In this document: piece by piece, positions 1-64,000 of the stretch
How the letters are laid out: each line of letters opens with the position of its first letter
Position numbering within the stretch: position 1 is the first letter of the stretch
Assembly (NCBI RefSeq): GCF_022807995.1
Contig: NZ_CP094351.1
Location: forward strand, 1,519,001 to 1,583,000
Length of the DNA: 64,000 bases
Direction: 5' to 3'
Source: Pseudomonas orientalis
GTDB lineage: Bacteria; Pseudomonadota; Gammaproteobacteria; Pseudomonadales; Pseudomonadaceae
Position numbers and translations under genes: made by a program
The notes under the pieces: model-generated
Database searches by the model: none
What the model saw: only the letters and a program-made list of their open reading frames with translations
What the model was told of the DNA's origin: nothing

Positions 1-92
1 TCGAGAAAGCCGTGTTCTTCGGCCAAAGCGGGGAGGGCAAGACTGCTGACAACGCTGGCCAGCAGGAGCTGGCGCGGATGGAAAGTGCTCAT
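1..92 (-). CDS. OprD-family outer-membrane porin, N-terminal fragment
   Basis: Only the first 30 codons lie in the window; the gene runs off the left edge. They read as a Sec signal peptide (MSTFHPRQLLLASVV, then SSLALPALA) cleaved before AEEHGFLE. That mature start is typical of Pseudomonas OprD-type substrate-specific porins, which usually continue with a short acidic stretch and the first barrel strand. The assignment rests on this N-terminus alone, so the substrate is unknown. The start codon is at 92-90 and its ribosome binding site is weak (an AGG about 9 bases upstream). Another secreted protein with a similar leader is possible. Confidence 0.55.
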   Translation of the reverse strand, partial: MSTFHPRQLLLASVVSSLALPALAEEHGFL

Positions 93-225
93 GGTGTCGG
101 ACCTGTTGTTATTGGGGTTATGCAGGTGGCCGCCATGGTGCTGGGTGCCGCGGGGGCGATGAAAGTGGGGCAGAGCGGGTTGTGGGCGGTGATCGAACGT
201 AAGTTGGCAATTAAAAACCAGGCAT

Positions 226-256
226 AAAAAACCGCTTCCGGGGAAGCGGTTTTTTT
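226..256 (-). terminator. Rho-independent terminator of the efflux operon
   Basis: A stem AACCGCTTCC / GGAAGCGGTT with a three-base loop has a run of seven T on the plus side and six T on the minus side. It lies 13 bases after the stop codon of the outer-membrane efflux gene, so it should end emhABC transcription. By symmetry it can also stop transcripts from the left. Confidence 0.85.
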
Positions 257-268
257 ACAACGGGGCTA

Positions 269-1726
269 TCAGAACAACTTAAGCGGCGGTGCTTCTTCTT
301 TCACCGGCTCATTTTTCGCGGTCTGCTCGTTCCAGCCACCGCCGAGAGCCTTGTACAAGTTGACCTCGCTGGTCAGCTGCGCCAGGCGGTCGGTGATCAG
401 CGACTGCTGGGCACTGAACAGTTGGCGCTGGGCGTCGAGGAAGGTCAGGTTGCTGTCCACACCGATACGGTAGCGACGCTCGGCCAGGCGGTAGTAATCC
501 TGGTTGGCGGCGACGAAACCACGTTGGGCGTCCAGTTGCTGCTTGTAGGTCGCCCGCGCGGCGAGGCCGTCGGAAACTTCCTGGAAGCCGGTCTGAATGG
601 CCTTCTCGTAGTTGGCCACGTTGATCTCTTTCTGGATCTTCGAGTAGTCCAGGCTTGCGCGCAGGCTACCGGCGTTGAAGATCGGGATGTTGATCTGCGG
701 TGCGAACGACCAGGTGCCCGAGCCGCCCTTGAACAGGCCGCCCAGGTTCGGGCTGGCGGTACCGGCGCTGGCGGTCAGGCTGATGCTCGGGAAGAACGCC
801 GCGCGGGCCGCACCGATGTTGGCGTTGGCAGCCTTGAGGTTGTACTCGGCCTGCACGATATCGGGACGCCGTTGCAGCAGGTCCGACGGCAGGCCGGCCG
901 GTACTTCGCTGAGCAGGTCATCGGACAGTGGCTTGCTGGCGATATTCGCCGGCAGGCCGGTGCCCAGCAGCAGGGTCAGGCTGTTTTCGTCCTGGGCCAC
1001 CTGGCGCGTATAGCGGGCAAGCTGCACCCGGGCGTTTTCCACCGAGGTGCGCGCCTGGCTGAGGTCCAGGGCCGAGGCCACGCCGACTTCGTTGCTGCGC
1101 GAGGTCAGCTTGAAGCTCTGCTCGAACGCGCCGAGGGTGTCCTGGGTCAGCTTGAGCAGTTCCTTGTCGGCCTGCCAGGTCAGGTAGGCATTGGCCACAC
1201 TGGCCACCAGGCTGATCTGGGTGCTGCGCCGCGCTTCTTCGGTGGCGAAGTACTTCTGCAGTGCTTCTTCACTGAGGCTGCGCACGCGGCCGAACAGGTC
1301 CAGCTCATAAGAGCTGATCCCCAGGCCCGCCGAGTATTGGCTGGAAATGTTCGATTCACCGGTCTGCGACAGCCGCGCCGGGGTACGCGAGCGGGTGCCG
1401 TTGCCGGTGGCCGAGACGGCCGGGAACAGGTCGGCACGCTGGATCTGGTACTGCGCCGCATAGGCGTCGATGTTCAGGGCCGCGACGCGCAGGTCACGGT
1501 TGTTCACCAGCGCGGTCTGGATCAGCTGTTGCAGGGCAGGGTCATGGAAAAACTGCTTCCAGCCTTGCTCGGCGGCAGCCTGGCCCGGCGCCTGGGCCGA
1601 CGAATACGCCGGCCCCTGCGGGAACTGCGCCGCTACCGGCGCTTCGGGGCGCTGGTAGTCAGGGATCAGCGAGCAGCCACTGAGCACGAAGGCGGTGACG
1701 GCTAAGGAAAGTAGCGACTTGCTCAT
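269..1726 (-). CDS. emhC: RND efflux outer-membrane channel, OprM/TtgC/EmhC type
   Basis: A 485-residue TolC-family outer-membrane lipoprotein. The leader [18 protein letters not shown] carries a lipobox (LSGC, Cys18), and the protein has the two repeated coiled-coil and beta-strand halves of the NodT/OprM family ([16 protein letters not shown] in the middle, [17 protein letters not shown] near the end). It forms the exit duct of a tripartite pump that expels antibiotics, solvents and aromatic compounds. It is last in the emhABC operon, its start overlaps the emhB stop by 4 bases, and a terminator follows. The protein is closest in my memory to P. putida TtgC and P. fluorescens EmhC. The Emh name is by homology. 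Confidence 0.9.
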
Positions 1727-4700
1727 TGGCCAGCCTCTTTAGGAGTTTCAGTGGTGTCTTTCTTTTTACGTTCGCCGGCGGAGGACACGGTTGCGTAGAA
1801 CAACGGCACCCAGAAGATCGCCAGCACCGTTGCCGTGATCATACCGCCGATCACGCCGGTACCGATTGCATGCTGGCTGCCCGAGCCTGCTCCGGTGGAA
1901 ATCGCCAGCGGCAATACGCCGAGCACGAACGCCATGGACGTCATGATGATCGGGCGCAGACGCATGCGGGACGCCTCGATGGCCGCCTCGACAATGCCCT
2001 TGCCTTGCTCGTGAAGCTCCTTGGCGAACTCCACGATCAGGATGGCGTTCTTCGCCGCCAGGCCCACCGTGACCAGCAAGCCTACCTGGAAGAACACGTC
2101 ATTGGACAAGCCGCGCATGCTGGTGGCAATCAGCGCACCGATCACACCCAGCGGCACGACCAGAATCACCGCAATCGGGATCGACCAGCTTTCATACAAG
2201 GCCGCCAGGCACAGGAACACCACCAGCAACGACAGGGCATACAGCGCAGGCGCCTGGGAGCCGGACAGACGTTCTTCGTACGACAGGCCCGTCCAGGCAT
2301 AGCCGATGCCGGCCGGCAGTTCCTTGGCAATGCGCTCGACTTCCGCCATTGCGTCACCGGTACTGTAGCCAGGCGCCGGCGTGCCGAGGATTTCCATGGC
2401 CGCTACACCGTTGTAACGCGAGAGCTTGGGCGAGCCGTAGATCCACTTGCCCGACGAGATGGCCGACAGCGGCACCATCTTCCCGGAGTCGGCGCGCACG
2501 TACCATTTGTCCAGGTCTTCCGGCGACATACGGCTGGCGGCATCACCTTGCACATACACCTTCTTCACCCGACCACGGTCGATGAAGTCGTTGATGTAGC
2601 TGCCGCCCAACGCGATGGCCAGGGTCTGCTGGATGTCCGACAGGCTGATGCCCTGGGCGCTGGCTTTCTCGTCATCGACGGTCAGTTCGTACTGCGGCTC
2701 ATCGTTCACGCCGTTGGGCCGCACGCCCGCCAGGATCTTGCTCTGGGCCGCCGCACCGAGGAACTGGTTACGCGCTGCCATCAGCTTGTCATGGCCGACG
2801 CCACCCTGGTCCTGCAGGAACACGTCGAAGCCTGTGGCGTTACCCAGTTCCAGGACCGAAGGCGGCACGATGGCAAATACCATGGCGTCCTTGAAGGCCC
2901 CGAAGAAGTAACCCTGGGCGCGCTTGGCCACTTCGAACACCGACTGGGATGAATCGCGCTCGTCCCACGGCTTGAGCATCACGAATGCCAGCCCCGAGCT
3001 CTGGCCGCGACCGGCGAAGTTGAAACCGTTTACGGTAAATACCGATTTCACGGCCTTGCCTTCGCCCGGCTCGCCTTCCTTGTCATGCAGCAGGAAGGCG
3101 CGCATGTCGTCGATGACTTTTTGCGTACGCTCGGCTGAGGCGCCCACCGGTGTCTGTACCTGGGCAAAGATCACGCCCTGGTCTTCCTCAGGCAGGAACG
3201 CGCTCGGAATACGGGTGAACATCCAGATCATGCCGGCCAGGATCAGCGCATACACGATGAAAGCCGGGATCTTGTGCTTGATCATGCCGCCCACGCCGCG
3301 CTCGTACTTGAGTACGCCGCTGTCGAAGGTGCGGTTGAACCAGCCGAAGAAGCCGCGCTTGGGTTGGCCGTGCTTTTCCGGATCGATCGCCTTGAGCATG
3401 GTGGCGCACAGGGCCGGGGTGAAGATCAGGGCAACCAGTACCGACAACGCCATCGCCGACACGATGGTGATGGAGAACTGGCGGTAGATCACCCCGGTGG
3501 AGCCGCCGAAGAAGGCCATCGGCAGCAATACCGCCGAGAGTACCAGGGCAATACCCACCAGGGCGCCCTGGATCTGGCCCATGGATTTGATGGTCGCTTC
3601 CTTGGGCGACAGGTGCTCCTCGGCCATGACCCGTTCGACGTTTTCCACCACCACGATGGCATCGTCCACCAGCAGGCCGATGGCCAGGATCATGCCGAAC
3701 ATGGTCAGGGTGTTGATGGTGAAACCGAACGCCGCCAGGATCCCGAAGGTCCCCAGCAATACCACCGGAACGGTCATGGTGGTGATGATGGTGGCGCGGA
3801 AGTTCTGCAGGAACAGGAACATCACCAGGAACACCAGCACGATCGCTTCGACCAGGGTGTGCACCACACCGGAGATCGATTCGGTCACCACCGGGGTGGT
3901 GTCGTACGGCACCACGGCTTTCATGCCAGGCGGGAAGAACGGTTCCAGGGACGCCACGGTGGCGCGGATCGCTTTGCCGGTGTCCAGGGCGTTCGCCCCG
4001 GCGGCCAGCTTGATCGCCATACCGGACGCCGGCTTGCCGTTGAACTGCGCGCTGATGCTGTAGTTCTGGCCGCCCAGTTCAATACGCGCAACGTCGCCCA
4101 GGCGCACCTGCGAGCCGTCGGCGTTCACCTTCATCAGGATCTTGGCGAACTCTTCGGCGCTTTGCAGGCGGGTCTTGCCGATAATCGTGGCGTTCAGTTG
4201 AGTGCCGGGCAGGGCGGGCAGGCCGCCCAGTTGACCGGTGGCCACCTGCACGTTCTGGGCCTTGATGGCGTTGCTGACATCCACCGGCGTGAGCTGGAAG
4301 TTGTTCAGCTTGGCCGGGTCGAGCCAGATACGCATGGCGTACTGCGAACCGAAGACCTGGAAGTCACCCACACCCGAGGTACGGGAAATCGGGTCCTGGA
4401 TATTGGACACGATGTAGTTGGAGAGGTCGTCCTTGGTCATGCTGCCGTCTTCCGACACCAGACCGATCACCATCAGGAAGTTCTTCACCGACTTGGTCAC
4501 GCGGATACCCTGCTGCTGCACTTCTTGCGGCAGCAGTGGGGTCGCCAGGTTCAGCTTGTTCTGCACCTGAACCTGGGCGATGTCCGGGTTGGTACCCTGG
4601 TTGAACGTCGCGGTGATGGTCATGCTGCCGTCGGAGTTACTGTCCGAGGCCACATAGCGCAGGTTGTCGATACCGTTGAGCTGCTGCTCGATGACCTGCA

Positions 4701-4884
4701 CCACGGTGTCTTGCACGGTTTGTGCGGACGCGCCCGGGTAGGTCACTTGGATATCAATGGCGGTTGGCGCAATGGCCGGGTATTGGTTGATGGGCAGCTT
4801 CAGGATCGACAGTGCCCCGACCAGCATGATCACCAGGGCAATTACCCAGGCAAAAATGGGACGGTCGATAAAAAATTTCGACAT
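1723..4884 (-). CDS. emhB: RND efflux pump inner-membrane transporter, MexB/TtgB/EmhB type
   Basis: A 1053-residue hydrophobe/amphiphile RND transporter, the full length for this family. It starts [18 protein letters not shown]. The proton-relay acidic pair is visible in [18 protein letters not shown] (about residues 400-415), with its partner lysine in [13 protein letters not shown] near residue 940. Two large periplasmic loops lie between TM1-2 and TM7-8. It is the proton-driven substrate pump of the inner membrane. Gap to emhA is 3 bases and it overlaps emhC by 4 bases, so the three are translated together. The substrate range is inferred from homologues, not visible in the sequence. Confidence 0.93.
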
Positions 4885-4887
4885 GGA

Positions 4888-6033
4888 TTACTCCCCTTTG
4901 CCGGCAGCGGCAGCAGGAGCGGCGGAACCGGCGGGCTTGGCGTTGCCCGCTTCAGTGACCTTCACCTCGGCGCCCGGCTTGACGTACTGCAAACCTTCGG
5001 TGATGACGCGATCACCCGCGTTGAGGCCTTTCTCCACCAGCCAGTAGGCGCCGGCGGTACGGTTGGCCACCAGTTCACGCTGCTCGACCTTGTTGTCGGC
5101 ATTGACGATCAGGGCCGTCGGGGTGCCCTTGAGGTCACGGGTCACGCCCTGTTGCGGCGCGAGAATGGCCTTGCTGTTCACACCGGCTTGCAACTGGGCG
5201 TGTACGAACATCCCCGGCAGCAGCACATGGTCAGGGTTGGGGAACACAGCGCGCAGGGTCACGGAACCGGTGGTCTGGTCGACCGACACTTCGGAGAATT
5301 CCAGTTTGCCTTGCTGGCCGTAGTCGCTGCCGTCTTCCAGGGTCAGCTTGACCATGGCGGCGTTGTCACCGGCTTTCTGCAACTGGCCGCTTTCCAGGTC
5401 GCGACGCAGTTTCAGCATTTCGGCCGAGGACTGGGTGACGTCGACGTAGATCGGGTCCAGTTGCTGGATCACGGCCATGGCATCGGTCTGGCCGTTGTTG
5501 ACCAGCGCGCCTTCGGTGACCGCGGAACGGCCGATACGCCCGGAGATCGGGGCGAACACCTTGGTGTAGCGCACATTGATCTGCGCGCTCTGCAGGTCGG
5601 CTTCGGCGGTCATGCGGTCGGCGACGGCGGTGTCGTATTCCTGGCGGCTGACAGCTTGCTCATCGACCAGTTGCTTGTAGCGATCGGTGATCGACTTGGT
5701 CTGCGTCAGCTTGGCCTGGGCGCTCTTGAGCGTGGCTTCATACACCGACGGATCGATCTGGTAGAGCTGCTGCCCTTCCTTCACGTCCGCGCCTTCCTTG
5801 AACAGGCGCTTGAGAATGATGCCGTTCACCTGAGGACGCACTTCGGCAATGCGGTAGGCCGTGGTGCGGCCCGGCAGCTCGGTGGTCAGGGTGAAGGCTT
5901 GCGGTTGAATAGTGACCACGCCGACCTGAGGGGTTTGAGCGGGCGGAGCCGCTTCTTCCTTTTTACATCCGCTGAGCAGCGATGCCAGGGCGACGGCAGT
6001 GACCAGAGCGGTAACAGCTGGCTTAAGTTGCAT
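4888..6033 (-). CDS. emhA: RND efflux periplasmic adaptor lipoprotein, MexA/TtgA/EmhA type
   Basis: Membrane-fusion protein of 381 residues linking the inner pump to the outer channel. I place the start at MQLKPAVTALV (6033) because a GAGG ribosome site lies 6 bases upstream and the resulting leader ends in a lipobox LLSGCKKEE; a longer in-frame start at 6093 would destroy the signal peptide. Features seen are the lipoyl-like half motif with PQVNGIILKRLFKEGADVKEGQ, an alpha-helical hairpin around residues 95-165, and the beta-barrel and membrane-proximal domains after it. First gene of emhABC, facing the emhR gene across a shared operator region. Confidence 0.92.
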   Translation of the reverse strand: MQLKPAVTALVTAVALASLLSGCKKEEAAPPAQTPQVGVVTIQPQAFTLTTELPGRTTAYRIAEVRPQVNGIILKRLFKEGADVKEGQQLYQIDPSVYEATLKSAQAKLTQTKSITDRYKQLVDEQAVSRQEYDTAVADRMTAEADLQSAQINVRYTKVFAPISGRIGRSAVTEGALVNNGQTDAMAVIQQLDPIYVDVTQSSAEMLKLRRDLESGQLQKAGDNAAMVKLTLEDGSDYGQQGKLEFSEVSVDQTTGSVTLRAVFPNPDHVLLPGMFVHAQLQAGVNSKAILAPQQGVTRDLKGTPTALIVNADNKVEQRELVANRTAGAYWLVEKGLNAGDRVITEGLQYVKPGAEVKVTEAGNAKPAGSAAPAAAAGKGE

Positions 6034-6120
6034 GAAGATCCTCGGGTCAGGCGCGCAGAGTGCGCACAAGAAGTGTGGAAGGGTAAAAAACAAGCCGTGA
6101 GTGGATAAGTAGCTTGCTAC

Positions 6121-6153
6121 GCAATATACTTACGTTCATGGTTGTTTGTAAAC
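6121..6153. promoter_or_regulatory. EmhR/TtgR-type operator between emhA and emhR
   Basis: The minus strand reads GTTTACAAACAACCATGAA then CGTAAGTATATTGC. From memory this matches almost base for base the TtgR operator of P. putida, where the TetR repressor covers overlapping divergent promoters. A TTGACA hexamer follows at 6155-6160 and can serve as the -35 of emhR. Inferred role: the repressor shuts both emhABC and its own gene until a drug or aromatic effector binds. Confidence 0.75.
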
Positions 6154-6319
6154 TCTTGACAGGCTCGGCGCAATGTTGACAAAGCAATGCCCAAAGCCTC
6201 GATTTTAGTACGTTCGGCGCCCATGACGGTGTCGTCCCACAATTATTCAGATGATCGTTCACGTCTATTAACGTTGCGTTAACGATAGTCCCCAGTGTTC
6301 TGATTGAGGTTTTACTGCC

Positions 6320-6952
6320 ATGGTTCGTCGCACCAAAGAGGAAGCTCAGGAAACCCGCAGCCAGATCCTCCAAGCCGCCGAGCAAGCCTTTTATGAACGT
6401 GGCGTTGCACGGACCACGCTGGCGGACATCGCCGCCCTGGCCGGCGTGACGCGCGGTGCCATCTACTGGCACTTCAGTAACAAGTCCGATTTGCTGCAGG
6501 CCCTGCTCGACACGCTGCACGAACCCCTGGACGAGTTGGCCCGGGCGAGTGAAAGCGAGGATGAAGTCGACCCGTTGGGGTGCATGCGCAAGCTGCTGAT
6601 TCATCTCTATCATCAAGTGGCCCTGGACCCGAAAACCCGGCGCATCAACGAAATCCTGTTTCATAAGTGCGAGTTCACCGATGAAATGTGTGACATGCGC
6701 CGCCAGCGCCAGGCCCATAGCCTGGAGTGCAACCTGCGCATCGGCCTGACGTTGCGTAACGCGGTGCATCGCGGTCAATTACCCGAAAGTCTTGATACCA
6801 ACCGTGCTGCGGTGTGCATTCATGCCTATATCCACGGCCTCATCGGCCAGTGGCTGCTGGTGCCTGACAGCTTTCAATTGCATCAGGACGCCGAGCGCTG
6901 GGTGGACGCAGGGCTGGACATGCTGCGCCTGAGCCCCAGCCTGCGCAATTGA
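6320..6952 (+). CDS. emhR: TetR-family efflux repressor, TtgR/EmhR type
   Basis: A 210-residue TetR-family repressor. The N-terminal helix-turn-helix is clear ([21 protein letters not shown], about residues 33-53), and the effector domain has the TtgR/AcrR/MexR-like pattern ([19 protein letters not shown], then an alpha-helical bundle). It is divergent to emhABC with the matching operator between them, so it is almost certainly the local repressor. Homologues release DNA on binding chloramphenicol, flavonoids and aromatics; which ligands act here cannot be seen. Confidence 0.9.
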
Positions 6953-7146
6953 GACAAAATGCGTAATTGCGACCAGTTGTGTCAACAGTAAAGCCCAAGG
7001 ACGGTCAATCGTCCTTCTGCCTGATTTGTGGGGTGACTTTATATACGGGCTGGCGGGCGGTTGATAGGTAGCCGCCTAAGTATTTTGTAGCGATATTGTT
7101 GCGGTTCTGTGAAGTGATGTTTCCAAGACGAAACATGCGGTCAAAA

Positions 7147-7238
7147 ATGTGGGAGGGGGCTTGCTCCCGATGGCGGTGTGTCAGTCACTGATGGGTTGAC
7201 TGAACCACTGCTATCGGGGGCAAGCCCCCTCCCACATT
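7147..7238. repeat. REPIN, family A (REP doublet)
   Basis: Two inverted REP units, GTGGGAGGGGGCTTGC at the left and its reverse complement at the right, enclose about 55 bases that vary between copies. It occupies most of the 304-base spacer between emhR and xenB; apart from it I see only emhR downstream sequence there. The same element recurs at 21816 and 27682, with partial copies at 9505, 15231 and 23245. Confidence 0.9.
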
Positions 7239-7256
7239 GGTTTGTGTTTCAGTTAA

Positions 7257-8312
7257 TTAGATCGGCAGGGTTGGGTAGTCGATATAGCCGACCGGGCCTT
7301 TGCCATAGAAGGTTTCCGGGTGCGGCTCGTTCAACGGCGCATCGGCCTTCAGGCGCGCCGGCAGGTCCGGGTTGGCAATGAACGGTATGCCGAAGGCCAC
7401 GGCGTCGGCCTTGCCGGCGGCCAGCCAGGCGTTGGCGCTGTCCTTGGTGAAGCGTTCGTTGGCGATGTACACGCCGCCGAAGGCTTTTTTCAGCTGTGGG
7501 CCGAGGCTGTCCGCGCCTTCTTTTTCCCGGGAGCAGATGAAGGCGATACCACGTTTGCCCAGTTCGCTGGCGACGTAGGTGAAGGTTTCCGCCAGGTTGT
7601 CGTCGCCCATGTCGTGGGCGTCGGCACGCGGTGCCAGGTGTACGCCCACGCGGCCGGCGCCCCAGACTTCGATAGCGGCGTCGGTCACTTCCAGCAACAG
7701 GCGCGCACGGTTCTCCAGGGAGCCGCCGTACTGGTCGGTGCGCTGGTTGGTGCTGCTTTGCAGGAACTGGTCGAGCAGGTAGCCGTTGGCGCCGTGGATT
7801 TCCACGCCGTCGAAACCGGCGGCCTTGGCGTTTTCGGCGCCGGTGCGGTAAGCGTCGACGATGTCGGCGATTTCAGCGGTTTCCAGGGCGCGCGGGGTAG
7901 GGTAGTCGGCCAGCGGGCGCACCAGGCTGACGTGGCCTTTGGCCTGGATCGCGCTCGGCGCCACCGGGGTTTCGCCATTGAGGTACGACTCATGGGAGAT
8001 GCGGCCGACGTGCCACAGTTGCAGGAAGATCTTGCCGCCTGCGCCGTGCACAGCCTTGGTGATGTTGGCCCAGCCGCGCACCTGGTCGTTGGACCAGATG
8101 CCCGGCGTGTCCGGGTAACCCACACCCATCGGCGTTACGGAAGTGGCTTCGCTGAGGATCAGCCCGGCGGATGCGCGCTGCACGTAATACTCGGCCATCA
8201 GTGCGTTGGGCACGCGGCCTTCATCGGCACGGCAGCGGGTCAGCGGCGCCATGATGATGCGGTTCGACAGTTCGAGGTCGCCCAGTTTTATCGGATCGAA
8301 AATAGTCGTCAT
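7257..8312 (-). CDS. xenB: Old Yellow Enzyme family alkene reductase, XenB type
   Basis: A 351-residue FMN-dependent NAD(P)H oxidoreductase of the Old Yellow Enzyme family. Its sequence (LGDLELSNRIIMAPLTRCRA near the start, EIHGANGYLLDQFLQSSTN with the HxxN substrate-binding pair, GKGPVGYIDYP at the end) is very close to the xenobiotic reductase XenB of P. fluorescens, which reduces nitroesters, nitroaromatics and activated alkenes. The start MTTIFDP at 8312 has AGGAAGG 8 bases upstream and is preferred over one at 8333. An ArsR regulator and the relic of an exporter lie just upstream, suggesting an electrophile-response operon. Confidence 0.88.
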   Translation of the reverse strand: MTTIFDPIKLGDLELSNRIIMAPLTRCRADEGRVPNALMAEYYVQRASAGLILSEATSVTPMGVGYPDTPGIWSNDQVRGWANITKAVHGAGGKIFLQLWHVGRISHESYLNGETPVAPSAIQAKGHVSLVRPLADYPTPRALETAEIADIVDAYRTGAENAKAAGFDGVEIHGANGYLLDQFLQSSTNQRTDQYGGSLENRARLLLEVTDAAIEVWGAGRVGVHLAPRADAHDMGDDNLAETFTYVASELGKRGIAFICSREKEGADSLGPQLKKAFGGVYIANERFTKDSANAWLAAGKADAVAFGIPFIANPDLPARLKADAPLNEPHPETFYGKGPVGYIDYPTLPI

Positions 8313-8338
8313 GGAAAGCACCTTCCTCTTCAAGTTGA

Positions 8339-8434
8339 TCAGTTGGTCGCGGGGGCCAGGTCGGCATTGCCGTTCTGGCGGAAAGTAATCAGGGTCACCA
8401 GCAGTGCAAGCATCATGAGCAATGAGAGCGGGAT
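8339..8434 (-). pseudogene. Remnant of an MFS exporter gene (internal deletion, lost start codon)
   Basis: Between arsR and xenB, 32 codons are open in the operon direction: IPLSLL joined to MMLALLVTLITFRQNG and a hydrophilic tail ending ATN and TGA. A good GGAG site sits just after the arsR stop, about 8 bases before an ATC codon where an ATG would be expected. PLSLL resembles the first residues of AraJ-like MFS exporters, and the rest resembles the last transmembrane segment and tail of one. I infer that an MFS gene of about 1.2 kb was deleted internally and its start mutated. No protein is expected unless a rare start is used. Confidence 0.5.
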
Positions 8435-8444
8435 TTGCGGCTCC

Positions 8445-8765
8445 TTATTGCAGCTCAGTAGCGCTGAGTTCGGTGATGAGCGCTGCGAGGAAGGCTTGGA
8501 TCGTTTCTTCGTTGCGTCTGAAAAAGTGCCACTGTCCGGCTTTCTGGCTGGTGATCAGGCCCGCCCGTTGCAACGTGGCCAAGTGGGCCGACACGGTCGA
8601 CTGGGACAAGCCGCAGCGCTGGTCGATCTGCCCGGCGCAAATGCCGTATTCGTGGTTGTGCAGTTGCTCGGGGAACTGCACTTTCGGGTCTTTCAGCCAG
8701 GTGAGGATGTCTCGTCGTACCGGGTGCGCCAGGGCTTTTATTAGTTCGTCGAGGTCGATGGACAT
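8445..8765 (-). CDS. ArsR-family transcriptional regulator
   Basis: A 106-residue winged-helix regulator: LIKALAHPVRRDILTWL at the N-terminus, then CGLSQSTVSAHLATLQRAGLI as the recognition helix region. Cysteine occurs at two places (YGICAGQ, DQRCGLS), but the classic metal motif CVC is absent, so a thiol or electrophile sensor, or a non-metal ArsR, is more likely. It is first in a run toward xenB. AT-rich inverted repeats upstream (8790-8893) look like its own operator. Start at 8765 is the only good methionine. Confidence 0.85.
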   Translation of the reverse strand: MSIDLDELIKALAHPVRRDILTWLKDPKVQFPEQLHNHEYGICAGQIDQRCGLSQSTVSAHLATLQRAGLITSQKAGQWHFFRRNEETIQAFLAALITELSATELQ

Positions 8766-8785
8766 GGCAGGATGCTCGGTGTCGT

Positions 8786-8893
8786 AAAACGTTATATCGC
8801 GATGAGGCGAACTTTAAATCGTCGCATCCCGATATACCAATATGATTTTGATCTGATATCAGTGTGAATCGGTATATCGGGTTATAACGATAT
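8786..8893. promoter_or_regulatory. Divergent promoter region with repeated palindromes, likely ArsR operator
   Basis: In this GC-rich genome a 100-base AT-rich patch stands out. It carries an inverted pair CCCGATATACC (8828-8838) and GGTATATCGGG (8871-8881), and a second related pair built on CGTTATA / TATAACG (8790 and 8882). ArsR-family repressors bind such AT-rich dyads. It lies between arsR and acpH and could act on both; control of arsR-xenB is the more likely. Confidence 0.6.
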
Positions 8894-8920
8894 GTGGGCG
8901 GCGGTGGTAGACTGCGCGCC

Positions 8921-9505
8921 ATGAATTATCTCGCACATCTGCACCTGGGCGGCCAACTTCCTGCGCAATTGCTGGGCAGCCTTTATGGCGACTTCGTCAA
9001 AGGCCGCCTGCAGGGCCAGTTCAGCCCGCAAATCGAAGCGGCGATCCAGTTGCATCGCTCCATTGACCGGTTCACCGACAGCCACCCCTTGGTAGGGGCA
9101 GCGTTGTCGCGCTTCAGCCTGACCCGCAGGCGCTATGCCGGGATTGTGCTCGACGTGTTTTTCGATCATTGCCTGGCGCGGGATTGGGCGCTGTATGCCG
9201 ACCAGCCGCTGGAGCGCTTCACCGCGCAGGTGTACCGCGTGCTCGCCGCAGAGCCCGCGTTGCCGGGCCGGCTGGCGCAGATTGCGCCGTATATGGCGGC
9301 GGATGATTGGCTAGGCTCGTACCGCGAGTTTGCGGTGATGGAGCCGGTGTTGCGCGGGATTTCGCGGCGGTTGACGGACTCTGAAGCGCTGGGATTTGCG
9401 ATGCGTGAGTTGCGCGAGCTTTACGAGCCTTTGAGTGAGGATTTCCGGGTTTTCTACCCCCAATTACAGAGCTTTGCACATATCCAACTGACCACTGAGA
9501 TCTAA
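8921..9505 (+). CDS. acpH: Acyl carrier protein phosphodiesterase
   Basis: A 194-residue member of the AcpH (DUF479) family, which removes the phosphopantetheine arm from holo-ACP. Family motifs are MNYLAHLHL at the start, GSLYGDFVKG, HRSIDRFTDSHP and LDVFFDHCLARDW; the histidines and aspartates in these are the HD-like metal ligands. The ATG at 8921 gives the family N-terminus; the in-frame GTG at 8894 would add nine glycine-rich residues not seen in homologues. A single REP palindrome follows the stop codon. Confidence 0.88.
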   Translation: MNYLAHLHLGGQLPAQLLGSLYGDFVKGRLQGQFSPQIEAAIQLHRSIDRFTDSHPLVGAALSRFSLTRRRYAGIVLDVFFDHCLARDWALYADQPLERFTAQVYRVLAAEPALPGRLAQIAPYMAADDWLGSYREFAVMEPVLRGISRRLTDSEALGFAMRELRELYEPLSEDFRVFYPQLQSFAHIQLTTEI

Positions 9506-9538
9506 ATGTGGGAGGGGGCAAGCCCCCTCCCACATTTG
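9505..9538. repeat. Single REP palindrome, family A
   Basis: AATGTGGGAGGGGGC is followed directly by its reverse complement GCCCCCTCCCACATT, a nearly perfect hairpin without the spacer of the full REPIN. It lies between the convergent genes acpH and olsA and could act as a transcription barrier or mRNA 3' stabiliser. It may be the product of collapse of a REPIN doublet. Confidence 0.8.
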
Positions 9539-9555
9539 GAGTGTGTTCACAGAGT

Positions 9556-10347
9556 TCAGGCGGCGAACGCTGGTCGAGCAGCCACTGGCTCAGCTTCCGG
9601 CAAAGGCCCGAACAACGCCTTCTGCACCGCCTGCTGCGCCTGGTAGGCCAGCGCCGCGCGTTCCTGCCCGGCGCAGGCTATCGGCTTGAGCAGATGAATC
9701 TGCACATCGCCCTGGTCATTGCCAAACAGCCGCATCAAGTGCGACAGCAAATCGTCATCGCCAATGAACGGCGCCAGTGAGTCCACCTGGCCGTCGCGCA
9801 AATAACGGATCGCCACCGGTTGCAGCGACACATCCGCATCGATCGCACTGGCCAGCAAGCGTCCGTGAAAGGTGCGCAGGCTGCGCCCGTCGGTGGTGGT
9901 GCCTTCGGGGAACATCAGCAGCGGGTGCTGTTGTTCCAGATGACGGGTCATCTGCTTGCGGATCAGCTGGCTGTCACCCGCGCCGCGACGAATGAACAGG
10001 CTGCCGGCCTTGGCCGCCAACCAGCCGGCCACCGGCCAGGTGCGCACTTCGGCCTTGGACAAAAACGACATCGGTGCCACTGCGCCCAGCAACGGAATAT
10101 CCGTCCAGGACACATGATTGCTCACCCACAACATCGGCGTTTGCGGCACCTCGCCGTGCACCGTCACGCGAAAGGGCAGGGCATTGGTCAGCCGTGCCAT
10201 GAAGAATCGCGACCAACGCTGGCGCCGCACCATCGAGTTGGCCACCCCCAGGCGCTCGAACAGGCCAAACACACTGGCCATGCTCAAGCCCAGCGCCACC
10301 ACCACCAGCACCCGGGCGATGCGCCCGTACACGCGCAGGCGGTCCAT
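9556..10347 (-). CDS. olsA: Lyso-ornithine lipid O-acyltransferase (PlsC family)
   Basis: A 263-residue 1-acylglycerol-3-phosphate acyltransferase-like protein. It has an N-terminal membrane anchor (IARVLVVVALGLSMASVFGLF), the acyltransferase block NHVSWTDIPLL (family motif NHxxxxD) and FPEGTTTDG. Directly downstream of olsB, its ATG overlaps the olsB stop in TAATG, so translation is coupled. The olsB-olsA order is that of Pseudomonas ornithine-lipid synthesis: OlsB makes lyso-ornithine lipid and OlsA adds the second fatty acid. Ornithine lipids replace phospholipids when phosphate is short. A general PlsC role is the alternative. Confidence 0.85.
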   Translation of the reverse strand: MDRLRVYGRIARVLVVVALGLSMASVFGLFERLGVANSMVRRQRWSRFFMARLTNALPFRVTVHGEVPQTPMLWVSNHVSWTDIPLLGAVAPMSFLSKAEVRTWPVAGWLAAKAGSLFIRRGAGDSQLIRKQMTRHLEQQHPLLMFPEGTTTDGRSLRTFHGRLLASAIDADVSLQPVAIRYLRDGQVDSLAPFIGDDDLLSHLMRLFGNDQGDVQIHLLKPIACAGQERAALAYQAQQAVQKALFGPLPEAEPVAARPAFAA

Positions 10348-11102
10348 TACATCGCCGCCTTGAAGTGGCGCGCATAGCGCGGGCACAGCTGATCGCGCTT
10401 GAGCAGGATGAACACGTCGGCCACCTGGAAGTCTTCGTCCCAGCACGGTTCGCCGCAGATTTTCGCCCCCAGGCGCATATAGGCCTTGAGCAGCGGCGGC
10501 ATTTCGGCGATGACGTTGGAGGGCAGGTCCAGGGCCGGCAGCGGTTTTTTCGGTTCGGCGCGCAGGTGCTCGTTGCACAGGTAGCGTTCGCGCAAGCGCT
10601 GCATGATCGCGTGGGCCTGGATGCCGCCGTCGTGCATCGGGATGCTCGCGCAGCCCATCAGGTAGCTGTAGCCGCCCTGGTTGAGCACCTCGGCCAACTC
10701 ACCCCACAACACCGCGATGGTGCCGCCGTTGCGGTAGGCCGGGTCGACGCAGGTGCGGCCGATTTCCAGGATCGGGCCCTGCAAGTGCAGCAAGCCATGC
10801 AGGCTGAATTCTTCTTCGCTGTAGAACCGGCCCAGGGTGCTGGCGGCCTGGTGGTCGAGCAAACGGGTGGTGGCGACGAGTCGACCGCTGTTCAAATCCC
10901 GCACGCCGATGTGGCTGCAGTGAACATCATAGTCATCCATGTCCAGGCCCAGTTCCGCGCCTTTCAGCTTGGCGTTGAACTCGCCGCTGAACACGTTGAA
11001 CCGCAGGGCCTGAGCTTCCTGCAAGGCCTGTGCGCCGATCAGGCGTTCGGCTTGCAGGCGGCGTTCATTGCCTTTGTCGCTGATGCGGGCGATCTGAGTC
11101 AT
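10347..11102 (-). CDS. olsB: Ornithine-acyl-ACP N-acyltransferase
   Basis: A 251-residue GNAT-fold N-acyltransferase of the OlsB family that moves a 3-hydroxyacyl chain from ACP to the alpha-amino group of ornithine. Conserved blocks are [38 protein letters not shown] and the small [23 protein letters not shown]. It is the first gene of olsBA. The 178 bases upstream separate it from a divergent serine hydrolase gene; I looked for but could not settle a PhoB box there. Confidence 0.88.
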
Positions 11103-11286
11103 AGCGAGTCTCCGAGTGCCGGCCAGGTTGCGGCCGGTCGACTTTGTTGTCCAAAGTCAGGCTATGTAGCCTCGGTGTCATCTCCATGAAGTTACGGTGA
11201 CGGTTGGGTGACAAGCCTCATGTCGCAAATCTGTCATGGGCCTGCGCTAGGCTCGCGGGCTTGAATGCCCCCTTGAGTGTGTGCCC

Positions 11287-12360
11287 ATGGTCCGAGGCCT
11301 GTTGTGTGTTGTTGTGCTGTTAGTCAGCGTTACCGCTCGCGCTGAAACCTGGCCCGAAAAAGAATGGACCACCGGCAAGCCACTCCAGGGCCCCGCTGTC
11401 GATGCCCTGAACGCCTATGCTTTCCCAGCCCGTGACGACGCCACCCGCCAAGGCATCCGTACCGACGCGCTGCTGGTGATTCGCGATGGCGAAATCATCT
11501 ATGAACACTACGCTGCGCCGACGACCGCCAGCACGCCGCACCTGACTTGGTCGGTGAGCAAAAGCCTGATGGCCACGGTGCTCGGTGTGGCCTACGGTGA
11601 AGGCCGTTTCAAACTCACCGACGCCGTCGGGCGCTTCTATCCGCCGATGAAACAGCACCCCAAGGTGAGCATGGCCGACTTGCTGCACTGGGCCTCGGGT
11701 CTGGATTGGCAGGAGGACTATGAATACGCGCCGTTGAAGTCTTCTGTCGTGGCGATGCTCTACACCCGTGGGCGTGGCGATATGGCGCAATTTGCCGCTG
11801 ATACCGAAGCCGCCGCCGAACCCGGCCAGGCGTTCCGTTATTCCAGCGGCGACAGCAACATTTTGTCCGCTGCGCTCAAAGGCATGCTCGGCCACAAGGC
11901 CTATATGAGCTACCCGTGGGATGCGCTGTTCAAGCCGTTGGGCATTCGCAACGCGACATGGGAAACCGATGCCGACGAAACCTTCGTCGCTTCCTCCTAC
12001 ACCTACCTCACCGCGCGCGATCTGGCGCGGGTCGGCTTGCTGATGGCGCGGGATGGGCGCTGGGGTGAACAACAGTTGTTGCCCAAAGAGTGGGTGGCCT
12101 TCAATCGGCAGCCATTCGACAACTACAAAGCGGGCCAGGATGAAGCTGTGCCTGGCGGCCAATGGTGGCTCAACAAGGGCGTGCCACAACCCTGGCCCGA
12201 CGCACCCGCCGACACCTTCGCCGCACTGGGGCACTGGGGCCAGGCACTGTTTGTGCTGCCCGACGAACACCTGGTGATCGTGCGCTACGGCGATGACCGC
12301 GACGGCAGCTATCGGCATAACGAACTGCTCAAGCGCGTGCTGGCGGCGGTGCGGTCATGA
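11287..12360 (+). CDS. Secreted serine hydrolase, class C beta-lactamase fold
   Basis: A 357-residue protein with a Sec leader ending in TARA|ETWPEK. The beta-lactamase/D-alanyl-carboxypeptidase fold is shown by SVSK (SxxK, catalytic serine and lysine, about residue 90), YSSGDSN in place of the usual YxN, and a late GHWGQ in place of HxG/KTG. It probably acts on periplasmic esters or peptidoglycan-like amides; true beta-lactamase activity is not implied. I use the ATG at 11287 (a GTG two codons upstream is possible). Its stop overlaps the next gene in ATGA. Confidence 0.82.
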   Translation: MVRGLLCVVVLLVSVTARAETWPEKEWTTGKPLQGPAVDALNAYAFPARDDATRQGIRTDALLVIRDGEIIYEHYAAPTTASTPHLTWSVSKSLMATVLGVAYGEGRFKLTDAVGRFYPPMKQHPKVSMADLLHWASGLDWQEDYEYAPLKSSVVAMLYTRGRGDMAQFAADTEAAAEPGQAFRYSSGDSNILSAALKGMLGHKAYMSYPWDALFKPLGIRNATWETDADETFVASSYTYLTARDLARVGLLMARDGRWGEQQLLPKEWVAFNRQPFDNYKAGQDEAVPGGQWWLNKGVPQPWPDAPADTFAALGHWGQALFVLPDEHLVIVRYGDDRDGSYRHNELLKRVLAAVRS

Positions 12361-12671
12361 TTCGCCGTCGCCCGTTTACCAGCTTGTTTGTGCTGCTGTT
12401 GCTCGCCTTGTTGGGGTGGATCTGGCACGAGCGCGTCAACCTGCAAGCCTTCCCTGACATCATCGCGGCGTACACGGCCAAGGAGTATTGCTCGTGCCGG
12501 TATGTGCAGAACAATCCGGCGCAGTATTGCCTGGGGTATGTGAAACAGTACGTGCCGACCAGTGCGTTCACCGACACGCCGGAACGCAGTGAAGTGACGG
12601 CGAGTGGGTTGGGGCGTACGCACACGGCGAGGTGGATGGGGGAGAGGCAGGGGTGTCGCCTGATTCCTTGA
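12357..12671 (+). CDS. Conserved small membrane-anchored protein, function unknown
   Basis: A 104-residue protein with one N-terminal membrane segment (PFTSLFVLLLLALLGWIW) and a soluble tail with five cysteines, including the close pair CSCRY and later CLGY and GCRL. The start codon overlaps the stop of the serine hydrolase (ATGA), so the two are co-translated and the pair probably works together in the periplasm. I recognise the pairing as common in pseudomonads but know of no function. The cysteines suggest disulfide bonds. Confidence 0.7.
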   Translation: MIRRRPFTSLFVLLLLALLGWIWHERVNLQAFPDIIAAYTAKEYCSCRYVQNNPAQYCLGYVKQYVPTSAFTDTPERSEVTASGLGRTHTARWMGERQGCRLIP

Positions 12672-12685
12672 CACCCCACGTTACC

Positions 12686-12714
12686 CCTGCGGGAGCGGGC
12701 TTGCTCGCGAAGGC
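12686..12714. repeat. Half REP unit, variant of family B
   Basis: CTGCGGGAGCGGGCTTGCTCGCG is related to the family B unit (TAGGAGCGAGCTTGCTCGCG) seen at 17146, 23298 and 58175, but only one arm is present, followed by unrelated sequence. Another hairpin, CGGGCCTC-GGGT-GAGGCCCG, sits at 12771-12790 just past the end of the next minus-strand gene; it lacks a T run, so terminator function is uncertain. Confidence 0.6.
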
Positions 12715-12796
12715 CGTGGGCCAGTCAACTTACGTATTGGCTGGCATTGCGCCTGATTCTTTGCTGATGTCGGGCCTCGGGTGAGGCCCGGTTGAA

Positions 12797-13189
12797 CTAC
12801 CTGAACTCCAAAGCAATGGCTACAGCTGCCATCCAAATCAGGGCTGTAAAGATCATCGTCGTAACGATGGTGAGATACCGTTTCAGATAGGGTGGAAAGT
12901 TTTTAAAGTCGACGGGGTCCAAGTCGCCTAAGCGAATGTGGGATTTTGGCAACAAGATCATTCCAGCGATTTTTGACATTTCCAAAAGAGACCAAATCAA
13001 ACCTCGTTTCCCGAGGCTGTCTCCCCAAAGGTAGATATAACGGCTGTTTTTCAAAGCCTCCTTTATGGTGTCCAAGTGACGGTGGGTGAGGTACAGGCTG
13101 AATGCGAGGCCAGTAAATCCAAGCAAGAGCGGGCCGCCAGCCACAATCCAGAACGCCAGCCAGGATTTCCAAAACTCTTCTGTCGTCAT
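12797..13189 (-). CDS. Small membrane protein, probable immunity partner of the PAAR effector
   Basis: A 130-residue protein with hydrophobic segments near residues 10-30 (WLAFWIVAGGPLLLGFTGLAFSLYL), a weaker one in the middle (LLEMSKIAGMILL) and a C-terminal one (YLTIVTTMIFTALIWMAAVAIAL). I know no named family for it. Its start overlaps the stop of the PAAR effector gene by 4 bases (ATGA), the usual arrangement of a type VI effector and its immunity gene. A membrane-located immunity protein fits a pore-forming or membrane-acting toxin. The function is inferred from position. Confidence 0.6.
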   Translation of the reverse strand: MTTEEFWKSWLAFWIVAGGPLLLGFTGLAFSLYLTHRHLDTIKEALKNSRYIYLWGDSLGKRGLIWSLLEMSKIAGMILLPKSHIRLGDLDPVDFKNFPPYLKRYLTIVTTMIFTALIWMAAVAIALEFR

Positions 13190-14580
13190 GGCAAACTTTT
13201 CTCATAGAGAATCTCTCCGCCCATTTCGCCACCTTTACCACCGATAGTCGTACCCACCCAAGCGCCCGTCCCAACCAAAGCCGCCACACAGATAACGCCC
13301 CCTATACCTGTCGTAACACCCAGCCCTAGGCAAACCGTACTACCAGCAACACCACCTGCCCATCCGCCAAATGCACCGCCGCCAACCGAGCCGGCGAACT
13401 TTCCACTCTCTGTGAACTTGATTTTTTCGCAAGCCGCCCCGGAATCGTTATTGCAAACCTGCTGTATCGCCAACGAGGAAGATACACCGCCAAGGCCAAT
13501 CCCGATGTAACCGCCCCCCTTCATGTATCGGGTAGCGCGGCTGGTCGCTTCCACATGCGCCGAGTAACCCGGAATCTGCCCAGGCCCACCCGCTTTGTCC
13601 CAGTGATGCACCAAACTGCGACTGGATATACCCAAGGCCGTTTTCAACTTGGGATGATCGCCCAGGGTGGTTTGGCCACGTAAGCGCGTTGAGTTCAGCA
13701 GATGGGCATCCAATTGGTTCATTAGACGTTGGCGGTCCGTGAAGAACTGCGGCGATTGAAGATGACCGTGCTGGCGATAATTTTGTTGATGCAGACGCTC
13801 GATGGCTTGAAGGGTGTCGCGCAGACTGGTCAGGTGTTTTTCCATCACCACCGCACTGACGCCAAGCCAGGTTGAGGTGTGGCCGATGAAACCGGCGATT
13901 TCGGCACCGTGGCGATACAGAAAATCCGCCTCGTCCGGCGTCAGCGAATCCAGCGATGCGCTGACTTGTTGTGCCGCCTGCATCAGTTGCGCTTCCTGAT
14001 AGGTGCAGGAGGTGTTGTTCGGATCGCTGAGCACGATCATCGATCCGGCTTTGACATGGCTTGTATTGGGATTCAATGATTGAAACCTGCGCATCACAGC
14101 CGGATCACGAATTGGAAACAGCGTGGCTTCCAACGCTTCGCGAGTCACGCTTTTGGGTACGATGTAAAAACCTGGCTCCTGGCTCGAGAGGCTGTTAAAT
14201 ACGGGCGGCGCCGACTGGTTTGCCGGGGCGTAAGCGTTTTGAAAAGCCGTTGGCCGGACCGGCTCGGCGGCTTGCCTGTTGGCCCTCACAACCGAGCCAC
14301 CTGTGTTGTGGTACTTGGCTGAAAACACCGACGGCACCAGCTCGGCTTTACAGGGACAGTCGCTGTAACTATCCAACGTACCGGCCATCAGCCGACCATG
14401 GCTGTTTATGTGGGAAACGCCACCGACGATCTTATAAGTCTGTCCGTCCTTGCCACAGGTGACTCGGTCACCTTCGCACGCATGGAGAAGGCCATTTATG
14501 TTGACTCTTCCATCCCCGTCCAGCACTTGCCCGCCGCAGGTGGTCTTGTCACCCAGGCCAATGAAATAACCTACGCTCAT
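13186..14580 (-). CDS. PAAR-domain protein, probable type VI secretion effector with glycine-zipper C-terminus
   Basis: A 464-residue protein. Residues 1-90 form a PAAR domain (MSVGYFIGLGDKTTCGGQVL, INGLLHACEGDRVTCG, HINSHGRLMAGTLDS), the spike tip that mounts on VgrG. Residues 140-330 are helical and carry no domain I can name. The last 120 residues are strikingly rich in glycine and small hydrophobics (GGYIGIGLGGVSSSLA, then GGGAFGGWAGGVAG, ending in GAWVGTTIGGKGGEMGGE), a pattern seen in membrane-inserting toxins. No VgrG, chaperone or T6SS gene is nearby, so it is an orphan cargo. AAGGGA lies 6 bases before the start. The 229-base spacer upstream shows no other feature. Confidence 0.75.
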   Translation of the reverse strand: MSVGYFIGLGDKTTCGGQVLDGDGRVNINGLLHACEGDRVTCGKDGQTYKIVGGVSHINSHGRLMAGTLDSYSDCPCKAELVPSVFSAKYHNTGGSVVRANRQAAEPVRPTAFQNAYAPANQSAPPVFNSLSSQEPGFYIVPKSVTREALEATLFPIRDPAVMRRFQSLNPNTSHVKAGSMIVLSDPNNTSCTYQEAQLMQAAQQVSASLDSLTPDEADFLYRHGAEIAGFIGHTSTWLGVSAVVMEKHLTSLRDTLQAIERLHQQNYRQHGHLQSPQFFTDRQRLMNQLDAHLLNSTRLRGQTTLGDHPKLKTALGISSRSLVHHWDKAGGPGQIPGYSAHVEATSRATRYMKGGGYIGIGLGGVSSSLAIQQVCNNDSGAACEKIKFTESGKFAGSVGGGAFGGWAGGVAGSTVCLGLGVTTGIGGVICVAALVGTGAWVGTTIGGKGGEMGGEILYEKSLP

Positions 14581-14809
14581 TGTTTTTCCCTTTGTCCATG
14601 AAGTTTTGACCCGTACTTTCCTTCTCGTCTCGATAAGAAAACTGACGCATGACGCATTTCAATCGAGGTAAACGAGCAGGAGAAAGTCAGTGGCAAGCCA
14701 AACTTTGGAGAGGGATTTACTTAGGGTAAAGTCAGACGGTTCCGAGGTTTTCGTCGTAAAAATCTGATGCATCAGCGGCGCCCGATGCAGTGCACCGGGC
14801 GTGTACTAC

Positions 14810-15103
14810 CTACTGCGGAGTTTGACTACCGGGCTGCATCGCGAGCAGCAGGTCATCAATGATGGCTTTGCCCATTTCGCCCAGGTAATGCGAGGCGAAT
14901 GCAAACCTCTCGGCCCTTGGGTCCATGGCGGCTTCAAGGGAGAGCATTTTGGCGTAGTAGAGCACGTGGGAGGCGTGTTCGAGGGCTTCCACGAGCGGAA
15001 CCCCGGCGTTGACGCGGAACAGTTTGATGTGGCTTTTGTTTTCTCCGCAGTCTGCGAAGGTGGCGGCGCCGATGGTTTCGGCTGAGGGTATTTCGTACGG
15101 CAT
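14810..15103 (-). CDS. DUF3077-like small protein
   Basis: A 97-residue soluble protein (MPYEIPSAETIGAATFADCG, then VNAGVPLVEALEHASHVLYY and HYLGEMGKAIIDDLL). The pattern of a short N-terminal stretch followed by two amphipathic helices matches the DUF3077 family, abundant in Pseudomonas and of unknown role. AGGAG is 7 bases before this start; an in-frame upstream start at 15214 has none. No operon partner. Confidence 0.7.
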   Translation of the reverse strand: MPYEIPSAETIGAATFADCGENKSHIKLFRVNAGVPLVEALEHASHVLYYAKMLSLEAAMDPRAERFAFASHYLGEMGKAIIDDLLLAMQPGSQTPQ

Positions 15104-15230
15104 AAGCTTGCTCCTTTGGTACAACCAAAAAGAGCTTCTTTCTCGGGATTCCACGCCCGGTCGCTGATGAGCAGCGACGGTGGGGAGATTAACGCTATGC
15201 ACGCGGCCTCGCAACCGGTGGCAGATGGCT

Positions 15231-15326
15231 GTTGTGGCGAGGGGGATGCTCGGGTAACGGTGGGTCAGCTACGAATGTTTGGCTGACACTCCGTCATCGG
15301 GGGCAAGCCCCCTCCCACATTGGATT
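15231..15326. repeat. Degenerate REPIN, family A
   Basis: The right arm (ATCGGGGGCAAGCCCCCTCC, ending CACATTGG) is intact, but the left arm has drifted to GTGGCGAGGGGGATGCTCG. The inner spacer keeps the GGTCAGCTACGAATGT-type words of the other copies. It lies in the 282-base spacer between the DUF3077 gene and yceI and is the only feature I see there. Confidence 0.7.
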
Positions 15327-15385
15327 TGCGCCGTTTATGAGATTGCGCTTAAGGTTCGCCCAGGTTTTTTGCCCCATGAGTCTTT

Positions 15386-15967
15386 ATGTTCAATGTCAAA
15401 CCGCTGGCCTTCGCGTTGCTGACCTGTGCCACCGTGCCTGCCCACGCCGACTGGTACCTGGATAACGAATCCTCACGCCTGTCCTTTGTTACCACCAAAA
15501 ACACCGAGATTGCAGAAGTGCACCGCTTCCTGGTGCTGCACGGCAAGGTCGACGGCCAGGGTGCGGCCCAGGTGCAGGTGGAGCTGGAGTCGATCAACAG
15601 TGGTATCCCGCTGCGTGACGAGCGTATGCGTAAGCAGCTGTTCGAGATCAAGCAGTTTCCCGAAGCGTTGATCAGCACCCAGATCAACCTGCAGCCGATC
15701 AATGACTTGGCGTCCGGCGCGCAATTGGAGTTGCGCCTGCCGCTGAGCATCACGTTGCATGGCAAGACCCACACCTACAACGCCGAGCTGCTGGCCACGC
15801 GTCTGGATGACCGGCGCTTTCAGGTCGTGACCCTGGAGCCGGTGGTGGTGCGCGCCGAAGATTTCGAGCTGCAGCCCGGTGTGGCCGCGTTGCGCAAGGC
15901 GGCGGGGTTGAAGTCGATCAGTTTGTCGGTGCCGGTGGGTGCGGTGCTGATCTTCACGGCGCGCTGA
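15386..15967 (+). CDS. YceI-family periplasmic lipid-binding protein
   Basis: A 193-residue secreted protein with signal peptide MFNVKPLAFALLTCATVPAHA|DW. The YceI fold is a lipocalin-like barrel that binds long isoprenoids; conserved stretches here are LDNESSRLSFVTTKN, SINSGIPLRDERMRKQLFEI and LPLSITLHGKTHTYN. The D-E-R-M-R block is the family signature. It lies one base upstream of a cardiolipin synthase gene, suggesting a joint role in envelope lipid metabolism, though YceI neighbours vary. Confidence 0.85.
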   Translation: MFNVKPLAFALLTCATVPAHADWYLDNESSRLSFVTTKNTEIAEVHRFLVLHGKVDGQGAAQVQVELESINSGIPLRDERMRKQLFEIKQFPEALISTQINLQPINDLASGAQLELRLPLSITLHGKTHTYNAELLATRLDDRRFQVVTLEPVVVRAEDFELQPGVAALRKAAGLKSISLSVPVGAVLIFTAR

Positions 15968-15968
15968 C

Positions 15969-17126
15969 ATGGGCGGCGCGGTGTTTCCCTGGCGCAGCGC
16001 CAACCGTTTCGAGCTGTTGATCGACGGACCGAATTTTTTCCCGCAGATGCTCGTGGGCATCGCCCGCGCCGAGCGGCAAGTGGATCTGGAACTGTACCTG
16101 GTGGAAGCCGGGGCCTGTGCCGAAGCGATGGTGCAGGCGCTGGTGCTCGCGGCTGAGCGCGGGGTGCAGGTGCGCTGCCTGTTCGATGATTACGGCAGCC
16201 TGGCATTCACCCTTGGGCTGCGCAAGCGTTTGACGGATGCGGGCGTGGAGCTGCGCTTCTACAATCGCCTGAGCTGGCGGCGCTGGATGCGCAACCTGTA
16301 CCGCGACCACCGCAAGCTGCTGCTGATCGACCAGGATATCGCGGTGATCGGCGGGACCGGCGTTACCGATGAATTCTGGACGCCTGGACACGACACGGCT
16401 GACTGGCATGAAGTGATGGTGCAGATCAGCGGCCCGCTGGTGCTGGACTGGCAGGCCTTGTTCGACCGCCAGTGGCACGCCAATGCGGCGCGCCGTGAAT
16501 GGAAACCGGCGACCCATTTCGGTTTGCCGCGCTTGCCCAAGGTGCCTGCCACCGGGCCGGGGCTTGGTCGTGTGGCGTATGCCGATGCCCGTCAGCATCG
16601 CGATATCCTGCAGTCGTTGATTCGCGCCTTGAACAGCAGCAAAGGGCGTATCTGGCTGGCGACGCCGTACTTTCTTCCGACCTGGAGCGTGCGCCGCGCC
16701 TTGCGCCGTGCGGCCGGACGCGGTGTGGATGTGCGTTTGCTGCTCACCGGCCCGCGTACCGATCACCCGTCGGTGCGCTATGCCGGGCACCGTTATTACC
16801 CGCGTCTGCTGCGTTCAGGCGTGCAGATCTTTGAATACCAGCCGTGCTTTTTGCACCTGAAGATGGTGCTGGTGGATGACTGGGTCAGTATTGGTTCGTG
16901 CAATTTCGACCACTGGAATCTGCGCTTCAATCTGGAAGCCAACCTGGAAGCGCTGGACCCTGAGTTGACGCAGGCGGTGGCGGGCAGTTTCGAGCGCGAT
17001 TTTGCGCAAAGCCAGGCGGTCAGCCTGGAGGCGTGGAAGGCGCGGCCGTTGTGGCGGCGGGTGAAGCAGCGGGTGTGGGGGTGGATTGATCGGTTGGTGG
17101 TGAACCTTCTCGACCGGCGCGGCTAG
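15969..17126 (+). CDS. clsB: Cardiolipin synthase B-type phospholipase D protein
   Basis: A 385-residue member of the phospholipase D superfamily. Both HKD motifs are intact: H114-K116-D121 in YRDHRKLLLID and H296-K298-D303 in HLKMVLVDD, followed by GSCNFDHWN. There is no N-terminal membrane pair, which fits ClsB rather than ClsA. It condenses phosphatidylglycerol (and possibly phosphatidylethanolamine) to cardiolipin at the inner membrane. The basic C-terminus (RVKQRVWGWIDRLV) is a probable membrane anchor. Translation probably couples to yceI, one base upstream. A REPIN follows. Confidence 0.85.
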   Translation: MGGAVFPWRSANRFELLIDGPNFFPQMLVGIARAERQVDLELYLVEAGACAEAMVQALVLAAERGVQVRCLFDDYGSLAFTLGLRKRLTDAGVELRFYNRLSWRRWMRNLYRDHRKLLLIDQDIAVIGGTGVTDEFWTPGHDTADWHEVMVQISGPLVLDWQALFDRQWHANAARREWKPATHFGLPRLPKVPATGPGLGRVAYADARQHRDILQSLIRALNSSKGRIWLATPYFLPTWSVRRALRRAAGRGVDVRLLLTGPRTDHPSVRYAGHRYYPRLLRSGVQIFEYQPCFLHLKMVLVDDWVSIGSCNFDHWNLRFNLEANLEALDPELTQAVAGSFERDFAQSQAVSLEAWKARPLWRRVKQRVWGWIDRLVVNLLDRRG

Positions 17127-17145
17127 TCGAATCACCTCAATCAAA

Positions 17146-17244
17146 TGTAGGAGCGAGCTTGCTCGCGAAAAACGTCAACGATAACGCGGGCTTTCTGAAT
17201 GAACGCGGCGTTTGTGAGTTTTTCGCGAGCAAGCTCGCTCCTAC
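17146..17244. repeat. REPIN, family B
   Basis: TGTAGGAGCGAGCTTGCTCG at the left and its reverse complement at the right flank a conserved inner part (AAAAACGTCAACGATAACG and TGAATGAACGCGGCG). Copies at 23298 and 58175 share most of the inner part, so the whole doublet moves as one unit. Here it separates the convergent genes clsB and bglX. Confidence 0.9.
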
Positions 17245-17257
17245 ATACAGCTTTAGA

Positions 17258-19549
17258 TCAAAGTAGCTCGAAGCTCTGCTGCTGCACATCCTGGGAGTCC
17301 AGCCCGATCTGCACATTGAACTCACCCGGCTCTGCGGCGAACTTGAGCTGGGCGTTATAGAACTTCAAGTCTTCCTCAGTGATGGTGAAGTGCAAGGTGC
17401 GTTCTTCACCGGCCTTGAGCATGACTTTCTGGAAGTTCTTCAGCTCTTTCACCGGGCGGATCATCGAGCCGGCCACGTCCTGGATATACAACTGCACCAC
17501 GGTTTCGCCATCGACCTTGCCGGTGTTCTTCACGGTGACGCTGGCGTCGAGCTTGCCGGTCTTGTTCAAGGTAGTGGACGACAGCGCCATGTCCGACAGG
17601 CCGAACGTGGTGTAGCTCAGGCCATAGCCAAACGGAAACAGGGGACCTGTGGTGTCATCGAAGTACTGCGAGGTGTAGTTGCCCGGCTTGCCCGGCGTGA
17701 ACGGCCGGCCGATGCTCAGGTGGTTATAGTAGGTGGGAATCTGTCCCACGGAGCGTGGGAAGGTGATTGGCAACTTGCCCGACGGGTTGTAGTCACCGAA
17801 CAGCACGTCGGCGATGGCGTTGCCGCCTTCGGTCCCGGAGAACCAGGTTTCCAGGATCGCGTCAGCCTGTTGGTTCTCTTCGAGAATCGACAGCGGCCGG
17901 CCGTTCATCAGCACCAGCACCAACGGCTTGCCGGTCGCCTTGAGCGCCTTGATCAGGTCGCGCTGGCTTTGCGGGATGTTCAGGTCGGTGCGGCTCGACG
18001 ACTCGTGGGACATGCCACGGGACTCGCCCACGGCCGCGACAATCACGTCAGCATTCTTTGCAGCCTTTACCGCTTCATCAATCAACACTTGGGCGGGGCG
18101 CGGGTCATCCACCACTTCCGGGGCATCAAAGTTGAGGAAGTTGAGGTAGTCGAGCACCGCCTTGTCGCCGGTGATGTTGGCGCCGCGAGCATAGATCACT
18201 TTGCCCTTTTCGCCGATCACGGCGTTCATGCCGTCAAGCAGGGTCACCGACTGTTCCGGCTTACCGGCTGCGGCCCAACTGCCCATCATGTCGATCGGGG
18301 CCTTGGCCAGCGGGCCGACCAGCGCGATGGTCGCGGATTTTTTCAGCGGCAGGGTGTCGTTGTGGTTCTTCAGCAACACCAGGCTGCGGCGCGCGATGTC
18401 GCGGGCATCGGCGCGGTGCAGGCGGCTGTCGGCATAGGTGTCGGCCGGGTCGTCCTCGGCCTTGCCGATGCGCAGGTACGGGTCCTTGAACAGGCCCATG
18501 TCGTACTTGGCGCCGAGCACTTCGCGCACGGCGTTGTCGATGTCGCTCTGCTCGATCTCGCCGGACTTGAGCAGCCCCGGCAGTTCCTTGCCGTACAACG
18601 TGTCGTTCATGCTCATGTCGATGCCGGCCTTGATCGCCAGCTTGGCGGCTTCACGCCCGTCCTTGGCCACGCCGTGCTTGATCAGTTCGAAGATCGCGCC
18701 GTGGTCGCTCACGGCCAGGCCCTTGAAGCCCCAGTCCTTGCGCAGCAGGTCGTTCATCAGCCAGGTGTTGGCGGTGGCGGGCACGCCATTGATCGAGTTG
18801 AGCGCCACCATCACGCCGCCGGAACCGGCCTTGATCGCCGCATGGTAGGGCGGCAGGTAATCCTGGTACATCTTGACTGGGCTCATGTCGACCACGTTGT
18901 AGTCGCGGCCGCCTTCCACCGCGCCGTACAGAGCGAAGTGCTTGACGCTGGCCATGATGCTGTCGGCATTCGCGGCGCTGGCGCCCTGGAAGGCCTTGAC
19001 CATCACTTCGGCAATGCGCGACACCAGGTAGGTGTCTTCGCCGAAGCCTTCAGAGGTGCGGCCCCAGCGCGGGTCGCGGGAGATGTCGACCATCGGCGCG
19101 AAAGTGATGTCGAGGCTGTCGGCGGCGGCTTCCTGGGCGGCGATGCGCCCGGAGCGGCCGATGGCGTCCATGTCCCAGCTCGAGGCCAGGGCCAGGCTGA
19201 TCGGGAAAATCGTGCGATGGCCGTGGATCACGTCGTAGGCGAAGAACATCGGGATCTTCAAGCGGCTGCGCATGGCCGCGTCCTGCATCGGGCGGTTTTC
19301 CGGACGGGTGATGGAGTTGAAGGTGCCGCCGATGCGGCCGGCGGCGATTTCCTTGCGGATCAGCTCGCGGGGCATTTCCGGGCCGATGCTGATCAGGCGC
19401 AACTGGCCGATCTTTTCATCGAGGGTCATCTGCTTGAGCAGGTCGCTGACGAAGGCGTCCTTGTCTTTAAGCGCAGCAGGCTTTGTTTCTGCCCATACGG
19501 GGTGGCTGGCCAGAGTGGCAACAAGGCCGAGCAAACACAGCTTCTTCAT
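17258..19549 (-). CDS. bglX: Periplasmic beta-glucosidase, glycoside hydrolase family 3
   Basis: A 763-residue GH3 enzyme, the usual BglX length. It has a signal peptide (MKKLCLLGLVATLASHPVWA|ET), the N-terminal TIM barrel with the nucleophile aspartate in GLAVSDHGAIFELIKHG, the second alpha/beta domain (RSLVLLKNHNDTLPL onwards) and the C-terminal fibronectin-like domain (VTVKNTGKVDGETVVQLYI). It releases glucose from beta-glucosides in the periplasm. The start at 19549 has AAAGGA 5 bases before it; a longer frame to 19729 lacks a site and a leader. It is divergent from lemA; the 238-base gap should hold both promoters. Confidence 0.92.
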   Translation of the reverse strand: MKKLCLLGLVATLASHPVWAETKPAALKDKDAFVSDLLKQMTLDEKIGQLRLISIGPEMPRELIRKEIAAGRIGGTFNSITRPENRPMQDAAMRSRLKIPMFFAYDVIHGHRTIFPISLALASSWDMDAIGRSGRIAAQEAAADSLDITFAPMVDISRDPRWGRTSEGFGEDTYLVSRIAEVMVKAFQGASAANADSIMASVKHFALYGAVEGGRDYNVVDMSPVKMYQDYLPPYHAAIKAGSGGVMVALNSINGVPATANTWLMNDLLRKDWGFKGLAVSDHGAIFELIKHGVAKDGREAAKLAIKAGIDMSMNDTLYGKELPGLLKSGEIEQSDIDNAVREVLGAKYDMGLFKDPYLRIGKAEDDPADTYADSRLHRADARDIARRSLVLLKNHNDTLPLKKSATIALVGPLAKAPIDMMGSWAAAGKPEQSVTLLDGMNAVIGEKGKVIYARGANITGDKAVLDYLNFLNFDAPEVVDDPRPAQVLIDEAVKAAKNADVIVAAVGESRGMSHESSSRTDLNIPQSQRDLIKALKATGKPLVLVLMNGRPLSILEENQQADAILETWFSGTEGGNAIADVLFGDYNPSGKLPITFPRSVGQIPTYYNHLSIGRPFTPGKPGNYTSQYFDDTTGPLFPFGYGLSYTTFGLSDMALSSTTLNKTGKLDASVTVKNTGKVDGETVVQLYIQDVAGSMIRPVKELKNFQKVMLKAGEERTLHFTITEEDLKFYNAQLKFAAEPGEFNVQIGLDSQDVQQQSFELL

Positions 19550-19787
19550 GAATATCCTTTTTCGGCTCACTGCACAGCGGTCAGGCTGATCGGCCAAAAT
19601 GTGGGGAGCATCTATTGTTGTTCGGGTGTTGTTCAGATAAATGCAGCACACTCTGAACTCTTTTTCGCGCTGGGCATCTTTGTAGCTGATTGGCTCGAAG
19701 CATTCCAGTGGTGGCGGATTATGCCCCAAGCGCGTGGTTTATAGGGTTAGTCATCACATTCCATCCAGATTGGGCAGGAGAAACACC

Positions 19788-20399
19788 ATGCAAGCAGCAC
19801 AAGGTTACCGCTGGGGCTTGAAAGCCGCGGCGCTGTTATTGATCAGCAGCGTGCTGAGCGGTTGCGGCATCAACAACATCCCGACCCTGGACGAACAGGC
19901 CAAGGCGGCCTGGGGCCAGGTGCAGAACCAGTACCAACGCCGTGCCGACCTGATTCCCAACCTGGTGGAGGTGGTCAAGGGTTACGCCGCTCACGAGCAG
20001 GACACCCTCACTGCGGTGATTGAAGCGCGGGCCAAGGCCACCTCGATCCAGGTGGATGCGAGCACCCTCGACAACCCGGAAAAGCTCAAGCAGTTCCAGC
20101 AGGCCCAGGACGGCCTGAGCGGTGCACTCAGCCGTTTGATGGTGGTGTCCGAGCGCTATCCGGACCTGAAGGCCAACCAGAACTTCCTGGCCCTGCAATC
20201 GCAACTTGAGGGCACGGAAAACCGTATCGCCGTGGCCCGTCGCGACTTTATCCAGGCCGTGCAGAACTACAACACCGAGATCCGCACGTTCCCGGGCCGC
20301 CTGTGGCACAGCGTGATGTACAGCGACTTGCCGATCCGCGCCACATTTGAAGCCACCAGTGCCGATGCCGATAAGGCACCGCAGGTGAAGTTCAAATAA
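19788..20399 (+). CDS. lemA: LemA-family lipoprotein
   Basis: A 203-residue protein with a lipoprotein leader ending LLISSVLSGCGINN (lipobox LSGC) and the LemA coiled-coil domain (AAWGQVQNQYQRRADLIPNLVEVVKGYA, later AVQNYNTEIRTFPG). Start at 19788 has GCAGGAG. The family's function is unclear; it is widely found beside TPM-domain genes, as here, and the set is probably tied to envelope maintenance. First gene of a three-gene run. Confidence 0.9.
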   Translation: MQAAQGYRWGLKAAALLLISSVLSGCGINNIPTLDEQAKAAWGQVQNQYQRRADLIPNLVEVVKGYAAHEQDTLTAVIEARAKATSIQVDASTLDNPEKLKQFQQAQDGLSGALSRLMVVSERYPDLKANQNFLALQSQLEGTENRIAVARRDFIQAVQNYNTEIRTFPGRLWHSVMYSDLPIRATFEATSADADKAPQVKFK

Positions 20400-20417
20400 C
20401 GCTGCCTTGAGGTGTCG

Positions 20418-21146
20418 ATGCGTTTATTACGGATAGGCCTGGCGCTGTGGCTGCTGGGTTGCGTGGGCATGGCCCAGGCGGCCCTGACCTTCCCGGCCTT
20501 GACCGGGCGGGTGGTGGACAACGCCCAGATGATCGACCCTGCGGTGCGCGAGCAGCTGACCCAGCAATTGCAGGCGCTGGAGCAGACCTCCGGTGACCAG
20601 ATTGTGGTGGTCACCGTGCCCGACCTGCAGGGCGTGCCGATTGAGGACTACGGTTATCAGTTGGGCCGCGCGTGGGGCATCGGCCAGAAGGGCAAGGACA
20701 ACGGCGCGCTGTTGCTGGTTGCCCGCGACGAGCGAAAGTTGCGCATCGAAGTCGGCTACGGCCTGGAAGGCGTGCTGACGGATGCGCAGTCCTGGGTGAT
20801 CATCAATCAGGTGATCGCGCCCAAGTTCAAGGCCGGCAATTTCAGCCAGGGGATCAGCGACGGTGTCGCGGCGATGATCCAGGTGGTCGGCGGTGAACCG
20901 CTGGCGGTGCCGGCCCATGTGGCGGAGGCGAATTTCGCCAAGGACAATCCCGGGTTTTCCATCGGTTTGTTCGTCCTGCTGATCGGCGTGTTGTGGCTGT
21001 GCAACCGCATGGGCCTGCCGGTGGGCGCCATCTTGCTGGCGATCCTCAGCAGCAGTGGACGCGGCGGCGGTGGGGGCGGCGGTGGCGGTGGTTTCCGCGG
21101 CGGCGGCGGGGGCTTTGGTGGTGGCGGGGCGTCGGGCGGCTGGTAA
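20418..21146 (+). CDS. TPM-domain secreted protein, YgcG family
   Basis: A 242-residue protein with a signal peptide (LALWLLGCVGMAQA|ALTFPAL), a TPM domain (VVDNAQMIDPAVREQLTQQL, GKDNGALLLVARDERKLRIEVGYGLEG, LTDAQSWVIINQVIAPKF), one membrane segment (GLFVLLIGVLWLC) and a tail of glycine repeats (SSGRGGGG onward). The Gly-rich tail is typical of YgcG proteins. Start ATG at 20418, GAGG 5 bases upstream; follows lemA by 18 bases. Confidence 0.88.
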   Translation: MRLLRIGLALWLLGCVGMAQAALTFPALTGRVVDNAQMIDPAVREQLTQQLQALEQTSGDQIVVVTVPDLQGVPIEDYGYQLGRAWGIGQKGKDNGALLLVARDERKLRIEVGYGLEGVLTDAQSWVIINQVIAPKFKAGNFSQGISDGVAAMIQVVGGEPLAVPAHVAEANFAKDNPGFSIGLFVLLIGVLWLCNRMGLPVGAILLAILSSSGRGGGGGGGGGGFRGGGGGFGGGGASGGW

Positions 21147-21177
21147 TGACAATAACGAAAATAGAGCATCTACAACC

Positions 21178-21795
21178 ATGGCATTACTGACTGAACACGA
21201 GCAGCGCCAAGTGGCCGAGGCAATCGCCCGGGTCGAGCAACAGACCGACGCCGAACTGGTCACGGTGCTGGCGGCGCGTGCCGATGACTACGCCTACATC
21301 CCGTTGCTGTGGGCCAGCCTGATCGCGTTGGTGGTGCCCGGTGTGGTGCATTACTTGTCGGGCTACCTGACCATGTACACCTTGTTGCTGGCGCAGTGGG
21401 CGACTTTCATTGTGCTGTGCCTGGTGTTTCGCTTGCCCAAGGTCACCACCCGTTTGATCCCCCGCTCGGTGCGCCATTGGCGCGCCTCGAACCTGGCGCG
21501 TCGCCAGTTCCTCGAGCAGAACCTGCACCACACGCTGGGCAGCACCGGGGTGCTGATTTTTGTCAGCGAGGCGGAGCGTTATGTGGAAATTCTCGTCGAT
21601 GACGGTATTTCCAATCGCCTGGATGACAGCAGTTGGGACGCCATCGTCCAGGCGTTTACCCAGCAGGTGAAACAGGGGCAAACGCTGGCAGGGTTCATTG
21701 CCTGCATCGAGGCGTGTGGTGAATTGCTCAAGGTGCATGTGCCGGTGACGCAGACACGCAATGAGCTGCCCAATCGCCTGGTCGTACTTGAATAA
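21178..21795 (+). CDS. TPM-domain membrane protein
   Basis: A 205-residue protein starting MALLTEHEQRQVAEAIARVE. It has the shorter TPM variant (LVTVLAARADDYAYIPL, VLIFVSEAERYVEILVDDGI) interrupted by two membrane spans around residues 45-90 (LLWASLIALVVPGVVHYL and LLLAQWATFIVLCLVF). No signal peptide; the membrane spans place it in the inner membrane. Third gene of the lemA run, 31 bases after its neighbour. A REPIN follows. Confidence 0.85.
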   Translation: MALLTEHEQRQVAEAIARVEQQTDAELVTVLAARADDYAYIPLLWASLIALVVPGVVHYLSGYLTMYTLLLAQWATFIVLCLVFRLPKVTTRLIPRSVRHWRASNLARRQFLEQNLHHTLGSTGVLIFVSEAERYVEILVDDGISNRLDDSSWDAIVQAFTQQVKQGQTLAGFIACIEACGELLKVHVPVTQTRNELPNRLVVLE

Positions 21796-21815
21796 CCAGA
21801 TCAACACAGTTCCAA

Positions 21816-21908
21816 ATGTGGGAGGGGGCTTGCCCCCGATAGCAGTGGATCAGCCAATACATTTGTAGCTGACAGACTGCCATCGGGGGCAAGCCCCCTC
21901 CCACATTT
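21816..21908. repeat. REPIN, family A
   Basis: ATGTGGGAGGGGGCTTGCC at the left and the inverse at the right, with a spacer (GGATCAGCCAATACATTTG) shared with the copy at 27682. It closes the lemA-TPM run. Confidence 0.9.
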
Positions 21909-22015
21909 GGATCTGCTTTGGCTGCTGGAACTGACCATTGGTCAAATAACTCCGTGCCCTGGTCGGTTATCCCCCCTAAAATGCCCGGCATTCTTTGCCC
22001 GAGGCGTTTTTGTTC

Positions 22016-23233
22016 ATGTCCGTCACCGCTCATTCCGCCAGCCCTGCGCCGGATCATCATGCCCAGTTCATCGACCTGCTGAACGCAAGCCTGGCGCAGA
22101 ACGCCTTTATCAAGCTGGTGCTGGCCAAGTACGTCGGTGATGAAGCCGAGCTGCAGCGGCTGATCATCAAGCCTGTGACGGTCAAGGAGCAGCCATGCCT
22201 GTCCTTCGTCTACCGCTACAAGACCCGCGACATCACCAAGAACCTGGCGCTGGCCGACGGCGTGGCGGCAGTAGCCGAGCTGCTGCCGGCCTCGTTCAAG
22301 AACGCGCACTTGTTGTCGCTGACTGACGAAGCCCAGTTGGAATACAGCAAGAAGAACAAAAGCTCGTTGTTCAAAAGCAAGCCGCAGCAATTGCGCGAGG
22401 CGCCATCGGCCGAGCACAACCGCGAGAAAAATCGCTTCCTCGACCTGAGCCGGCCGTTCCTTGCCGACCTGGGCGTGACCGACGCCAGGCAGGCATTAAT
22501 TCCGTCGATGTCACGCAAGTGGAAGCAGATCAACAAGTTCATCGAAGTGTTCAGCCACGCGCTGACGTCGTCGCCGTTGCAGCTCGACCAACCGGTGCGC
22601 GTCGCCGATTTCGGCTCGGGCAAGGGCTACTTGACGTTCGCGATTCACGACTACCTGCGCAACACGCTCAAGGCCGAAGGCGAAGTGACCGGTGTCGAGT
22701 TGCGCCAGGACATGGTGACCCTGTGCAACGAAGCGGCCGCGCGCCTGGAACACCCGGGGTTGGTGTTCAAGTGCGGCGATGTACGCAGCGTTGCGCCGAG
22801 CCAGCTGGACGTGATGATCGCCCTGCATGCCTGCGATATCGCCACCGATTATGCGATTCACACCGGCATCCGTTCCGGCGCGTCGATCATCATGTGTTCG
22901 CCGTGCTGCCACAAACAGATTCGCCTGCAGATCCAGAGCCCGGCGCTGCTCAAGCCGATGCTGCAATACGGCCTGCACCTGGGCCAACAGGCGGAAATGG
23001 TCACCGACAGCTTGCGTGCGTTGTTTCTCGAAGCCTGCGGGTATGAGACCAAGGTGTTCGAGTTCATCTCGTTGGAGCACACCAACAAGAACAAGATGAT
23101 CCTGGCGATCAAGCGTGCCGAGCCTTTGGACAATACGCAGTTGCTGGCGAAAATCCAGGAACTCAAGGCGTTCTACCACATCACCGAACATTGCCTGGAA
23201 ACCCTGCTGCGCGCCGATGGTTTCTTGAACTAG
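22016..23233 (+). CDS. Class I SAM-dependent methyltransferase, METTL25/GSTCD-like
   Basis: A 405-residue protein. The SAM-binding glycine motif is VADFGSGKGYLTFAIHDYL (motif I), followed by VTGVELRQDMV (acidic residue after beta-2) and VMIALHACDIATDYAI. A downstream MCSPCCHKQIRLQIQS block is the hallmark of the methyltransferase family related to METTL25 and GSTCD. Its substrate is unknown; RNA or protein is likely. The N-terminal 150 residues are family-specific. Start ATG at 22016; the GAGG upstream is 12 bases away, so a nearby TTG at 21995 cannot be excluded. Confidence 0.75.
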   Translation: MSVTAHSASPAPDHHAQFIDLLNASLAQNAFIKLVLAKYVGDEAELQRLIIKPVTVKEQPCLSFVYRYKTRDITKNLALADGVAAVAELLPASFKNAHLLSLTDEAQLEYSKKNKSSLFKSKPQQLREAPSAEHNREKNRFLDLSRPFLADLGVTDARQALIPSMSRKWKQINKFIEVFSHALTSSPLQLDQPVRVADFGSGKGYLTFAIHDYLRNTLKAEGEVTGVELRQDMVTLCNEAAARLEHPGLVFKCGDVRSVAPSQLDVMIALHACDIATDYAIHTGIRSGASIIMCSPCCHKQIRLQIQSPALLKPMLQYGLHLGQQAEMVTDSLRALFLEACGYETKVFEFISLEHTNKNKMILAIKRAEPLDNTQLLAKIQELKAFYHITEHCLETLLRADGFLN

Positions 23234-23244
23234 GCGCGGGGCCC

Positions 23245-23265
23245 ATGTGGGAGGGGGCTTGCCCT
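23245..23265. repeat. Truncated REP unit, family A
   Basis: ATGTGGGAGGGGGCTTGCCC is followed by unrelated sequence rather than the inner spacer. It lies 33 bases before a complete family B REPIN, so two REP events hit the same spacer. Confidence 0.75.
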
Positions 23266-23297
23266 AATGCCAGTCAGTTAAGCGTATACCGCCCTCT

Positions 23298-23395
23298 GTA
23301 GGAGCGAGCTTGCTCGCGAAAAACGTCAACGATAACGCGTGCTTCCTGAATGAACGCGGCGCCTGTGAGTTTTTCGCGAGCAAGCTCGCTCCTAC
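23298..23395. repeat. REPIN, family B
   Basis: Full family B doublet, inner part (AAAAACGTCAACGATAACG, then GAATGAACGCGGCG) nearly identical to the one at 17146. It separates the convergent methyltransferase and receptor genes. Confidence 0.9.
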
Positions 23396-23406
23396 CGGTG
23401 TCGCAA

Positions 23407-25965
23407 TCAGAAGAACCGCGTCACGCTGATCTTCGCATCGCGCCCCTTGGTATAGGCGCGGTCGCCGCTCAACGCCGGGCGGAAGTTTTCGTTGAACAGG
23501 TTGTCCACGGTGAAGTTCACCTCGGTGCCTTTCAGATACGCCTGCTGCGGTGTCCATTTGGCGAACAGGCCCTGGGTGTTGTAGCGCTTGTTGCCGTACT
23601 GGTCGTAGAACAGATCGCCCACACCGGAGCCCGGGCCGCCGGAATATTTGTCGCTGGGCAGGCGGTCGGTGGCGCCGATGAACTGGCCCATCCAGCCCAC
23701 CTGGGCATCCCAGGCCGGGATGTGGGTGCCCAGCACCAGCACCCATTTGGTTGGCGGAATATCCCGCGCCCCCACATCCGGGCCCCAGGGGTTGGTGTAG
23801 GCGCCTTCGTGCTGGCCTTTGGCGTAGGCGAACGACACTGAGCCGAACAAATAGGTAGAGTTATAGATCGACTCGATTTCAATGCCCTTGATGGTCAGGC
23901 CGCCGATATTGCGGTAGTTGGACATCGCCCCCGGTGGGCAGGCGGAGCCAATCGTGCCGCCGTTGACGGCCTGGTTCTGGCAGCCCACGCCGGTGGCCTT
24001 GAAGATTTCGTCTTCGACCTTGTTGTGGAACAAGGTGGTGCGCAGTAGCAGGTTGTCATCCTGGACGAGGAGATTGTCGAAGCGGGTGATGTTGCCCAGG
24101 GTGATCGAGGTGATGCGCTCCGGGTCCAGGTCCACGCTGGTGGCGGTGCGGCTGCCCAGGCCCTGCACTTCGTATTGCTCGTCGATCACCGGCGCACGCC
24201 AGGTCTGGCTCCAGTTGGCGAACAGGCCGACGTTGGGCGTGACCGTCCAGAACAGCGCCAGGCGCGGCGACCAGCCGGTGTAGGTGCGGTCGCTGTAGTC
24301 GTGGCCGATCGCAGGGTCAGGGTTGTTGTAGTACGGCGCATCATTGCCTTCGCCTCGGTTGCGCACATGGTCGTAGCGCAGCGACGGGGTAATGGTCAGG
24401 TCGCCAAGGGTCACCGCGTCCTGAATGAAGAAGCTGTTGGTGTCGACCTTGCCGTGGGGCATGAAGCCCGGCTGAAAACGGCCATAGTTGTAGCGCGGCG
24501 TATTGTAGGTGGCGCCGGGCATCCACATTTCTGTTTCACGCACGTGCTTGCGCACCTGCCCGCCGACTGTCAGCGCATGCTGCAGGGGGCCGGTGTCGAA
24601 CAGGCTGACGTTGCGGATATCCAGATGCTTGTCGGTGTAGGCGGTGTCCATCTTGCGCCCGCCGGTGGCCAACTGGAAAAACGCGGTGGCGTCGCGCTCG
24701 TCGCTCTGTTCGGTGTTGGACTGGGAGTACTTGACGGTCACGTCCACCAGCGGATTGTCCAGCGGCTGGTAGTGGTACTTGCCTGACCAGGTGGTGTCGA
24801 CGGTATCGCGGTGCGCCAGAAAGCGCTTGAGTGCGCCTTCATAACCGTAGCGGTCGATGTTGGCCTGGGTCGGCGGTGTCGGGTAGCTGGCGGCGGAGAA
24901 GGGCGTCCATCGATTGCTGTGGGAGCGCGAGTAGGACAGGCCGACACTGTGCTCCTCGGTGAAGTACGCGTTGACCTTGAACAGCTTGCCGTCCACATCC
25001 TGGGCGCTGTTGGGCAGGCGCTGAGGATTGATCGGGTACTGGTTGTTCTCGTTGGGCAGCTTGGCGGCGACCTTCATGTCACCGCCGTCGCGCTGGGTCA
25101 GGTAGGCCAGCGCGTCGAAACGACCGTCGTCGGTGCGGCCATACACGGCACTGCTGTAGACCTGTTCATGGTCGTTGCTCGAGTAACCGTATTTGAGCAT
25201 TGCGCCGCTGTTGCGGCCATCCTTGAGCAGGTCCGGGGCATCCTTGGTGGTCATGTTGACCGTGCCGCCAAAGCCGCCGTTGCCGGTGAAAGGCGAGTTC
25301 GGGCCTTTCTCTACCTCGATGCTCTTGATCAGCTCGGGCTCGATAAAGACCGTGCCCTGCTGGTAGCGCTCGAAACCGCTCTTGGTCGCGCCATCCACGG
25401 TCATCGGTACGTCTTCGGCATCGCCGAAGCCACGGATGTTGATGGTTTGGCCGCCGGGCTTGAGCGAGCCGCCCTGGCTCACGCCGGGCAGGGTCTGCAA
25501 CAGGCTGGGGATGTTATTGGACTGGTAGCGGTCAATGTCGGCCTGGGTCAGGGTGGAGCGATTGACGGTACTGGAGTCCACATCGTTGCCGGTGCCGATC
25601 ACGCTCAAGGTATCGAGCTGGATCGTGCTGCCTTGTGTGGTCTTGCCCGCATCGGCGCGTACCACATAGGTCGTGCCAACCCTGATCAGGGTGAATTCCC
25701 CGCCTTTGAGCAAGGTGCGAATCGCCACTTCCGCGCTGTATTGCCCCTTGAGGGCCGGGGCCTGCACATGCTTGAGCAGCGCTTCATCGAACAGCAGCTG
25801 GATTTTCGCCTGCCGGGCGACCTGGCTCAGGGAGGTCGCCAACGGCTGGGCCGGCAGTTGCAGCGTGAATGACTCGGCCTGGGCGCTGACGTTGAACGCC
25901 AGGCAGGCGGCAAGCAGGGTCGGTCGAAGAAACAGGTGCGAAGCAGGGCAAGGCGCGCGAAACAT
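23407..25965 (-). CDS. TonB-dependent receptor with STN signalling domain, probably haem type
   Basis: An 852-residue outer-membrane receptor. Signal peptide ends FNVSAQA|ESF. Residues 35-105 are an STN (secretin/TonB N-terminal) domain, used by transducers to talk to a FecR-type anti-sigma. Then comes the plug (IDRYQSNNIPSLLQTLPGV, NIRGFGDAEDVPMTVDGA, GPNSPFTGNGGFGGTVN) and a 22-strand barrel ending in KISVTRFF. WRAPVIDEQYE in the barrel resembles the FRAP motif of haem receptors and the order sigma / anti-sigma / receptor matches P. aeruginosa HxuIRA. Haem specificity is therefore a fair guess, but a ferri-siderophore ligand is possible. Confidence 0.75.
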   Translation of the reverse strand: MFRAPCPASHLFLRPTLLAACLAFNVSAQAESFTLQLPAQPLATSLSQVARQAKIQLLFDEALLKHVQAPALKGQYSAEVAIRTLLKGGEFTLIRVGTTYVVRADAGKTTQGSTIQLDTLSVIGTGNDVDSSTVNRSTLTQADIDRYQSNNIPSLLQTLPGVSQGGSLKPGGQTINIRGFGDAEDVPMTVDGATKSGFERYQQGTVFIEPELIKSIEVEKGPNSPFTGNGGFGGTVNMTTKDAPDLLKDGRNSGAMLKYGYSSNDHEQVYSSAVYGRTDDGRFDALAYLTQRDGGDMKVAAKLPNENNQYPINPQRLPNSAQDVDGKLFKVNAYFTEEHSVGLSYSRSHSNRWTPFSAASYPTPPTQANIDRYGYEGALKRFLAHRDTVDTTWSGKYHYQPLDNPLVDVTVKYSQSNTEQSDERDATAFFQLATGGRKMDTAYTDKHLDIRNVSLFDTGPLQHALTVGGQVRKHVRETEMWMPGATYNTPRYNYGRFQPGFMPHGKVDTNSFFIQDAVTLGDLTITPSLRYDHVRNRGEGNDAPYYNNPDPAIGHDYSDRTYTGWSPRLALFWTVTPNVGLFANWSQTWRAPVIDEQYEVQGLGSRTATSVDLDPERITSITLGNITRFDNLLVQDDNLLLRTTLFHNKVEDEIFKATGVGCQNQAVNGGTIGSACPPGAMSNYRNIGGLTIKGIEIESIYNSTYLFGSVSFAYAKGQHEGAYTNPWGPDVGARDIPPTKWVLVLGTHIPAWDAQVGWMGQFIGATDRLPSDKYSGGPGSGVGDLFYDQYGNKRYNTQGLFAKWTPQQAYLKGTEVNFTVDNLFNENFRPALSGDRAYTKGRDAKISVTRFF

Positions 25966-26039
25966 GAAATCCCCCGGTGCGGCTAAATAGCCAAAAAGGT
26001 GTGCGTATCAAACGCAGACGGGAGGAAGACGGTGCAGGC

Positions 26040-26082
26040 AAAAAAATCCACACATGCGAATGCAAAATATTCTCATGTGTGG
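26040..26082 (-). terminator. Rho-independent terminator of the fecI-fecR-like pair
   Basis: On the minus strand CCACACATG pairs with CATGTGTGG across a 17-base loop and ends in seven T (26046-26040). The stem begins 1 base after the fecR-like stop codon. It implies that the receptor gene further down is transcribed from its own promoter, presumably by the ECF sigma factor. Confidence 0.8.
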
Positions 26083-26083
26083 C

Positions 26084-27049
26084 TTACCGGCTCGATTCGA
26101 TTCGCACAATGCCGTCGGCGGACGTCACGGTTTTCACCGGTAGCAGGGCGGGCAGGGCGTTGAGCAATGCGTCCGGGTCATTCACATCCAGGTTGCCCGA
26201 CACCTTCAGTTGCGCCACGGCCTTGTTGACCTGCACAGGCGCCTGGGGACGGTACAGACTCAATTCGTCGATCAGGCTGGCCAGCTCGCGATTACGAAAC
26301 GCCAAGTGCCCGCTGCGCCAGTCGGCGACGTCTTCGCCGTTGAGGGTTTGCTGTTGCAATGTGCCTTTGGCGTACTGGTAAATAGCGCGTTGCCTGGCTT
26401 GGAGCAATATGACCGGGCGCTTTGCATCCGGTTCGAAGGCCACTTGACCATGGGCCACGCTGACCACCAGTTGCCGTTCGCTGCGGCGCACATCGAAACC
26501 GGTGCCCACCACCCGCACATTCGCCTCACCGGCTTGTACGTACAGCGGGCGCTCCTGGTCGGCGGCCACTTCGATGTACAGCTGGCCCTTGTCCAGGTGA
26601 AGGATGCGCTGGTGCGCGGTGAAATCCACGTGAATGCGGGTGTTGGCGTTCACATACAGGGTGCTGCCATCGGGCAGGTGCAGGGTGCGCATGCCCTTGG
26701 CATGGCCGGCAACCTGGGCGTGATACAGCTCGCGTGGCGCACCGAGATGAGGGGCAAGAACGGCGCAGAGCAAGGCGGCCGCGATTGCCAGCGCGGGGCG
26801 CCATATCGGTTTGCGCCGGGGCAGCGCCAAGGGTTTGTTCAATGGCTGCAACTGGGCGAGGTCCGTCCACAATTGCTCGAACTCGGCATAGGCCCGCGCA
26901 TGGGCCGGGTTGGCCCGCCAGGCGGCGAAGGCCTTGCGGTCGACACGGTCCGCGTGGTTGCGATTGCGCGCGAACCAGCTGGCGGCCTGGGCATCGATGG
27001 CGTCGCTCGCTTCATTGTCCGGCACGTCGAGGTCGCTCAAGCGGTTCAT
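26084..27049 (-). CDS. FecR-family anti-sigma / signal-transducing protein
   Basis: A 321-residue FecR protein: cytosolic N-terminal domain (DUF4880 type: DAQAASWFARNRNHADRVDR, AFAAWRANPAHARAY), one membrane span (WRPALAIAAALLCAVLAPHLG, about residues 86-106) and a periplasmic FecR domain (MRTLHLPDGSTLYVNANTRI). It holds the sigma factor and relays the receptor's ligand signal. Start overlaps the sigma gene stop by 4 bases. It pairs with the receptor at 23407. Confidence 0.9.
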   Translation of the reverse strand: MNRLSDLDVPDNEASDAIDAQAASWFARNRNHADRVDRKAFAAWRANPAHARAYAEFEQLWTDLAQLQPLNKPLALPRRKPIWRPALAIAAALLCAVLAPHLGAPRELYHAQVAGHAKGMRTLHLPDGSTLYVNANTRIHVDFTAHQRILHLDKGQLYIEVAADQERPLYVQAGEANVRVVGTGFDVRRSERQLVVSVAHGQVAFEPDAKRPVILLQARQRAIYQYAKGTLQQQTLNGEDVADWRSGHLAFRNRELASLIDELSLYRPQAPVQVNKAVAQLKVSGNLDVNDPDALLNALPALLPVKTVTSADGIVRIESSR

Positions 27050-27585
27050 TGGGGCTGCTCCGTGCCGGGTCCAGGTTGAAGACGTCGCTTGCAGTGCAGC
27101 AGGGCAAAGGCGATGTGCTTTTCCACCATGCTCGTTGAAATGCCCATGCGTGCGGCGATCTGTGCCTGGCTCAGGCCTTCGAAGCGATGCAGCATGAGGG
27201 CTTCGCGCCGACGGGGCGAGAGTTCGGCGAGGACCTCTTTCAAGTGCTCCAGGCGCTGGAGGCGCAGCGCCGCGGCCATGGGCTCGTTTTGCTCGTCGGT
27301 GACGGCTTCGGCGGGGGCGTCGGCCGAATCGGCATGGACATTGCGGCGTACCTGCTGTTTACGCCAGTGATCGCGCAACAGGTTGCGCGCCATCTGAAAC
27401 AGAAACGCCCGTGGCTGTTCGACCTTGGCCCGGTCGCGGTAGTCCAGCCATTGGGTAAACACATCCTGGGTCATGTCCGCCGCGTCACTGGCGTTGTCCG
27501 TGCGTTTGCGCAGGAAATGCAGGATATCTGCGTAGAACCCGCGGCAGGCATCGGCCGACAACGGGTCGGGCTTGGGACGAGACAT
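27046..27585 (-). CDS. ECF sigma factor, FecI family
   Basis: A 179-residue ECF sigma factor with region 2 (ADMTQDVFTQWLDY, RAFLFQMARNLLRDHWRK) and region 4 (LSPRRREALMLHRFEGLSQAQIAARMGIS). It should direct transcription of the TonB receptor when the receptor senses its ligand. A Fur box upstream (27633-27651) makes it iron-repressed. First gene of the pair with its anti-sigma. Confidence 0.9.
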   Translation of the reverse strand: MSRPKPDPLSADACRGFYADILHFLRKRTDNASDAADMTQDVFTQWLDYRDRAKVEQPRAFLFQMARNLLRDHWRKQQVRRNVHADSADAPAEAVTDEQNEPMAAALRLQRLEHLKEVLAELSPRRREALMLHRFEGLSQAQIAARMGISTSMVEKHIAFALLHCKRRLQPGPGTEQPQ

Positions 27586-27632
27586 GGATATCCTTCTTGA
27601 CGCAGCACGGCTTGGAAAAGGTCGTGAATGAT

Positions 27633-27651
27633 ATCGAGAATTATTGTCATT
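27633..27651. promoter_or_regulatory. Fur box upstream of the ECF sigma gene
   Basis: On the minus strand AATGACAATAATTCTCGAT fits the Fur 19-mer pattern (GATAATGATAATCATTATC) at most positions. It is 48 bases upstream of the start codon. It places the system under iron control. Confidence 0.75.
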
Positions 27652-27681
27652 TGTCTCTATTTAAAGCCTGTACCCATACAC

Positions 27682-27775
27682 ATGTGGGAGGGGGCTTGCC
27701 CCCGATAACGGTGGACCAGCCAATGAATTTGTAGGCTGACACACCGCAATCGGGGGCAAGCCCCCTCCCACATGT
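27682..27775. repeat. REPIN, family A
   Basis: ATGTGGGAGGGGGCTTGCC at the left and its inverse at the right; the inner part carries GGACCAGCCAATGAATTTG, shared with the copy at 21816. It sits between the ECF promoter region and the end of the DUF4917 gene. Confidence 0.9.
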
Positions 27776-27795
27776 GATCTTCTTTGTTCACTGGA

Positions 27796-28812
27796 TCAGT
27801 GTTCGACAGGCACTGACAGCGTTGGGTTACCCAGCGGATGGGTGCGCGCTGCAAAGAATTTCAGTGCCATGCCGGTGCCCTGGAATAACTGCGAATACCG
27901 CTGCTTCTGCTGGCGAATGAACCCGTCGCTGCGCCCCGATACCGAAATGGCCAGGGTGGTGATGTTGGCCTGGCGGATCGCATCCACCAAGTGCTTGTCC
28001 TGCGGCCCCAGGTCATGGCCGAACATGCACAGCGCGCCTTCGTGAGTGAGCAACTGCTCATAACAGAACGACAGATAATCCGAACTGCGGATGGTCTTGA
28101 GCTTTTCCTCCACCTTGCCTTCACTGACGAACAGCGGCACATCGTCCAATGTCTTGATCGTGTTGTTGATCGCGAAACTGCTGAGCAACGTACTGTCGGT
28201 GGACGGCAGTTTGCGCGCGGTACCGTCGAGGTTGCGCACCAGGTGCAGGCCGCCGTGCAGGTACAAAATACGTGTGGCGTCGGTGCGGGTGTCGCACAGG
28301 TCGAAGCTTGAATCGGCGCTGCGGAACAGGTCGTCGATACCCGGCGTGTGCAGGATTGCCCAGTAGTTGAGCAGGTCATAATTGCTGGTAAACACCGTGG
28401 TGTAGCGGGCCAGCTCCGCGTTGATGGTCGCCAGGGTCGAAGGCTGTACCAGGCGCCAGGGAATATGCACGGTGTGGATCGTATTGATCAGTGCTTCCTT
28501 GATCGCGTAGTAGCGATTGCGTGGCGCCGCCGAGCTGACCGCCAGAGCCTTGTTGACGCGGCTGGTGGTTTTCAGCGCGCCCAGGGCCTGCTCGAAACTG
28601 CGGGTTTGCAGGGCATCGAACACGCTGAGTTCGGACTGGCTCAGGGGCTTTTCTTCCACCGTGCGAGCGTTTTCAAACAGCGAGTCGTAGGCGAAGTCTT
28701 CCCAAATCGTGCGGCTTGCGCCGTTGCCGATCAGAATCCCATTGAAGTCGATGGCGTCGCGCAGTGCGCTCCAGTCGTCAAGGTGGGCGTCAATATCCTG
28801 GAAATCCTTCAT
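27796..28812 (-). CDS. DUF4917-family protein with SIR2-like motifs
   Basis: A 338-residue soluble protein of the DUF4917 family. Three motifs point to a SIR2-like Rossmann fold: ILIGNGASR (glycine loop), TSNYDLLNYWAI (NYD) and ILYLHGGLHL (LHG). SIR2-like enzymes bind NAD; whether this one hydrolyses it is unknown. Another start at 28866 would lie inside the Anr box, so I use MKDFQDID at 28812, with a weak ribosome site. It stands alone; there is no helicase, Argonaute or TIR gene next to it that would mark a defence island. Confidence 0.65.
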   Translation of the reverse strand: MKDFQDIDAHLDDWSALRDAIDFNGILIGNGASRTIWEDFAYDSLFENARTVEEKPLSQSELSVFDALQTRSFEQALGALKTTSRVNKALAVSSAAPRNRYYAIKEALINTIHTVHIPWRLVQPSTLATINAELARYTTVFTSNYDLLNYWAILHTPGIDDLFRSADSSFDLCDTRTDATRILYLHGGLHLVRNLDGTARKLPSTDSTLLSSFAINNTIKTLDDVPLFVSEGKVEEKLKTIRSSDYLSFCYEQLLTHEGALCMFGHDLGPQDKHLVDAIRQANITTLAISVSGRSDGFIRQQKQRYSQLFQGTGMALKFFAARTHPLGNPTLSVPVEH

Positions 28813-28865
28813 TGCGGCGGGTCTACTCGAAATCGGCTGGACGGTGACTTTATCACGAGCCGGCA

Positions 28866-28879
28866 TTGATCCTGATCAA
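28866..28879. promoter_or_regulatory. Anr/Fnr box
   Basis: TTGATCCTGATCAA is a perfect match to TTGATnnnnATCAA. Its centre is 63 bases upstream of the alcohol dehydrogenase start; a TATAAA at 28913-28918 lies between. It predicts induction of that gene at low oxygen by Anr. It is also upstream of the divergent DUF4917 gene and might influence that. Confidence 0.8.
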
Positions 28880-28935
28880 CATGCGGCAAGCGGTACCGGT
28901 GGATTCTGTGGCTATAAAGCCCCTGAGGATCGACC

Positions 28936-30084
28936 ATGAGCAGCACGTTTTTTATCCCCGCCGTCAATATCATGGGCATCGACTGCCTCGAAGAAGCCAT
29001 GCTCGCCATCGCCAATTACGGCTTTCGCAAGGCGTTGATCGTCACTGACCAGGGCCTGTGCAAAGCCGGCGTGGCAGGCATGATCGCCGAGAAGCTGGCG
29101 ATGCAGGACATCGATTCGGTGGTGTATGACGGCGCCAAGCCCAACCCCAATGTGGAAAACGTCGAGAAGGGCCTGGCGTTGCTGCAACAGAGCGCCTGTG
29201 ATTTTGTGATATCCCTGGGCGGCGGCTCGCCCCATGACTGCGCCAAGGGCATAGCGCTGTGTGCGACCAATGGCGGGCGTATCGGCGACTATGAGGGGGT
29301 CGACCGGTCGAGCAAGCCGCAATTGCCGTTGGTGGCGATCAACACCACTGCGGGCACGGCCAGTGAGATGACGCGTTTCTGCATCATCACCGACGAAACC
29401 CGCCACGTGAAAATGGCCATCGTCGATCGCAATGTCACGCCGCTGCTGTCGGTCAACGACCCGGCATTGATGGTCGCCATGCCCAAGGGCCTCACCGCCG
29501 CCACCGGCATGGATGCCTTGACGCACGCCATTGAAGCCTACGTGTCCACCGCCGCTACACCGATCACCGACGCGTGCGCAATCAAGGCCATCGAACTGAT
29601 CAGCGCCAACCTGCGCCTGGCGGTACGCGACGGCAGCGACATGGCCGCGCGGGAGAACATGGCGTATGCGCAGTTCCTCGCAGGCATGGCGTTCAACAAC
29701 GCATCGCTGGGGTTCGTGCATGCCATGGCGCACCAACTTGGTGGCCTATACGACCTTCCCCACGGCGTGTGCAATGCGGTGTTGTTGCCCCACGTGCAGA
29801 GTTTCAATGCCAGTGTCAGCGCCAAGCGCTTGAGTGACGTGGCTCGCGCGTTGGGTGCCGATATCAAGGGGGTCACCCCGGAAGAGGGCGCGCAGGCCGC
29901 TATCGTCGCGATTCGCGCCTTGTCCCAGGACGTGGAAATTCCCGCCGGCCTGCGTGAACTCGGCGCCAGGTTGCAGGATATTCCGCTGCTGGCGAGCAAT
30001 GCGCTGAAGGATGCGTGTGGCCTGACCAACCCACGGCGGGCGGACCAGCGCCAGATCGAGGAGATCTTTCGCAGCGCGTTTTGA
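28936..30084 (+). CDS. yiaY: Iron-containing alcohol dehydrogenase, YiaY/ErcA type
   Basis: A 382-residue group III alcohol dehydrogenase. NAD binding: [13 protein letters not shown] (GGGS). Metal ligands are in [24 protein letters not shown] and [15 protein letters not shown] (Asp and three His). It oxidises or makes short-chain alcohols. A CCTGAGGATC site precedes the start. The Anr box upstream suggests anaerobic fermentation or redox-balancing use. The exact alcohol is not visible. Confidence 0.88.
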
Positions 30085-30168
30085 CAGGGACAGCTTCGAG
30101 CTGCAAGCGGTAAGCTACAAGCTGAATGCGTTCAACTTGAGCGTGAAGCTTGCGGCTGAGGTCCCCCC
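30085..30168. repeat. Inverted-repeat spacer built on AGCTTGNAGCT words
   Basis: The spacer carries AGCTTCGAGCTGCAAGCGG, GTAAGCTACAAGCTG and GCGTGAAGCTTGCGGC, a set of related short inverted words distinct from the REP families A and B. It may be a third, degenerate repeat type that P. fluorescens strains carry in spacers. It may also form a weak terminator for the dehydrogenase gene. Confidence 0.4.
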
Positions 30169-30843
30169 ATGAGAGTTCTGTTATTCGGCGCCACCGGCAT
30201 GGTCGGTCAGGGCGTGCTGCGCGAGTGCCTGCTGGCGCCCGACGTGCAGGAAGTGGTCGCTGTCGGGCGCACGCCCTTGACCCAGGAGCACGGCAAGCTG
30301 CATCAGGTGTTGCACAGCGACATGCTGGATTTCCAGCCCCTGGAAAACCTGCTGCAAGGCTTTGATGCGTGCTTCTTCTGCCTGGGCGTTTCCTCGGCGG
30401 GTATGAATGAAGTCAAGTACACCCACCTCACTTACGACCTGACGTTAGTCGCCGCCAGCACCCTGGCGCGGCTCAATCCGCAGATGACGTTTATCTATGT
30501 GTCCGGCGCTGGCACTGACAGTTCCGAGGCGGGCAAGTCAATGTGGGCACGGGTCAAGGGCAAGACCGAGAACGCCCTGCTGCGCTTGCCGTTCAAGGCG
30601 GTCTATCTGTTCCGGCCGGGGATCATCCAACCGTTGCACGGCGTGCGTTCGAAGACGCCGTTGTACCAAGCGTTCTATCGCGTGCTCGGGCCGCTGCTCT
30701 CGTTTTTGCGTCGGATGAAGCCGAGCTGGGTGATCAGCACCGAGACCGTCGGCCGTGCGATGCTGCAGGCGGTGGGCCATGGCGCGCCGCAACCGGTGGT
30801 CGAGCAGCGCGATATCCATCACCTGGCCGTTGAGCGCGGCTGA
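30169..30843 (+). CDS. NAD(P)-binding atypical SDR protein
   Basis: A 224-residue Rossmann protein of the atypical short-chain dehydrogenase/epimerase group: VLLFGATGMVGQGVLRE at the N-terminus, ACFFCLGVSSAGMNE and FIYVSGAGTDSSE where the catalytic Ser sits, but no classic YxxxK. Relatives such as YbjT/HTATIP2-like proteins are redox sensors rather than enzymes. No named substrate. It lies alone between the alcohol dehydrogenase and a convergent transporter. Confidence 0.75.
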   Translation: MRVLLFGATGMVGQGVLRECLLAPDVQEVVAVGRTPLTQEHGKLHQVLHSDMLDFQPLENLLQGFDACFFCLGVSSAGMNEVKYTHLTYDLTLVAASTLARLNPQMTFIYVSGAGTDSSEAGKSMWARVKGKTENALLRLPFKAVYLFRPGIIQPLHGVRSKTPLYQAFYRVLGPLLSFLRRMKPSWVISTETVGRAMLQAVGHGAPQPVVEQRDIHHLAVERG

Positions 30844-31329
30844 TCAACCCGCCGTCGCTGCCCGCACCGGCGCGGCGCTGAACTGAATCAACACCACCGC
30901 GCCAATCAGCAACAAAGCTCCGAGCACCCGCGGCGTGGTCAATTCACGCTGCGCAAGGCCGAACAGCCCGAAATGGTCGAGCAGCAATGACGCCAGAATC
31001 TGCCCGGCCATGGCCAGGGCGATAAACCCTGATGCGCCCAGCTTGGGCAACAGCATCAAGGCCAGCGAGATGAAGCACACGCCAAATGCGCCGCCGGCCC
31101 ATATCCACAGCGGTGCCTGGGTGATAAATGTCAGGCTCGGCAAGGGCAGCCGTAGTGCGATGATCACCGGCAGCAATACAATGATGCTCACCAGCAGGGA
31201 CGCCAGCGTTGCCCACAGCGGATGGCCAAGTCCGCGACCCAGGTTGGCGTTGATCGCACTCTGAAACGGCACCACGGCGCCGGCGATCACCGCCAGCAGC
31301 AACAAACCCAGCCAATGCAATGTTGTCAT
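30844..31329 (-). CDS. DMT-superfamily transporter, YdcZ (DUF606) type
   Basis: A 161-residue protein with five predicted membrane spans (LGLLLLAVIAGAVVPF, ATLASLLVSIIVLLPVII, APLWIWAGGAFGVCFISLAL, GFIALAMAGQILASLLL, VLGALLLIGAVVLI). It matches the DUF606/YdcZ family, half-size relatives of EamA drug/metabolite exporters that dimerise. It is divergent from a LysR gene, which most probably regulates it. Substrate unknown. Confidence 0.82.
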   Translation of the reverse strand: MTTLHWLGLLLLAVIAGAVVPFQSAINANLGRGLGHPLWATLASLLVSIIVLLPVIIALRLPLPSLTFITQAPLWIWAGGAFGVCFISLALMLLPKLGASGFIALAMAGQILASLLLDHFGLFGLAQRELTTPRVLGALLLIGAVVLIQFSAAPVRAATAG

Positions 31330-31397
31330 GTGAATCTCCCAAAAGGTTTTGCTGGACTCTAGGTTATTCCTCGCGCAAATTTAAATTCCAAATTCTT

Positions 31398-32315
31398 ATG
31401 CCGAGCATGCAGCTGATGAATGATCTGCGCCGTTTCGATCTCAACCTGCTGGTGATTCTCGACGCCCTGCTCAGCGAGCAACACGTCACCCGCGCCGCCG
31501 AGCGCCTGCACCTGAGCCAACCGGCGGTCAGCCATGCGCTGGCGCGTTTGCGTGACCTGCTGGGCGACCCGTTGCTGGTGCGTCAGGGCGGCGCATTGAT
31601 AGCCACGGCGCGTGCGTTGGAGTTGGCTACGCCGTTGGCAGAGGCCCTGGGCCAGGTGCAGGCGTTGCTGGCGCCGAACCGTTTTGACCCGGCGTCGGCC
31701 AAGCGCCGGTTTCGGGTGGCGATGTCGGACTACAGCGCGGCGATTTTCCTGCCGGGGCTGGTGCGTCTGTTGCGCCGCGAAGCGCCGGGCATCGACTTGC
31801 AAATCATCCAGGCCAGTCGCGAAGGCATGGTCGACGGCGTACTCAATGGTGATCTCGATCTGGCCGCTGGGGTCTTCCCTGACATGCCGGCCGAACTGCG
31901 CACGACGCCATTATTCGAGGAGCATTACACCTGCCTGATCGACCGCGACAGCCTGCCGAAAACCGGCGTGCTGGACCTGCCTGCCTACTTGTCACGGCCC
32001 CATGTCCTGCTGGAAATGCGCGGCAGCGGCACGCCGGAAATCGAGCGTGCGCTGGCCGCCATTCGTGAGCGGCGGCATGTGGCAATCAGCCTGCCGCACT
32101 GGGGGGTGGCACCGCAGTTGATTCAGGGCACAGACCTGATCCTGACCGTCTCATCCCGGGGCCTGCTCAACATCGATCAAGCACACCTGATAAGCGTACC
32201 GCCGCCGTTTCAAATTCCATCGTTTGCGTTTGAACTGGCCTGGCATGCGCGGCGGGGTGGGGATACCGGGTTGCAGTGGTTGAGGGGGCGGATGCAAGGT
32301 GTGCTGAAGGGCTGA
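31398..32315 (+). CDS. LysR-family transcriptional regulator
   Basis: A LysR regulator of about 305 residues with helix-turn-helix RFDLNLLVILDALLSEQHVTRAAERLHLSQPAVSHALARL. The PBP-like sensor domain follows. Three near ATG codons (31398, 31407, 31416) fit as starts; none has a good ribosome site. Divergent orientation to the YdcZ-type transporter suggests that it controls it. Confidence 0.85.
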   Translation: MPSMQLMNDLRRFDLNLLVILDALLSEQHVTRAAERLHLSQPAVSHALARLRDLLGDPLLVRQGGALIATARALELATPLAEALGQVQALLAPNRFDPASAKRRFRVAMSDYSAAIFLPGLVRLLRREAPGIDLQIIQASREGMVDGVLNGDLDLAAGVFPDMPAELRTTPLFEEHYTCLIDRDSLPKTGVLDLPAYLSRPHVLLEMRGSGTPEIERALAAIRERRHVAISLPHWGVAPQLIQGTDLILTVSSRGLLNIDQAHLISVPPPFQIPSFAFELAWHARRGGDTGLQWLRGRMQGVLKG

Positions 32316-32322
32316 GCAGTCG

Positions 32323-32607
32323 CTACCACGAGGTGGGTGGCTGACGGCGGGTGTGAAAAATTCGCATAACTTGCAGTCGCCCGTCACGAATACGGTAAGG
32401 AACGATGTAGGGCCATCGCGGCACCACCCATTCACGCGTCCCCGGGACCCGGCCCTTTTTTCCCAGCGCGGGAAATTGCGCAATGTGTTCGAGCCCGGTC
32501 AACATCGCCTGGACGAACTCGGATGCGGCTTTGGGGTTTTCTTCAGCGATAAAGGCCGCTTCGTCATCAAGGTTTCTGAGGGCTGCCCTCAGCCACTCAA
32601 CCTGCAT
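32323..32607 (-). CDS. Type II toxin, RelE/ParE family
   Basis: A 94-residue RelE/ParE protein: MQVEWLRAALRNLDDEAAFIAEENPKAASEFVQAML at the N-terminus, EHIAQFPALGKKGRVPGTRE in the middle and PYIVPYRIRDGRLQVMRIFHTRRQP near the end. These are the ParE-type blocks. ParE toxins poison gyrase; RelE toxins cut mRNA, and the two cannot be told apart here with certainty. Its start overlaps the antitoxin end by 11 bases, as in standard TA pairs. Confidence 0.85.
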   Translation of the reverse strand: MQVEWLRAALRNLDDEAAFIAEENPKAASEFVQAMLTGLEHIAQFPALGKKGRVPGTREWVVPRWPYIVPYRIRDGRLQVMRIFHTRRQPPTSW

Positions 32608-32836
32608 TGTTGCGCCATTTATCAGCGACGGCTTTTACCTCAGCAGGCGTCGCGAAATCTCCCGCATCGGCTTCTTCCAGTGCTTTTTGAATCTCTTCGA
32701 TTTGCCATGCTTCACGTGCCAGGTATTCGCGCAACGCATCAACAGCAAGGAACGATTTGCTGCGACCGGTCGCTTTGGCGAGACTGGCAAGTGTATCGGC
32801 GACGTCTTCCGGTATCCGCAGAGACATAACAGACAT
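32597..32836 (-). CDS. Ribbon-helix-helix antitoxin
   Basis: A 79-residue antitoxin. The RHH (CopG/MetJ-like) region is MSVMSLRIPEDVADTLASLA, then ATGRSKSFLAVDALREYL; the C-terminal tail (IEEIQKALEEADAGDF) binds the toxin. GAGG lies 5 bases before the start. First gene of the pair; upstream repeats (32848-32876) make a plausible autoregulatory operator. Confidence 0.85.
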   Translation of the reverse strand: MSVMSLRIPEDVADTLASLAKATGRSKSFLAVDALREYLAREAWQIEEIQKALEEADAGDFATPAEVKAVADKWRNNAG

Positions 32837-32847
32837 ACAAACCTCGA

Positions 32848-32876
32848 TGTAGTGATATGTAGTGCGCCATACTACA
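32848..32876. promoter_or_regulatory. Operator repeats of the toxin-antitoxin pair
   Basis: TGTAGT occurs twice (32848-32853 and 32858-32863, 10 bases apart), and the second copy makes an inverted pair with ACTACA at 32871-32876. Ribbon-helix-helix antitoxins bind such short repeated half-sites. It lies 12 bases before the antitoxin start. Confidence 0.65.
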
Positions 32877-33023
32877 GCGTCATCCGATGGAGCGTTTGTC
32901 CCGTTCGTCAGGGCATTGCGGACGATTGCCGGCGTAGGGAATGGCGCAACAAATGAAGTTTTACCCGTAGCCCCGGAACCTGCAGAATCGCTGCCTCTTT
33001 CAACAATTGCCAGAGCCACGCCA

Positions 33024-33665
33024 ATGACCCCATCCCTGCTGTTAGCGGTCCTTGCTTCCGGGTTTATCTACGGTATTACGCCCGGCCCTGGCGTGTTGGC
33101 CGTGTTCGGCATCGGCGCCGCCCGTGGCCGTCGAGCCGGTGCCGGTTTCCTGGGTGGGCATTTGCTCGGCGACGTGGTGTGGTGCAGCACCGCTCTGGTG
33201 GCGATTGTGGGGGCGCGGGAAGTCGGCAGCAGTGCGTTTGATGTACTCGGCGTGCTCAGCGGGCTTTATCTGTTCTGGCTCGGCTGGCGCGCCATCCGCA
33301 CTCAGCGCCGTAGCGGCGACGCCCCTCAGGGCGCAGCGCGGCATCCGTTCTGGCACGGCATTCTGTTCGGCCTGACCAACCCCAAGGCGTACCCGGTGGC
33401 GGTGGCGACCTTCACGGCATTGCTCTCCAGTCGTGCCGAGTTGCTGACGTGGTCGATGCTGCCGTCGCTGATTTTTCTGAGTTTTATCGGCGGCCTGCTG
33501 GCCTACGCGATCCTGATTGGCGTAGTCGGTGCCCGAGGTGTGCGTATGGTGTATCAGCGTCACGAAATCCTCATCACGAAGCTGTGCGGCGTGATGTTTA
33601 TCGGGTTCGCCATCAACGCTCTAGCGCACGCATTGCCGGGCCTGTTTGCAAGCAGATCCGCCTGA
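33024..33665 (+). CDS. LysE/RhtB-family amino-acid exporter
   Basis: A 213-residue protein with six predicted spans and the LysE signature (ASGFIYGITPGPGVLAVFGIGAARGRRAGAGF, TNPKAYPVAVATFTALL). It exports amino acids or analogues; the substrate is not evident. I start at MTPSLLLAVLASG (33024) because homologues begin there; the reading frame extends upstream without a leader or ribosome site. Confidence 0.85.
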   Translation: MTPSLLLAVLASGFIYGITPGPGVLAVFGIGAARGRRAGAGFLGGHLLGDVVWCSTALVAIVGAREVGSSAFDVLGVLSGLYLFWLGWRAIRTQRRSGDAPQGAARHPFWHGILFGLTNPKAYPVAVATFTALLSSRAELLTWSMLPSLIFLSFIGGLLAYAILIGVVGARGVRMVYQRHEILITKLCGVMFIGFAINALAHALPGLFASRSA

Positions 33666-33785
33666 ATCGGAAACGACCGTTCGTCGCACTGGAAAGTTTT
33701 TTCTAAACCTTTGCCGCGTGCAAAATTCGAATCCAGGGCGAGGTGCAGTTCCCTCGCCCCTATTTTTGCACTGGAGGAACCCATC

Positions 33786-34313
33786 ATGAGCCGCATGGCT
33801 ATCCGGTTACGCACCGCCAGTTTCGCGATGCTGCTGGGCCTCGGCGCCAGCAATGCTTTCGCCCAGTCGCCTGCCGAATTCATCGAGCAGGCCTCGGCCA
33901 AAGGCATGGCCGATATCGAAACCAGTCGCATGGCCCACGCCAGAACCTCGTCCCAGGAAATCAAGGATTACACCATCGAGGTGATCAACGAGCGCACCCT
34001 GGCCAACCAGCATCTGGCGGCCATCGCCAAAAAACTCGACTTGCCGGTGGCGCCGCGCGAGAAGATCGTCGACAAAGCCGAAACCCTGATGCCCGAACTC
34101 AAGGACGGCGACTCCTTCGACGCCGCCTATACCGCGCAGCAGGTCAAGGAAAACGAAGACGCCATCGCCCTGTTCAAGCAGGAAGGCGCGGCATCGAATG
34201 TGCCTGAGATAAAAGCGTTGGTGGACGAGACGCTGCCCAAGTTGCAAGAGCGTCTGCAAAAAGCCCGGGCCCTTGCATCGACCTACGGCAAGGGGCACCA
34301 GGGTGACGGTTGA
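33786..34313 (+). CDS. DUF4142-domain secreted protein
   Basis: A 175-residue protein with a signal peptide (SFAMLLGLGASNAFA|QSPAEFIEQ) and a DUF4142 four-helix domain (GMADIETSRMAHARTSSQEIKDY, LAAIAKKLDLPVAP). DUF4142 proteins are ferritin-like in fold; function is unknown. GGAGG is 9 bases before the start. A terminator follows. Confidence 0.8.
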   Translation: MSRMAIRLRTASFAMLLGLGASNAFAQSPAEFIEQASAKGMADIETSRMAHARTSSQEIKDYTIEVINERTLANQHLAAIAKKLDLPVAPREKIVDKAETLMPELKDGDSFDAAYTAQQVKENEDAIALFKQEGAASNVPEIKALVDETLPKLQERLQKARALASTYGKGHQGDG

Positions 34314-34333
34314 AGCGGCCCCTTGAAATGAAA

Positions 34334-34367
34334 GCGGCGGTTGGATGCTCTCCAACCGCCGTTTTTT
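34334..34367. terminator. Bidirectional rho-independent terminator
   Basis: CGGCGGTTGGA pairs with TCCAACCGCCG, then six T. It ends the DUF4142 gene and overlaps the stop codon of the convergent iron permease-like gene. Confidence 0.85.
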
Positions 34368-34791
34368 ATGCCTGGTTCAAATCGGTTTTCGGCGGCGCCG
34401 CATCGTCGGCGGCGGGCCCGCAACTGCTGTTGAGGCTCAAGCTGCCGGCTTTGCCGATCTCGCGGTATTCCTGGCGAAGCTTTTCAAGCTCTTTACGGTC
34501 CAGGCCGTCCAGACTCAACACGGCGTTCTGCGCGTCCTTGGACACACGCAACAATTCGTCGATCTTGATGTGCAGGATGTCGTTGTCGCGGTTCTGTGTG
34601 TTCTGGATCAGAAACACCATCAGGAAGGTGATGATGGTGGTCGAGGTGTTGATGATCAATTGCCAGGTGTCGTTGTAATGAAAGTACGGCCCGCTCAGGC
34701 TCCACGCCAGGATCAACGCCACCGCCGCGTAGAAGGTTCGGGGGCTGCCGGCCCAGCGCGATAGGGTTTGGGAGACTGCAGAGAATTTCAT
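34366..34791 (-). CDS. Low-affinity iron permease family protein
   Basis: A 141-residue protein with two predicted spans (TFYAAVALILAWSLSGPYF and WQLIINTSTTIITFLMVFLIQ). NTSTTIITFLMVFLIQNTQNRD is the core signature of the low-affinity iron permease family (PF04120). In bacteria these proteins lack a proven iron role. GAGG lies 9 bases upstream of the ATG at 34791. Convergent with the DUF4142 gene. Confidence 0.8.
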   Translation of the reverse strand: MKFSAVSQTLSRWAGSPRTFYAAVALILAWSLSGPYFHYNDTWQLIINTSTTIITFLMVFLIQNTQNRDNDILHIKIDELLRVSKDAQNAVLSLDGLDRKELEKLRQEYREIGKAGSLSLNSSCGPAADDAAPPKTDLNQA

Positions 34792-34968
34792 GACCGTTTT
34801 CCTCGTAAAGGGTGATGAAAATTCTGACCGCAGGCATTCGCTGAAATTTCTTTTTACAACTTTGCAGTCGGACAATCGTATGCGTTTTTCCGTCCGGGCT
34901 TTAGGAACGGGCCTACGGCGCTGCGCAATTTCGAGCGCAAAACTGGGTTTTTTACCTGGATCTTGCTT

Positions 34969-35751
34969 ATGCACGTCAACGCCGCTTATGACCTGACCGC
35001 CCGTTATTACCTGACTGAAGATCATTTTTTTGCGGCGACCTGCGCGAGGTATCGTCGGCATAGCGGCGGTATCAATACCTATTTCGCTGAGGACGACTCC
35101 ACGCCGTGGAATATGTTGTTTATTCGGGTGGGCAGCGCTGCGCTGGGCGAAGCGACGCAGGTGATTCTGGAGTTGATTCGCCGTACCGTGACCCCTGTAC
35201 GCATCGTGATTCCTGAAGTACAGGTCGATGGTTTACGCGACACGCTCACTGGGCTTGGCTTTGAGCCTGCTGAACAGAGCACCACAATGGTCCTCCCATT
35301 GCCGCGCTTTGCGTCATCAATAAGTGAGGACGCTGTGCAGATCAGCCTGACGCGTAACCTGAACGAATGGGCGATTGCGCTTGGCAGTGCGTTTTCGATA
35401 TCGCCCGAGACGGTCGCCAATTATCAGGCCCGGCACCAGCGGGCGCTGGACGCCGATGAAGCCCTTTATCACTTCACCTTGTCCGTCGAGGGGCAGGTGA
35501 GCTGTTCGTTGACCTTGTCGTTATGCGAGGGTGAGGCCCGGCTCAGTGATGTCGGCGCGCTTGCCGGCTTTCGTGGAAGAGGCTACGCCACGCGCTTGAT
35601 TCAGGCGGCCCTGCTTCATGCCTCGGACCTTGGGGCACGCAGGTGTTTTCTCGAGGGGTCGATGATGGCTGTCCCGCTGTATCGAAAGTTGGGTTTCCAA
35701 CGGTTATTCGACTGCGCGTCTTTTGTTCGCGGGCCTGTTCCAAACCCATGA
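34969..35751 (+). CDS. GNAT-family N-acetyltransferase
   Basis: A 260-residue protein. The C-terminal GNAT domain is clear: SDVGALAGFRGRGYATRLIQAALLHA (acetyl-CoA loop RxGxG/A) and CFLEGSMMAVPLYRKLGF. The N-terminal half (residues 1-120) looks like a degenerate second GNAT copy, so this may be a tandem-GNAT protein. Substrate unknown. It is followed by the convergent ogt with no gap. Confidence 0.75.
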   Translation: MHVNAAYDLTARYYLTEDHFFAATCARYRRHSGGINTYFAEDDSTPWNMLFIRVGSAALGEATQVILELIRRTVTPVRIVIPEVQVDGLRDTLTGLGFEPAEQSTTMVLPLPRFASSISEDAVQISLTRNLNEWAIALGSAFSISPETVANYQARHQRALDADEALYHFTLSVEGQVSCSLTLSLCEGEARLSDVGALAGFRGRGYATRLIQAALLHASDLGARRCFLEGSMMAVPLYRKLGFQRLFDCASFVRGPVPNP

Positions 35752-36252
35752 TCAAAAGGCCAGTTTTGCCTGGCCTCGATCTTCCAGCGTCAACAGGTAT
35801 TGCTTGGCCTCAAGCCCACCGGCAAACCCCGTCAGCGCCCCCGAAGCCCCGACGACGCGGTGACAGGGAGCAATGATTGAAATGGGGTTACGCCCATTTG
35901 CCGCCCCTACGGCGCGCACGGCGCTCGGGTTGCCGATCTGCCGCGCTATCTGGCTGTAGCTGCGGGTTTCACCAAATGGGATGGTCAGCAAAGCCTGCCA
36001 GACTTGCTTCTGGAAATCAGTGCCGTAGAAGTCCAGTTCCAACTCGAAACGGCTGCGCGTGCCAGCGAAGTACTCCGCGAGCTGGCGCTGTGTTTCCAGA
36101 AGTACCGGGCTGTCGTTGGCTTCGTGCAACTGGCCCAGGCGCACCCGATTTGCGCGTTCCGTTTCCCATAGCACCGCGCCGAGCTTGCCATTGCGTGCTA
36201 CCAGGGTGAGCTGGCCGACGGGGGAGGGCATGAGTGTGTAGGCGTATGACAT
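35752..36252 (-). CDS. ogt: Methylated-DNA--protein-cysteine methyltransferase
   Basis: A 166-residue Ogt/MGMT. The active site is IIAPCHRVVGASGALTGFAGG (PCHRV, acceptor cysteine), with the helix-turn-helix part IPFGETRSYSQIARQIGNPSAVRAVG just before. It removes methyl groups from O6-methylguanine by suicide transfer. AAGGA precedes the start at 36252. It is a stand-alone Ogt, not an Ada fusion. Confidence 0.92.
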   Translation of the reverse strand: MSYAYTLMPSPVGQLTLVARNGKLGAVLWETERANRVRLGQLHEANDSPVLLETQRQLAEYFAGTRSRFELELDFYGTDFQKQVWQALLTIPFGETRSYSQIARQIGNPSAVRAVGAANGRNPISIIAPCHRVVGASGALTGFAGGLEAKQYLLTLEDRGQAKLAF

Positions 36253-36339
36253 GGGCTTAGTCCTTGAGGCTGTACAGTGCAACTATCCCCTCGGTGAATC
36301 ATAGGAGAAACCGGTTTCTTGCGGTCGAATTCGCCAGCG

Positions 36340-36663
36340 CTAAAAACGCCAGTGAATCCAATTGCCAGACCCATAGGCCACCGCGATATTGAAGATCAAC
36401 CAGAGGATCGAGGGGACCGACATTGCCCCCCACGCGCCGAGATTGAGCAGGGCCAGCATGATAGCGCCGAAGGCTACCCTCCGGCTGGTGTGTCGCATTG
36501 AGTACCAGGCGCCGTAGACGGAGCCCGCGAGGGTCGCTATCACTGCCATGGGGCGCAGTCCGAACGGGATCGGGGTCAATGGCAGCAGCAAGGGGATGAT
36601 CAGCACCAGCCCCACGACTTTTCTCACCGCTTGCCTTGAATTTTCCTGCTCAGGGGAAGACAT
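36340..36663 (-). CDS. Hypothetical membrane protein
   Basis: A 107-residue protein with about three to four hydrophobic segments (VGLVLIIPLLLPLTPI, AVIATLAGSVYGAWY, FGAIMLALLNLGAWGAM and SILWLIFNIAVAYG). No family recognised. Single gene between ogt and the DUF6482 gene, same strand. Confidence 0.6.
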   Translation of the reverse strand: MSSPEQENSRQAVRKVVGLVLIIPLLLPLTPIPFGLRPMAVIATLAGSVYGAWYSMRHTSRRVAFGAIMLALLNLGAWGAMSVPSILWLIFNIAVAYGSGNWIHWRF

Positions 36664-36786
36664 CCTGTAGGTCCTGCTGCTAACTGAGGTTGCTGCATTC
36701 TCTTGGTCTGGACGGCACTTCCCTGTAGGCCGCTGCTTAAATCAACATCGCTGATAGTCGGAAACGGGTCCGACAATAAATGTAGC

Positions 36787-37092
36787 CTAGAGCGCCGCGT
36801 TCAGCGAAAACGGGATGCGCAACCCTCCAATCGGCCCTTCGCGCACCCCGCACATCTCATCATGCACGCTGTGTTGCACCAGCACGCAGGGAAACGCGGG
36901 CAAGCCCTGCAACAGGTCGCGCAAGTGGGTGGTGGAGCGGATGCGCAGCGGCTGCCCGTCATCGCCCTGTAGCGTTTTTTCATCGCGATCCAGCCGGACC
37001 CGTGCCAGATACAAGCCACCTTCCAGCGACAGTAATTGCAGCTCGCGGATCTCGCCATTCGCCGCCAGCTCGGTCAGCATTTGCACATTCAT
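36787..37092 (-). CDS. DUF6482-family small protein
   Basis: A 101-residue soluble protein (MNVQMLTELAANGEIRELQLLSLEGGLYLA, LRIRSTTHLRDLLQGLPAF, VLVQHSVHDEMCG). It resembles the small Pseudomonas family now called DUF6482, whose members were earlier mislabelled as ABC transporter ATPase parts; there is no Walker motif here. Start at 37092 with GAGG 8 bases upstream. No function known. Confidence 0.7.
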   Translation of the reverse strand: MNVQMLTELAANGEIRELQLLSLEGGLYLARVRLDRDEKTLQGDDGQPLRIRSTTHLRDLLQGLPAFPCVLVQHSVHDEMCGVREGPIGGLRIPFSLNAAL

Positions 37093-37249
37093 GAATTGGA
37101 CCTCATTGGACGCCGACTTGGGCGTGCTCGAACGGTTGGTCAATGTGTTTTGGTACCCAGTGCACAATACTTGTACAGAATTTTATATTTGTACAGTTTT
37201 ATGGGGCGGCGCGAACACAGGCGTTATCTGGCCTTGAACGCCAGGCATA

Positions 37250-37278
37250 AAAAAACCGGTCACGAGGACCGGTTTTTT
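37250..37278 (-). terminator. Rho-independent terminator of tRNA-Gly
   Basis: ACCGGTC pairs with GACCGGT over a 5-base loop, with T runs on both strands. It lies 45 bases downstream of the tRNA-Gly gene on the minus strand. Confidence 0.75.
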
Positions 37279-37322
37279 ATGCACTCCGTGTCAGCCATGG
37301 CATGACAGGAAAGCTGATTGAT

Positions 37323-37396
37323 TGGAGCGGGTAGAGGGAATCGAACCCTCAACTAAAGCTTGGGAAGCTTTCGTTTTGCCACTAAACTATACCCGC
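37323..37396 (-). tRNA. tRNA-Gly (anticodon CCC)
   Basis: The minus strand folds as a full tRNA of 74 bases: acceptor GCGGGTA / TACCCGC, D-arm TAGTTTAGTGGCAAAAC, anticodon stem AAAGC / GCTTT around loop TTCCCAA (anticodon CCC), T-arm GAGGGTTCGATTCCCTC, discriminator T and encoded CCA. It reads glycine codon GGG. Confidence 0.95.
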
Positions 37397-37530
37397 TCAA
37401 AGCGGCTGACTTTGTACCAGATGTTCGCCCGGATTTGAAGTTTTTCTTTGAAAAAATCACAGGTTGCATTCGCACCGTCCGTCGCTCAGTGGCACCACTG
37501 CAGGAGTGCGCTCCCGCAGCAGGTCTCACT

Positions 37531-38415
37531 TCAGAGCGCAAAGGCCTGGTGCGCCTGACCCGGCTGATAGCGTAACCGACTCGCCGGCCGCTGCCCTTTC
37601 AAGAAGCCCACCACCGCCTCCCGGCTGTCCCGGCATGCCGCTTTATGCTCCATATCCAGGAAATGCCCCGTCGCCTGAACCGTGCTGAAACTGCTGTTCG
37701 TCACATGCTGGCCAAACAGCCTGGCATCGCCTGCGCTGGTGTACTCGTCCCATTCGCCGTTCAGAAACAGCACCGGAATATCTATCTGCCGGGCGGCCTT
37801 GAGGTAACACAACCGGTCGCTGTTGAGCACTTGGCTGATGTGGAAGTGCATTTGCCCGTACTCATGCTCGGCCAGGCTGCTCACGTGCTTATAGTTAAAG
37901 CGCTTGAACAGCGACGGCAGGTGCTTGCCGAGGGTGCTGTTGACCAGATGGCCGACGCGGTCGCGGTCCAGATTGCCAAGGTAGTCGACGCCGCGCTCCA
38001 GATAATCACGCATCGGTGCATTGATTACCGGGGAGAACGAGCTGATCACGGCCTTTTCAACGCGCTGCGGGCGCTGGGCGAGGGCGAACAGCGTGGCGGC
38101 GCCGCCCCAGGAGAAGGAGAGCACGTGTTCGGCGGCAAAGCGGTTGATGAGCTCCAGCAGGAGCTGACCCTCGACTTCCTTGGTCAGCATCCGCTCGTGA
38201 CGGTTGTGGATTTTGGAACGCCCGGCATAGGGCTGGTCGTACAGCACCACATTGAATTGCGGGTACAGGCTTTTCACTGTCTGGGAAAAGGAGGCGGTGG
38301 TGGCCATTGAGCCGTTGATCAGGATGATGGTCTTTTCAGCGGCATCCGCGCGATGGAACTCCGTGTAAACCCGATATTGACCCTGTATATCCAACACAGC
38401 GATTTCTGGCCTCAT
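37531..38415 (-). CDS. phaG: 3-hydroxyacyl-ACP thioesterase/transacylase PhaG
   Basis: A 294-residue alpha/beta hydrolase. MRPEIAVLDIQGQYRVYTEF at the N-terminus and RYQPGQAHQAFAL at the end match P. putida PhaG closely. The nucleophile serine is in VLSFSWGGAATL and the catalytic His in ATGHFLDMEHKA. PhaG drains 3-hydroxyacyl chains from fatty-acid synthesis into medium-chain polyhydroxyalkanoate. RhlA, its rhamnolipid-precursor relative, is the alternative, but the N- and C-termini fit PhaG. It is not next to the pha polymerase genes. Confidence 0.88.
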   Translation of the reverse strand: MRPEIAVLDIQGQYRVYTEFHRADAAEKTIILINGSMATTASFSQTVKSLYPQFNVVLYDQPYAGRSKIHNRHERMLTKEVEGQLLLELINRFAAEHVLSFSWGGAATLFALAQRPQRVEKAVISSFSPVINAPMRDYLERGVDYLGNLDRDRVGHLVNSTLGKHLPSLFKRFNYKHVSSLAEHEYGQMHFHISQVLNSDRLCYLKAARQIDIPVLFLNGEWDEYTSAGDARLFGQHVTNSSFSTVQATGHFLDMEHKAACRDSREAVVGFLKGQRPASRLRYQPGQAHQAFAL

Positions 38416-38557
38416 GTCGTAAGACTCCTGGCAAGCGGGTAGGGCGCGCACACGACTTTGCACGAGCTTTATGACAGGTAGGCATACGCCTGGAAGATGA
38501 GCGCCCAGGGCGGTCCGATTGCGGCGGCCCGCAGCGGTTGTCAGGGCTGAGCGGCCG

Positions 38558-39250
38558 TCAGACGAGGCGGATTTCCTCGTCAGTCAGCGCCCGATACTCC
38601 CCCGGTGCGAGTGCCGCATCCAGGTGCAGCGGGCCCATGCGCTCGCGGTGCAGGGCAATCACCTTGTTATCAAAATGCCCGAACATGCGTTTGACCTGGT
38701 GATAGCGGCCTTCGATGATGCTCAAGCGCGCCGTCCTCGGTCCCAGTAATTCCAGCTCGGCGGGTTGGGTGATGAGGTCTTCGAAGGCGAAGTACAGGCC
38801 CGCCTTGAAGGTCGCCGCGTAGTCTGGGCCGATGTCCTGCTCGGTTTCCACCCGGTACACCTTGGGCAATTTGGTCGCCGGTTGCGTCAGGCGTCGCGAC
38901 CACTGGCCGTCATTGGTGATCAACATCAGCCCGGTGGTGTTGTAGTCCAGGCGCCCGGCGATATGCAGTGCGTCCTTGTGCGGTTCATCGAGCAGGTCGA
39001 GCACCGTGCGGTGTTGCGGATCGCAGGTGGCACTGACGTACCCTTGCGGCTTGTGCAGCATGAAATAGCGCGCAGGTTTGCCAGCCTGCAGTGTCTCACC
39101 ATCAACGTGCACGCAACTGAACGCCAGCACCTCATGAAGAGGGTCGCTTACCGTCGCGCCATCTACCTTCACCCGGCGTTCGGCCAACAGCAGCCGCACT
39201 TGCTTACGATTAAAGCGCGGCAGGTTACTGAGGAAGCGATCAAGACGCAT
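38558..39250 (-). CDS. rsuA: 16S rRNA pseudouridine(516) synthase
   Basis: A 230-residue RsuA: an N-terminal S4-like RNA-binding part (MRLDRFLSNLPRFNRKQVRLLL), then the catalytic domain with GRLDYNTTGLMLITNDG (the aspartate of GRLD is catalytic) and IIEGRYHQVKRMFGHF. It makes pseudouridine at position 516 of 16S rRNA. Its start overlaps the CWC gene end by 11 bases. Confidence 0.9.
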   Translation of the reverse strand: MRLDRFLSNLPRFNRKQVRLLLAERRVKVDGATVSDPLHEVLAFSCVHVDGETLQAGKPARYFMLHKPQGYVSATCDPQHRTVLDLLDEPHKDALHIAGRLDYNTTGLMLITNDGQWSRRLTQPATKLPKVYRVETEQDIGPDYAATFKAGLYFAFEDLITQPAELELLGPRTARLSIIEGRYHQVKRMFGHFDNKVIALHRERMGPLHLDAALAPGEYRALTDEEIRLV

Positions 39251-39452
39251 CGTGACGAGGCAATTGTTGATCCACCTCGGCGCAACGAGGGCACAGACAA
39301 GCCTTGTTGCGCTGTTCGTCGGGCAGCGCCTGGAGCACTGCCGGGTCGATGGTGACGCTGAAGCACCAGCAGGCCTGGTCGGCGGTGCGCGGGTCGGCCA
39401 GGCTGCAGTCGTTACGGGCACCGCAGGCGGGACAAAGGGTTGGGGTGGTCAT
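39240..39452 (-). CDS. Cysteine-rich CWC family protein
   Basis: A 70-residue protein with seven cysteines arranged as CPAC at the start, NDC, WCFS and CLCPRC near the end, probably binding zinc. CWCFS is the family name motif. It overlaps rsuA by 11 bases and should be co-translated. Function unknown. Confidence 0.82.
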   Translation of the reverse strand: MTTPTLCPACGARNDCSLADPRTADQACWCFSVTIDPAVLQALPDEQRNKACLCPRCAEVDQQLPRHDAS

Positions 39453-39524
39453 GGGCGGGTCGGGCTGTATCGGACAAGGTGTGCCTGGGCTTGCACGATA
39501 CAGCGCCGATGGGCGCCAGGCTAC

Positions 39525-41147
39525 TTACAGCTTGAATTTGCCGACCAGCACACTGAAGGAGGTGGCCAGGCGCGACAGGTCCTGGCTGGACGCGTTGGTC
39601 TGATGCGCGCCGGCGGCGGTCTGGGTCGACAGATCCTGAATGTTGAGCAGGTTGCGATCAACTTCACGCGCCACTTGGGCCTGTTCCTCCGAGGCGGACG
39701 CGATCACCAGGTTGCGTTCGTTGATCTTCGCCACACTGGCGGTGATACGTTGCAACGCTTCACCGGCATTCTGCGCCAGCACCTGGGTGTTGTTGGCCCA
39801 CGTCAGGCTTTTGTTCATCGCCGCCACCGCGTCGTCGGCACCGATTTGCACTTCACCGATCATTTTTTCAATGTCCACCGTGGACACCTGGGTGCGATGG
39901 GCCAGCGCCCGCACCTCATCCGCCACCACCGCAAAACCACGGCCTTGCTCGCCCGCACGGGCCGCCTCGATCGCTGCGTTCAGGGCCAGCAGGTTGGTCT
40001 GGTCGGCAATCCCACGAATCACATCGATCACCTTGCCGATCTCGCGGACCTGACTGGCGAGCCCCTCCACCGATTGCGTCGAATCGTTGATCTCCACCAC
40101 CATCGAATTCATGCCGGAGACGGCCTGTGCCACCTGCTCGCGGCCTTCCTCGGCTTCGGCGGTCGCCTGGCTCGATGCCTGGGAAGTCGATACGGCGTTG
40201 CCGGCCACCTCATCAACGGCTGCGGTCATCTGGTTCACGGCGGTGGCAGCTTGTTGAATTTCGTCATTCTGGCGGGTCAGGCCTCGGGTGCTTTCCTCGG
40301 TGACCGCACTCAGTTCTTCGGCGGCCGAGGCCAGTTGGTCGGAGGCGTTGGCGATTTCCAGCAGGGTGTGTTTCAAGCCGCCCTGCATGTCCGACAGTGC
40401 CACCAGCAGTTGTCCGGCTTCGTCGGTGCGCTCGGTGGTGATGGCGTGGGTCAGGTCGCCGTCGGCGATGCGTTGCGCGCTCACCACGGCTTGCGCGATG
40501 GGGCGGGTGATCAGGCGCGTGATCAGCACGCCGACGATGATGGCGATGATAAACGCCAGGACGATACCACTGATCATCCAGGTGAGCGCACTGTTGCGCA
40601 GCGCCTCGGCGGCGATGGTGCCTTCCTTGATCTGGCGGTTGTTGGACTCGACCATCACGCGGATCAGCTCTCGGCCTTGGCGGAACAGTTCATTGTTGGT
40701 GGTATTGAGCTCGGTGCGTGCCTGCTCGATCTGGCCCTTGTCGAGCAGGCTCAGGATGCGTTCCGAGCTACTGAGGTACGTCGGCCAGACTTGGTCGAAG
40801 GTGTCACCCGCCGCTCGCTCGTCATCTTCCAGAGGCGTTGCGCGGTAGGTGGCGTACGCCGCCTGGCTGCGTTTGAGTTCGTTGGCGATATCCTGACGCA
40901 CGCGGTCGCGGTCTTGCTGGGCCACGTCACCGTTACCGGCGTCGAGTAAACGGTACAGGCCCCGATTGTGCGCTACCAGCCCGTTGAGGGTGGCGGCTGT
41001 GTTGCTGACCGAGACCAGGTTGTTGGAAAACGTTGATTCCAAAGCCGCAGCGAGCCGCACGACCCCTTTGATGCCCAGCAGGCCGACCCCCAGGGTGATC
41101 ACGGCACAGAGTAAAAATGAAAGCAGCAGCTTGGTAGCGATTTTCAT
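39525..41147 (-). CDS. Methyl-accepting chemotaxis protein with four-helix-bundle sensor
   Basis: A 540-residue chemoreceptor. TM1 ([20 protein letters not shown]), a periplasmic four-helix-bundle sensor (residues 30-185), TM2 ([23 protein letters not shown]), a HAMP ([19 protein letters not shown]), and the signalling tip [26 protein letters not shown]. No C-terminal NWETF-like tether. Ligand not apparent from sequence. Upstream at 41208-41224 is a perfect palindrome. Confidence 0.92.
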
Positions 41148-41207
41148 GGCTTGAATCCGGCGTTAGGTAGCGGGAGAACGCACTCCAGAGCCTCAGCGGC
41201 GCTGTGC

Positions 41208-41224
41208 GATGTCACAATGACATC
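41208..41224. promoter_or_regulatory. Perfect inverted repeat upstream of the chemoreceptor gene
   Basis: GATGTCACAATGACATC: two 7-base arms with a 3-base centre, 61 bases before the chemoreceptor start. It may be an operator; I know no regulator with this site. It could equally be an incidental hairpin in the untranslated leader. Confidence 0.4.
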
Positions 41225-41425
41225 ATCGTAAGCGACAAAGTTTCGGTTCTCAAACAAATACTGAATCGATACAGCTCGCTTCTCCTGGCCCGCTGTGATG
41301 TATCAAGTTGTTACTGAAACGCACCAGATTCGGCTTTTGATGTCTTATCTTGTGTCATTTGGCTAAACCCGAATGACGCTCTCCAGCGTCGCTGGAGGAG
41401 CTCTTCCGCGGTCCAGGAGGCCGCC

Positions 41426-41779
41426 ATGTATCGACGACTGCTGCTCACTGCATTACTCGGCCTGACCCTGTCAGCTTGTGTGCCCTATTACGATGGAGGT
41501 ACCACTTACTATCGCTCCGAGGTCTATACCGCACCGGCTCCCGCCTATTATTACGGCGGTCCTCGTTACTACGGGCGCAGTTATTACACGCCGGCGCCTC
41601 GCTACTATTCGGCGCCCCGTTATTACTCGGCGCCGCGTTATTACCAACCCGCTCCACGTTACTACCCAAGGTCTGCCTACCGGCCTTATCCAAACCAGGG
41701 ATGGGGAGACAATCGGTGGGGCAACGGCGGGCATGGGCGGGGTGGCGATCATGGCGGTGGGCGCGGAGGTCACCGCTGA
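41426..41779 (+). CDS. Lipoprotein with Tyr-rich PRYY repeats
   Basis: A 117-residue protein with lipobox leader (LLLTALLGLTLSAC|VPYY). Residues 45-90 hold repeated units of the type PRYYSAPRYYSA and PAPRYYPR, and the tail is Gly/His/Arg-rich (HGRGGDHGGGRGGHR). Such short YY-rich lipoproteins are common in Pseudomonas with no assigned role. A good terminator follows. Repeat copy number may vary between strains. Confidence 0.75.
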   Translation: MYRRLLLTALLGLTLSACVPYYDGGTTYYRSEVYTAPAPAYYYGGPRYYGRSYYTPAPRYYSAPRYYSAPRYYQPAPRYYPRSAYRPYPNQGWGDNRWGNGGHGRGGDHGGGRGGHR

Positions 41780-41796
41780 CAAACAGGTTCTGGACG

Positions 41797-41824
41797 AAGC
41801 GGCGCATCATGCGCCGCTTTTTTT
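41797..41824 (+). terminator. Rho-independent terminator
   Basis: AAGCGGCGCA-TCA-TGCGCCGCTT followed by T residues, 18 bases after the stop codon of the PRYY lipoprotein. Confidence 0.88.
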
Positions 41825-41842
41825 GCCTGCCGTTTGTCGGTA

Positions 41843-41858
41843 CTGTCAGAATTAACAG
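41843..41858. promoter_or_regulatory. Lux-box-like palindrome, copy a
   Basis: CTGTCAGAATTAACAG; 67 bases upstream of the ATG at 41926. One of five similar palindromes in 41.8-55.1 kb (others at 44382, 46611, 51327, 55093); the right arm has one departure (TTAACAG for TTGACAG). Confidence 0.5.
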
Positions 41859-41925
41859 CTATCCTTGAGGCTAAAGATGTATTTCACTTCGGCAAACGCG
41901 GTGTGCTTGTCGAAGGGAGCCTTCT

Positions 41926-42360
41926 ATGTTCAAACAACTGATCTGCGTGCTTTTGTTGACCGGCTGCGTCATTGATCAAGCGTGGTCGAGGCAGTCTTGT
42001 CCGGATAAATCGATGATCCGAAACGTCAAAGGCTACTTTCAATACCGGCAGGATGGCGTGCTCTGGCAAGGTCCCAAGGTTGAGCCAAACGAATTTATAA
42101 ATCGTTTTCTTGGCGCTGTATTCGCACCTGAAAGGGATGGCGACCAGAAAATTGGCTATGTTGAAAAGTGCGTTTATAAAAACTACCGTGAACAGCAGGT
42201 TGTCTTGCGGCCACGCATTTCGGGCAGTGCAAATAACATGTCACTGACCGACAGCCTGCGCTGGGCTCAAGACAAAGCTTCATTCGAACAACCGGTATAT
42301 GTATGCGAAGACAATCAACCTCATAATTGCGCGTTCGAGATAAATGACCCGCGACGATAG
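41926..42360 (+). CDS. Small secreted protein, possibly DUF3757-like
   Basis: A 144-residue protein with leader MFKQLICVLLLTGCVIDQAWS; the LTGC may be a lipobox, but cleavage at AWS|RQSCP is also plausible. The mature part has cysteines in pairs (SCPDKSMIRNVKGYF, EKCVYKN, YVCEDNQPHNCAFE). The CP-(x)5-IRNVKG-YF pattern recalls the DUF3757 family. No function known. AAGGGAG 5 bases before the start. Confidence 0.6.
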   Translation: MFKQLICVLLLTGCVIDQAWSRQSCPDKSMIRNVKGYFQYRQDGVLWQGPKVEPNEFINRFLGAVFAPERDGDQKIGYVEKCVYKNYREQQVVLRPRISGSANNMSLTDSLRWAQDKASFEQPVYVCEDNQPHNCAFEINDPRR

Positions 42361-42364
42361 GCTG

Positions 42365-43477
42365 TCAATAGTCGGATAAATCTGCCAGAGGATTCCTACC
42401 TTCCCATGCCTTATTGAAGTGCGCCTGCACCACCGCCTCGGGAATCGTATTGATGTCCCGCCAGTGCCAGCGCGGCGCCTGATCCTTATCGATCAGCCTC
42501 GCCCGTACCCCTTCGGCAAATTCCGGATGACGGCAACAATTGAGGCTCAGCGTGTATTCCATCTGGAACACTTGGGCCAATGACAAATGGCGAGCGCGCC
42601 GGATCTGCTCCCACACCAGACGCGCCGTCAACGGGCAGCCTTCATTGAGGGTCTTGCCGGCGCGGGCCACGAGTGGGTCGGCGTGATCCTTGAGCAGGCT
42701 CAACGCGCGCCAGGCACTTGCCGCATTACCCACATCCAGCCACTGGTCGATTTGCCCCCGGCGCGGCAACCACTGTGCCTCGGGTAGCTGGTCGATGCCC
42801 TCCTGGGCAAGGGCCTTGAGCAAACTGTTGAGCTGCAGCGCGGTCTGCTCTTGCCAGTTCAATTGCAGCAGACCATCGAGTAATGCATCTTGCTGGTCAT
42901 CGCGCAGGAAACGGTCGGCCAGGCCCAGGTCGAGGGCATCACGGCCATTGATATGGGCACCGGTCAGGCCCAGGAACAAGCCGAGCTTGCCGGGCAGGCG
43001 CGACAGGAACCAGCTGGCACCTACGTCCGGGTACAAGCCGATACTGATTTCCGGCATGGCCAAGCGACTGCTCGGCGTTACAATCCGCACCGACGCGCTC
43101 TGCAACAGGCCCATACCGCCGCCCAGCACATAGCCGTGGCCCCAGCAGATCAGCGGTTTCGGGTAGGTATGCAGGCGATAATCCAGGCGATATTCGGCGG
43201 CAAAAAATTGCGCGGCCAAGTCGGGCACAACGCCAGGTTGTTCACGGCAGGCCATCGCCAGGCTGCGCACCTCGCCTCCTGCGCAAAAGGCCTTGGAGCC
43301 GTTGCCGCGCAGCAATACGCAGACGATATTCGGGTCCTTGGCCCAGGCATCCAGACGTTCGCTCAAGGCCAGGATCATCGGCAAGGAGAGCGCGTTAAGG
43401 GATTGTTGCGCATCCAGGCTGGCGATGCCGATGCGCGCGCCATGGGTGCCAGTGAGTTCTTCGAAGTGCAGGTTCAT
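42365..43477 (-). CDS. Enoyl-CoA hydratase/isomerase family protein, 3-hydroxyisobutyryl-CoA hydrolase-like
   Basis: A 370-residue crotonase-fold protein. The oxyanion-hole region GNGSKAFCAGGEVRSLA and LGGGMGLLQSASVRIVTPSSRLAMPEISIGLYPDVG fit the 3-hydroxyisobutyryl-CoA hydrolase group better than plain enoyl-CoA hydratases, as does the length and the C-terminal extension (CRHPEFAEGVRARLIDKDQAPRW). It probably acts in valine catabolism. Single gene here, no bcd or mmsAB neighbours. Confidence 0.78.
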   Translation of the reverse strand: MNLHFEELTGTHGARIGIASLDAQQSLNALSLPMILALSERLDAWAKDPNIVCVLLRGNGSKAFCAGGEVRSLAMACREQPGVVPDLAAQFFAAEYRLDYRLHTYPKPLICWGHGYVLGGGMGLLQSASVRIVTPSSRLAMPEISIGLYPDVGASWFLSRLPGKLGLFLGLTGAHINGRDALDLGLADRFLRDDQQDALLDGLLQLNWQEQTALQLNSLLKALAQEGIDQLPEAQWLPRRGQIDQWLDVGNAASAWRALSLLKDHADPLVARAGKTLNEGCPLTARLVWEQIRRARHLSLAQVFQMEYTLSLNCCRHPEFAEGVRARLIDKDQAPRWHWRDINTIPEAVVQAHFNKAWEGRNPLADLSDY

Positions 43478-43612
43478 CGTGACCTCAATCCAGAAGGTGG
43501 AGGATCAGTATGATCGCTCCGTGGGAAACTGCCGTTGGTGTGTCAGATCAATTGACAAGCGGGGTCGGCTTTCCTAGGGTTCGCCCCATTGTTTTTAATC
43601 GATGACCTCATC

Positions 43613-44305
43613 ATGACCGACGGCGACCGCATCAAACTCGAACCCACCTGGAAACACGCTCTGCGCGAGGAGTTCGACAAGCCCTATATGGGCGAACTGC
43701 GCGAGTTTCTGCGTCAGGAACACGCCACTGGCAAAGAGATCTATCCGCCGGGCCCGCTGATCTTCAATGCACTCAATTCCACGCCGCTGGACAAGGTCAA
43801 GGTGGTGATTCTCGGGCAGGACCCCTATCACGGCCCCGGCCAGGCCCACGGTTTGTGCTTTTCGGTGCAACCGGGCGTGCCGGCGCCGCCCTCGCTGGTC
43901 AATATCTATAAAGAACTCAAGCGTGACCTGAACATCGATATCCCCAACCACGGCTACCTGCAAAGCTGGGCCGACCAGGGCGTGCTGATGCTCAACACCA
44001 CCCTGACCGTGGAACGCGCCAACGCCAACGCCCATGCCGGCAAGGGCTGGCAGTTTTTTACCGATCGGGTTATCGAGGTGGTCAGCGAGCATCAACCGCA
44101 TCTGGTGTTCCTGTTGTGGGGCGCCCATGCCCAGAGCAAGCAGAAGCTGATCGATGCCACCAAGCACCTGGTGCTGACCTCGGTGCACCCGTCGCCGTTG
44201 TCGGCGTATCGCGGGTTCCTCGGGTGCGGGCATTTCAGTCGTACCAACAAATTCCTTGAGCAGAACGGTGAGACGCCGATCAATTGGATGTTGCCGCCCG
44301 TTTGA
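43613..44305 (+). CDS. ung: Uracil-DNA glycosylase
   Basis: A 230-residue family 1 UDG. Motif [19 protein letters not shown] with the catalytic Asp and motif [12 protein letters not shown] with the His are both intact. It removes uracil from DNA. Start at 43613 gives the family N-terminus ([14 protein letters not shown]). Confidence 0.95.
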
Positions 44306-44381
44306 TATGATCGGGCGGTGACGCATCGCCCTTTGCTTGACCCTCTCCCTGGTGGGTACGTCCATCGGTCACGCCGGGCAC

Positions 44382-44397
44382 CTGTTATATCTGACAG
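44382..44397. promoter_or_regulatory. Lux-box-like palindrome, copy b
   Basis: CTGTTATATCTGACAG; 98 bases upstream of the first repeat-protein gene. The flanks (ACCTG at the left) make it the copy closest to a classical las/lux box in its outer bases. Confidence 0.55.
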
Positions 44398-44495
44398 TAT
44401 CCGCCGCACTTTTTTGCGCATTCAATAAGTAGCCAGACCTGAGCGTGCCGACCGTCTCGGTCGATTGCCAATTGAATGTTCAAGGAGGTGGAGAT

Positions 44496-46439
44496 ATGTC
44501 TGATTCGAACTCGCCCGCACGACGCAGGCGCGCTCTGCGGCCGCGAACTCCAGGCGCAGATGACCCGACGATACTGGAACTGGACGCTCCGAACCCTTCC
44601 CGGGCATTGCCTTTGGAGTGGGACGAGGCGGCCAGGACTTTGCCGCTCAGCCTCCATGAGCAGGACCTGGAGGTAACGATTGCACAGGTCTGGCCATTCA
44701 ATCTCCATGAGGAGGACATGGAAACGACGGTGGAATATCGTTGGAATGATGTGACAGAGCACACCTTCTGTATTCAGGGCCCATACGACCCTGACGTTAT
44801 ATTCCCATTGGTGCAGTATTTACCCAGGTCGATTCTGTCGAGCGGCGGTATCAGCCGACTGACATTCAGGGTGAGCGCGCCTTTAATCGGCACGACCGAC
44901 TCATTTCCGACCCTGGTCAATGTCGATAAAACGCCGCCAAATGGCGGCAATCCTGGCCCGCAGTTGCAGATTGATGAAGAGGCTCGCGATGAGCTTACCG
45001 ATGATTATCTGGTCAGGCATGGCGGCTTGCCTGTCGAGCTGGCGCGTTGGTTCGATATGCGCATTGGGGATATGTGCCACTTTTTCTACGCAGATCTGCC
45101 AAATTTGGGCTTCGCAGGCACGCTTTTTATTACCAGAGAACACGTCCTCGGCGCGCCCATCCTATACGTCATTCCTGAGGCGCACGTGCGCGCCAGTGGC
45201 CGGGGTGAAAGGTTCGCTTCCTGCCGGCTTGAAGACCGGGCCGGGAACGTCGGGCAGTTTTCCAACGAGATCACGCTCAACGCCTCCCCGGTTGTGTTGC
45301 CGGATTTGCCACGCCCCTTTATTGAGTCGGCTGAACTGGATGGGTTAGTCACTCTGGACGACGTCAGGCAGTGGTTGGCGGTCACGATCACGCGTATAGG
45401 CGAGGCCGAGGCGGGCGACGAGATTCATCCCTTCTGGAACACCCATGCCCTTGAAATCAAGCCGATTGGCGAAGTGCAGACATGGCCGATTCCCGTGAGC
45501 GTGCCGTGGTCCATTGTTGCGGCGGGCGGCTTCTCCACGCGCTACCCGTTACGTGTGCGCTACGTGTATAGGCGAGGCACTGCCTCCAAGGATTCGCCGG
45601 ACAGCTTCTATGAAGTCGATTTGAGGGTGGCCGGCCCTGACCCGACCGGGCCCGATCCGATCAATCGCAAGTTGGCCCTTCCGATTGTGAAAGGCAAGAC
45701 GGGCGACAATGTTCTGACCTCCGCTGACAGCCCGGGGCCCGTGCCTGTGGAGGTGCTCTTGTTTGTAGACCCCACAGTGGGCGAACACTTGGAACTGTGC
45801 TGGAACAGCGATGAGCGTATCGTTGCTATCTATGATGTGCAGCCGGGCGATCATGCCGGGAAATTGATCACCTTATGGGTTTCGTGGGCAGTGGCATCCT
45901 CCATTGCCTTGGCCGAGGTCTATTACTGGACAGATAACGGGATAAACAGGCAGCGCAGTCCCTCTGCTTCGGTGCGGGTGCGTCTTGATACGCTGACCGG
46001 TTTGAAAAGCCCGTTATTACTCAATGACAGCGAACTGGGCTTTATCGCGTGTGGAACCAGGCCGGCGCCATATGAGGGCGTATACATTGGCATACCCTGG
46101 CATGCGATCCATTTCGAGCCTGGCGACACCGTGCATTTATATTGGGCAAGTTACCCGACCAATGACGGCAGTGGTAAACCGTTCCCTGGCACTGAGGTAT
46201 TTTTTGAGCATGAACTGACCAGCGATGATTACGACAGGGGCCATGCGCAAATTCGCATTCTGCCCTTCGACTTGATCACCGCGCCGGGATTGGTACCGGG
46301 CTTTGGCTCGGCGGTCGTACAGTACCGGTTGTTCAAGAGAACGGGCGACACCGGCTTGTCTTCCAGAAAACTCATCTATATCGATTTGAAAATAAGTGGC
46401 GGTGGAACTTGCCTGGGGCCGCATAACGGCAGTGAATAA
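44496..46439 (+). CDS. Large beta-rich repeat protein 1 (Ig-like modules), function unknown
   Basis: A 647-residue protein without signal peptide or membrane segment. An Arg-rich N-terminus (PARRRRALRPR) leads to an internal pair of short repeats (SLHEQDLEVTI and NLHEEDMETTV). From residue 80 there are about four to five modules of 110-130 residues predicted as beta-sandwich, the first ending in TLVNVDKTPPNGG (about 139-151). That sequence recurs in its two paralogues. AAGGAGG lies 8 bases before the start. I recognise no enzymatic motif. It may be a surface or secreted adhesin/toxin component exported by a non-Sec route, or stay in the cell. Confidence 0.7.
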   Translation: MSDSNSPARRRRALRPRTPGADDPTILELDAPNPSRALPLEWDEAARTLPLSLHEQDLEVTIAQVWPFNLHEEDMETTVEYRWNDVTEHTFCIQGPYDPDVIFPLVQYLPRSILSSGGISRLTFRVSAPLIGTTDSFPTLVNVDKTPPNGGNPGPQLQIDEEARDELTDDYLVRHGGLPVELARWFDMRIGDMCHFFYADLPNLGFAGTLFITREHVLGAPILYVIPEAHVRASGRGERFASCRLEDRAGNVGQFSNEITLNASPVVLPDLPRPFIESAELDGLVTLDDVRQWLAVTITRIGEAEAGDEIHPFWNTHALEIKPIGEVQTWPIPVSVPWSIVAAGGFSTRYPLRVRYVYRRGTASKDSPDSFYEVDLRVAGPDPTGPDPINRKLALPIVKGKTGDNVLTSADSPGPVPVEVLLFVDPTVGEHLELCWNSDERIVAIYDVQPGDHAGKLITLWVSWAVASSIALAEVYYWTDNGINRQRSPSASVRVRLDTLTGLKSPLLLNDSELGFIACGTRPAPYEGVYIGIPWHAIHFEPGDTVHLYWASYPTNDGSGKPFPGTEVFFEHELTSDDYDRGHAQIRILPFDLITAPGLVPGFGSAVVQYRLFKRTGDTGLSSRKLIYIDLKISGGGTCLGPHNGSE

Positions 46440-46457
46440 ATGTTGGTGTTTGTTAAG

Positions 46458-46479
46458 AGGGGCGAAAGCCCCTTTTTTT
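46458..46479 (+). terminator. Rho-independent terminator
   Basis: AGGGGC-GAAA-GCCCCT with seven T after it, 18 bases after the repeat protein 1 stop. Repeat protein 2 therefore needs its own promoter. The remaining 46480-46610 is AT-rich and shows no gene. Confidence 0.9.
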
Positions 46480-46610
46480 GTCTGATAAAGATCGACTGCG
46501 ACGGATTTAGATTAAATAGCATCAACGGCGCTGGTTTTTGCGTAAGTAGGCTATTAAAAAACACCCACGCCATGCTTTTAGTTAGAAACACATTTTGTGC
46601 GAGTACGCAG

Positions 46611-46626
46611 CTGTCAAGTTTGACAG
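46611..46626. promoter_or_regulatory. Lux-box-like palindrome, copy c
   Basis: CTGTCAAGTTTGACAG: perfect palindromic arms (CTGTCAA / TTGACAG) with a GT centre. 101 bases upstream of the ATG of repeat protein 2. The right arm contains TTGACA, so it could also provide a -35 box. Confidence 0.6.
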
Positions 46627-46726
46627 GCTGTGCAGTGGGGAAAAAGGGGGTTTAATCAAACGGTCAATCGTCTCGTGCGGCTGGCGATAAATGCAAAGCG
46701 TCTCTTACTCAAAGGAGTATGTAGCA

Positions 46727-48754
46727 ATGGCTAAGTCGAACAATACACAACCCGCTTCAATCGATAAAAAAAGCAGGTCGAGTGCTACGGGGGCTAACTG
46801 TAATCCAAGTAACGGTCCATTGGCACAGCCTGTGCCTCAAGGGCTTGCGCCTCACGCGCCGCGAGCTGTGTCCGACATTGTAGTCACCAATGCCCTGCCC
46901 CCCGAGTCGGGTCTTCCGCCTAACCTGATGGAAACTATCGTCGCGCAAACGGAAGGGGCCAATCTCGAAATTAATATGTGGGAGGATACATTTCCTAATC
47001 CCCTTTCTAACCCGGATATGTTACAGCTCTATCTTAATGGCGTGCCTTACGGAAACCGTCATGATTTTCCCAAACCATTGTCAAGCCTGACGTGGCCCTA
47101 TGAAATTAACATCAAAGGCGATGATATAACCAACCACGGGGAGTATCGCTTAACCTATGAGATTTTTTTGGGGATTGGTGGTAGTGAGCCTTCCGGCCCT
47201 ACTCTGGTGAACGTCGATACGGTGGGCCCTGCCGGCGGTATTTTGTTGGACGCTATTACCTTGGTGGCGGGTGCGGAGGACGGGAAGGTCACGCTGAGTT
47301 CCCTGGCAGCCAATGGCGATGAGCTGACCTGCAGTGTGCCTGGACGCTTGATTGCGCGTCCGCTCGATACACTTCACATCTACAAGACCTATACGGATGC
47401 TGATCCGATAAAAATAATAACAAACTTGCCGCTTGATACATCGCCGATCGAGTTTTCTCTGACCAAGGACGAAGTTGTCGATGGCGGTACACGCGTGGAT
47501 CGTATGGCGTATCGTTACTTTGACTATTCAAAAAACTCAACCATTTATCCGCCAAAACTCAGAGAAGTTGAATATATATTGACGCCGCAACCGGAGAACT
47601 TGAGCGATCCAGCGGTACCGGCGGCGCCGTTGGATCTTCGGGACGCACAATTGAAATTGGCAGAAGTGCATCTTTTCGGCTATGACAATTTCAGATCCGG
47701 CCAGATCGTGCAAATCGAGCTGGTGAGTGCGCTCGGTACTCAGATATTTCCTCACACATTGCTTACCGAGCCTACCCCCACTGACCCAGCGAAAATCGAA
47801 ATTCCCTGGCTCATTCTCTTCGCGATCTATGGAATCAGCGGGCCGGGCACCGCCAGTCTTCGTTACCGTGTGGTAGAGGAGGGCAACCCTTCAGCCTGGT
47901 CCAACACGATCACGGTGGCCGCGGACTTCAGCTCTGCCGCTGGGGACCCAGACGATCCGGGCCCGGTCAGGGATTACCTGCCGTTGGTCACCGTGACGTC
48001 CAGCGAGGGGCTTGTCAATGAAATCGGCCCGGGTGATACCGGCAATGCGACGGCTGAGTTTGATGTGTATCCGGGCGCGGCCGTGGACCACGAGCTTCAG
48101 TGCTACTGGGGAGGGACACCGATTTACCCCTCCCCACGTACCGTGACTCAGGCTGACCTGGACTCGGGGACATTCGCCGTCATTATTACGGCGGCCGTCA
48201 TCGCAGCAGGCGGAAACGAACTGGACAAGAAGGTTTGGTACAGCCTGACGAATGGAGTAAACGCCAACGTGGACACCTCCCAGTCTACGCTGGTCGATGT
48301 ATTTGCCAGCGAGCTGCAGAATTTGACGCCGCCACAGTTCCCCAAGTCTGTAGACGCAGGCGGCGGGCTTCGCTCGATCAGTTGCAAGCAGTCTGTTGAA
48401 CTGGGTATCGATACGAGCATCGTGGACCGGGTCAACTTGAAACAGGATGACACGATCAGGCGCTTCTGGACCCTGTACGGAGAGGGGTTAACGTCCACCA
48501 ACAAGCTCGTCGAAGCGGAAATACTGCCCCCGATTGTGGTGGCAAATGATCATAGCCTGCCCGGCGGTGGGGAGAGTTTCCTCGTGGACTTCGCCACCTA
48601 TGTGCAGCCTGCGATTTTGGGCCGTGTTGAATTCTTTTACACAGTACTCAAGGCCGACGGCGTGACACAGGGCAAGTCGCCCACGACAGTGCTTTATGTA
48701 AGCCGGCGCAATGCCGATAACACCGTTTGCGGCGCCCCGCCCGCTACGCCTTAA
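46727..48754 (+). CDS. Large beta-rich repeat protein 2 (Ig-like modules), function unknown
   Basis: A 675-residue paralogue of repeat proteins 1 and 3. No signal peptide; Asn/Ser-rich leader (MAKSNNTQPASIDKKSRSS). Shared motif TLVNVDTVGPAGG at about 159-171, then more beta-rich modules with IEIPWLILFAIYGISGPGTASLRYRV matching IPVSVPWSIVAAGGFSTRYPLRVRYV in protein 1. AAAGGAG precedes the start. It ends ADNTVCGAPPATP, while protein 1 ends GGTCLGPHNGSE, both with a lone cysteine near the C-terminus. No enzyme motif seen. Confidence 0.7.
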   Translation: MAKSNNTQPASIDKKSRSSATGANCNPSNGPLAQPVPQGLAPHAPRAVSDIVVTNALPPESGLPPNLMETIVAQTEGANLEINMWEDTFPNPLSNPDMLQLYLNGVPYGNRHDFPKPLSSLTWPYEINIKGDDITNHGEYRLTYEIFLGIGGSEPSGPTLVNVDTVGPAGGILLDAITLVAGAEDGKVTLSSLAANGDELTCSVPGRLIARPLDTLHIYKTYTDADPIKIITNLPLDTSPIEFSLTKDEVVDGGTRVDRMAYRYFDYSKNSTIYPPKLREVEYILTPQPENLSDPAVPAAPLDLRDAQLKLAEVHLFGYDNFRSGQIVQIELVSALGTQIFPHTLLTEPTPTDPAKIEIPWLILFAIYGISGPGTASLRYRVVEEGNPSAWSNTITVAADFSSAAGDPDDPGPVRDYLPLVTVTSSEGLVNEIGPGDTGNATAEFDVYPGAAVDHELQCYWGGTPIYPSPRTVTQADLDSGTFAVIITAAVIAAGGNELDKKVWYSLTNGVNANVDTSQSTLVDVFASELQNLTPPQFPKSVDAGGGLRSISCKQSVELGIDTSIVDRVNLKQDDTIRRFWTLYGEGLTSTNKLVEAEILPPIVVANDHSLPGGGESFLVDFATYVQPAILGRVEFFYTVLKADGVTQGKSPTTVLYVSRRNADNTVCGAPPATP

Positions 48755-48766
48755 GTGCATCAAGGT

Positions 48767-48804
48767 ACGAACCGTCATTGGCAGTGGCAGTAATGACGGT
48801 TCGT
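48767..48804. terminator. Strong hairpin after repeat protein 2
   Basis: ACGAACCGTCATT pairs perfectly with AATGACGGTTCGT (13 bp) over a 12-base loop, 13 bases after the stop codon. It lacks a T run; a terminator or mRNA 3' stabiliser is likely. Confidence 0.6.
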
Positions 48805-48998
48805 ATCCTTCGCTCGTTGTAAATACCTATCCGCAATAAACTTGCTACCTACGCATATTTAGGATTAGTCCTACGATCACTGGGACTATGCCTACATGAA
48901 CCTATCCTTCTTGTACGTACCCTTGCCGCTTCTGAAAGCCTGAGTCGATGGTCCTTAAATCGCTTGGCTTGTTCAGTCACCGACTAGAGGTACTTACC

Positions 48999-51251
48999 AT
49001 GACTACTGAAACAACATTTTGTCTTTCTCGCTTATCGCTGGCTATCAAAGTATTGGCTGTGATGCCCATGACATTCGTGGCCACACAGGCCAACGCACTG
49101 AACATCTACCCAGGCCAGAACGTGGTGATAGACGGGGCCTCGCAGGACGATCGGTACGTTGTCAAAGAGGCGACCCTGACGTCCAACGGGGCGAGGATTG
49201 TGGGCGTCCAGGCGCATGATTCCACGTTCACCATGAATGGCGGCACGGTCAAAAATACCGCAGGCAAGGAAGTCGGCGTGGCGCTTTACGGCAGCAAGGG
49301 CACGCTGCGCGATGCTTCCGTATCCAGCGGTGGGGCCGAAGGCATGATTGTCGGCACCCAATCGAATCGTGGCTCGACGGTGGAGGTGTTCGACAGCACG
49401 ATATCCGGCGGCACAGATGGCATCGTGCTCAGTGGCTCGAGCACGCTGGCCTTGAACAACACCCAGGTCAGTGGTGAAAAAGCCGGCTTGAGAGCGTACG
49501 ACGGACAACTCACCGCCCAGGGCGGCCGCATATACGGCGGCACCAACGGGATCGTGGCGTATCGCTTGCCTACGGTGGATAACCCCTCGGTGCTGAACCT
49601 CAACCAGACCGAGGTGGTGGGCGGCACAGGCGCCGCCATCCTGGTGGACTACCCCGGCGGCACCCGGATCAATATCAACGATGGCACCACCCTGAACGGC
49701 GGCAACGGCAACATGCTCGAAATCGACCATGGTGGTGCGGCCGATGTGAATGTGTTCAACAGTGCCCTGAGCGGTAACGTTCAGGTTGGCAAAGACAGCG
49801 CCCTGGACTTGAAGATGGATGCCGCTTTCATGAATGGCGATATCGTCAACAACGGTGGCATTGCTAACGTTGGCCTGAACAACGGCTCGGTGTTGACTGG
49901 ACGCCTGGACAATGTCGATAAACTGTCGGTCAACAGCGATGCCACCTGGGTGATGGTCGACGGGCAGCAGGCGCTCAACGCGTTGTCGATGAATGGCGGT
50001 AACGTCAAGTTCGGCGATTCGGGGGCCTTCTATAAGTTGGATGTAGGCAACCTGTCCGGCACGGGCGGTACGTTCATCATGAAGGCGGATTTTGGCCAGA
50101 TGACCGGTGACTTCCTGAATGTGACGGGCACCTCTTCCGGTGATCATCAGCTGCTGATCGCCAGTACGGGAGCCGATCCGCTGTCCGAGCGCCTGCAGAT
50201 GGTTCACACCGCCGACGGCGTGGCGAACTTCAGCCTGGTGGGTGGGCGGGTCGACCTCGGTACCTATTCATACGACCTCGTGTCCGACAACCAGAACCAT
50301 GACTGGTACCTTGACCCGGATAACAAAATCATCAGCCCAAGCACCAACTCTGTGCTGGCGCTGTTCAACGCGGCGCCGAGTGTGTTGTTGGGTGAAATGA
50401 CCACCTTGCGCACGCGCATGGGTGAACTGCGTTTCAATGGTGGTCAGAGCGCCGGCTTGTGGACGCGCGCCTATGGCAACAAATATGAAGTGTCCAACGA
50501 CAAGACAGGCCTGGGTTATAACCAGAGCCAGCGTGGTTTCACCCTGGGCGCGGATGCGCCGCTGGAGGCCGGCGACGGGCAGTGGTTGATCGGCGTGATG
50601 GCCGGGCACAGTCAGTCGGACCTGGACCTTAACCTGGGCAGCAAAGCGACCATCAACAGTTACTACATGGGTGGCTATGCCACCTGGCTGGACAGCGAGA
50701 GCGGCTTTTACTTCGACGGCGTGCTCAAGTTCAACCGCTTGCACAATGAATCCAATGTCGCCATGAGCGACGGCAAGAAAAGCAAAGGCAACTACACGCA
50801 AAATGCCACCGGCGCTTCGGCGGAATTCGGTCGGCATATCACGCTGGATGACGGTTACTTCGTGGAGCCCTATGGCCAATTGTCGGCGGTAATCACTCAG
50901 GCCCAGAGTTACACGCTGGACAACGGTCTGAAAGCCAAGGGTGACCGTTCAAGTTCGGTCATTGGTGAAGTGGGGGTCACTGCTGGCAACAACATCCAAC
51001 TCGACAGCGGTGGCATCCTGCAGCCTTACTTGAAGGCCGCCGTCAGTCATGAGTTCGACCAGAGCAACAAAGTGTTCGTCAACGACAACGCGTTCAACAA
51101 CGATTTGTCGGGCTCACGGCTGAAACTCGGCGCGGGTGTAGCGATGTCGGTCTCCCAGGAGTTGAGCGTGCATGCGGACGTGGAACGCAGCGTGGGCAAG
51201 AATATCAAGCAACCGTTGGGGATCAATGTCGGGTTGCGCTACGCATTCTAA
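48999..51251 (+). CDS. Type V autotransporter
   Basis: A 750-residue autotransporter. An extended signal peptide ends near residue 33 (VATQANA|LNIY). The passenger (about 34-470) is a right-handed beta-helix of pertactin type with repeated GGT.GI-like rungs (ISGGTDGIVLSGSSTLALNN, IYGGTNGIVAY). A linker follows, then a 12-strand barrel from about residue 485 (SAGLWTRAYGNKYEV, GFTLGADAPL, ending LGINVGLRYAF with C-terminal Phe). No protease or lipase triad is visible in the passenger, so an adhesin is the likely role. It lies between repeat proteins 2 and 3 but has no lux-box-like site. Confidence 0.88.
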   Translation: MTTETTFCLSRLSLAIKVLAVMPMTFVATQANALNIYPGQNVVIDGASQDDRYVVKEATLTSNGARIVGVQAHDSTFTMNGGTVKNTAGKEVGVALYGSKGTLRDASVSSGGAEGMIVGTQSNRGSTVEVFDSTISGGTDGIVLSGSSTLALNNTQVSGEKAGLRAYDGQLTAQGGRIYGGTNGIVAYRLPTVDNPSVLNLNQTEVVGGTGAAILVDYPGGTRININDGTTLNGGNGNMLEIDHGGAADVNVFNSALSGNVQVGKDSALDLKMDAAFMNGDIVNNGGIANVGLNNGSVLTGRLDNVDKLSVNSDATWVMVDGQQALNALSMNGGNVKFGDSGAFYKLDVGNLSGTGGTFIMKADFGQMTGDFLNVTGTSSGDHQLLIASTGADPLSERLQMVHTADGVANFSLVGGRVDLGTYSYDLVSDNQNHDWYLDPDNKIISPSTNSVLALFNAAPSVLLGEMTTLRTRMGELRFNGGQSAGLWTRAYGNKYEVSNDKTGLGYNQSQRGFTLGADAPLEAGDGQWLIGVMAGHSQSDLDLNLGSKATINSYYMGGYATWLDSESGFYFDGVLKFNRLHNESNVAMSDGKKSKGNYTQNATGASAEFGRHITLDDGYFVEPYGQLSAVITQAQSYTLDNGLKAKGDRSSSVIGEVGVTAGNNIQLDSGGILQPYLKAAVSHEFDQSNKVFVNDNAFNNDLSGSRLKLGAGVAMSVSQELSVHADVERSVGKNIKQPLGINVGLRYAF

Positions 51252-51272
51252 GTCGCGCGGGTAACTTGGGCG

Positions 51273-51300
51273 GGCGCCTCCTTCATAGGAAAGGAGGTGC
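51273..51300 (+). terminator. Hairpin after the autotransporter
   Basis: GCGCCTCCTT pairs with AAGGAGGTGC (one G-T pair), 22 bases after the stop. There is no T run, so the strength is uncertain. Confidence 0.5.
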
Positions 51301-51326
51301 TTCCGTTCGTCGGTCAAGTTTAAAAC

Positions 51327-51342
51327 CTGTCAGGTTTGACAG
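51327..51342. promoter_or_regulatory. Lux-box-like palindrome, copy d
   Basis: CTGTCAGGTTTGACAG, with the outer bases AC on the left and TA on the right. 62 bases upstream of the small lipoprotein gene. Arms differ from perfect by one base (CAG versus TTG). Confidence 0.6.
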
Positions 51343-51403
51343 TAGGCGGTTATTTTTTTTTGACGCTAACTGGATGGGCATTCTTTTATATAAGGAGATT
51401 CCC

Positions 51404-51691
51404 ATGGGTTATTCGTTGAAGAAGAAAATGATGCGGGCTGTACCTGGGGTGTTAGTGGCAGCAGGGATGGCAGTGCTGCTCGCCGCGTGTTCCAGCAACC
51501 CTGAAGATATAGGAGTGGATGGTTATCCGAACGTGGATCCACCCTGCACAAGTGCAGGCTATTTCAAAAGCGTAACGCCTGGCTGGTATTACAGGTGCGT
51601 ATACAGCAACAGCATCAATCGTTGGATAAAATATCCGAACCAATGCCCCCCAGGCCAGGAATTTAATCCCGCCACAAGGAAATGCGAATAA
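51404..51691 (+). CDS. Small lipoprotein with CBM14/peritrophin-A-like cysteine pattern
   Basis: A 95-residue protein. The leader MGYSLKKKMMRAVPGVLVAA ends in a lipobox (LLAAC|SS, Cys29). The mature part has four further cysteines: PPCTSAGYF, WYYRCVYSN, YPNQCPPGQEFNPATRKCE. The end, CPPGQEFNPATRKC, and the YYRC before it match the chitin-binding peritrophin-A (CBM14) consensus, which is mainly an arthropod and virus domain. The full domain has six cysteines, so one disulfide would be missing. AAGGAG precedes the start. A strong terminator follows. Confidence 0.65.
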   Translation: MGYSLKKKMMRAVPGVLVAAGMAVLLAACSSNPEDIGVDGYPNVDPPCTSAGYFKSVTPGWYYRCVYSNSINRWIKYPNQCPPGQEFNPATRKCE

Positions 51692-51709
51692 CATAAATGC
51701 CGCATCAAT

Positions 51710-51744
51710 AAGCCTCTCTTCCGTACGGTCGAGAGGCTTTTTTT
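51710..51744 (+). terminator. Rho-independent terminator
   Basis: AAGCCTCTC pairs with GAGAGGCTT over a 12-base loop, then eight T. It ends the small lipoprotein transcript. Confidence 0.88.
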
Positions 51745-51844
51745 TGCAGGATAAGTGCCCCGGGTGGCGCTGAAGCGCGTATCGAATAACGTCCGGGAAC
51801 GTTCCGTGCACAACGCCACTCGGCACCGTTTCAAAAAAATGGAG

Positions 51845-54800
51845 CTATGGAAGTTCTGCCACCAGAATATCATCCAGTGAAAAATTCGCCGGTGACAGCG
51901 TGCTTTTGAAGGAAATACGCAGCGGCAAGTATTGAGACGGAGCCCCGGCCGGCAACGCAAAGTCCAGCTGGTAGGTGTACCAGTTACCCTCGTGAACATA
52001 GACGAAGCTTTTTGACTGACTACCAAACTCAACGAACGCCTGGGGTTGATAAGGAGACAAGTCAACTTTCATTTTGAAACTGATACGGTAGGTTCTAGCA
52101 CTTTTTATAAAAAAGGTTTTAATCACGCCCGGCATGATAGGGCTACCGCCATTGAGCCTTGCATGCCAGTAATTATTGTTATTGAAGTTCCTGATCTCGC
52201 CAAGCCCGTTGATCAAATTGGCCCAACCATTCCAGAAGAACACTTCAAAATCCGTGAAATCAGAGAGGCGCAGCGCTTTGATGAAGTAAGTACTCGACGG
52301 AAAGAGCGTCGCGTTCGCTTCAACAGGACTGTCGGTGTACCCCACTGCGGCCGTCACTTTAACCGTGCTGCCATCGGGAAGCGCAGTGAACCAACCGAGC
52401 TCCGCCGGCTCGCGAACTATACCGTGTTCGGCCTGTTCCTGAGTGATGAGATCGCCGTCAAGCAGCGTTAACGGTTTTGATGCATCAGTGCTGTGGCATT
52501 TGAGCCAGATCAGTTGGTCCTTCCTGCTGAGCAGCCATCTTGCCAGATCCACCCAGCAATAGTTGGTGCTGACTGTATTGAGGTCCAGGACCGAGCCAGG
52601 TTTCAAGCTGTTGAGTATCGGCTGCGGCAGCGGATTGCCGCCCGGTATCTCATCGAAGCCCAGGACGCGCAGGTTCAGCACCCTTGAGTCCCTGGTGGCG
52701 CCGTTTGTCACGTGGTACTGAATACGCAGAACGCTGGCGAGGTGGTAGGCCAGTACCCAGTTGGGAAACACAAATAGCACATAGCCTACGCGCGGGTCGC
52801 CGTATTGAGGCTCAATGGTCGGCAGGGCGATACCGGGCCTGCCTGTCAACTCGAGTTTAATAAAGTCCCTGTCAGACATTGCAAACTGCACCCGAACGGT
52901 CACATTTGGCGTGCTGTCGGCAATTTTCGGATCAATCGTAGCGTTTTCGTCGTCCAGAGGCGTGCTGTTATAAACCAACGGCGCGGGGAGATCATGCGCG
53001 GCGATGATTTTCATGGGGACGATTTGCGAACGGCGCGCTACGTATGACCGTACACGCTCGTAGGAAATATCCATCTGTTTATTGGGTTTGATGTAGCCAA
53101 GTTCGACCTTGAATGGCAGGTCCCGACCCTCCCAGAAGGAGTCGATTGGGAAGGGTTGTGAGGGTGCGTCTCCTCCAGGCGCGTCACCTCTTGCATACAA
53201 GATGACGGTATCTCCGTCTTTGATATCGGGGTTGGCGCGGACCCAAATGTTGGCCCGTTCGGACGTCCCTACGTCAAACTCGTAATCGGGCGGCGGAGCC
53301 TCGTCGATTTCCGGCGCGGGCAGGGCGGCATATCGCGCATCAATATAAACCGTTGTTATCGGAGATAGATGTTGACCCTCGGCAGTTATCGTGTACCAGA
53401 TTTTCAGGGTGCCACCCGTGAGCAGGGCAATAGGCACGCCCAGTTCCCGGATAAGCTCAAAGGACACTTGACCGGAGCCGACTTTGTCGAGCCTCTTATC
53501 GTAGTAATTGTGCCCAGGGGACTTGCCCAGCACATGGAGTTCGATTTTGTCGTAGTAACTGAAACCGTGAACTTCAATGTCGACATGCACTTGGGTTAGA
53601 TCATCAGGAATTCGTCCGTTGACGGCCTCCCGCACTTTGGGCGCGCGAAGGCCTCCGGAGGCGGCGCCGGTCACGTAGACTTCCGTGATAAAGGAGCCTA
53701 GATTCGGCTCGTTGTAACGGATTCGTTCATATTGAAGGAAACTACGACCGCCAGTCAGAGGCTCCAGGTCGATTACAGGGCATGGAATTCTAAGCAGTCG
53801 CGATGTAGTGGATTGCAGCGGGTCTGAACTGTAGATTTTCCTCACCGGTAACCCAGCCGCCGTGCCGTTGAGGCGTACCCTGATCACATCGTTAATGGCA
53901 TAGTTGCGAGGTTCGATCGAAACGAGGATCGTCACTGTCGGGCCGGTCACCTTGCTCAGGTCGAGTTTGCCGTCTTCGTCAGCCTCCAGGAAGTGGCAAG
54001 CCGGCAACAAGTATTTTGACTCATCGTCCAGGTAGACTTGGAGGTATTCGGCCTCCGACCAACCGTCGGAAGGGTTGCCAACTTCATCTTCCACGCTGAA
54101 CAAGCAAGCGTGAGAACCGTAGCCGATGCTTCGCCAATCGCTTTCACACACTTCAATGACGATGTCCTCGTAGGTTCCAACCTCTTCCGGCAGTACAGTG
54201 CGCTTGATGGTGAAGTCACCGATTTTCAGGTGAATAACATCACGTACTGCCCGATGAGTGGGCGGGGGCAACGAAGTGTCGGCGGGGTAGGAAGGAATTC
54301 CGATGGCTATGCACTTGCCATTGCTGATGTCCGTCCCGGTGATGCCGTCTTGCAGATACTTCGGGTCAATGACCGGCTTGCGCAGGTTCGGGTTTACAGG
54401 GTGAGGGCTGGCCGGGTTTTCCCCGCCGGGCTGGCGTGTATCGACCTTAAGTAAGGTTTTTCTTGTTTCTCCAACGGCTTGGCCGAGACGCGTCACTTTA
54501 ATGTATGCGGAAACCAAACCATCGGAGATCACCGACTGCGGTACGAACAAAACTATCAATTGGTGGCCGTCAAGGTGTTGCTTCTGGATGATCGTATGCG
54601 CAACGGGTTTCTCAAGGGTTCCCCAATAACATTCCGCATCGTCCAACTCGGCCGCCCCCAGAAAGGGCAATAGGGCGATCAACAACCCTTCCTCCTGCGA
54701 CATGACCGCGATGCGGTTGATACCTGCGTCAACGCCCTGCACCCCTGGGGTGCGTGCCGGTATGTACAGTGTCAGGTCTGAGAGCGGCACGCTTTCTCCG

Positions 54801-54991
54801 GCCTTTATCGAATTCAAGGTGGCATCGGAGGGCGGGGGGACCAGGTAACGCGTGTCGATGTGGGACCGCCGTGCAGACGGTGTCTTTTTTCTTTCCTCCT
54901 GCGTGGAAGAGGGCGGGGCGGACAGTGATTGCTGCTCTGAATGCTCGGTCAGGTGTTGGCCGGATGGTGAAGACTCTTCATTGTTAGCCAT
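51845..54991 (-). CDS. Large beta-rich repeat protein 3 with C-terminal jelly-roll-like domain
   Basis: A 1048-residue paralogue on the opposite strand, the longest of the three. The N-terminus is Ser/Glu/Gln-rich (MANNEESSPSGQHLTEHSEQ) with no signal peptide. The shared motif TLLKVDTRQPGG lies at about 179-190, followed by some six more beta-sandwich modules. The last 150 residues differ: FTDFEVFFWNGWANLING, HARLNGGSPIMPG, RTYRISFKMKVDLSPY, ending FSLDDILVAELP. This looks like a carbohydrate-binding jelly roll (CBM/galactose-binding-like fold); its ligand cannot be named. It is alone on its strand; downstream is the lipoprotein gene, convergent. Confidence 0.7.
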   Translation of the reverse strand: MANNEESSPSGQHLTEHSEQQSLSAPPSSTQEERKKTPSARRSHIDTRYLVPPPSDATLNSIKAGESVPLSDLTLYIPARTPGVQGVDAGINRIAVMSQEEGLLIALLPFLGAAELDDAECYWGTLEKPVAHTIIQKQHLDGHQLIVLFVPQSVISDGLVSAYIKVTRLGQAVGETRKTLLKVDTRQPGGENPASPHPVNPNLRKPVIDPKYLQDGITGTDISNGKCIAIGIPSYPADTSLPPPTHRAVRDVIHLKIGDFTIKRTVLPEEVGTYEDIVIEVCESDWRSIGYGSHACLFSVEDEVGNPSDGWSEAEYLQVYLDDESKYLLPACHFLEADEDGKLDLSKVTGPTVTILVSIEPRNYAINDVIRVRLNGTAAGLPVRKIYSSDPLQSTTSRLLRIPCPVIDLEPLTGGRSFLQYERIRYNEPNLGSFITEVYVTGAASGGLRAPKVREAVNGRIPDDLTQVHVDIEVHGFSYYDKIELHVLGKSPGHNYYDKRLDKVGSGQVSFELIRELGVPIALLTGGTLKIWYTITAEGQHLSPITTVYIDARYAALPAPEIDEAPPPDYEFDVGTSERANIWVRANPDIKDGDTVILYARGDAPGGDAPSQPFPIDSFWEGRDLPFKVELGYIKPNKQMDISYERVRSYVARRSQIVPMKIIAAHDLPAPLVYNSTPLDDENATIDPKIADSTPNVTVRVQFAMSDRDFIKLELTGRPGIALPTIEPQYGDPRVGYVLFVFPNWVLAYHLASVLRIQYHVTNGATRDSRVLNLRVLGFDEIPGGNPLPQPILNSLKPGSVLDLNTVSTNYCWVDLARWLLSRKDQLIWLKCHSTDASKPLTLLDGDLITQEQAEHGIVREPAELGWFTALPDGSTVKVTAAVGYTDSPVEANATLFPSSTYFIKALRLSDFTDFEVFFWNGWANLINGLGEIRNFNNNNYWHARLNGGSPIMPGVIKTFFIKSARTYRISFKMKVDLSPYQPQAFVEFGSQSKSFVYVHEGNWYTYQLDFALPAGAPSQYLPLRISFKSTLSPANFSLDDILVAELP

Positions 54992-55092
54992 GGTGATACC
55001 CTCTTCAGTCAGTGAGACACGCGATGTCTACGGCCATTTCGGAGTGGCCGTAACTGCGAAGAGGTGTAACTCGCGATGAGAGGCGCAACCAG

Positions 55093-55108
55093 CTGTGAGA
55101 GTTGACAG
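55093..55108. promoter_or_regulatory. Lux-box-like palindrome, copy e
   Basis: On the minus strand CTGTCAACTCTCACAG, 101 bases upstream of repeat protein 3. The right arm has one departure (CTCACAG). The spacing to the start equals that of copy c and its gene. Confidence 0.5.
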
Positions 55109-55158
55109 TACCGACCAACGGTAACGGCCCAGGTACGGGCCATTCTCACAGCGGATTG

Positions 55159-56187
55159 TCAGGGTTGGCGGTTCCAGTGCCGGAAGAGCGGCTCGGCCAG
55201 GAACAGCACGAACAGCAGCCGCATCACCTGCATGGCCGTTACCAGGGGAACGGATAATTGCAGCGTCTCGGCGGTAAGGCTCATCTCGGCAATGCCGCCG
55301 GGCATCATGCCCAGGGTCAGCGAGCGCAGATCCAGGTGCGTCAGTGCACTCAGGCCCACGGCCGCCAATGTCGCCAGTGCCATGGTCAAGACCGTGCCGA
55401 TCAAAGTACGGGCCATGAACGACGGCGCCCGGCGAAAAAACTGACGGTTGAAGTGACAGCCCAGACCGCTGCCGATCAGCCATTGGCCGATCTGGCTACC
55501 TCCATCGGGCAGCCCGATATGCAGGTCAAACACCACACTGGCTGTTCCACTCACCAGCAATGGCCCGAACAACCAGGGGTTCGGCTGACGCAAGCGCTGC
55601 CAGCCCCAGGCTACCAGCGCGCCGATCGGAAACAGCATCAACAACCAAGGCCAGCTCACCGGTGCCGGATGAAACTGCGGCGCGCCGCCGCCCAACACGT
55701 ACTTGAAAATCGCCGGTACACACAACACCACCAGCAACACGCGCAAACTCTGGCCGGCTGCAACGCGGCTGAGCACCGCACCGTTGCGCGCACCGAGGTT
55801 GACCATCTCGCCGGACCCGCCCGGCATGCTCGAAAAAAACGCGGTGGCGCGATCTTCGCCACTGCGGCGCATCAGCCACACGCCGATCACACTCGACAGG
55901 CTGGTGACCAGCGCGCCGAAGAAGATCAGCCCAAAGTGGCTCATCACTTGCTCGATCACCACCGGTGTGAAGTGCAGGCCGATGCCGATGCCCACCACCC
56001 ATTGGCCGCATTTGCGCCCACCGGGGATTTCCGCCAACTGCCAGGGCGTCAGGCAGCGCACCAGGATGATCGCCAGCAACGAGCCGACCATGTAGGGCAA
56101 AGGCCAGCCGACGAGGCTGGCCAGGTAACCGCCGGCCAGGCCGACCAGCGGTGTTCCCCACCAATGTTTGAGGGTGACCTCAGACAT
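55159..56187 (-). CDS. AbrB-family membrane transporter
   Basis: A 342-residue protein with about nine or ten hydrophobic spans and the AbrB duplication (GWPLPYMVGSLLAIILVRCL in the first half, ARTLIGTVLTMALATLAAV and GMMPGGIAEMSLTAETL in the second; SSMPGGSGEMVNLG is the matching half-motif of the first repeat). It is not the AbrB DNA-binding regulator. Start at 56187 overlaps the tctA stop by 8 bases, so it belongs to the tct operon and may share in organic-acid transport. Confidence 0.82.
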   Translation of the reverse strand: MSEVTLKHWWGTPLVGLAGGYLASLVGWPLPYMVGSLLAIILVRCLTPWQLAEIPGGRKCGQWVVGIGIGLHFTPVVIEQVMSHFGLIFFGALVTSLSSVIGVWLMRRSGEDRATAFFSSMPGGSGEMVNLGARNGAVLSRVAAGQSLRVLLVVLCVPAIFKYVLGGGAPQFHPAPVSWPWLLMLFPIGALVAWGWQRLRQPNPWLFGPLLVSGTASVVFDLHIGLPDGGSQIGQWLIGSGLGCHFNRQFFRRAPSFMARTLIGTVLTMALATLAAVGLSALTHLDLRSLTLGMMPGGIAEMSLTAETLQLSVPLVTAMQVMRLLFVLFLAEPLFRHWNRQP

Positions 56188-57694
56188 CGGCCAGGGCACG
56201 ACGCTGCAGGGCACGTTTACGGTAGATGCGCACCAGCGGGAACAGCAGCATCAGCGCGGTCAGTACCCAAACCCCAAAGGTGATCGGGCTCGACCAGAGG
56301 ATTTCCAGCGCACCGTTGGAAATCGACAACGCCCGGCGCAGGTTTTGCTCCATCAGGCCACCGAGGATAAAGCCCAGCAATACCGGCGACAGCGGGAAGT
56401 CGAGCTTGCGCAGGATGTAGCCGAAGATGCCGATGCCGACCATCAGGAACAGGTCGAAAGTGGTGGCATGCACCGCGTATACACCGATTGCGGTGATGAT
56501 GGCGATCACCGGCACCAGCGCCCAGTTCGGCACGGCGAGGATGCGCGTGAAGATGCGGATCATCGGGATGTTGAGGATCACCAGCATGATGTTGGCAATG
56601 AACAATGAGGCGATCAGGCCCCAGACAATGTCCGGTTGCTGTTGGAACAGCAGCGGGCCGGGCGTGATGTTGTACAGCGACAGGGCGCCGATCATCACCG
56701 CCGTGGTGCCCGAGCCGGGCACGCCCAGGGTCAGCATCGGCACCAGGGCGCCGCAGGCAGAGGCGCCGATCGCGGTTTCCGGGGCGGCCAGGCCACGCAT
56801 GTCGCCCTGGCCGAATTTGCCGCTGGCACCGGCCAGGCGTTTTTCGGTCATGTAGGCGACGGCGGATGCCAGGGTCGCACCGGCACCCGGCAACACGCCC
56901 ATGATGAAACCGAGCAAGCCGCAGCGGATGTTAACCACGAACACCGCACCCGCTTCCTTGAGGTTGAACATCATGCGCCCGGTGGCCTTGACCGCTTCCT
57001 GGCCGCGGTGGGTTTTTTCCAGCAGCAACAGGATCTCGCTGATGGAGAACAGGCCCAGCACCAACACCACGAACTGGATGCCATCGGTGAGGTGAATGTT
57101 GTCGCCGGTAAAGCGGTACACGCCGCTGTTGGCATCGATGCCCACGGCCGAGAGGAACAGGCCGATCAGGGCCGCCACAAAGGTTTTCAGCGGCTTGTCG
57201 CCGGCCATGCCGCCCAGGCACACAATCGCAAACACCATCAGCACGAAATATTCCGCCGGGCCGAAGGCAATCGCCCATTTGGCCAGCAGCGGGGCGAACA
57301 GCACCATGCCGCAGGTGGCGATAAAGGCACCGATGAACGAACTCCAGGCCGACAACGACAGTGCCACGCCGGCCAGGCCTTTGCGTGCCATCGGGTAGCC
57401 GTCCAGGGTAGTCATCACGGTGGAGGCTTCGCCCGGAATGTTCAGCAGGATCGAGCTGATACGGCCGCCGTACTCGCAGCCCAGGTACACGGCGGCCAGC
57501 AGGATCAACGCCGACTCCGGTGGCAGGCCGAGGGCGAAGGCGATGGGGATCAACAGCGCCACGCCGTTGATCGGCCCCAGGCCCGGCAACAGGCCGACCA
57601 CGGTGCCGATCAAGGTGCCGCACAACGCGGTGATCAGGTTGTAAGGGGACAGTGCAACGCCGAAGCCCTGGCCCAAATAGCCGAAAGTATCCAT
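56180..57694 (-). CDS. tctA: Tripartite tricarboxylate transporter, large permease
   Basis: A 504-residue TctA with about twelve spans and the family glycine-rich signatures (GTVVGLLPGLGPINGVALLIP, GVLPGAGATLASAVAYM). Start MDTFGYLGQGF, one base after the tctB stop (TGACATG). With TctB and the periplasmic TctC it imports citrate or other tricarboxylates. Confidence 0.92.
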   Translation of the reverse strand: MDTFGYLGQGFGVALSPYNLITALCGTLIGTVVGLLPGLGPINGVALLIPIAFALGLPPESALILLAAVYLGCEYGGRISSILLNIPGEASTVMTTLDGYPMARKGLAGVALSLSAWSSFIGAFIATCGMVLFAPLLAKWAIAFGPAEYFVLMVFAIVCLGGMAGDKPLKTFVAALIGLFLSAVGIDANSGVYRFTGDNIHLTDGIQFVVLVLGLFSISEILLLLEKTHRGQEAVKATGRMMFNLKEAGAVFVVNIRCGLLGFIMGVLPGAGATLASAVAYMTEKRLAGASGKFGQGDMRGLAAPETAIGASACGALVPMLTLGVPGSGTTAVMIGALSLYNITPGPLLFQQQPDIVWGLIASLFIANIMLVILNIPMIRIFTRILAVPNWALVPVIAIITAIGVYAVHATTFDLFLMVGIGIFGYILRKLDFPLSPVLLGFILGGLMEQNLRRALSISNGALEILWSSPITFGVWVLTALMLLFPLVRIYRKRALQRRALADV

Positions 57695-57695
57695 G

Positions 57696-58154
57696 TCAGT
57701 TCTCCAGAACGTCGAGCAGGCCAAGGGGCAGCGGCACATCCATGACTTTATCGAACAGCAGATATAGACCGATGGCCATCAGGCCGACGATCACAACGCT
57801 GGGCAACCAGCGGCCGCCATACAGGCGTGCCATAGGGATGCCGATCAGCAGGCTGCTGAGGATGAAACCCAGGGGTTCGAAGGTGGCGGCGAACACGATC
57901 AACAACGCGACGCACACGCCGATCTTGACCAGGGTGTCGCGGTCCAGCGCCGGTTCTTCTTCGGTGTGTTTGGTCGCTTGCGGGCGAATCAGCATATAGA
58001 CCAGCGCCAGGCTCATCAGTCCGAGCATCAGCAGCGGGAAGGCGCGTGGCCCGACCGGCTCGTAGGAAAAGGCTGCCTGATACGGCCAGGCCATCAGCGC
58101 CAGGCTGGCACAGACCAGCAGCAGCACGGCGGCAAAAATGCGTTGTAAGAGCAT
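57696..58154 (-). CDS. tctB: Tripartite tricarboxylate transporter, small membrane subunit
   Basis: A 152-residue four-span protein of the TctB family (MLLQRIFAAVLLLVCASLALMAW, LDRDTLVKIGVCVALLIVFAATFEPLGFI). Directly upstream of tctA. A REPIN separates it from tctC. Confidence 0.85.
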   Translation of the reverse strand: MLLQRIFAAVLLLVCASLALMAWPYQAAFSYEPVGPRAFPLLMLGLMSLALVYMLIRPQATKHTEEEPALDRDTLVKIGVCVALLIVFAATFEPLGFILSSLLIGIPMARLYGGRWLPSVVIVGLMAIGLYLLFDKVMDVPLPLGLLDVLEN

Positions 58155-58174
58155 AGAAAACTCCAAGGCCCCTC

Positions 58175-58276
58175 TTGTAGGAGCGAGCTTGCCCGCGAAA
58201 AACGTCAACGATAACGCGTGCTGTCTGGACGCACGTGGATGTCCTTGGGTTCTTCGCGAGCAAGCTCGCTCCTACA
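58175..58276. repeat. REPIN, family B, inside the tct operon
   Basis: TTGTAGGAGCGAGCTTGCC at the left, its inverse at the right, inner part with AAAAACGTCAACGATAACG as in other copies, but with a diverged second half (TGTCTGGACGCACGTGG). It lies between tctC and tctB, genes normally cotranscribed. Confidence 0.9.
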
Positions 58277-58302
58277 GGGGCATTACACAAAAGAGGGGGC
58301 GT

Positions 58303-59286
58303 TTACTGGATCAGGCCGAACTCTTTGGCCAGCACCTTGTAGTCCGCCACCTGTTTCTTCACGTAGGTGTCCAGCTCCGGGCCGGTCATGGCGAACGGGA
58401 ACAGCTCGCGCTGGTCACGCAGCTTGGCGAACTCGTCGGAGGCCAGCAGCTTGTCGAAGGCGTCTTTCCACCAGGCGTAGTCGGCATCGCTGACTTTTGG
58501 CCCGAGGTAGAAACCGCGCACCACTGGCCAGACGATGTCGTAGCCTTGCTCCTTGGCGGTCGGGATGTCTTTCATTTCCGGCTCGTCCAGGCGCTTTTCG
58601 GAGAACACCGCCAGCAGGCGCATGTCGCCGCTGAGGATGTGTGGCATGGAGTCGGAGATGTCGGTGCTGCCTACCTGAATGTGACCGCCGAGCAACGCGG
58701 TAGCGATTTCGCCGCCGCCTTCGAGCGCGACGTAACGCAGCTCACGCGGGTTGATCCCGGCCGCTTTGGCGATCAGGGCGGTTTGCATCCAGTCCTGGCT
58801 GCCGACCGTACCGCCGGAACCGATCACCACGCTGCCTGGATCTTTCTTCAAGGCTTTTACCAGATCGTCGAGGGTCTTGTAGGGCGAATCACTTTTCACT
58901 GCGATAGCACCGTAGCTGGTGCCTACTGCGGCGAGCCAGCGCACGGCGCTTTCATCGAAGCGACCGAACTTGCCCTGGGCCAGGTTCAGCAACGAACCGC
59001 TGGACCAGGCCACCAGGGTGCCCGCATCCGCAGGGCGCTGGGCGACCACTGCGTTATAGGCCACGGCGCCCACGCCGCCGGGCATGTAGGTCACGCGCAT
59101 TGGCTTGCTCAAGAGCTTCTGGTTGACCAGCGCGCTTTGCGCCAGTTTGCAGGTCAGGTCAAAACCACCGCCCGGTGAGGCCGGGGCGATGCATTCGGGG
59201 CGCTTGGGTTCGTCGGCGGCCAGCAGGTGGCCGGCAAACAGCATGCAGCCAGCGGCGAGGGCGAGCTTACGTAGGGGGAACGTCAT
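58303..59286 (-). CDS. tctC: Tripartite tricarboxylate transporter, substrate-binding protein
   Basis: A 327-residue periplasmic binding protein with signal peptide (LALAAGCMLFAGHLLA|ADEPKRPEC). The TctC fold is shown by PASPGGGFDLTCKLAQ, VTYMPGGVGAVAYNAVV and VIGSGGTVGSQDWMQTALI. GGAG 8 bases before the start at 59286. First gene of the operon, divergent from tctDE. No OpdH-type porin gene lies between it and tctD. Confidence 0.92.
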   Translation of the reverse strand: MTFPLRKLALAAGCMLFAGHLLAADEPKRPECIAPASPGGGFDLTCKLAQSALVNQKLLSKPMRVTYMPGGVGAVAYNAVVAQRPADAGTLVAWSSGSLLNLAQGKFGRFDESAVRWLAAVGTSYGAIAVKSDSPYKTLDDLVKALKKDPGSVVIGSGGTVGSQDWMQTALIAKAAGINPRELRYVALEGGGEIATALLGGHIQVGSTDISDSMPHILSGDMRLLAVFSEKRLDEPEMKDIPTAKEQGYDIVWPVVRGFYLGPKVSDADYAWWKDAFDKLLASDEFAKLRDQRELFPFAMTGPELDTYVKKQVADYKVLAKEFGLIQ

Positions 59287-59516
59287 GTGTGTCTCCATTT
59301 ATTGTTCTTATTTGGCGAAAACGCTTCGAGGCGTTTTTCGGGTGCTATCGCTCAATAGCCTGGCAGGCGTAACCTGCCGTCGCCCGATGCTAAACGGCGA
59401 AGCTTTCAGTAACCTTTCAACTACCGTTCACTGTTTTCGGGCTTCACAGGGCAGTCGGCGCCTGTAAACTGCCTCGCAAAGCGTGGCGCCGACCACCCCG
59501 AATGAGGTAGAAATCC

Positions 59517-60188
59517 ATGCGCGTCCTCCTGGTTGAAGACCATTTGCAACTCGCCGAAAGTGTCGCCCAAGCGCTCAAGAGCACGGGGTTGACCGTCGAC
59601 GTGCTGCACGATGGCGTGGCTGCGGACCTGGCCTTGAGCAGCGAGGAATACGCGGCCGTGATCCTCGATGTGGGGCTGCCGCGCATGGATGGTTTCGACG
59701 TGCTGGCACGCCTGCGCGCCCGTGGAAAAAACGTGCCGGTGTTGATGCTGACGGCCCGCAGCGATGTAAAGGACCGCGTGCATGGCTTGAACCTGGGCGC
59801 CGACGATTACCTGGCCAAACCGTTTGAACTCACCGAGCTCGAAGCGCGGGTCAAGGCGCTGCTACGGCGCAGCGTGTTGGGCGGCGAGCGCCAGCAGGCG
59901 TGCGGCGTGCTGGTTTACGACCTCGACACGCGACGTTTTACGGTCGGTGGCGAATTGATGACGCTGACCTCCCGTGAGCAAGCCGTGCTCGAGGCGCTCA
60001 TTGCCCGGCCTGGTCGGGTGATGAGCAAGGAGCAACTGGCCTCCCAGGTGTTCGGTCTTGACGAAGAAGCCAGCCCGGATGCCATCGAAATCTACGTGCA
60101 CCGCCTGCGCAAGAAACTCGACGGCCAGCCCATCGCCATTGTCACCTTCCGTGGCCTCGGCTACCTGCTGGAAGCCCGCGATGCATAA
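59517..60188 (+). CDS. tctD: Response regulator, OmpR family
   Basis: A 223-residue regulator. Receiver: acidic pocket LLVEDHLQLAE, phosphoacceptor Asp in VILDVGLPRMDGF, TARSDVKDRVHGLNLGADDYLAKPF. C-terminal winged helix: LTSREQAVLEALIARPGRVMSKEQL. Divergent to tctC, so it presumably activates or represses tctCBA in response to tricarboxylates. Stop overlaps tctE by 8 bases. Confidence 0.9.
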   Translation: MRVLLVEDHLQLAESVAQALKSTGLTVDVLHDGVAADLALSSEEYAAVILDVGLPRMDGFDVLARLRARGKNVPVLMLTARSDVKDRVHGLNLGADDYLAKPFELTELEARVKALLRRSVLGGERQQACGVLVYDLDTRRFTVGGELMTLTSREQAVLEALIARPGRVMSKEQLASQVFGLDEEASPDAIEIYVHRLRKKLDGQPIAIVTFRGLGYLLEARDA

Positions 60189-61572
60189 GCCCAGCAGCCT
60201 GCGCTGGCGCCTGCTGTGGAACCTGGCGCTGCTGCTGGTGCTGCTGATGCTCGCCAGCGGCATGAGCGCCTACTGGAACGGTCGCGAAGCCGCCGACACC
60301 GCCTACGACCGCACGCTCTTGGCCTCGGCGCGCACCATTGCCGCCGGCTTGACCCAGGTGGACGGCACCCTCAGCGCCAACGTGCCCTACGTGGCCCTGG
60401 ACACCTTTGCCTACGACAGTGCCGGGCGTATTTATTACCAGGTCAACGACATCCACCAGAAGCTCATATCGGGTTACGAAAACCTGCCCGGTCCACCGCC
60501 CGGCACCCCGCGCACTGACGATTATCCGGCCTTGGCTCGGTTCTACGACGCCGTATATCAGGGTCAGCCCGTGCGTGTGGTGAGCCTGCTCAAGGCTGTT
60601 TCCGAGCCGAACATGAACGGCATGGCAGAGGTGCGTGTGGCGGAAACCGACGAAGCCCGTGTATCCATGGCCCGCAGCCTGATGGCCGACACCTTGTTGC
60701 GCCTGGGCATGCTTGCCATTGGTGCGCTGTTGCTGGTGTGGTTTGCCGTGAGCGCGGCGCTGCGCCCGTTGGAGCGCCTGCGCACGGCGGTGGAAGAGCG
60801 CCAGCCCGACGACCTGCGGCCCTTGCCGCTGGTGGAGGTGCAGGATGAGTTCGGCCCGCTGGTGCGTTCCCTCAATCATTTCACCGAACGCCTGCGCGGC
60901 CAGTTCGAACGCCAGGCGCAGTTCATTGCCGACGCCGCCCACGAGTTGCGCACGCCGCTGGCCGCGCTCAAGGCCCGCCTGGAACTGGGCCTGCGCGCCG
61001 AAGACCCGGCCACGTGGCGCAGCACCCTGGAAACCGCCGCCCAGGGCACTGACCGTCTCACTCACCTGGCCAATCAGTTGTTGTCCCTGGCGCGCATCGA
61101 AAACGGTGCCAGGGCTATCGCCGAAGGCGGCGCGCAGTTGCTCGACCTCAGTCAACTGGCCCGGGAGCTGGGCATGGCCATGGCGCCGCTGGCCCATGCG
61201 CGCGGCGTGGCCTTGGCGCTGGAGGCGGACGAGCCGGTGTGGCTGCGCGGCGAACCGACGCTGCTCAACGAGCTGCTGAGCAACCTGGTGGATAACGCGC
61301 TGGCTCACACGCCGCCGGGTGGCAACGTGATTTTACGGGTGACGGCGCCGGCGGTGCTGGAGGTTGAAGACGATGGCCCGGGCATCCCGCTGGATGAGCG
61401 GGACCGGGTGTTCGAGCGGTTTTATCGGCGCAGCCAGCAGGGTATGGGGTCGGGCCTGGGGCTTGCGATTGTCGGGGAGATCTGCCGTGCGCATCTGGCG
61501 CAGATCAGCCTGCATGATGGCGAATCGGCGGGGTTGAAAGTGCGGGTGAGCTTTATCGCCGGCGATCAATAA
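60181..61572 (+). CDS. tctE: Sensor histidine kinase
   Basis: A 463-residue kinase: TM1 (LLWNLALLLVLLMLASGMSAYW), a periplasmic sensor, TM2 (LGMLAIGALLLVWFAVSAAL), a HAMP-like linker, phosphoacceptor His in FIADAAHELRTPLAALKARL, N box LLSNLVDNALAHTPPGG and G boxes DDGPGIP and GSGLGLAIV. It overlaps tctD by 8 bases. The ligand is inferred as citrate or related acids. Confidence 0.9.
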   Translation: MHKPSSLRWRLLWNLALLLVLLMLASGMSAYWNGREAADTAYDRTLLASARTIAAGLTQVDGTLSANVPYVALDTFAYDSAGRIYYQVNDIHQKLISGYENLPGPPPGTPRTDDYPALARFYDAVYQGQPVRVVSLLKAVSEPNMNGMAEVRVAETDEARVSMARSLMADTLLRLGMLAIGALLLVWFAVSAALRPLERLRTAVEERQPDDLRPLPLVEVQDEFGPLVRSLNHFTERLRGQFERQAQFIADAAHELRTPLAALKARLELGLRAEDPATWRSTLETAAQGTDRLTHLANQLLSLARIENGARAIAEGGAQLLDLSQLARELGMAMAPLAHARGVALALEADEPVWLRGEPTLLNELLSNLVDNALAHTPPGGNVILRVTAPAVLEVEDDGPGIPLDERDRVFERFYRRSQQGMGSGLGLAIVGEICRAHLAQISLHDGESAGLKVRVSFIAGDQ

Positions 61573-62387
61573 AACATGGAACGTGCTTCATCCAGCTCAA
61601 CCTGCAATTTCTCGCTGTAGGGGTCGACGCGCAGTTTTTTCATCGCCGGCACGCCCGTCACGTCGATTTGCCCCAAGGGATGTTCGGTATTGTGGTGACA
61701 GAACAGCACGGCGATCTGCACCAGGTCGATGTAATCGAGCGGGCCGCAGTCGCGCTCCAGGTTCAGGTACTGGCCCGGCAGTTTTGCCAGCATTTCCGGA
61801 AAGTCCCAGCCACTGAGCAACTTGTCGCCCAGTACCGGGTGGATACTGTCGATCACGTGGTTAAGGCTGACCGGATCGGACAGCAACTCGTAATGGTCTT
61901 CGGCGTAGGTGAGGATCGGCAGCACGCCAATCTGGTGCACCAGGCCACCCAGGGCTGCCTGGTCCGGCTTGAGGTGGCTGTGCCGGCGACACAAGGCATA
62001 GCTGACGCCTGCTACTTCCAGGCTGCGACGCCACACATCGCGCATTTTCTGTTCCACCACTTCGGAGCGGGCGTGAAAGATCTGCTCCATGACCAGGCCG
62101 ATGGCCAGGTTGCTGCTGTAATTGGTGCCAAGGCGCGTGATGGCGGTGTGCAGGTCGGTGACTTCCTGAGTCGCTCTGAGCAACGGGCTGTTGACCACTT
62201 TGATCAGGCGCGCCGACAGCGCCGTATCGCGACCGATCACCTTGCTCAAGTGGCTGATGCTGATCTCCGGGTCTTCGGCGGCCTGGCGAATCTTCAGGGC
62301 CACCTCCGGTAATGTCGGCAGAACCAGGTCGTCGTTGTCGATGGCCTTCACCAAAGCCTGTTGGACTTTTTCCGCCAGCTCGTTCAT
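61566..62387 (-). CDS. HDOD-domain protein
   Basis: A 273-residue HDOD protein: residues 20-215 hold the helical HDOD fold (LVLPTLPEVALKIRQAAEDPEISISHLSKVIGRD, AALGGLVHQIGVLPILTYAE with the H-Q in place of H-D). HDOD proteins act in signalling scaffolds; no metal-binding HD pair is intact. Convergent with tctE; the two ends overlap by 7 bases. Follows ygfZ by 37 bases. Confidence 0.85.
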   Translation of the reverse strand: MNELAEKVQQALVKAIDNDDLVLPTLPEVALKIRQAAEDPEISISHLSKVIGRDTALSARLIKVVNSPLLRATQEVTDLHTAITRLGTNYSSNLAIGLVMEQIFHARSEVVEQKMRDVWRRSLEVAGVSYALCRRHSHLKPDQAALGGLVHQIGVLPILTYAEDHYELLSDPVSLNHVIDSIHPVLGDKLLSGWDFPEMLAKLPGQYLNLERDCGPLDYIDLVQIAVLFCHHNTEHPLGQIDVTGVPAMKKLRVDPYSEKLQVELDEARSMFY

Positions 62388-62424
62388 TCATGCTCTCTAG
62401 GGTGTTGCAAAAAAAGTGCGGCAA

Positions 62425-63366
62425 TCAACGCTGGATCTCGCGATCGCGATCCAGCGCGTAGGGCAGGTCAAGCAACTGCAGGCCCGGGCCTTCCAGGCTG
62501 CCCAGGCGGATGTCGCCATTGTCGGCAGCTTCGGCTTGCAGCACGGCGAGAAGTTCAATTGACTGGCCAGCGTTTGCCGCGACCACCACTTCGCCGATCG
62601 AACTGTTATGGCTGGGGGCAAACAGTAAGGTGCCTGGCTCGGGCAATTGGGCCGCAACCAGGCTCAGGCGGTACAGGCGGCGCTTGAGTTTGCCCAGGTA
62701 CTGCATGCGCGCGACGATTTCCTGGCCGGTGTAACAGCCCTTCTTGAAGCTGACCCCGCCCACGGCTTGCAGGTTGAGCATCTGCGGGATGAACAGTTCG
62801 CGGGTCTGCGGCATCACCTGGCCGATACCGGCGCGAATCTGGCCCAGCAGCCATTCGTTCAGCTCGGCTTGCGGCAGAATGGCCGCCAATTGGCTGAGCA
62901 GGCTCTCGCTGTGTTCGGCGGGTGCCCAGAGTTCAGCGCGGCCCGGCGATACGCGGATGGCGATGAGTGCCTCGGTACGCACCACGCTGTCCGTCTCGAC
63001 CGATAAGGCCAAGCCAAGGGCGGATAAGGCCTGATCGGCGTTCGCCAGGCCGAAACGCACCCAGGCGGCGCTTTCATCGGTAAGTTTGGATTTGGAGAAC
63101 ACCGCGTATTTCTTCAGGTCCGCCAGCTGCGGCTCGAGCAGTTCGCTGGCCATCGCCAGGAGCACGCCGTCACCTTGTAACAGGATGCGAAAACTGGACT
63201 GCATCCGGCCTTTTTGCGTGCAGCGCGCGCCCAGGCTGGCCTGGGTGTCACTCAGGTAGTTGAGGTTGCAGGTCAGTTGACCCTGCAGGAACTTGGCAGC
63301 GTCAGCACCGCGGACGGCAAGAACGCCTTCGTGGGTCAGGGGACAGAAGAAAGCAGAGTCGGCCAT
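62425..63366 (-). CDS. ygfZ: Folate-binding protein YgfZ
   Basis: A 313-residue YgfZ/GcvT-like protein with the signature KKGCYTGQEIVARMQYLGKLKRRLYRL. It binds tetrahydrofolate and helps build or repair iron-sulphur enzymes, including MiaB. Divergent to sdhE, a common arrangement in Pseudomonas. Start codon at 63366. Confidence 0.92.
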   Translation of the reverse strand: MADSAFFCPLTHEGVLAVRGADAAKFLQGQLTCNLNYLSDTQASLGARCTQKGRMQSSFRILLQGDGVLLAMASELLEPQLADLKKYAVFSKSKLTDESAAWVRFGLANADQALSALGLALSVETDSVVRTEALIAIRVSPGRAELWAPAEHSESLLSQLAAILPQAELNEWLLGQIRAGIGQVMPQTRELFIPQMLNLQAVGGVSFKKGCYTGQEIVARMQYLGKLKRRLYRLSLVAAQLPEPGTLLFAPSHNSSIGEVVVAANAGQSIELLAVLQAEAADNGDIRLGSLEGPGLQLLDLPYALDRDREIQR

Positions 63367-63508
63367 GGGTCATCGCAGGTCAAAAAGAGTCATGGGTGCA
63401 TCATAGAGGGGCGCCCGGCAAATGCATAGTTTCCATGGGGCGCGACCAAAGCCGACTGGTCCGGCGGCGTCGGGCCTGTATACTTGCACTCTATTTGAGG
63501 AGCGCTCC

Positions 63509-63763
63509 ATGGTCGAAGATGTAGAAATCAATCGCCTCTACTGGCACAGCCGTCGCGGCATGCTGGAATTGGATGTGTTGCTGGTGCCATTCACCAAAGA
63601 AGTCTACGCAACGCTCAACCAGGTAGACCGCGACCTTTACGTGCGACTGCTGGAATGCGAAGACCAGGACATGTTCGGCTGGTTCATGGAGCGCGCCGAA
63701 TCGCAAGACCCGGAGCTGCAGCGCATGGTTCGGATGATCCTGGATCGTGTCCAGCCCAAATAA
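63509..63763 (+). CDS. sdhE: Succinate dehydrogenase assembly factor (FAD)
   Basis: An 84-residue SdhE/Ygf[19 protein letters not shown] with the RGxxE motif needed for flavinylation, and [14 protein letters not shown]. It helps attach FAD to SdhA. TGAGGAG precedes the start. Its end overlaps the ygfX start by 17 bases. Confidence 0.92.
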
Positions 63764-64000
63764 CCGTTTCGAGTGCCGCTGGCAGGCCTCACGGCTGTTG
63801 CTGGCGGCCTATCTGGCCGCCCAGCTGTTCGCGCTGGGTGCCTGCCTGATTGTCGACCTGCCTTTTGCATCCCTTGGCCTGCTGGTGTGCCTGGCCCATG
63901 CCGCGTGGGTGTTGCCGCGGCAGGTCCTGCTGACCCATCGTTCGTCGGTTCGTGGCTTGCGCCGCGATGACGATGGCTGGCAATTGTTCAGTGCCGAGCG
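63747..64000 (+). CDS. ygfX: YgfX-family membrane protein, truncated by the window end
   Basis: The first 84 codons, with GTG as start. The sequence ([59 protein letters not shown]) is the N-terminal two-span part of YgfX, the usual partner of SdhE. It runs off the right edge. The proposed CptA toxin role of this family is disputed. Confidence 0.8.

Follow-up and report, generated by a model that had tools for sequence, protein, structure and literature searches.

A stretch of 64,000 nucleotides of the Pseudomonas orientalis chromosome (hereafter the window, to which plain coordinates refer) encodes three large proteins, A, B, and C, grouped with an autotransporter and a small lipoprotein. 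The locus raises the question of what these proteins share and what, beyond proximity, ties their genes together. A sequence-only reading of the window had proposed a single family of leaderless beta-repeat proteins arranged around the autotransporter.

Three leaderless proteins without a Pfam or NCBIfam family

On re-checking, the three open reading frames, their sizes, and the motif that they share were recovered as first described:

44496..46439, forward strand: gene A, leaderless beta-sandwich array protein of 647 aa
46727..48754, forward strand: gene B, leaderless beta-sandwich array protein of 675 aa
51845..54991, reverse strand: gene C, leaderless array protein of 1048 aa with a C-terminal CBM4/16-like jelly roll (about residues 917–1048)

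Sequence comparison shows a clear relationship between A and B, and profile comparison joins C to them, in agreement with the single family proposed earlier. Only a broad profile made the latter link: the A/B profile matched the C profile at 98.3% (E 1.7e-14), while narrow-profile comparisons did not connect C with B. Structure prediction and fold matching returned FN3/Ig-like sandwiches for B at low confidence; weak models of this kind support the suggested beta-sandwich array design. The carbohydrate-binding-like C-terminal domain attributed to C is supported by the fold match of a low-confidence model to a CBM4/16-like jelly roll, but not by Pfam, a scan of which gave C no match, so that the cut-off of CBM_4_9 (PF02018) was not reached. 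None of the three is covered by a Pfam or NCBIfam model, consistent with the initial reading of the locus as a candidate undescribed system; A produced a single sub-threshold match in a Pfam/NCBIfam scan at E values of up to 1. Close relatives of B, where named in databases, are labelled hypothetical; 2 of 12 homologs of C are annotated as carbohydrate-binding; and none of the open-access titles and abstract openings searched names any of the three proteins.

An N-terminal hydrophobic segment, the mark of a Sec-type adhesin, was sought in A, B, and C and found in none, using a hydrophobicity measure that is a heuristic and not a signal-peptide predictor; by this measure the reported lack of a signal peptide holds. 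The nearby autotransporter, lipoprotein, and DUF3757 protein do have a hydrophobic N-terminus, unlike A, B, and C.

Relatives of B occur in 55 of 298 Pseudomonas genomes, its own included; these genomes are related, and counts across them are therefore not independent. Two B relatives adjoin in about 10 other Pseudomonas genomes, in line with the proposed clustering of family members. Protein searches from B returned the same 13 close proteins, also with a broad alignment, since scoring was confined to candidates with most words in common. Searching its own genome with B recovered B itself as the only match; this search missed even A and therefore leaves room for further paralogs.

A palindromic promoter element in and around the cluster

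A 16-letter palindrome, CTGTCA-N4-TGACAG, with zero or one mismatch lies upstream of A, B, C, and two of their neighbors, a lipoprotein gene and a DUF3757 gene. This box, first spotted by eye upstream of B and the lipoprotein gene and then located at A, C, and the DUF3757 gene, is a promoter element that the sequence-only reading had overlooked. The neighbors and the boxes are as follows:

41926..42360, forward strand: DUF3757 protein, 144 aa (Pfam PF12582, E 1.9e-14)
48999..51251, forward strand: autotransporter with Pertactin and Autotransporter domains; no box
51404..51691, forward strand: small lipoprotein with a CBM_14 (peritrophin-A, chitin-binding) domain
41843..41858, forward strand: box of the DUF3757 gene, one mismatch, with an upstream CCGTTTGTCGGTA element, 75 bp before the gene
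44382..44397, forward strand: box of gene A, one mismatch, about 106 bp before the ATG
46611..46626, forward strand: box of gene B, exact, about 108 bp before the ATG
51327..51342, forward strand: box of the lipoprotein gene, exact, about 69 bp before the ATG
55093..55108, reverse strand: box of gene C, one mismatch, with an upstream ACCGTTGGTCGGTA element, about 109 bp before the ATG

The DUF3757 gene lies outside the stretch to which the cluster had originally been assigned. Its product scores 54.4 bits against a Pfam cut-off of 23 and has an N-terminal hydrophobic segment (hydrophobicity 2.97); the protein is likely exported, and its boxed gene is likely co-regulated with the others. The lipoprotein, of 95 residues and with an N-terminal hydrophobicity of 2.81, matches CBM_14 at E 4.1e-5 (24.1 bits, cut-off 22.1), a domain otherwise typical of animals; judging from its promoter, it too is likely co-regulated with A, B, and C. 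A lipoprotein-like gene in genome G218 (L144) is also boxed, with CBM_14 at 23.8 bits.

Upstream of the autotransporter no box was found, the best candidate having three mismatches, whereas the lipoprotein and DUF3757 genes are boxed. The autotransporter was accordingly dropped as a co-regulated partner and is probably a bystander of the co-regulated set; of the original interpretation, the single family of leaderless sandwich proteins stands, and the system built around the autotransporter is not supported. The autotransporter, which sits within the cluster, also has a weak BafA-type C-terminal match, far below the cut-off of that model.

The whole genome (5.85 Mb) contains 20 box sites with at most one mismatch, five of them within the 13.3 kb of the cluster (P 9e-10). 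All five are kept in P. fluorescens PfR 37 and in P. orientalis DSM 17489, the latter matching B at 96%. Six of the other 15 sites have a plausible target at 60–130 bp: protein D, a response regulator, an ORF of 66 aa, a pair of small ORFs lying between flhB and flhA, and a thioredoxin-like protein similar by eye to a thioredoxin-type protein whose gene is boxed in genome G212. The remaining nine of the 20, at which only ORFs of at least 120 codons were listed, have no assigned target, and one of them (L008) lies about 90 bp before a hydrolase-like gene. The two flhB–flhA boxes are 310 bp apart (L027:5301-5626), each before a small ORF (74 and 58 aa); the same spacing is seen between two boxes of genome G168.

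Protein D, of 906 aa from its ATG and leaderless by eye, is encoded by a gene (L026:9000-11717, reverse strand) that immediately follows that of a giant nonribosomal peptide synthetase. The C-terminus of D gives a weak Pfam CBM_4_9 match (E 0.0093, below the cut-off), and a narrow-profile comparison found no link to C, leaving the two statistically unlinked. Likeness to CBM4/CBM16 modules thus takes two forms here, the fold of the C-terminal domain of C and this weak match in D; C differs from those modules in having no Pfam match.

The letters CTGTCA also form the half-site of the Pho box, and the boxed genes could on that ground be supposed to answer to phosphate. However, the second half is inverted (TGACAG) where a Pho box would have a direct repeat 11 bp on, and we give phosphate control almost no credence.

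Position of the box in the promoter

Alignment of 51 gene-oriented box sites—in which one row (L074) was mispicked, two (L075 and L135) represent one place, and some are near copies—shows the palindrome together with a 3′ TAG on most. A −10-like element follows, with T in 30/51 rows at +40, A in 30/51 at +43, and T in 30/51 at +44, counted from the box start; no −35 hexamer at normal spacing was found in these promoters. The −10-like element falls about 34 bp downstream of the box center, which would then lie near −43, where a class II activator is expected to bind. Inside the palindrome, the letters CA....TG vary little and are not rich in TA. Just upstream of many box sites stands ACCGTTnGTCGG or its reverse complement. 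The pattern GTCGGWACTGTCANNNNTNACAG, built from the promoters of three genes (C, the DUF3757 gene, and the regulator gene described below), has exact matches at those three promoters only in the 5.85 Mb genome.

Distribution of the box across Pseudomonas

Among B relatives in other Pseudomonas, a box with no more than two mismatches was found within the 450 bases around the ORF start at 16 of the 29 best loci and was absent at the other 13; the same search of equal-length stretches inside genes gave 1 of 102. Boxed relatives include ones at 25–30% identity to B. A fixed pattern, CTGTNANNTNTGACAGTA, occurs in 177 of the 298 genomes, at 0–25 matches each (a fully symmetric place may be counted twice), and its reversed control in 3, with one match in each. 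The pattern was present in 15 of 17 genomes chosen from the 55 with B relatives; the exact box pattern is absent from 19 of those 55.

These distributions bear on whether any common system exists. The three proteins could be separate entities beside an autotransporter, with the palindromes a repeat or a product of chance; the flhB–flhA pair initially looked repeat-like, and the nine sites without an assigned target would fit such a view. Yet the reversed control is missing from 295 of 298 genomes, distant B relatives retain the box at a frequency far above that of the intragenic control, and A/B and C are joined by profile homology, which together render this explanation very improbable.

Thirty-eight site loci were sampled for the genes that follow: 18 in genome G044, 15 in G212 (all those listed there), and five for the eight matches of G218. 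An ORF start lies 37–225 bp from the box at all 38, a figure obtained without a control and with the direction picked by the analyst where ambiguous. Of the genes found by rule near these sites, 28/33 encode products without a strongly hydrophobic N-terminus (mean below 2.0). Eight of 30 products scanned exceeded a Pfam cut-off (ricin-B lectin, T2SSE, Ig-type domains in two proteins, thioredoxin, SET, CBM_14, and DUF6252), and 22 have no family name. The boxes of these three genomes appear to precede mostly leaderless, unnamed proteins. The SET match belongs to a small protein of G212 (L142:2619-3131; 24.3 bits, cut-off 22.4); SET-domain proteins are unusual in bacteria. The boxed T2SSE gene of G044 is the head of a type II secretion operon, whose pseudopilins and secretin were recognized by eye. 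Between this operon and a divergently transcribed gene lie two boxes (3293 and 3359; L224, G044:C11:222000-239500); the small product of that gene has a hydrophobic N-terminus.

A boxed EvgA-type regulator and its kinase

The boxed response regulator gene lies 0.5 Mb from the A–B–C cluster:

G000:C1:2107220-2107843: response regulator gene, Response_reg and GerE domains, box 61 bp upstream

With these two domains, and with EvgA as its nearest solved protein, the product is of the EvgA/BvgA type. After it comes, in this genome, a gene for a hybrid kinase composed of two tandem SBP_bac_3 (solute-binding), PAS, HisKA, HATPase_c, and REC domains; no Hpt domain was seen in the examined locus, which ends inside the receiver domain. 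A P-type ATPase gene, recognized by eye, stands by the regulator gene here and in genomes G053, G108, and G044.

Related regulators were sorted into three types at thresholds chosen after the matches had been seen (type I, at least 76% identity; type II, E 1e-66; type III, at least 79% identity). Type I, found in 46 genomes, failed by itself to account for box genomes such as G044, G037, and G212, and types II and III were added. A box with at most two mismatches precedes 29 of the 30 type I genes examined (our own included; the thirtieth locus, L176, could not be placed) and all 30 of the type II genes examined; for the two types together this amounts to 59 of 60 loci, at 59–140 bp upstream, against 0 of 120 control stretches. 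No box stands before any of the seven type III genes, a count of seven genomes that leaves out five more at 57–60% identity, one of them in the boxless genome G071. Likewise, none was found before the gene of a 64% paralog in the box genome G105 or of paralogs in the boxless genomes G071, G216, G003, G130, and G007. Since the type III genes and the G105 paralog are unboxed, autoregulation is not general.

Regulators of types I–III occur in 122 of the 177 box genomes versus 2 of the 121 boxless ones (Fisher 7e-37, relatedness ignored), and the other 55 box genomes have none at the thresholds used. When the threshold is relaxed to E ≤ 1e-45, 252 of 298 genomes contain related regulators; the sorting by box presence therefore depends on the thresholds chosen.

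Given that the same palindrome also precedes the regulator gene, the regulator likely turns the boxed genes on together. We consider it probable, on these genomic grounds, that A, B, and C form one regulon switched on by an EvgA/BvgA-type response regulator, and we infer that they, the other boxed genes, and the regulator constitute one positively autoregulated two-component regulon. What ties the cluster genes together is a shared promoter element and, presumably, one response regulator.

The box of the regulator gene could instead mark it as the target of another factor. Lux and las boxes have the geometry CTGT-N8-ACAG, which the box fits; as a lux-type box it would occupy a class II position, and the genome encodes four Autoind_bind proteins and one LuxI. 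An AHL-responsive or LuxR-solo regulator might then run the regulon, with the two-component regulator merely one of its targets. This reading came first and lost weight because the luxI and luxR loci are unboxed and the EvgA-type gene is boxed: the loci of the four LuxR genes and luxI (L032–L036) contain no box (best three mismatches) in a check covering the CTGTCA-N4-TGACAG box in this genome's loci, and the EvgA-type gene, boxed at nearly all type I and II loci, tracks the presence of the box. We regard it as unlikely.

A third regulator, either another NarL-type protein or a LexA-like repressor, may alternatively read the box. The outer letters TACTGT-N8-ACAGTA resemble the LexA consensus (SOS box), and both the box genomes in which no regulator passed the thresholds and the unboxed type III genes would suit such a factor. 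Against a repressor of this kind, however, stand the largely fixed inner letters CA....TG, which are not TA-rich, and the −10-like element 34 bp from the box center without a normally spaced −35, an arrangement that fits an activator; we judge a third regulator quite unlikely.

A model for the proposed regulon

An autoregulated two-component regulon making species-specific, mostly leaderless, beta-rich proteins would be the simplest account of these data. In the proposed scheme, the BvgS-like hybrid kinase would sense a small molecule through its two periplasmic solute-binding domains and phosphorylate the EvgA-type regulator; the phosphorylated regulator would bind the box at about −43, acting there as a class II activator, and would simultaneously increase its own production and that of the whole boxed set. 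Most members of the set are predicted to be cytoplasmically made proteins with affinity for glycans or other surfaces, and a small number, among them the chitin-binding-type lipoprotein, to be genuinely exported. Leaderless members might be released by lysis or, in the one species where its operon is boxed, by a co-regulated type II system. A broader version would give the whole genus a two-component-controlled arsenal, differing between species and under one box, of leaderless proteins (Ig-like, lectin, and small beta-rich), along with a dedicated and undescribed export route for signal-less beta-sandwich proteins; it seems doubtful to us, though worth keeping in view.

Comparison with known systems

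EvgAS and BvgAS offer the closest parallel in layout, with a NarL-type regulator beside a hybrid kinase that contains two SBP_bac_3 domains, PAS, and a receiver. The binding sites of EvgA and BvgA differ from CTGTCA-N4-TGACAG, and so does the predicted output, which here consists of leaderless beta-sandwich proteins.

LecA and LecB of P. aeruginosa are leaderless cytoplasmic carbohydrate-binding proteins under quorum-sensing control with a lux-type box. They resemble the present set in being leaderless, in being, as predicted for that set, cytoplasmic carbohydrate binders, and in the geometry of the box; the folds differ, as presumably does the regulator.

Roc and TtsS/TtsR of P. aeruginosa and P. 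paraeruginosa likewise combine NarL-type regulators with SBP_bac_3 kinases (PMC12051241). Roc targets the cup operons and lepBA, and TtsR controls the Txc type II system (PMC12051241); the passages of that study drawn on here mention neither the present box sequence nor leaderless array proteins. A possible parallel with TtsS/TtsR lies in the boxed type II operon of G044. However, ttsR stands beside txc, whereas the regulator gene described here has as neighbors its kinase gene and, recognized by eye, one for a P-type ATPase: no type II operon was found in the 7 kb around it, and the boxed type II operon of G044 lies elsewhere in that genome. The letters of the box, in four spellings, appear in no paper of the open-access literature searched; in the relevant passage of PMC11543582, half-site letters occur in primers only.

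Three orphan proteins thereby join a set whose members can be enumerated from sequence in 177 of the 298 Pseudomonas genomes tested, and most of its sampled products (22 of 30) lack a family name. If the leaderless array proteins are indeed exported, the route would be new. The regulator, the box, and the periplasmic-sensor kinase are now testable, and the conditions under which these proteins are produced and the targets that they bind are therefore open to experiment.
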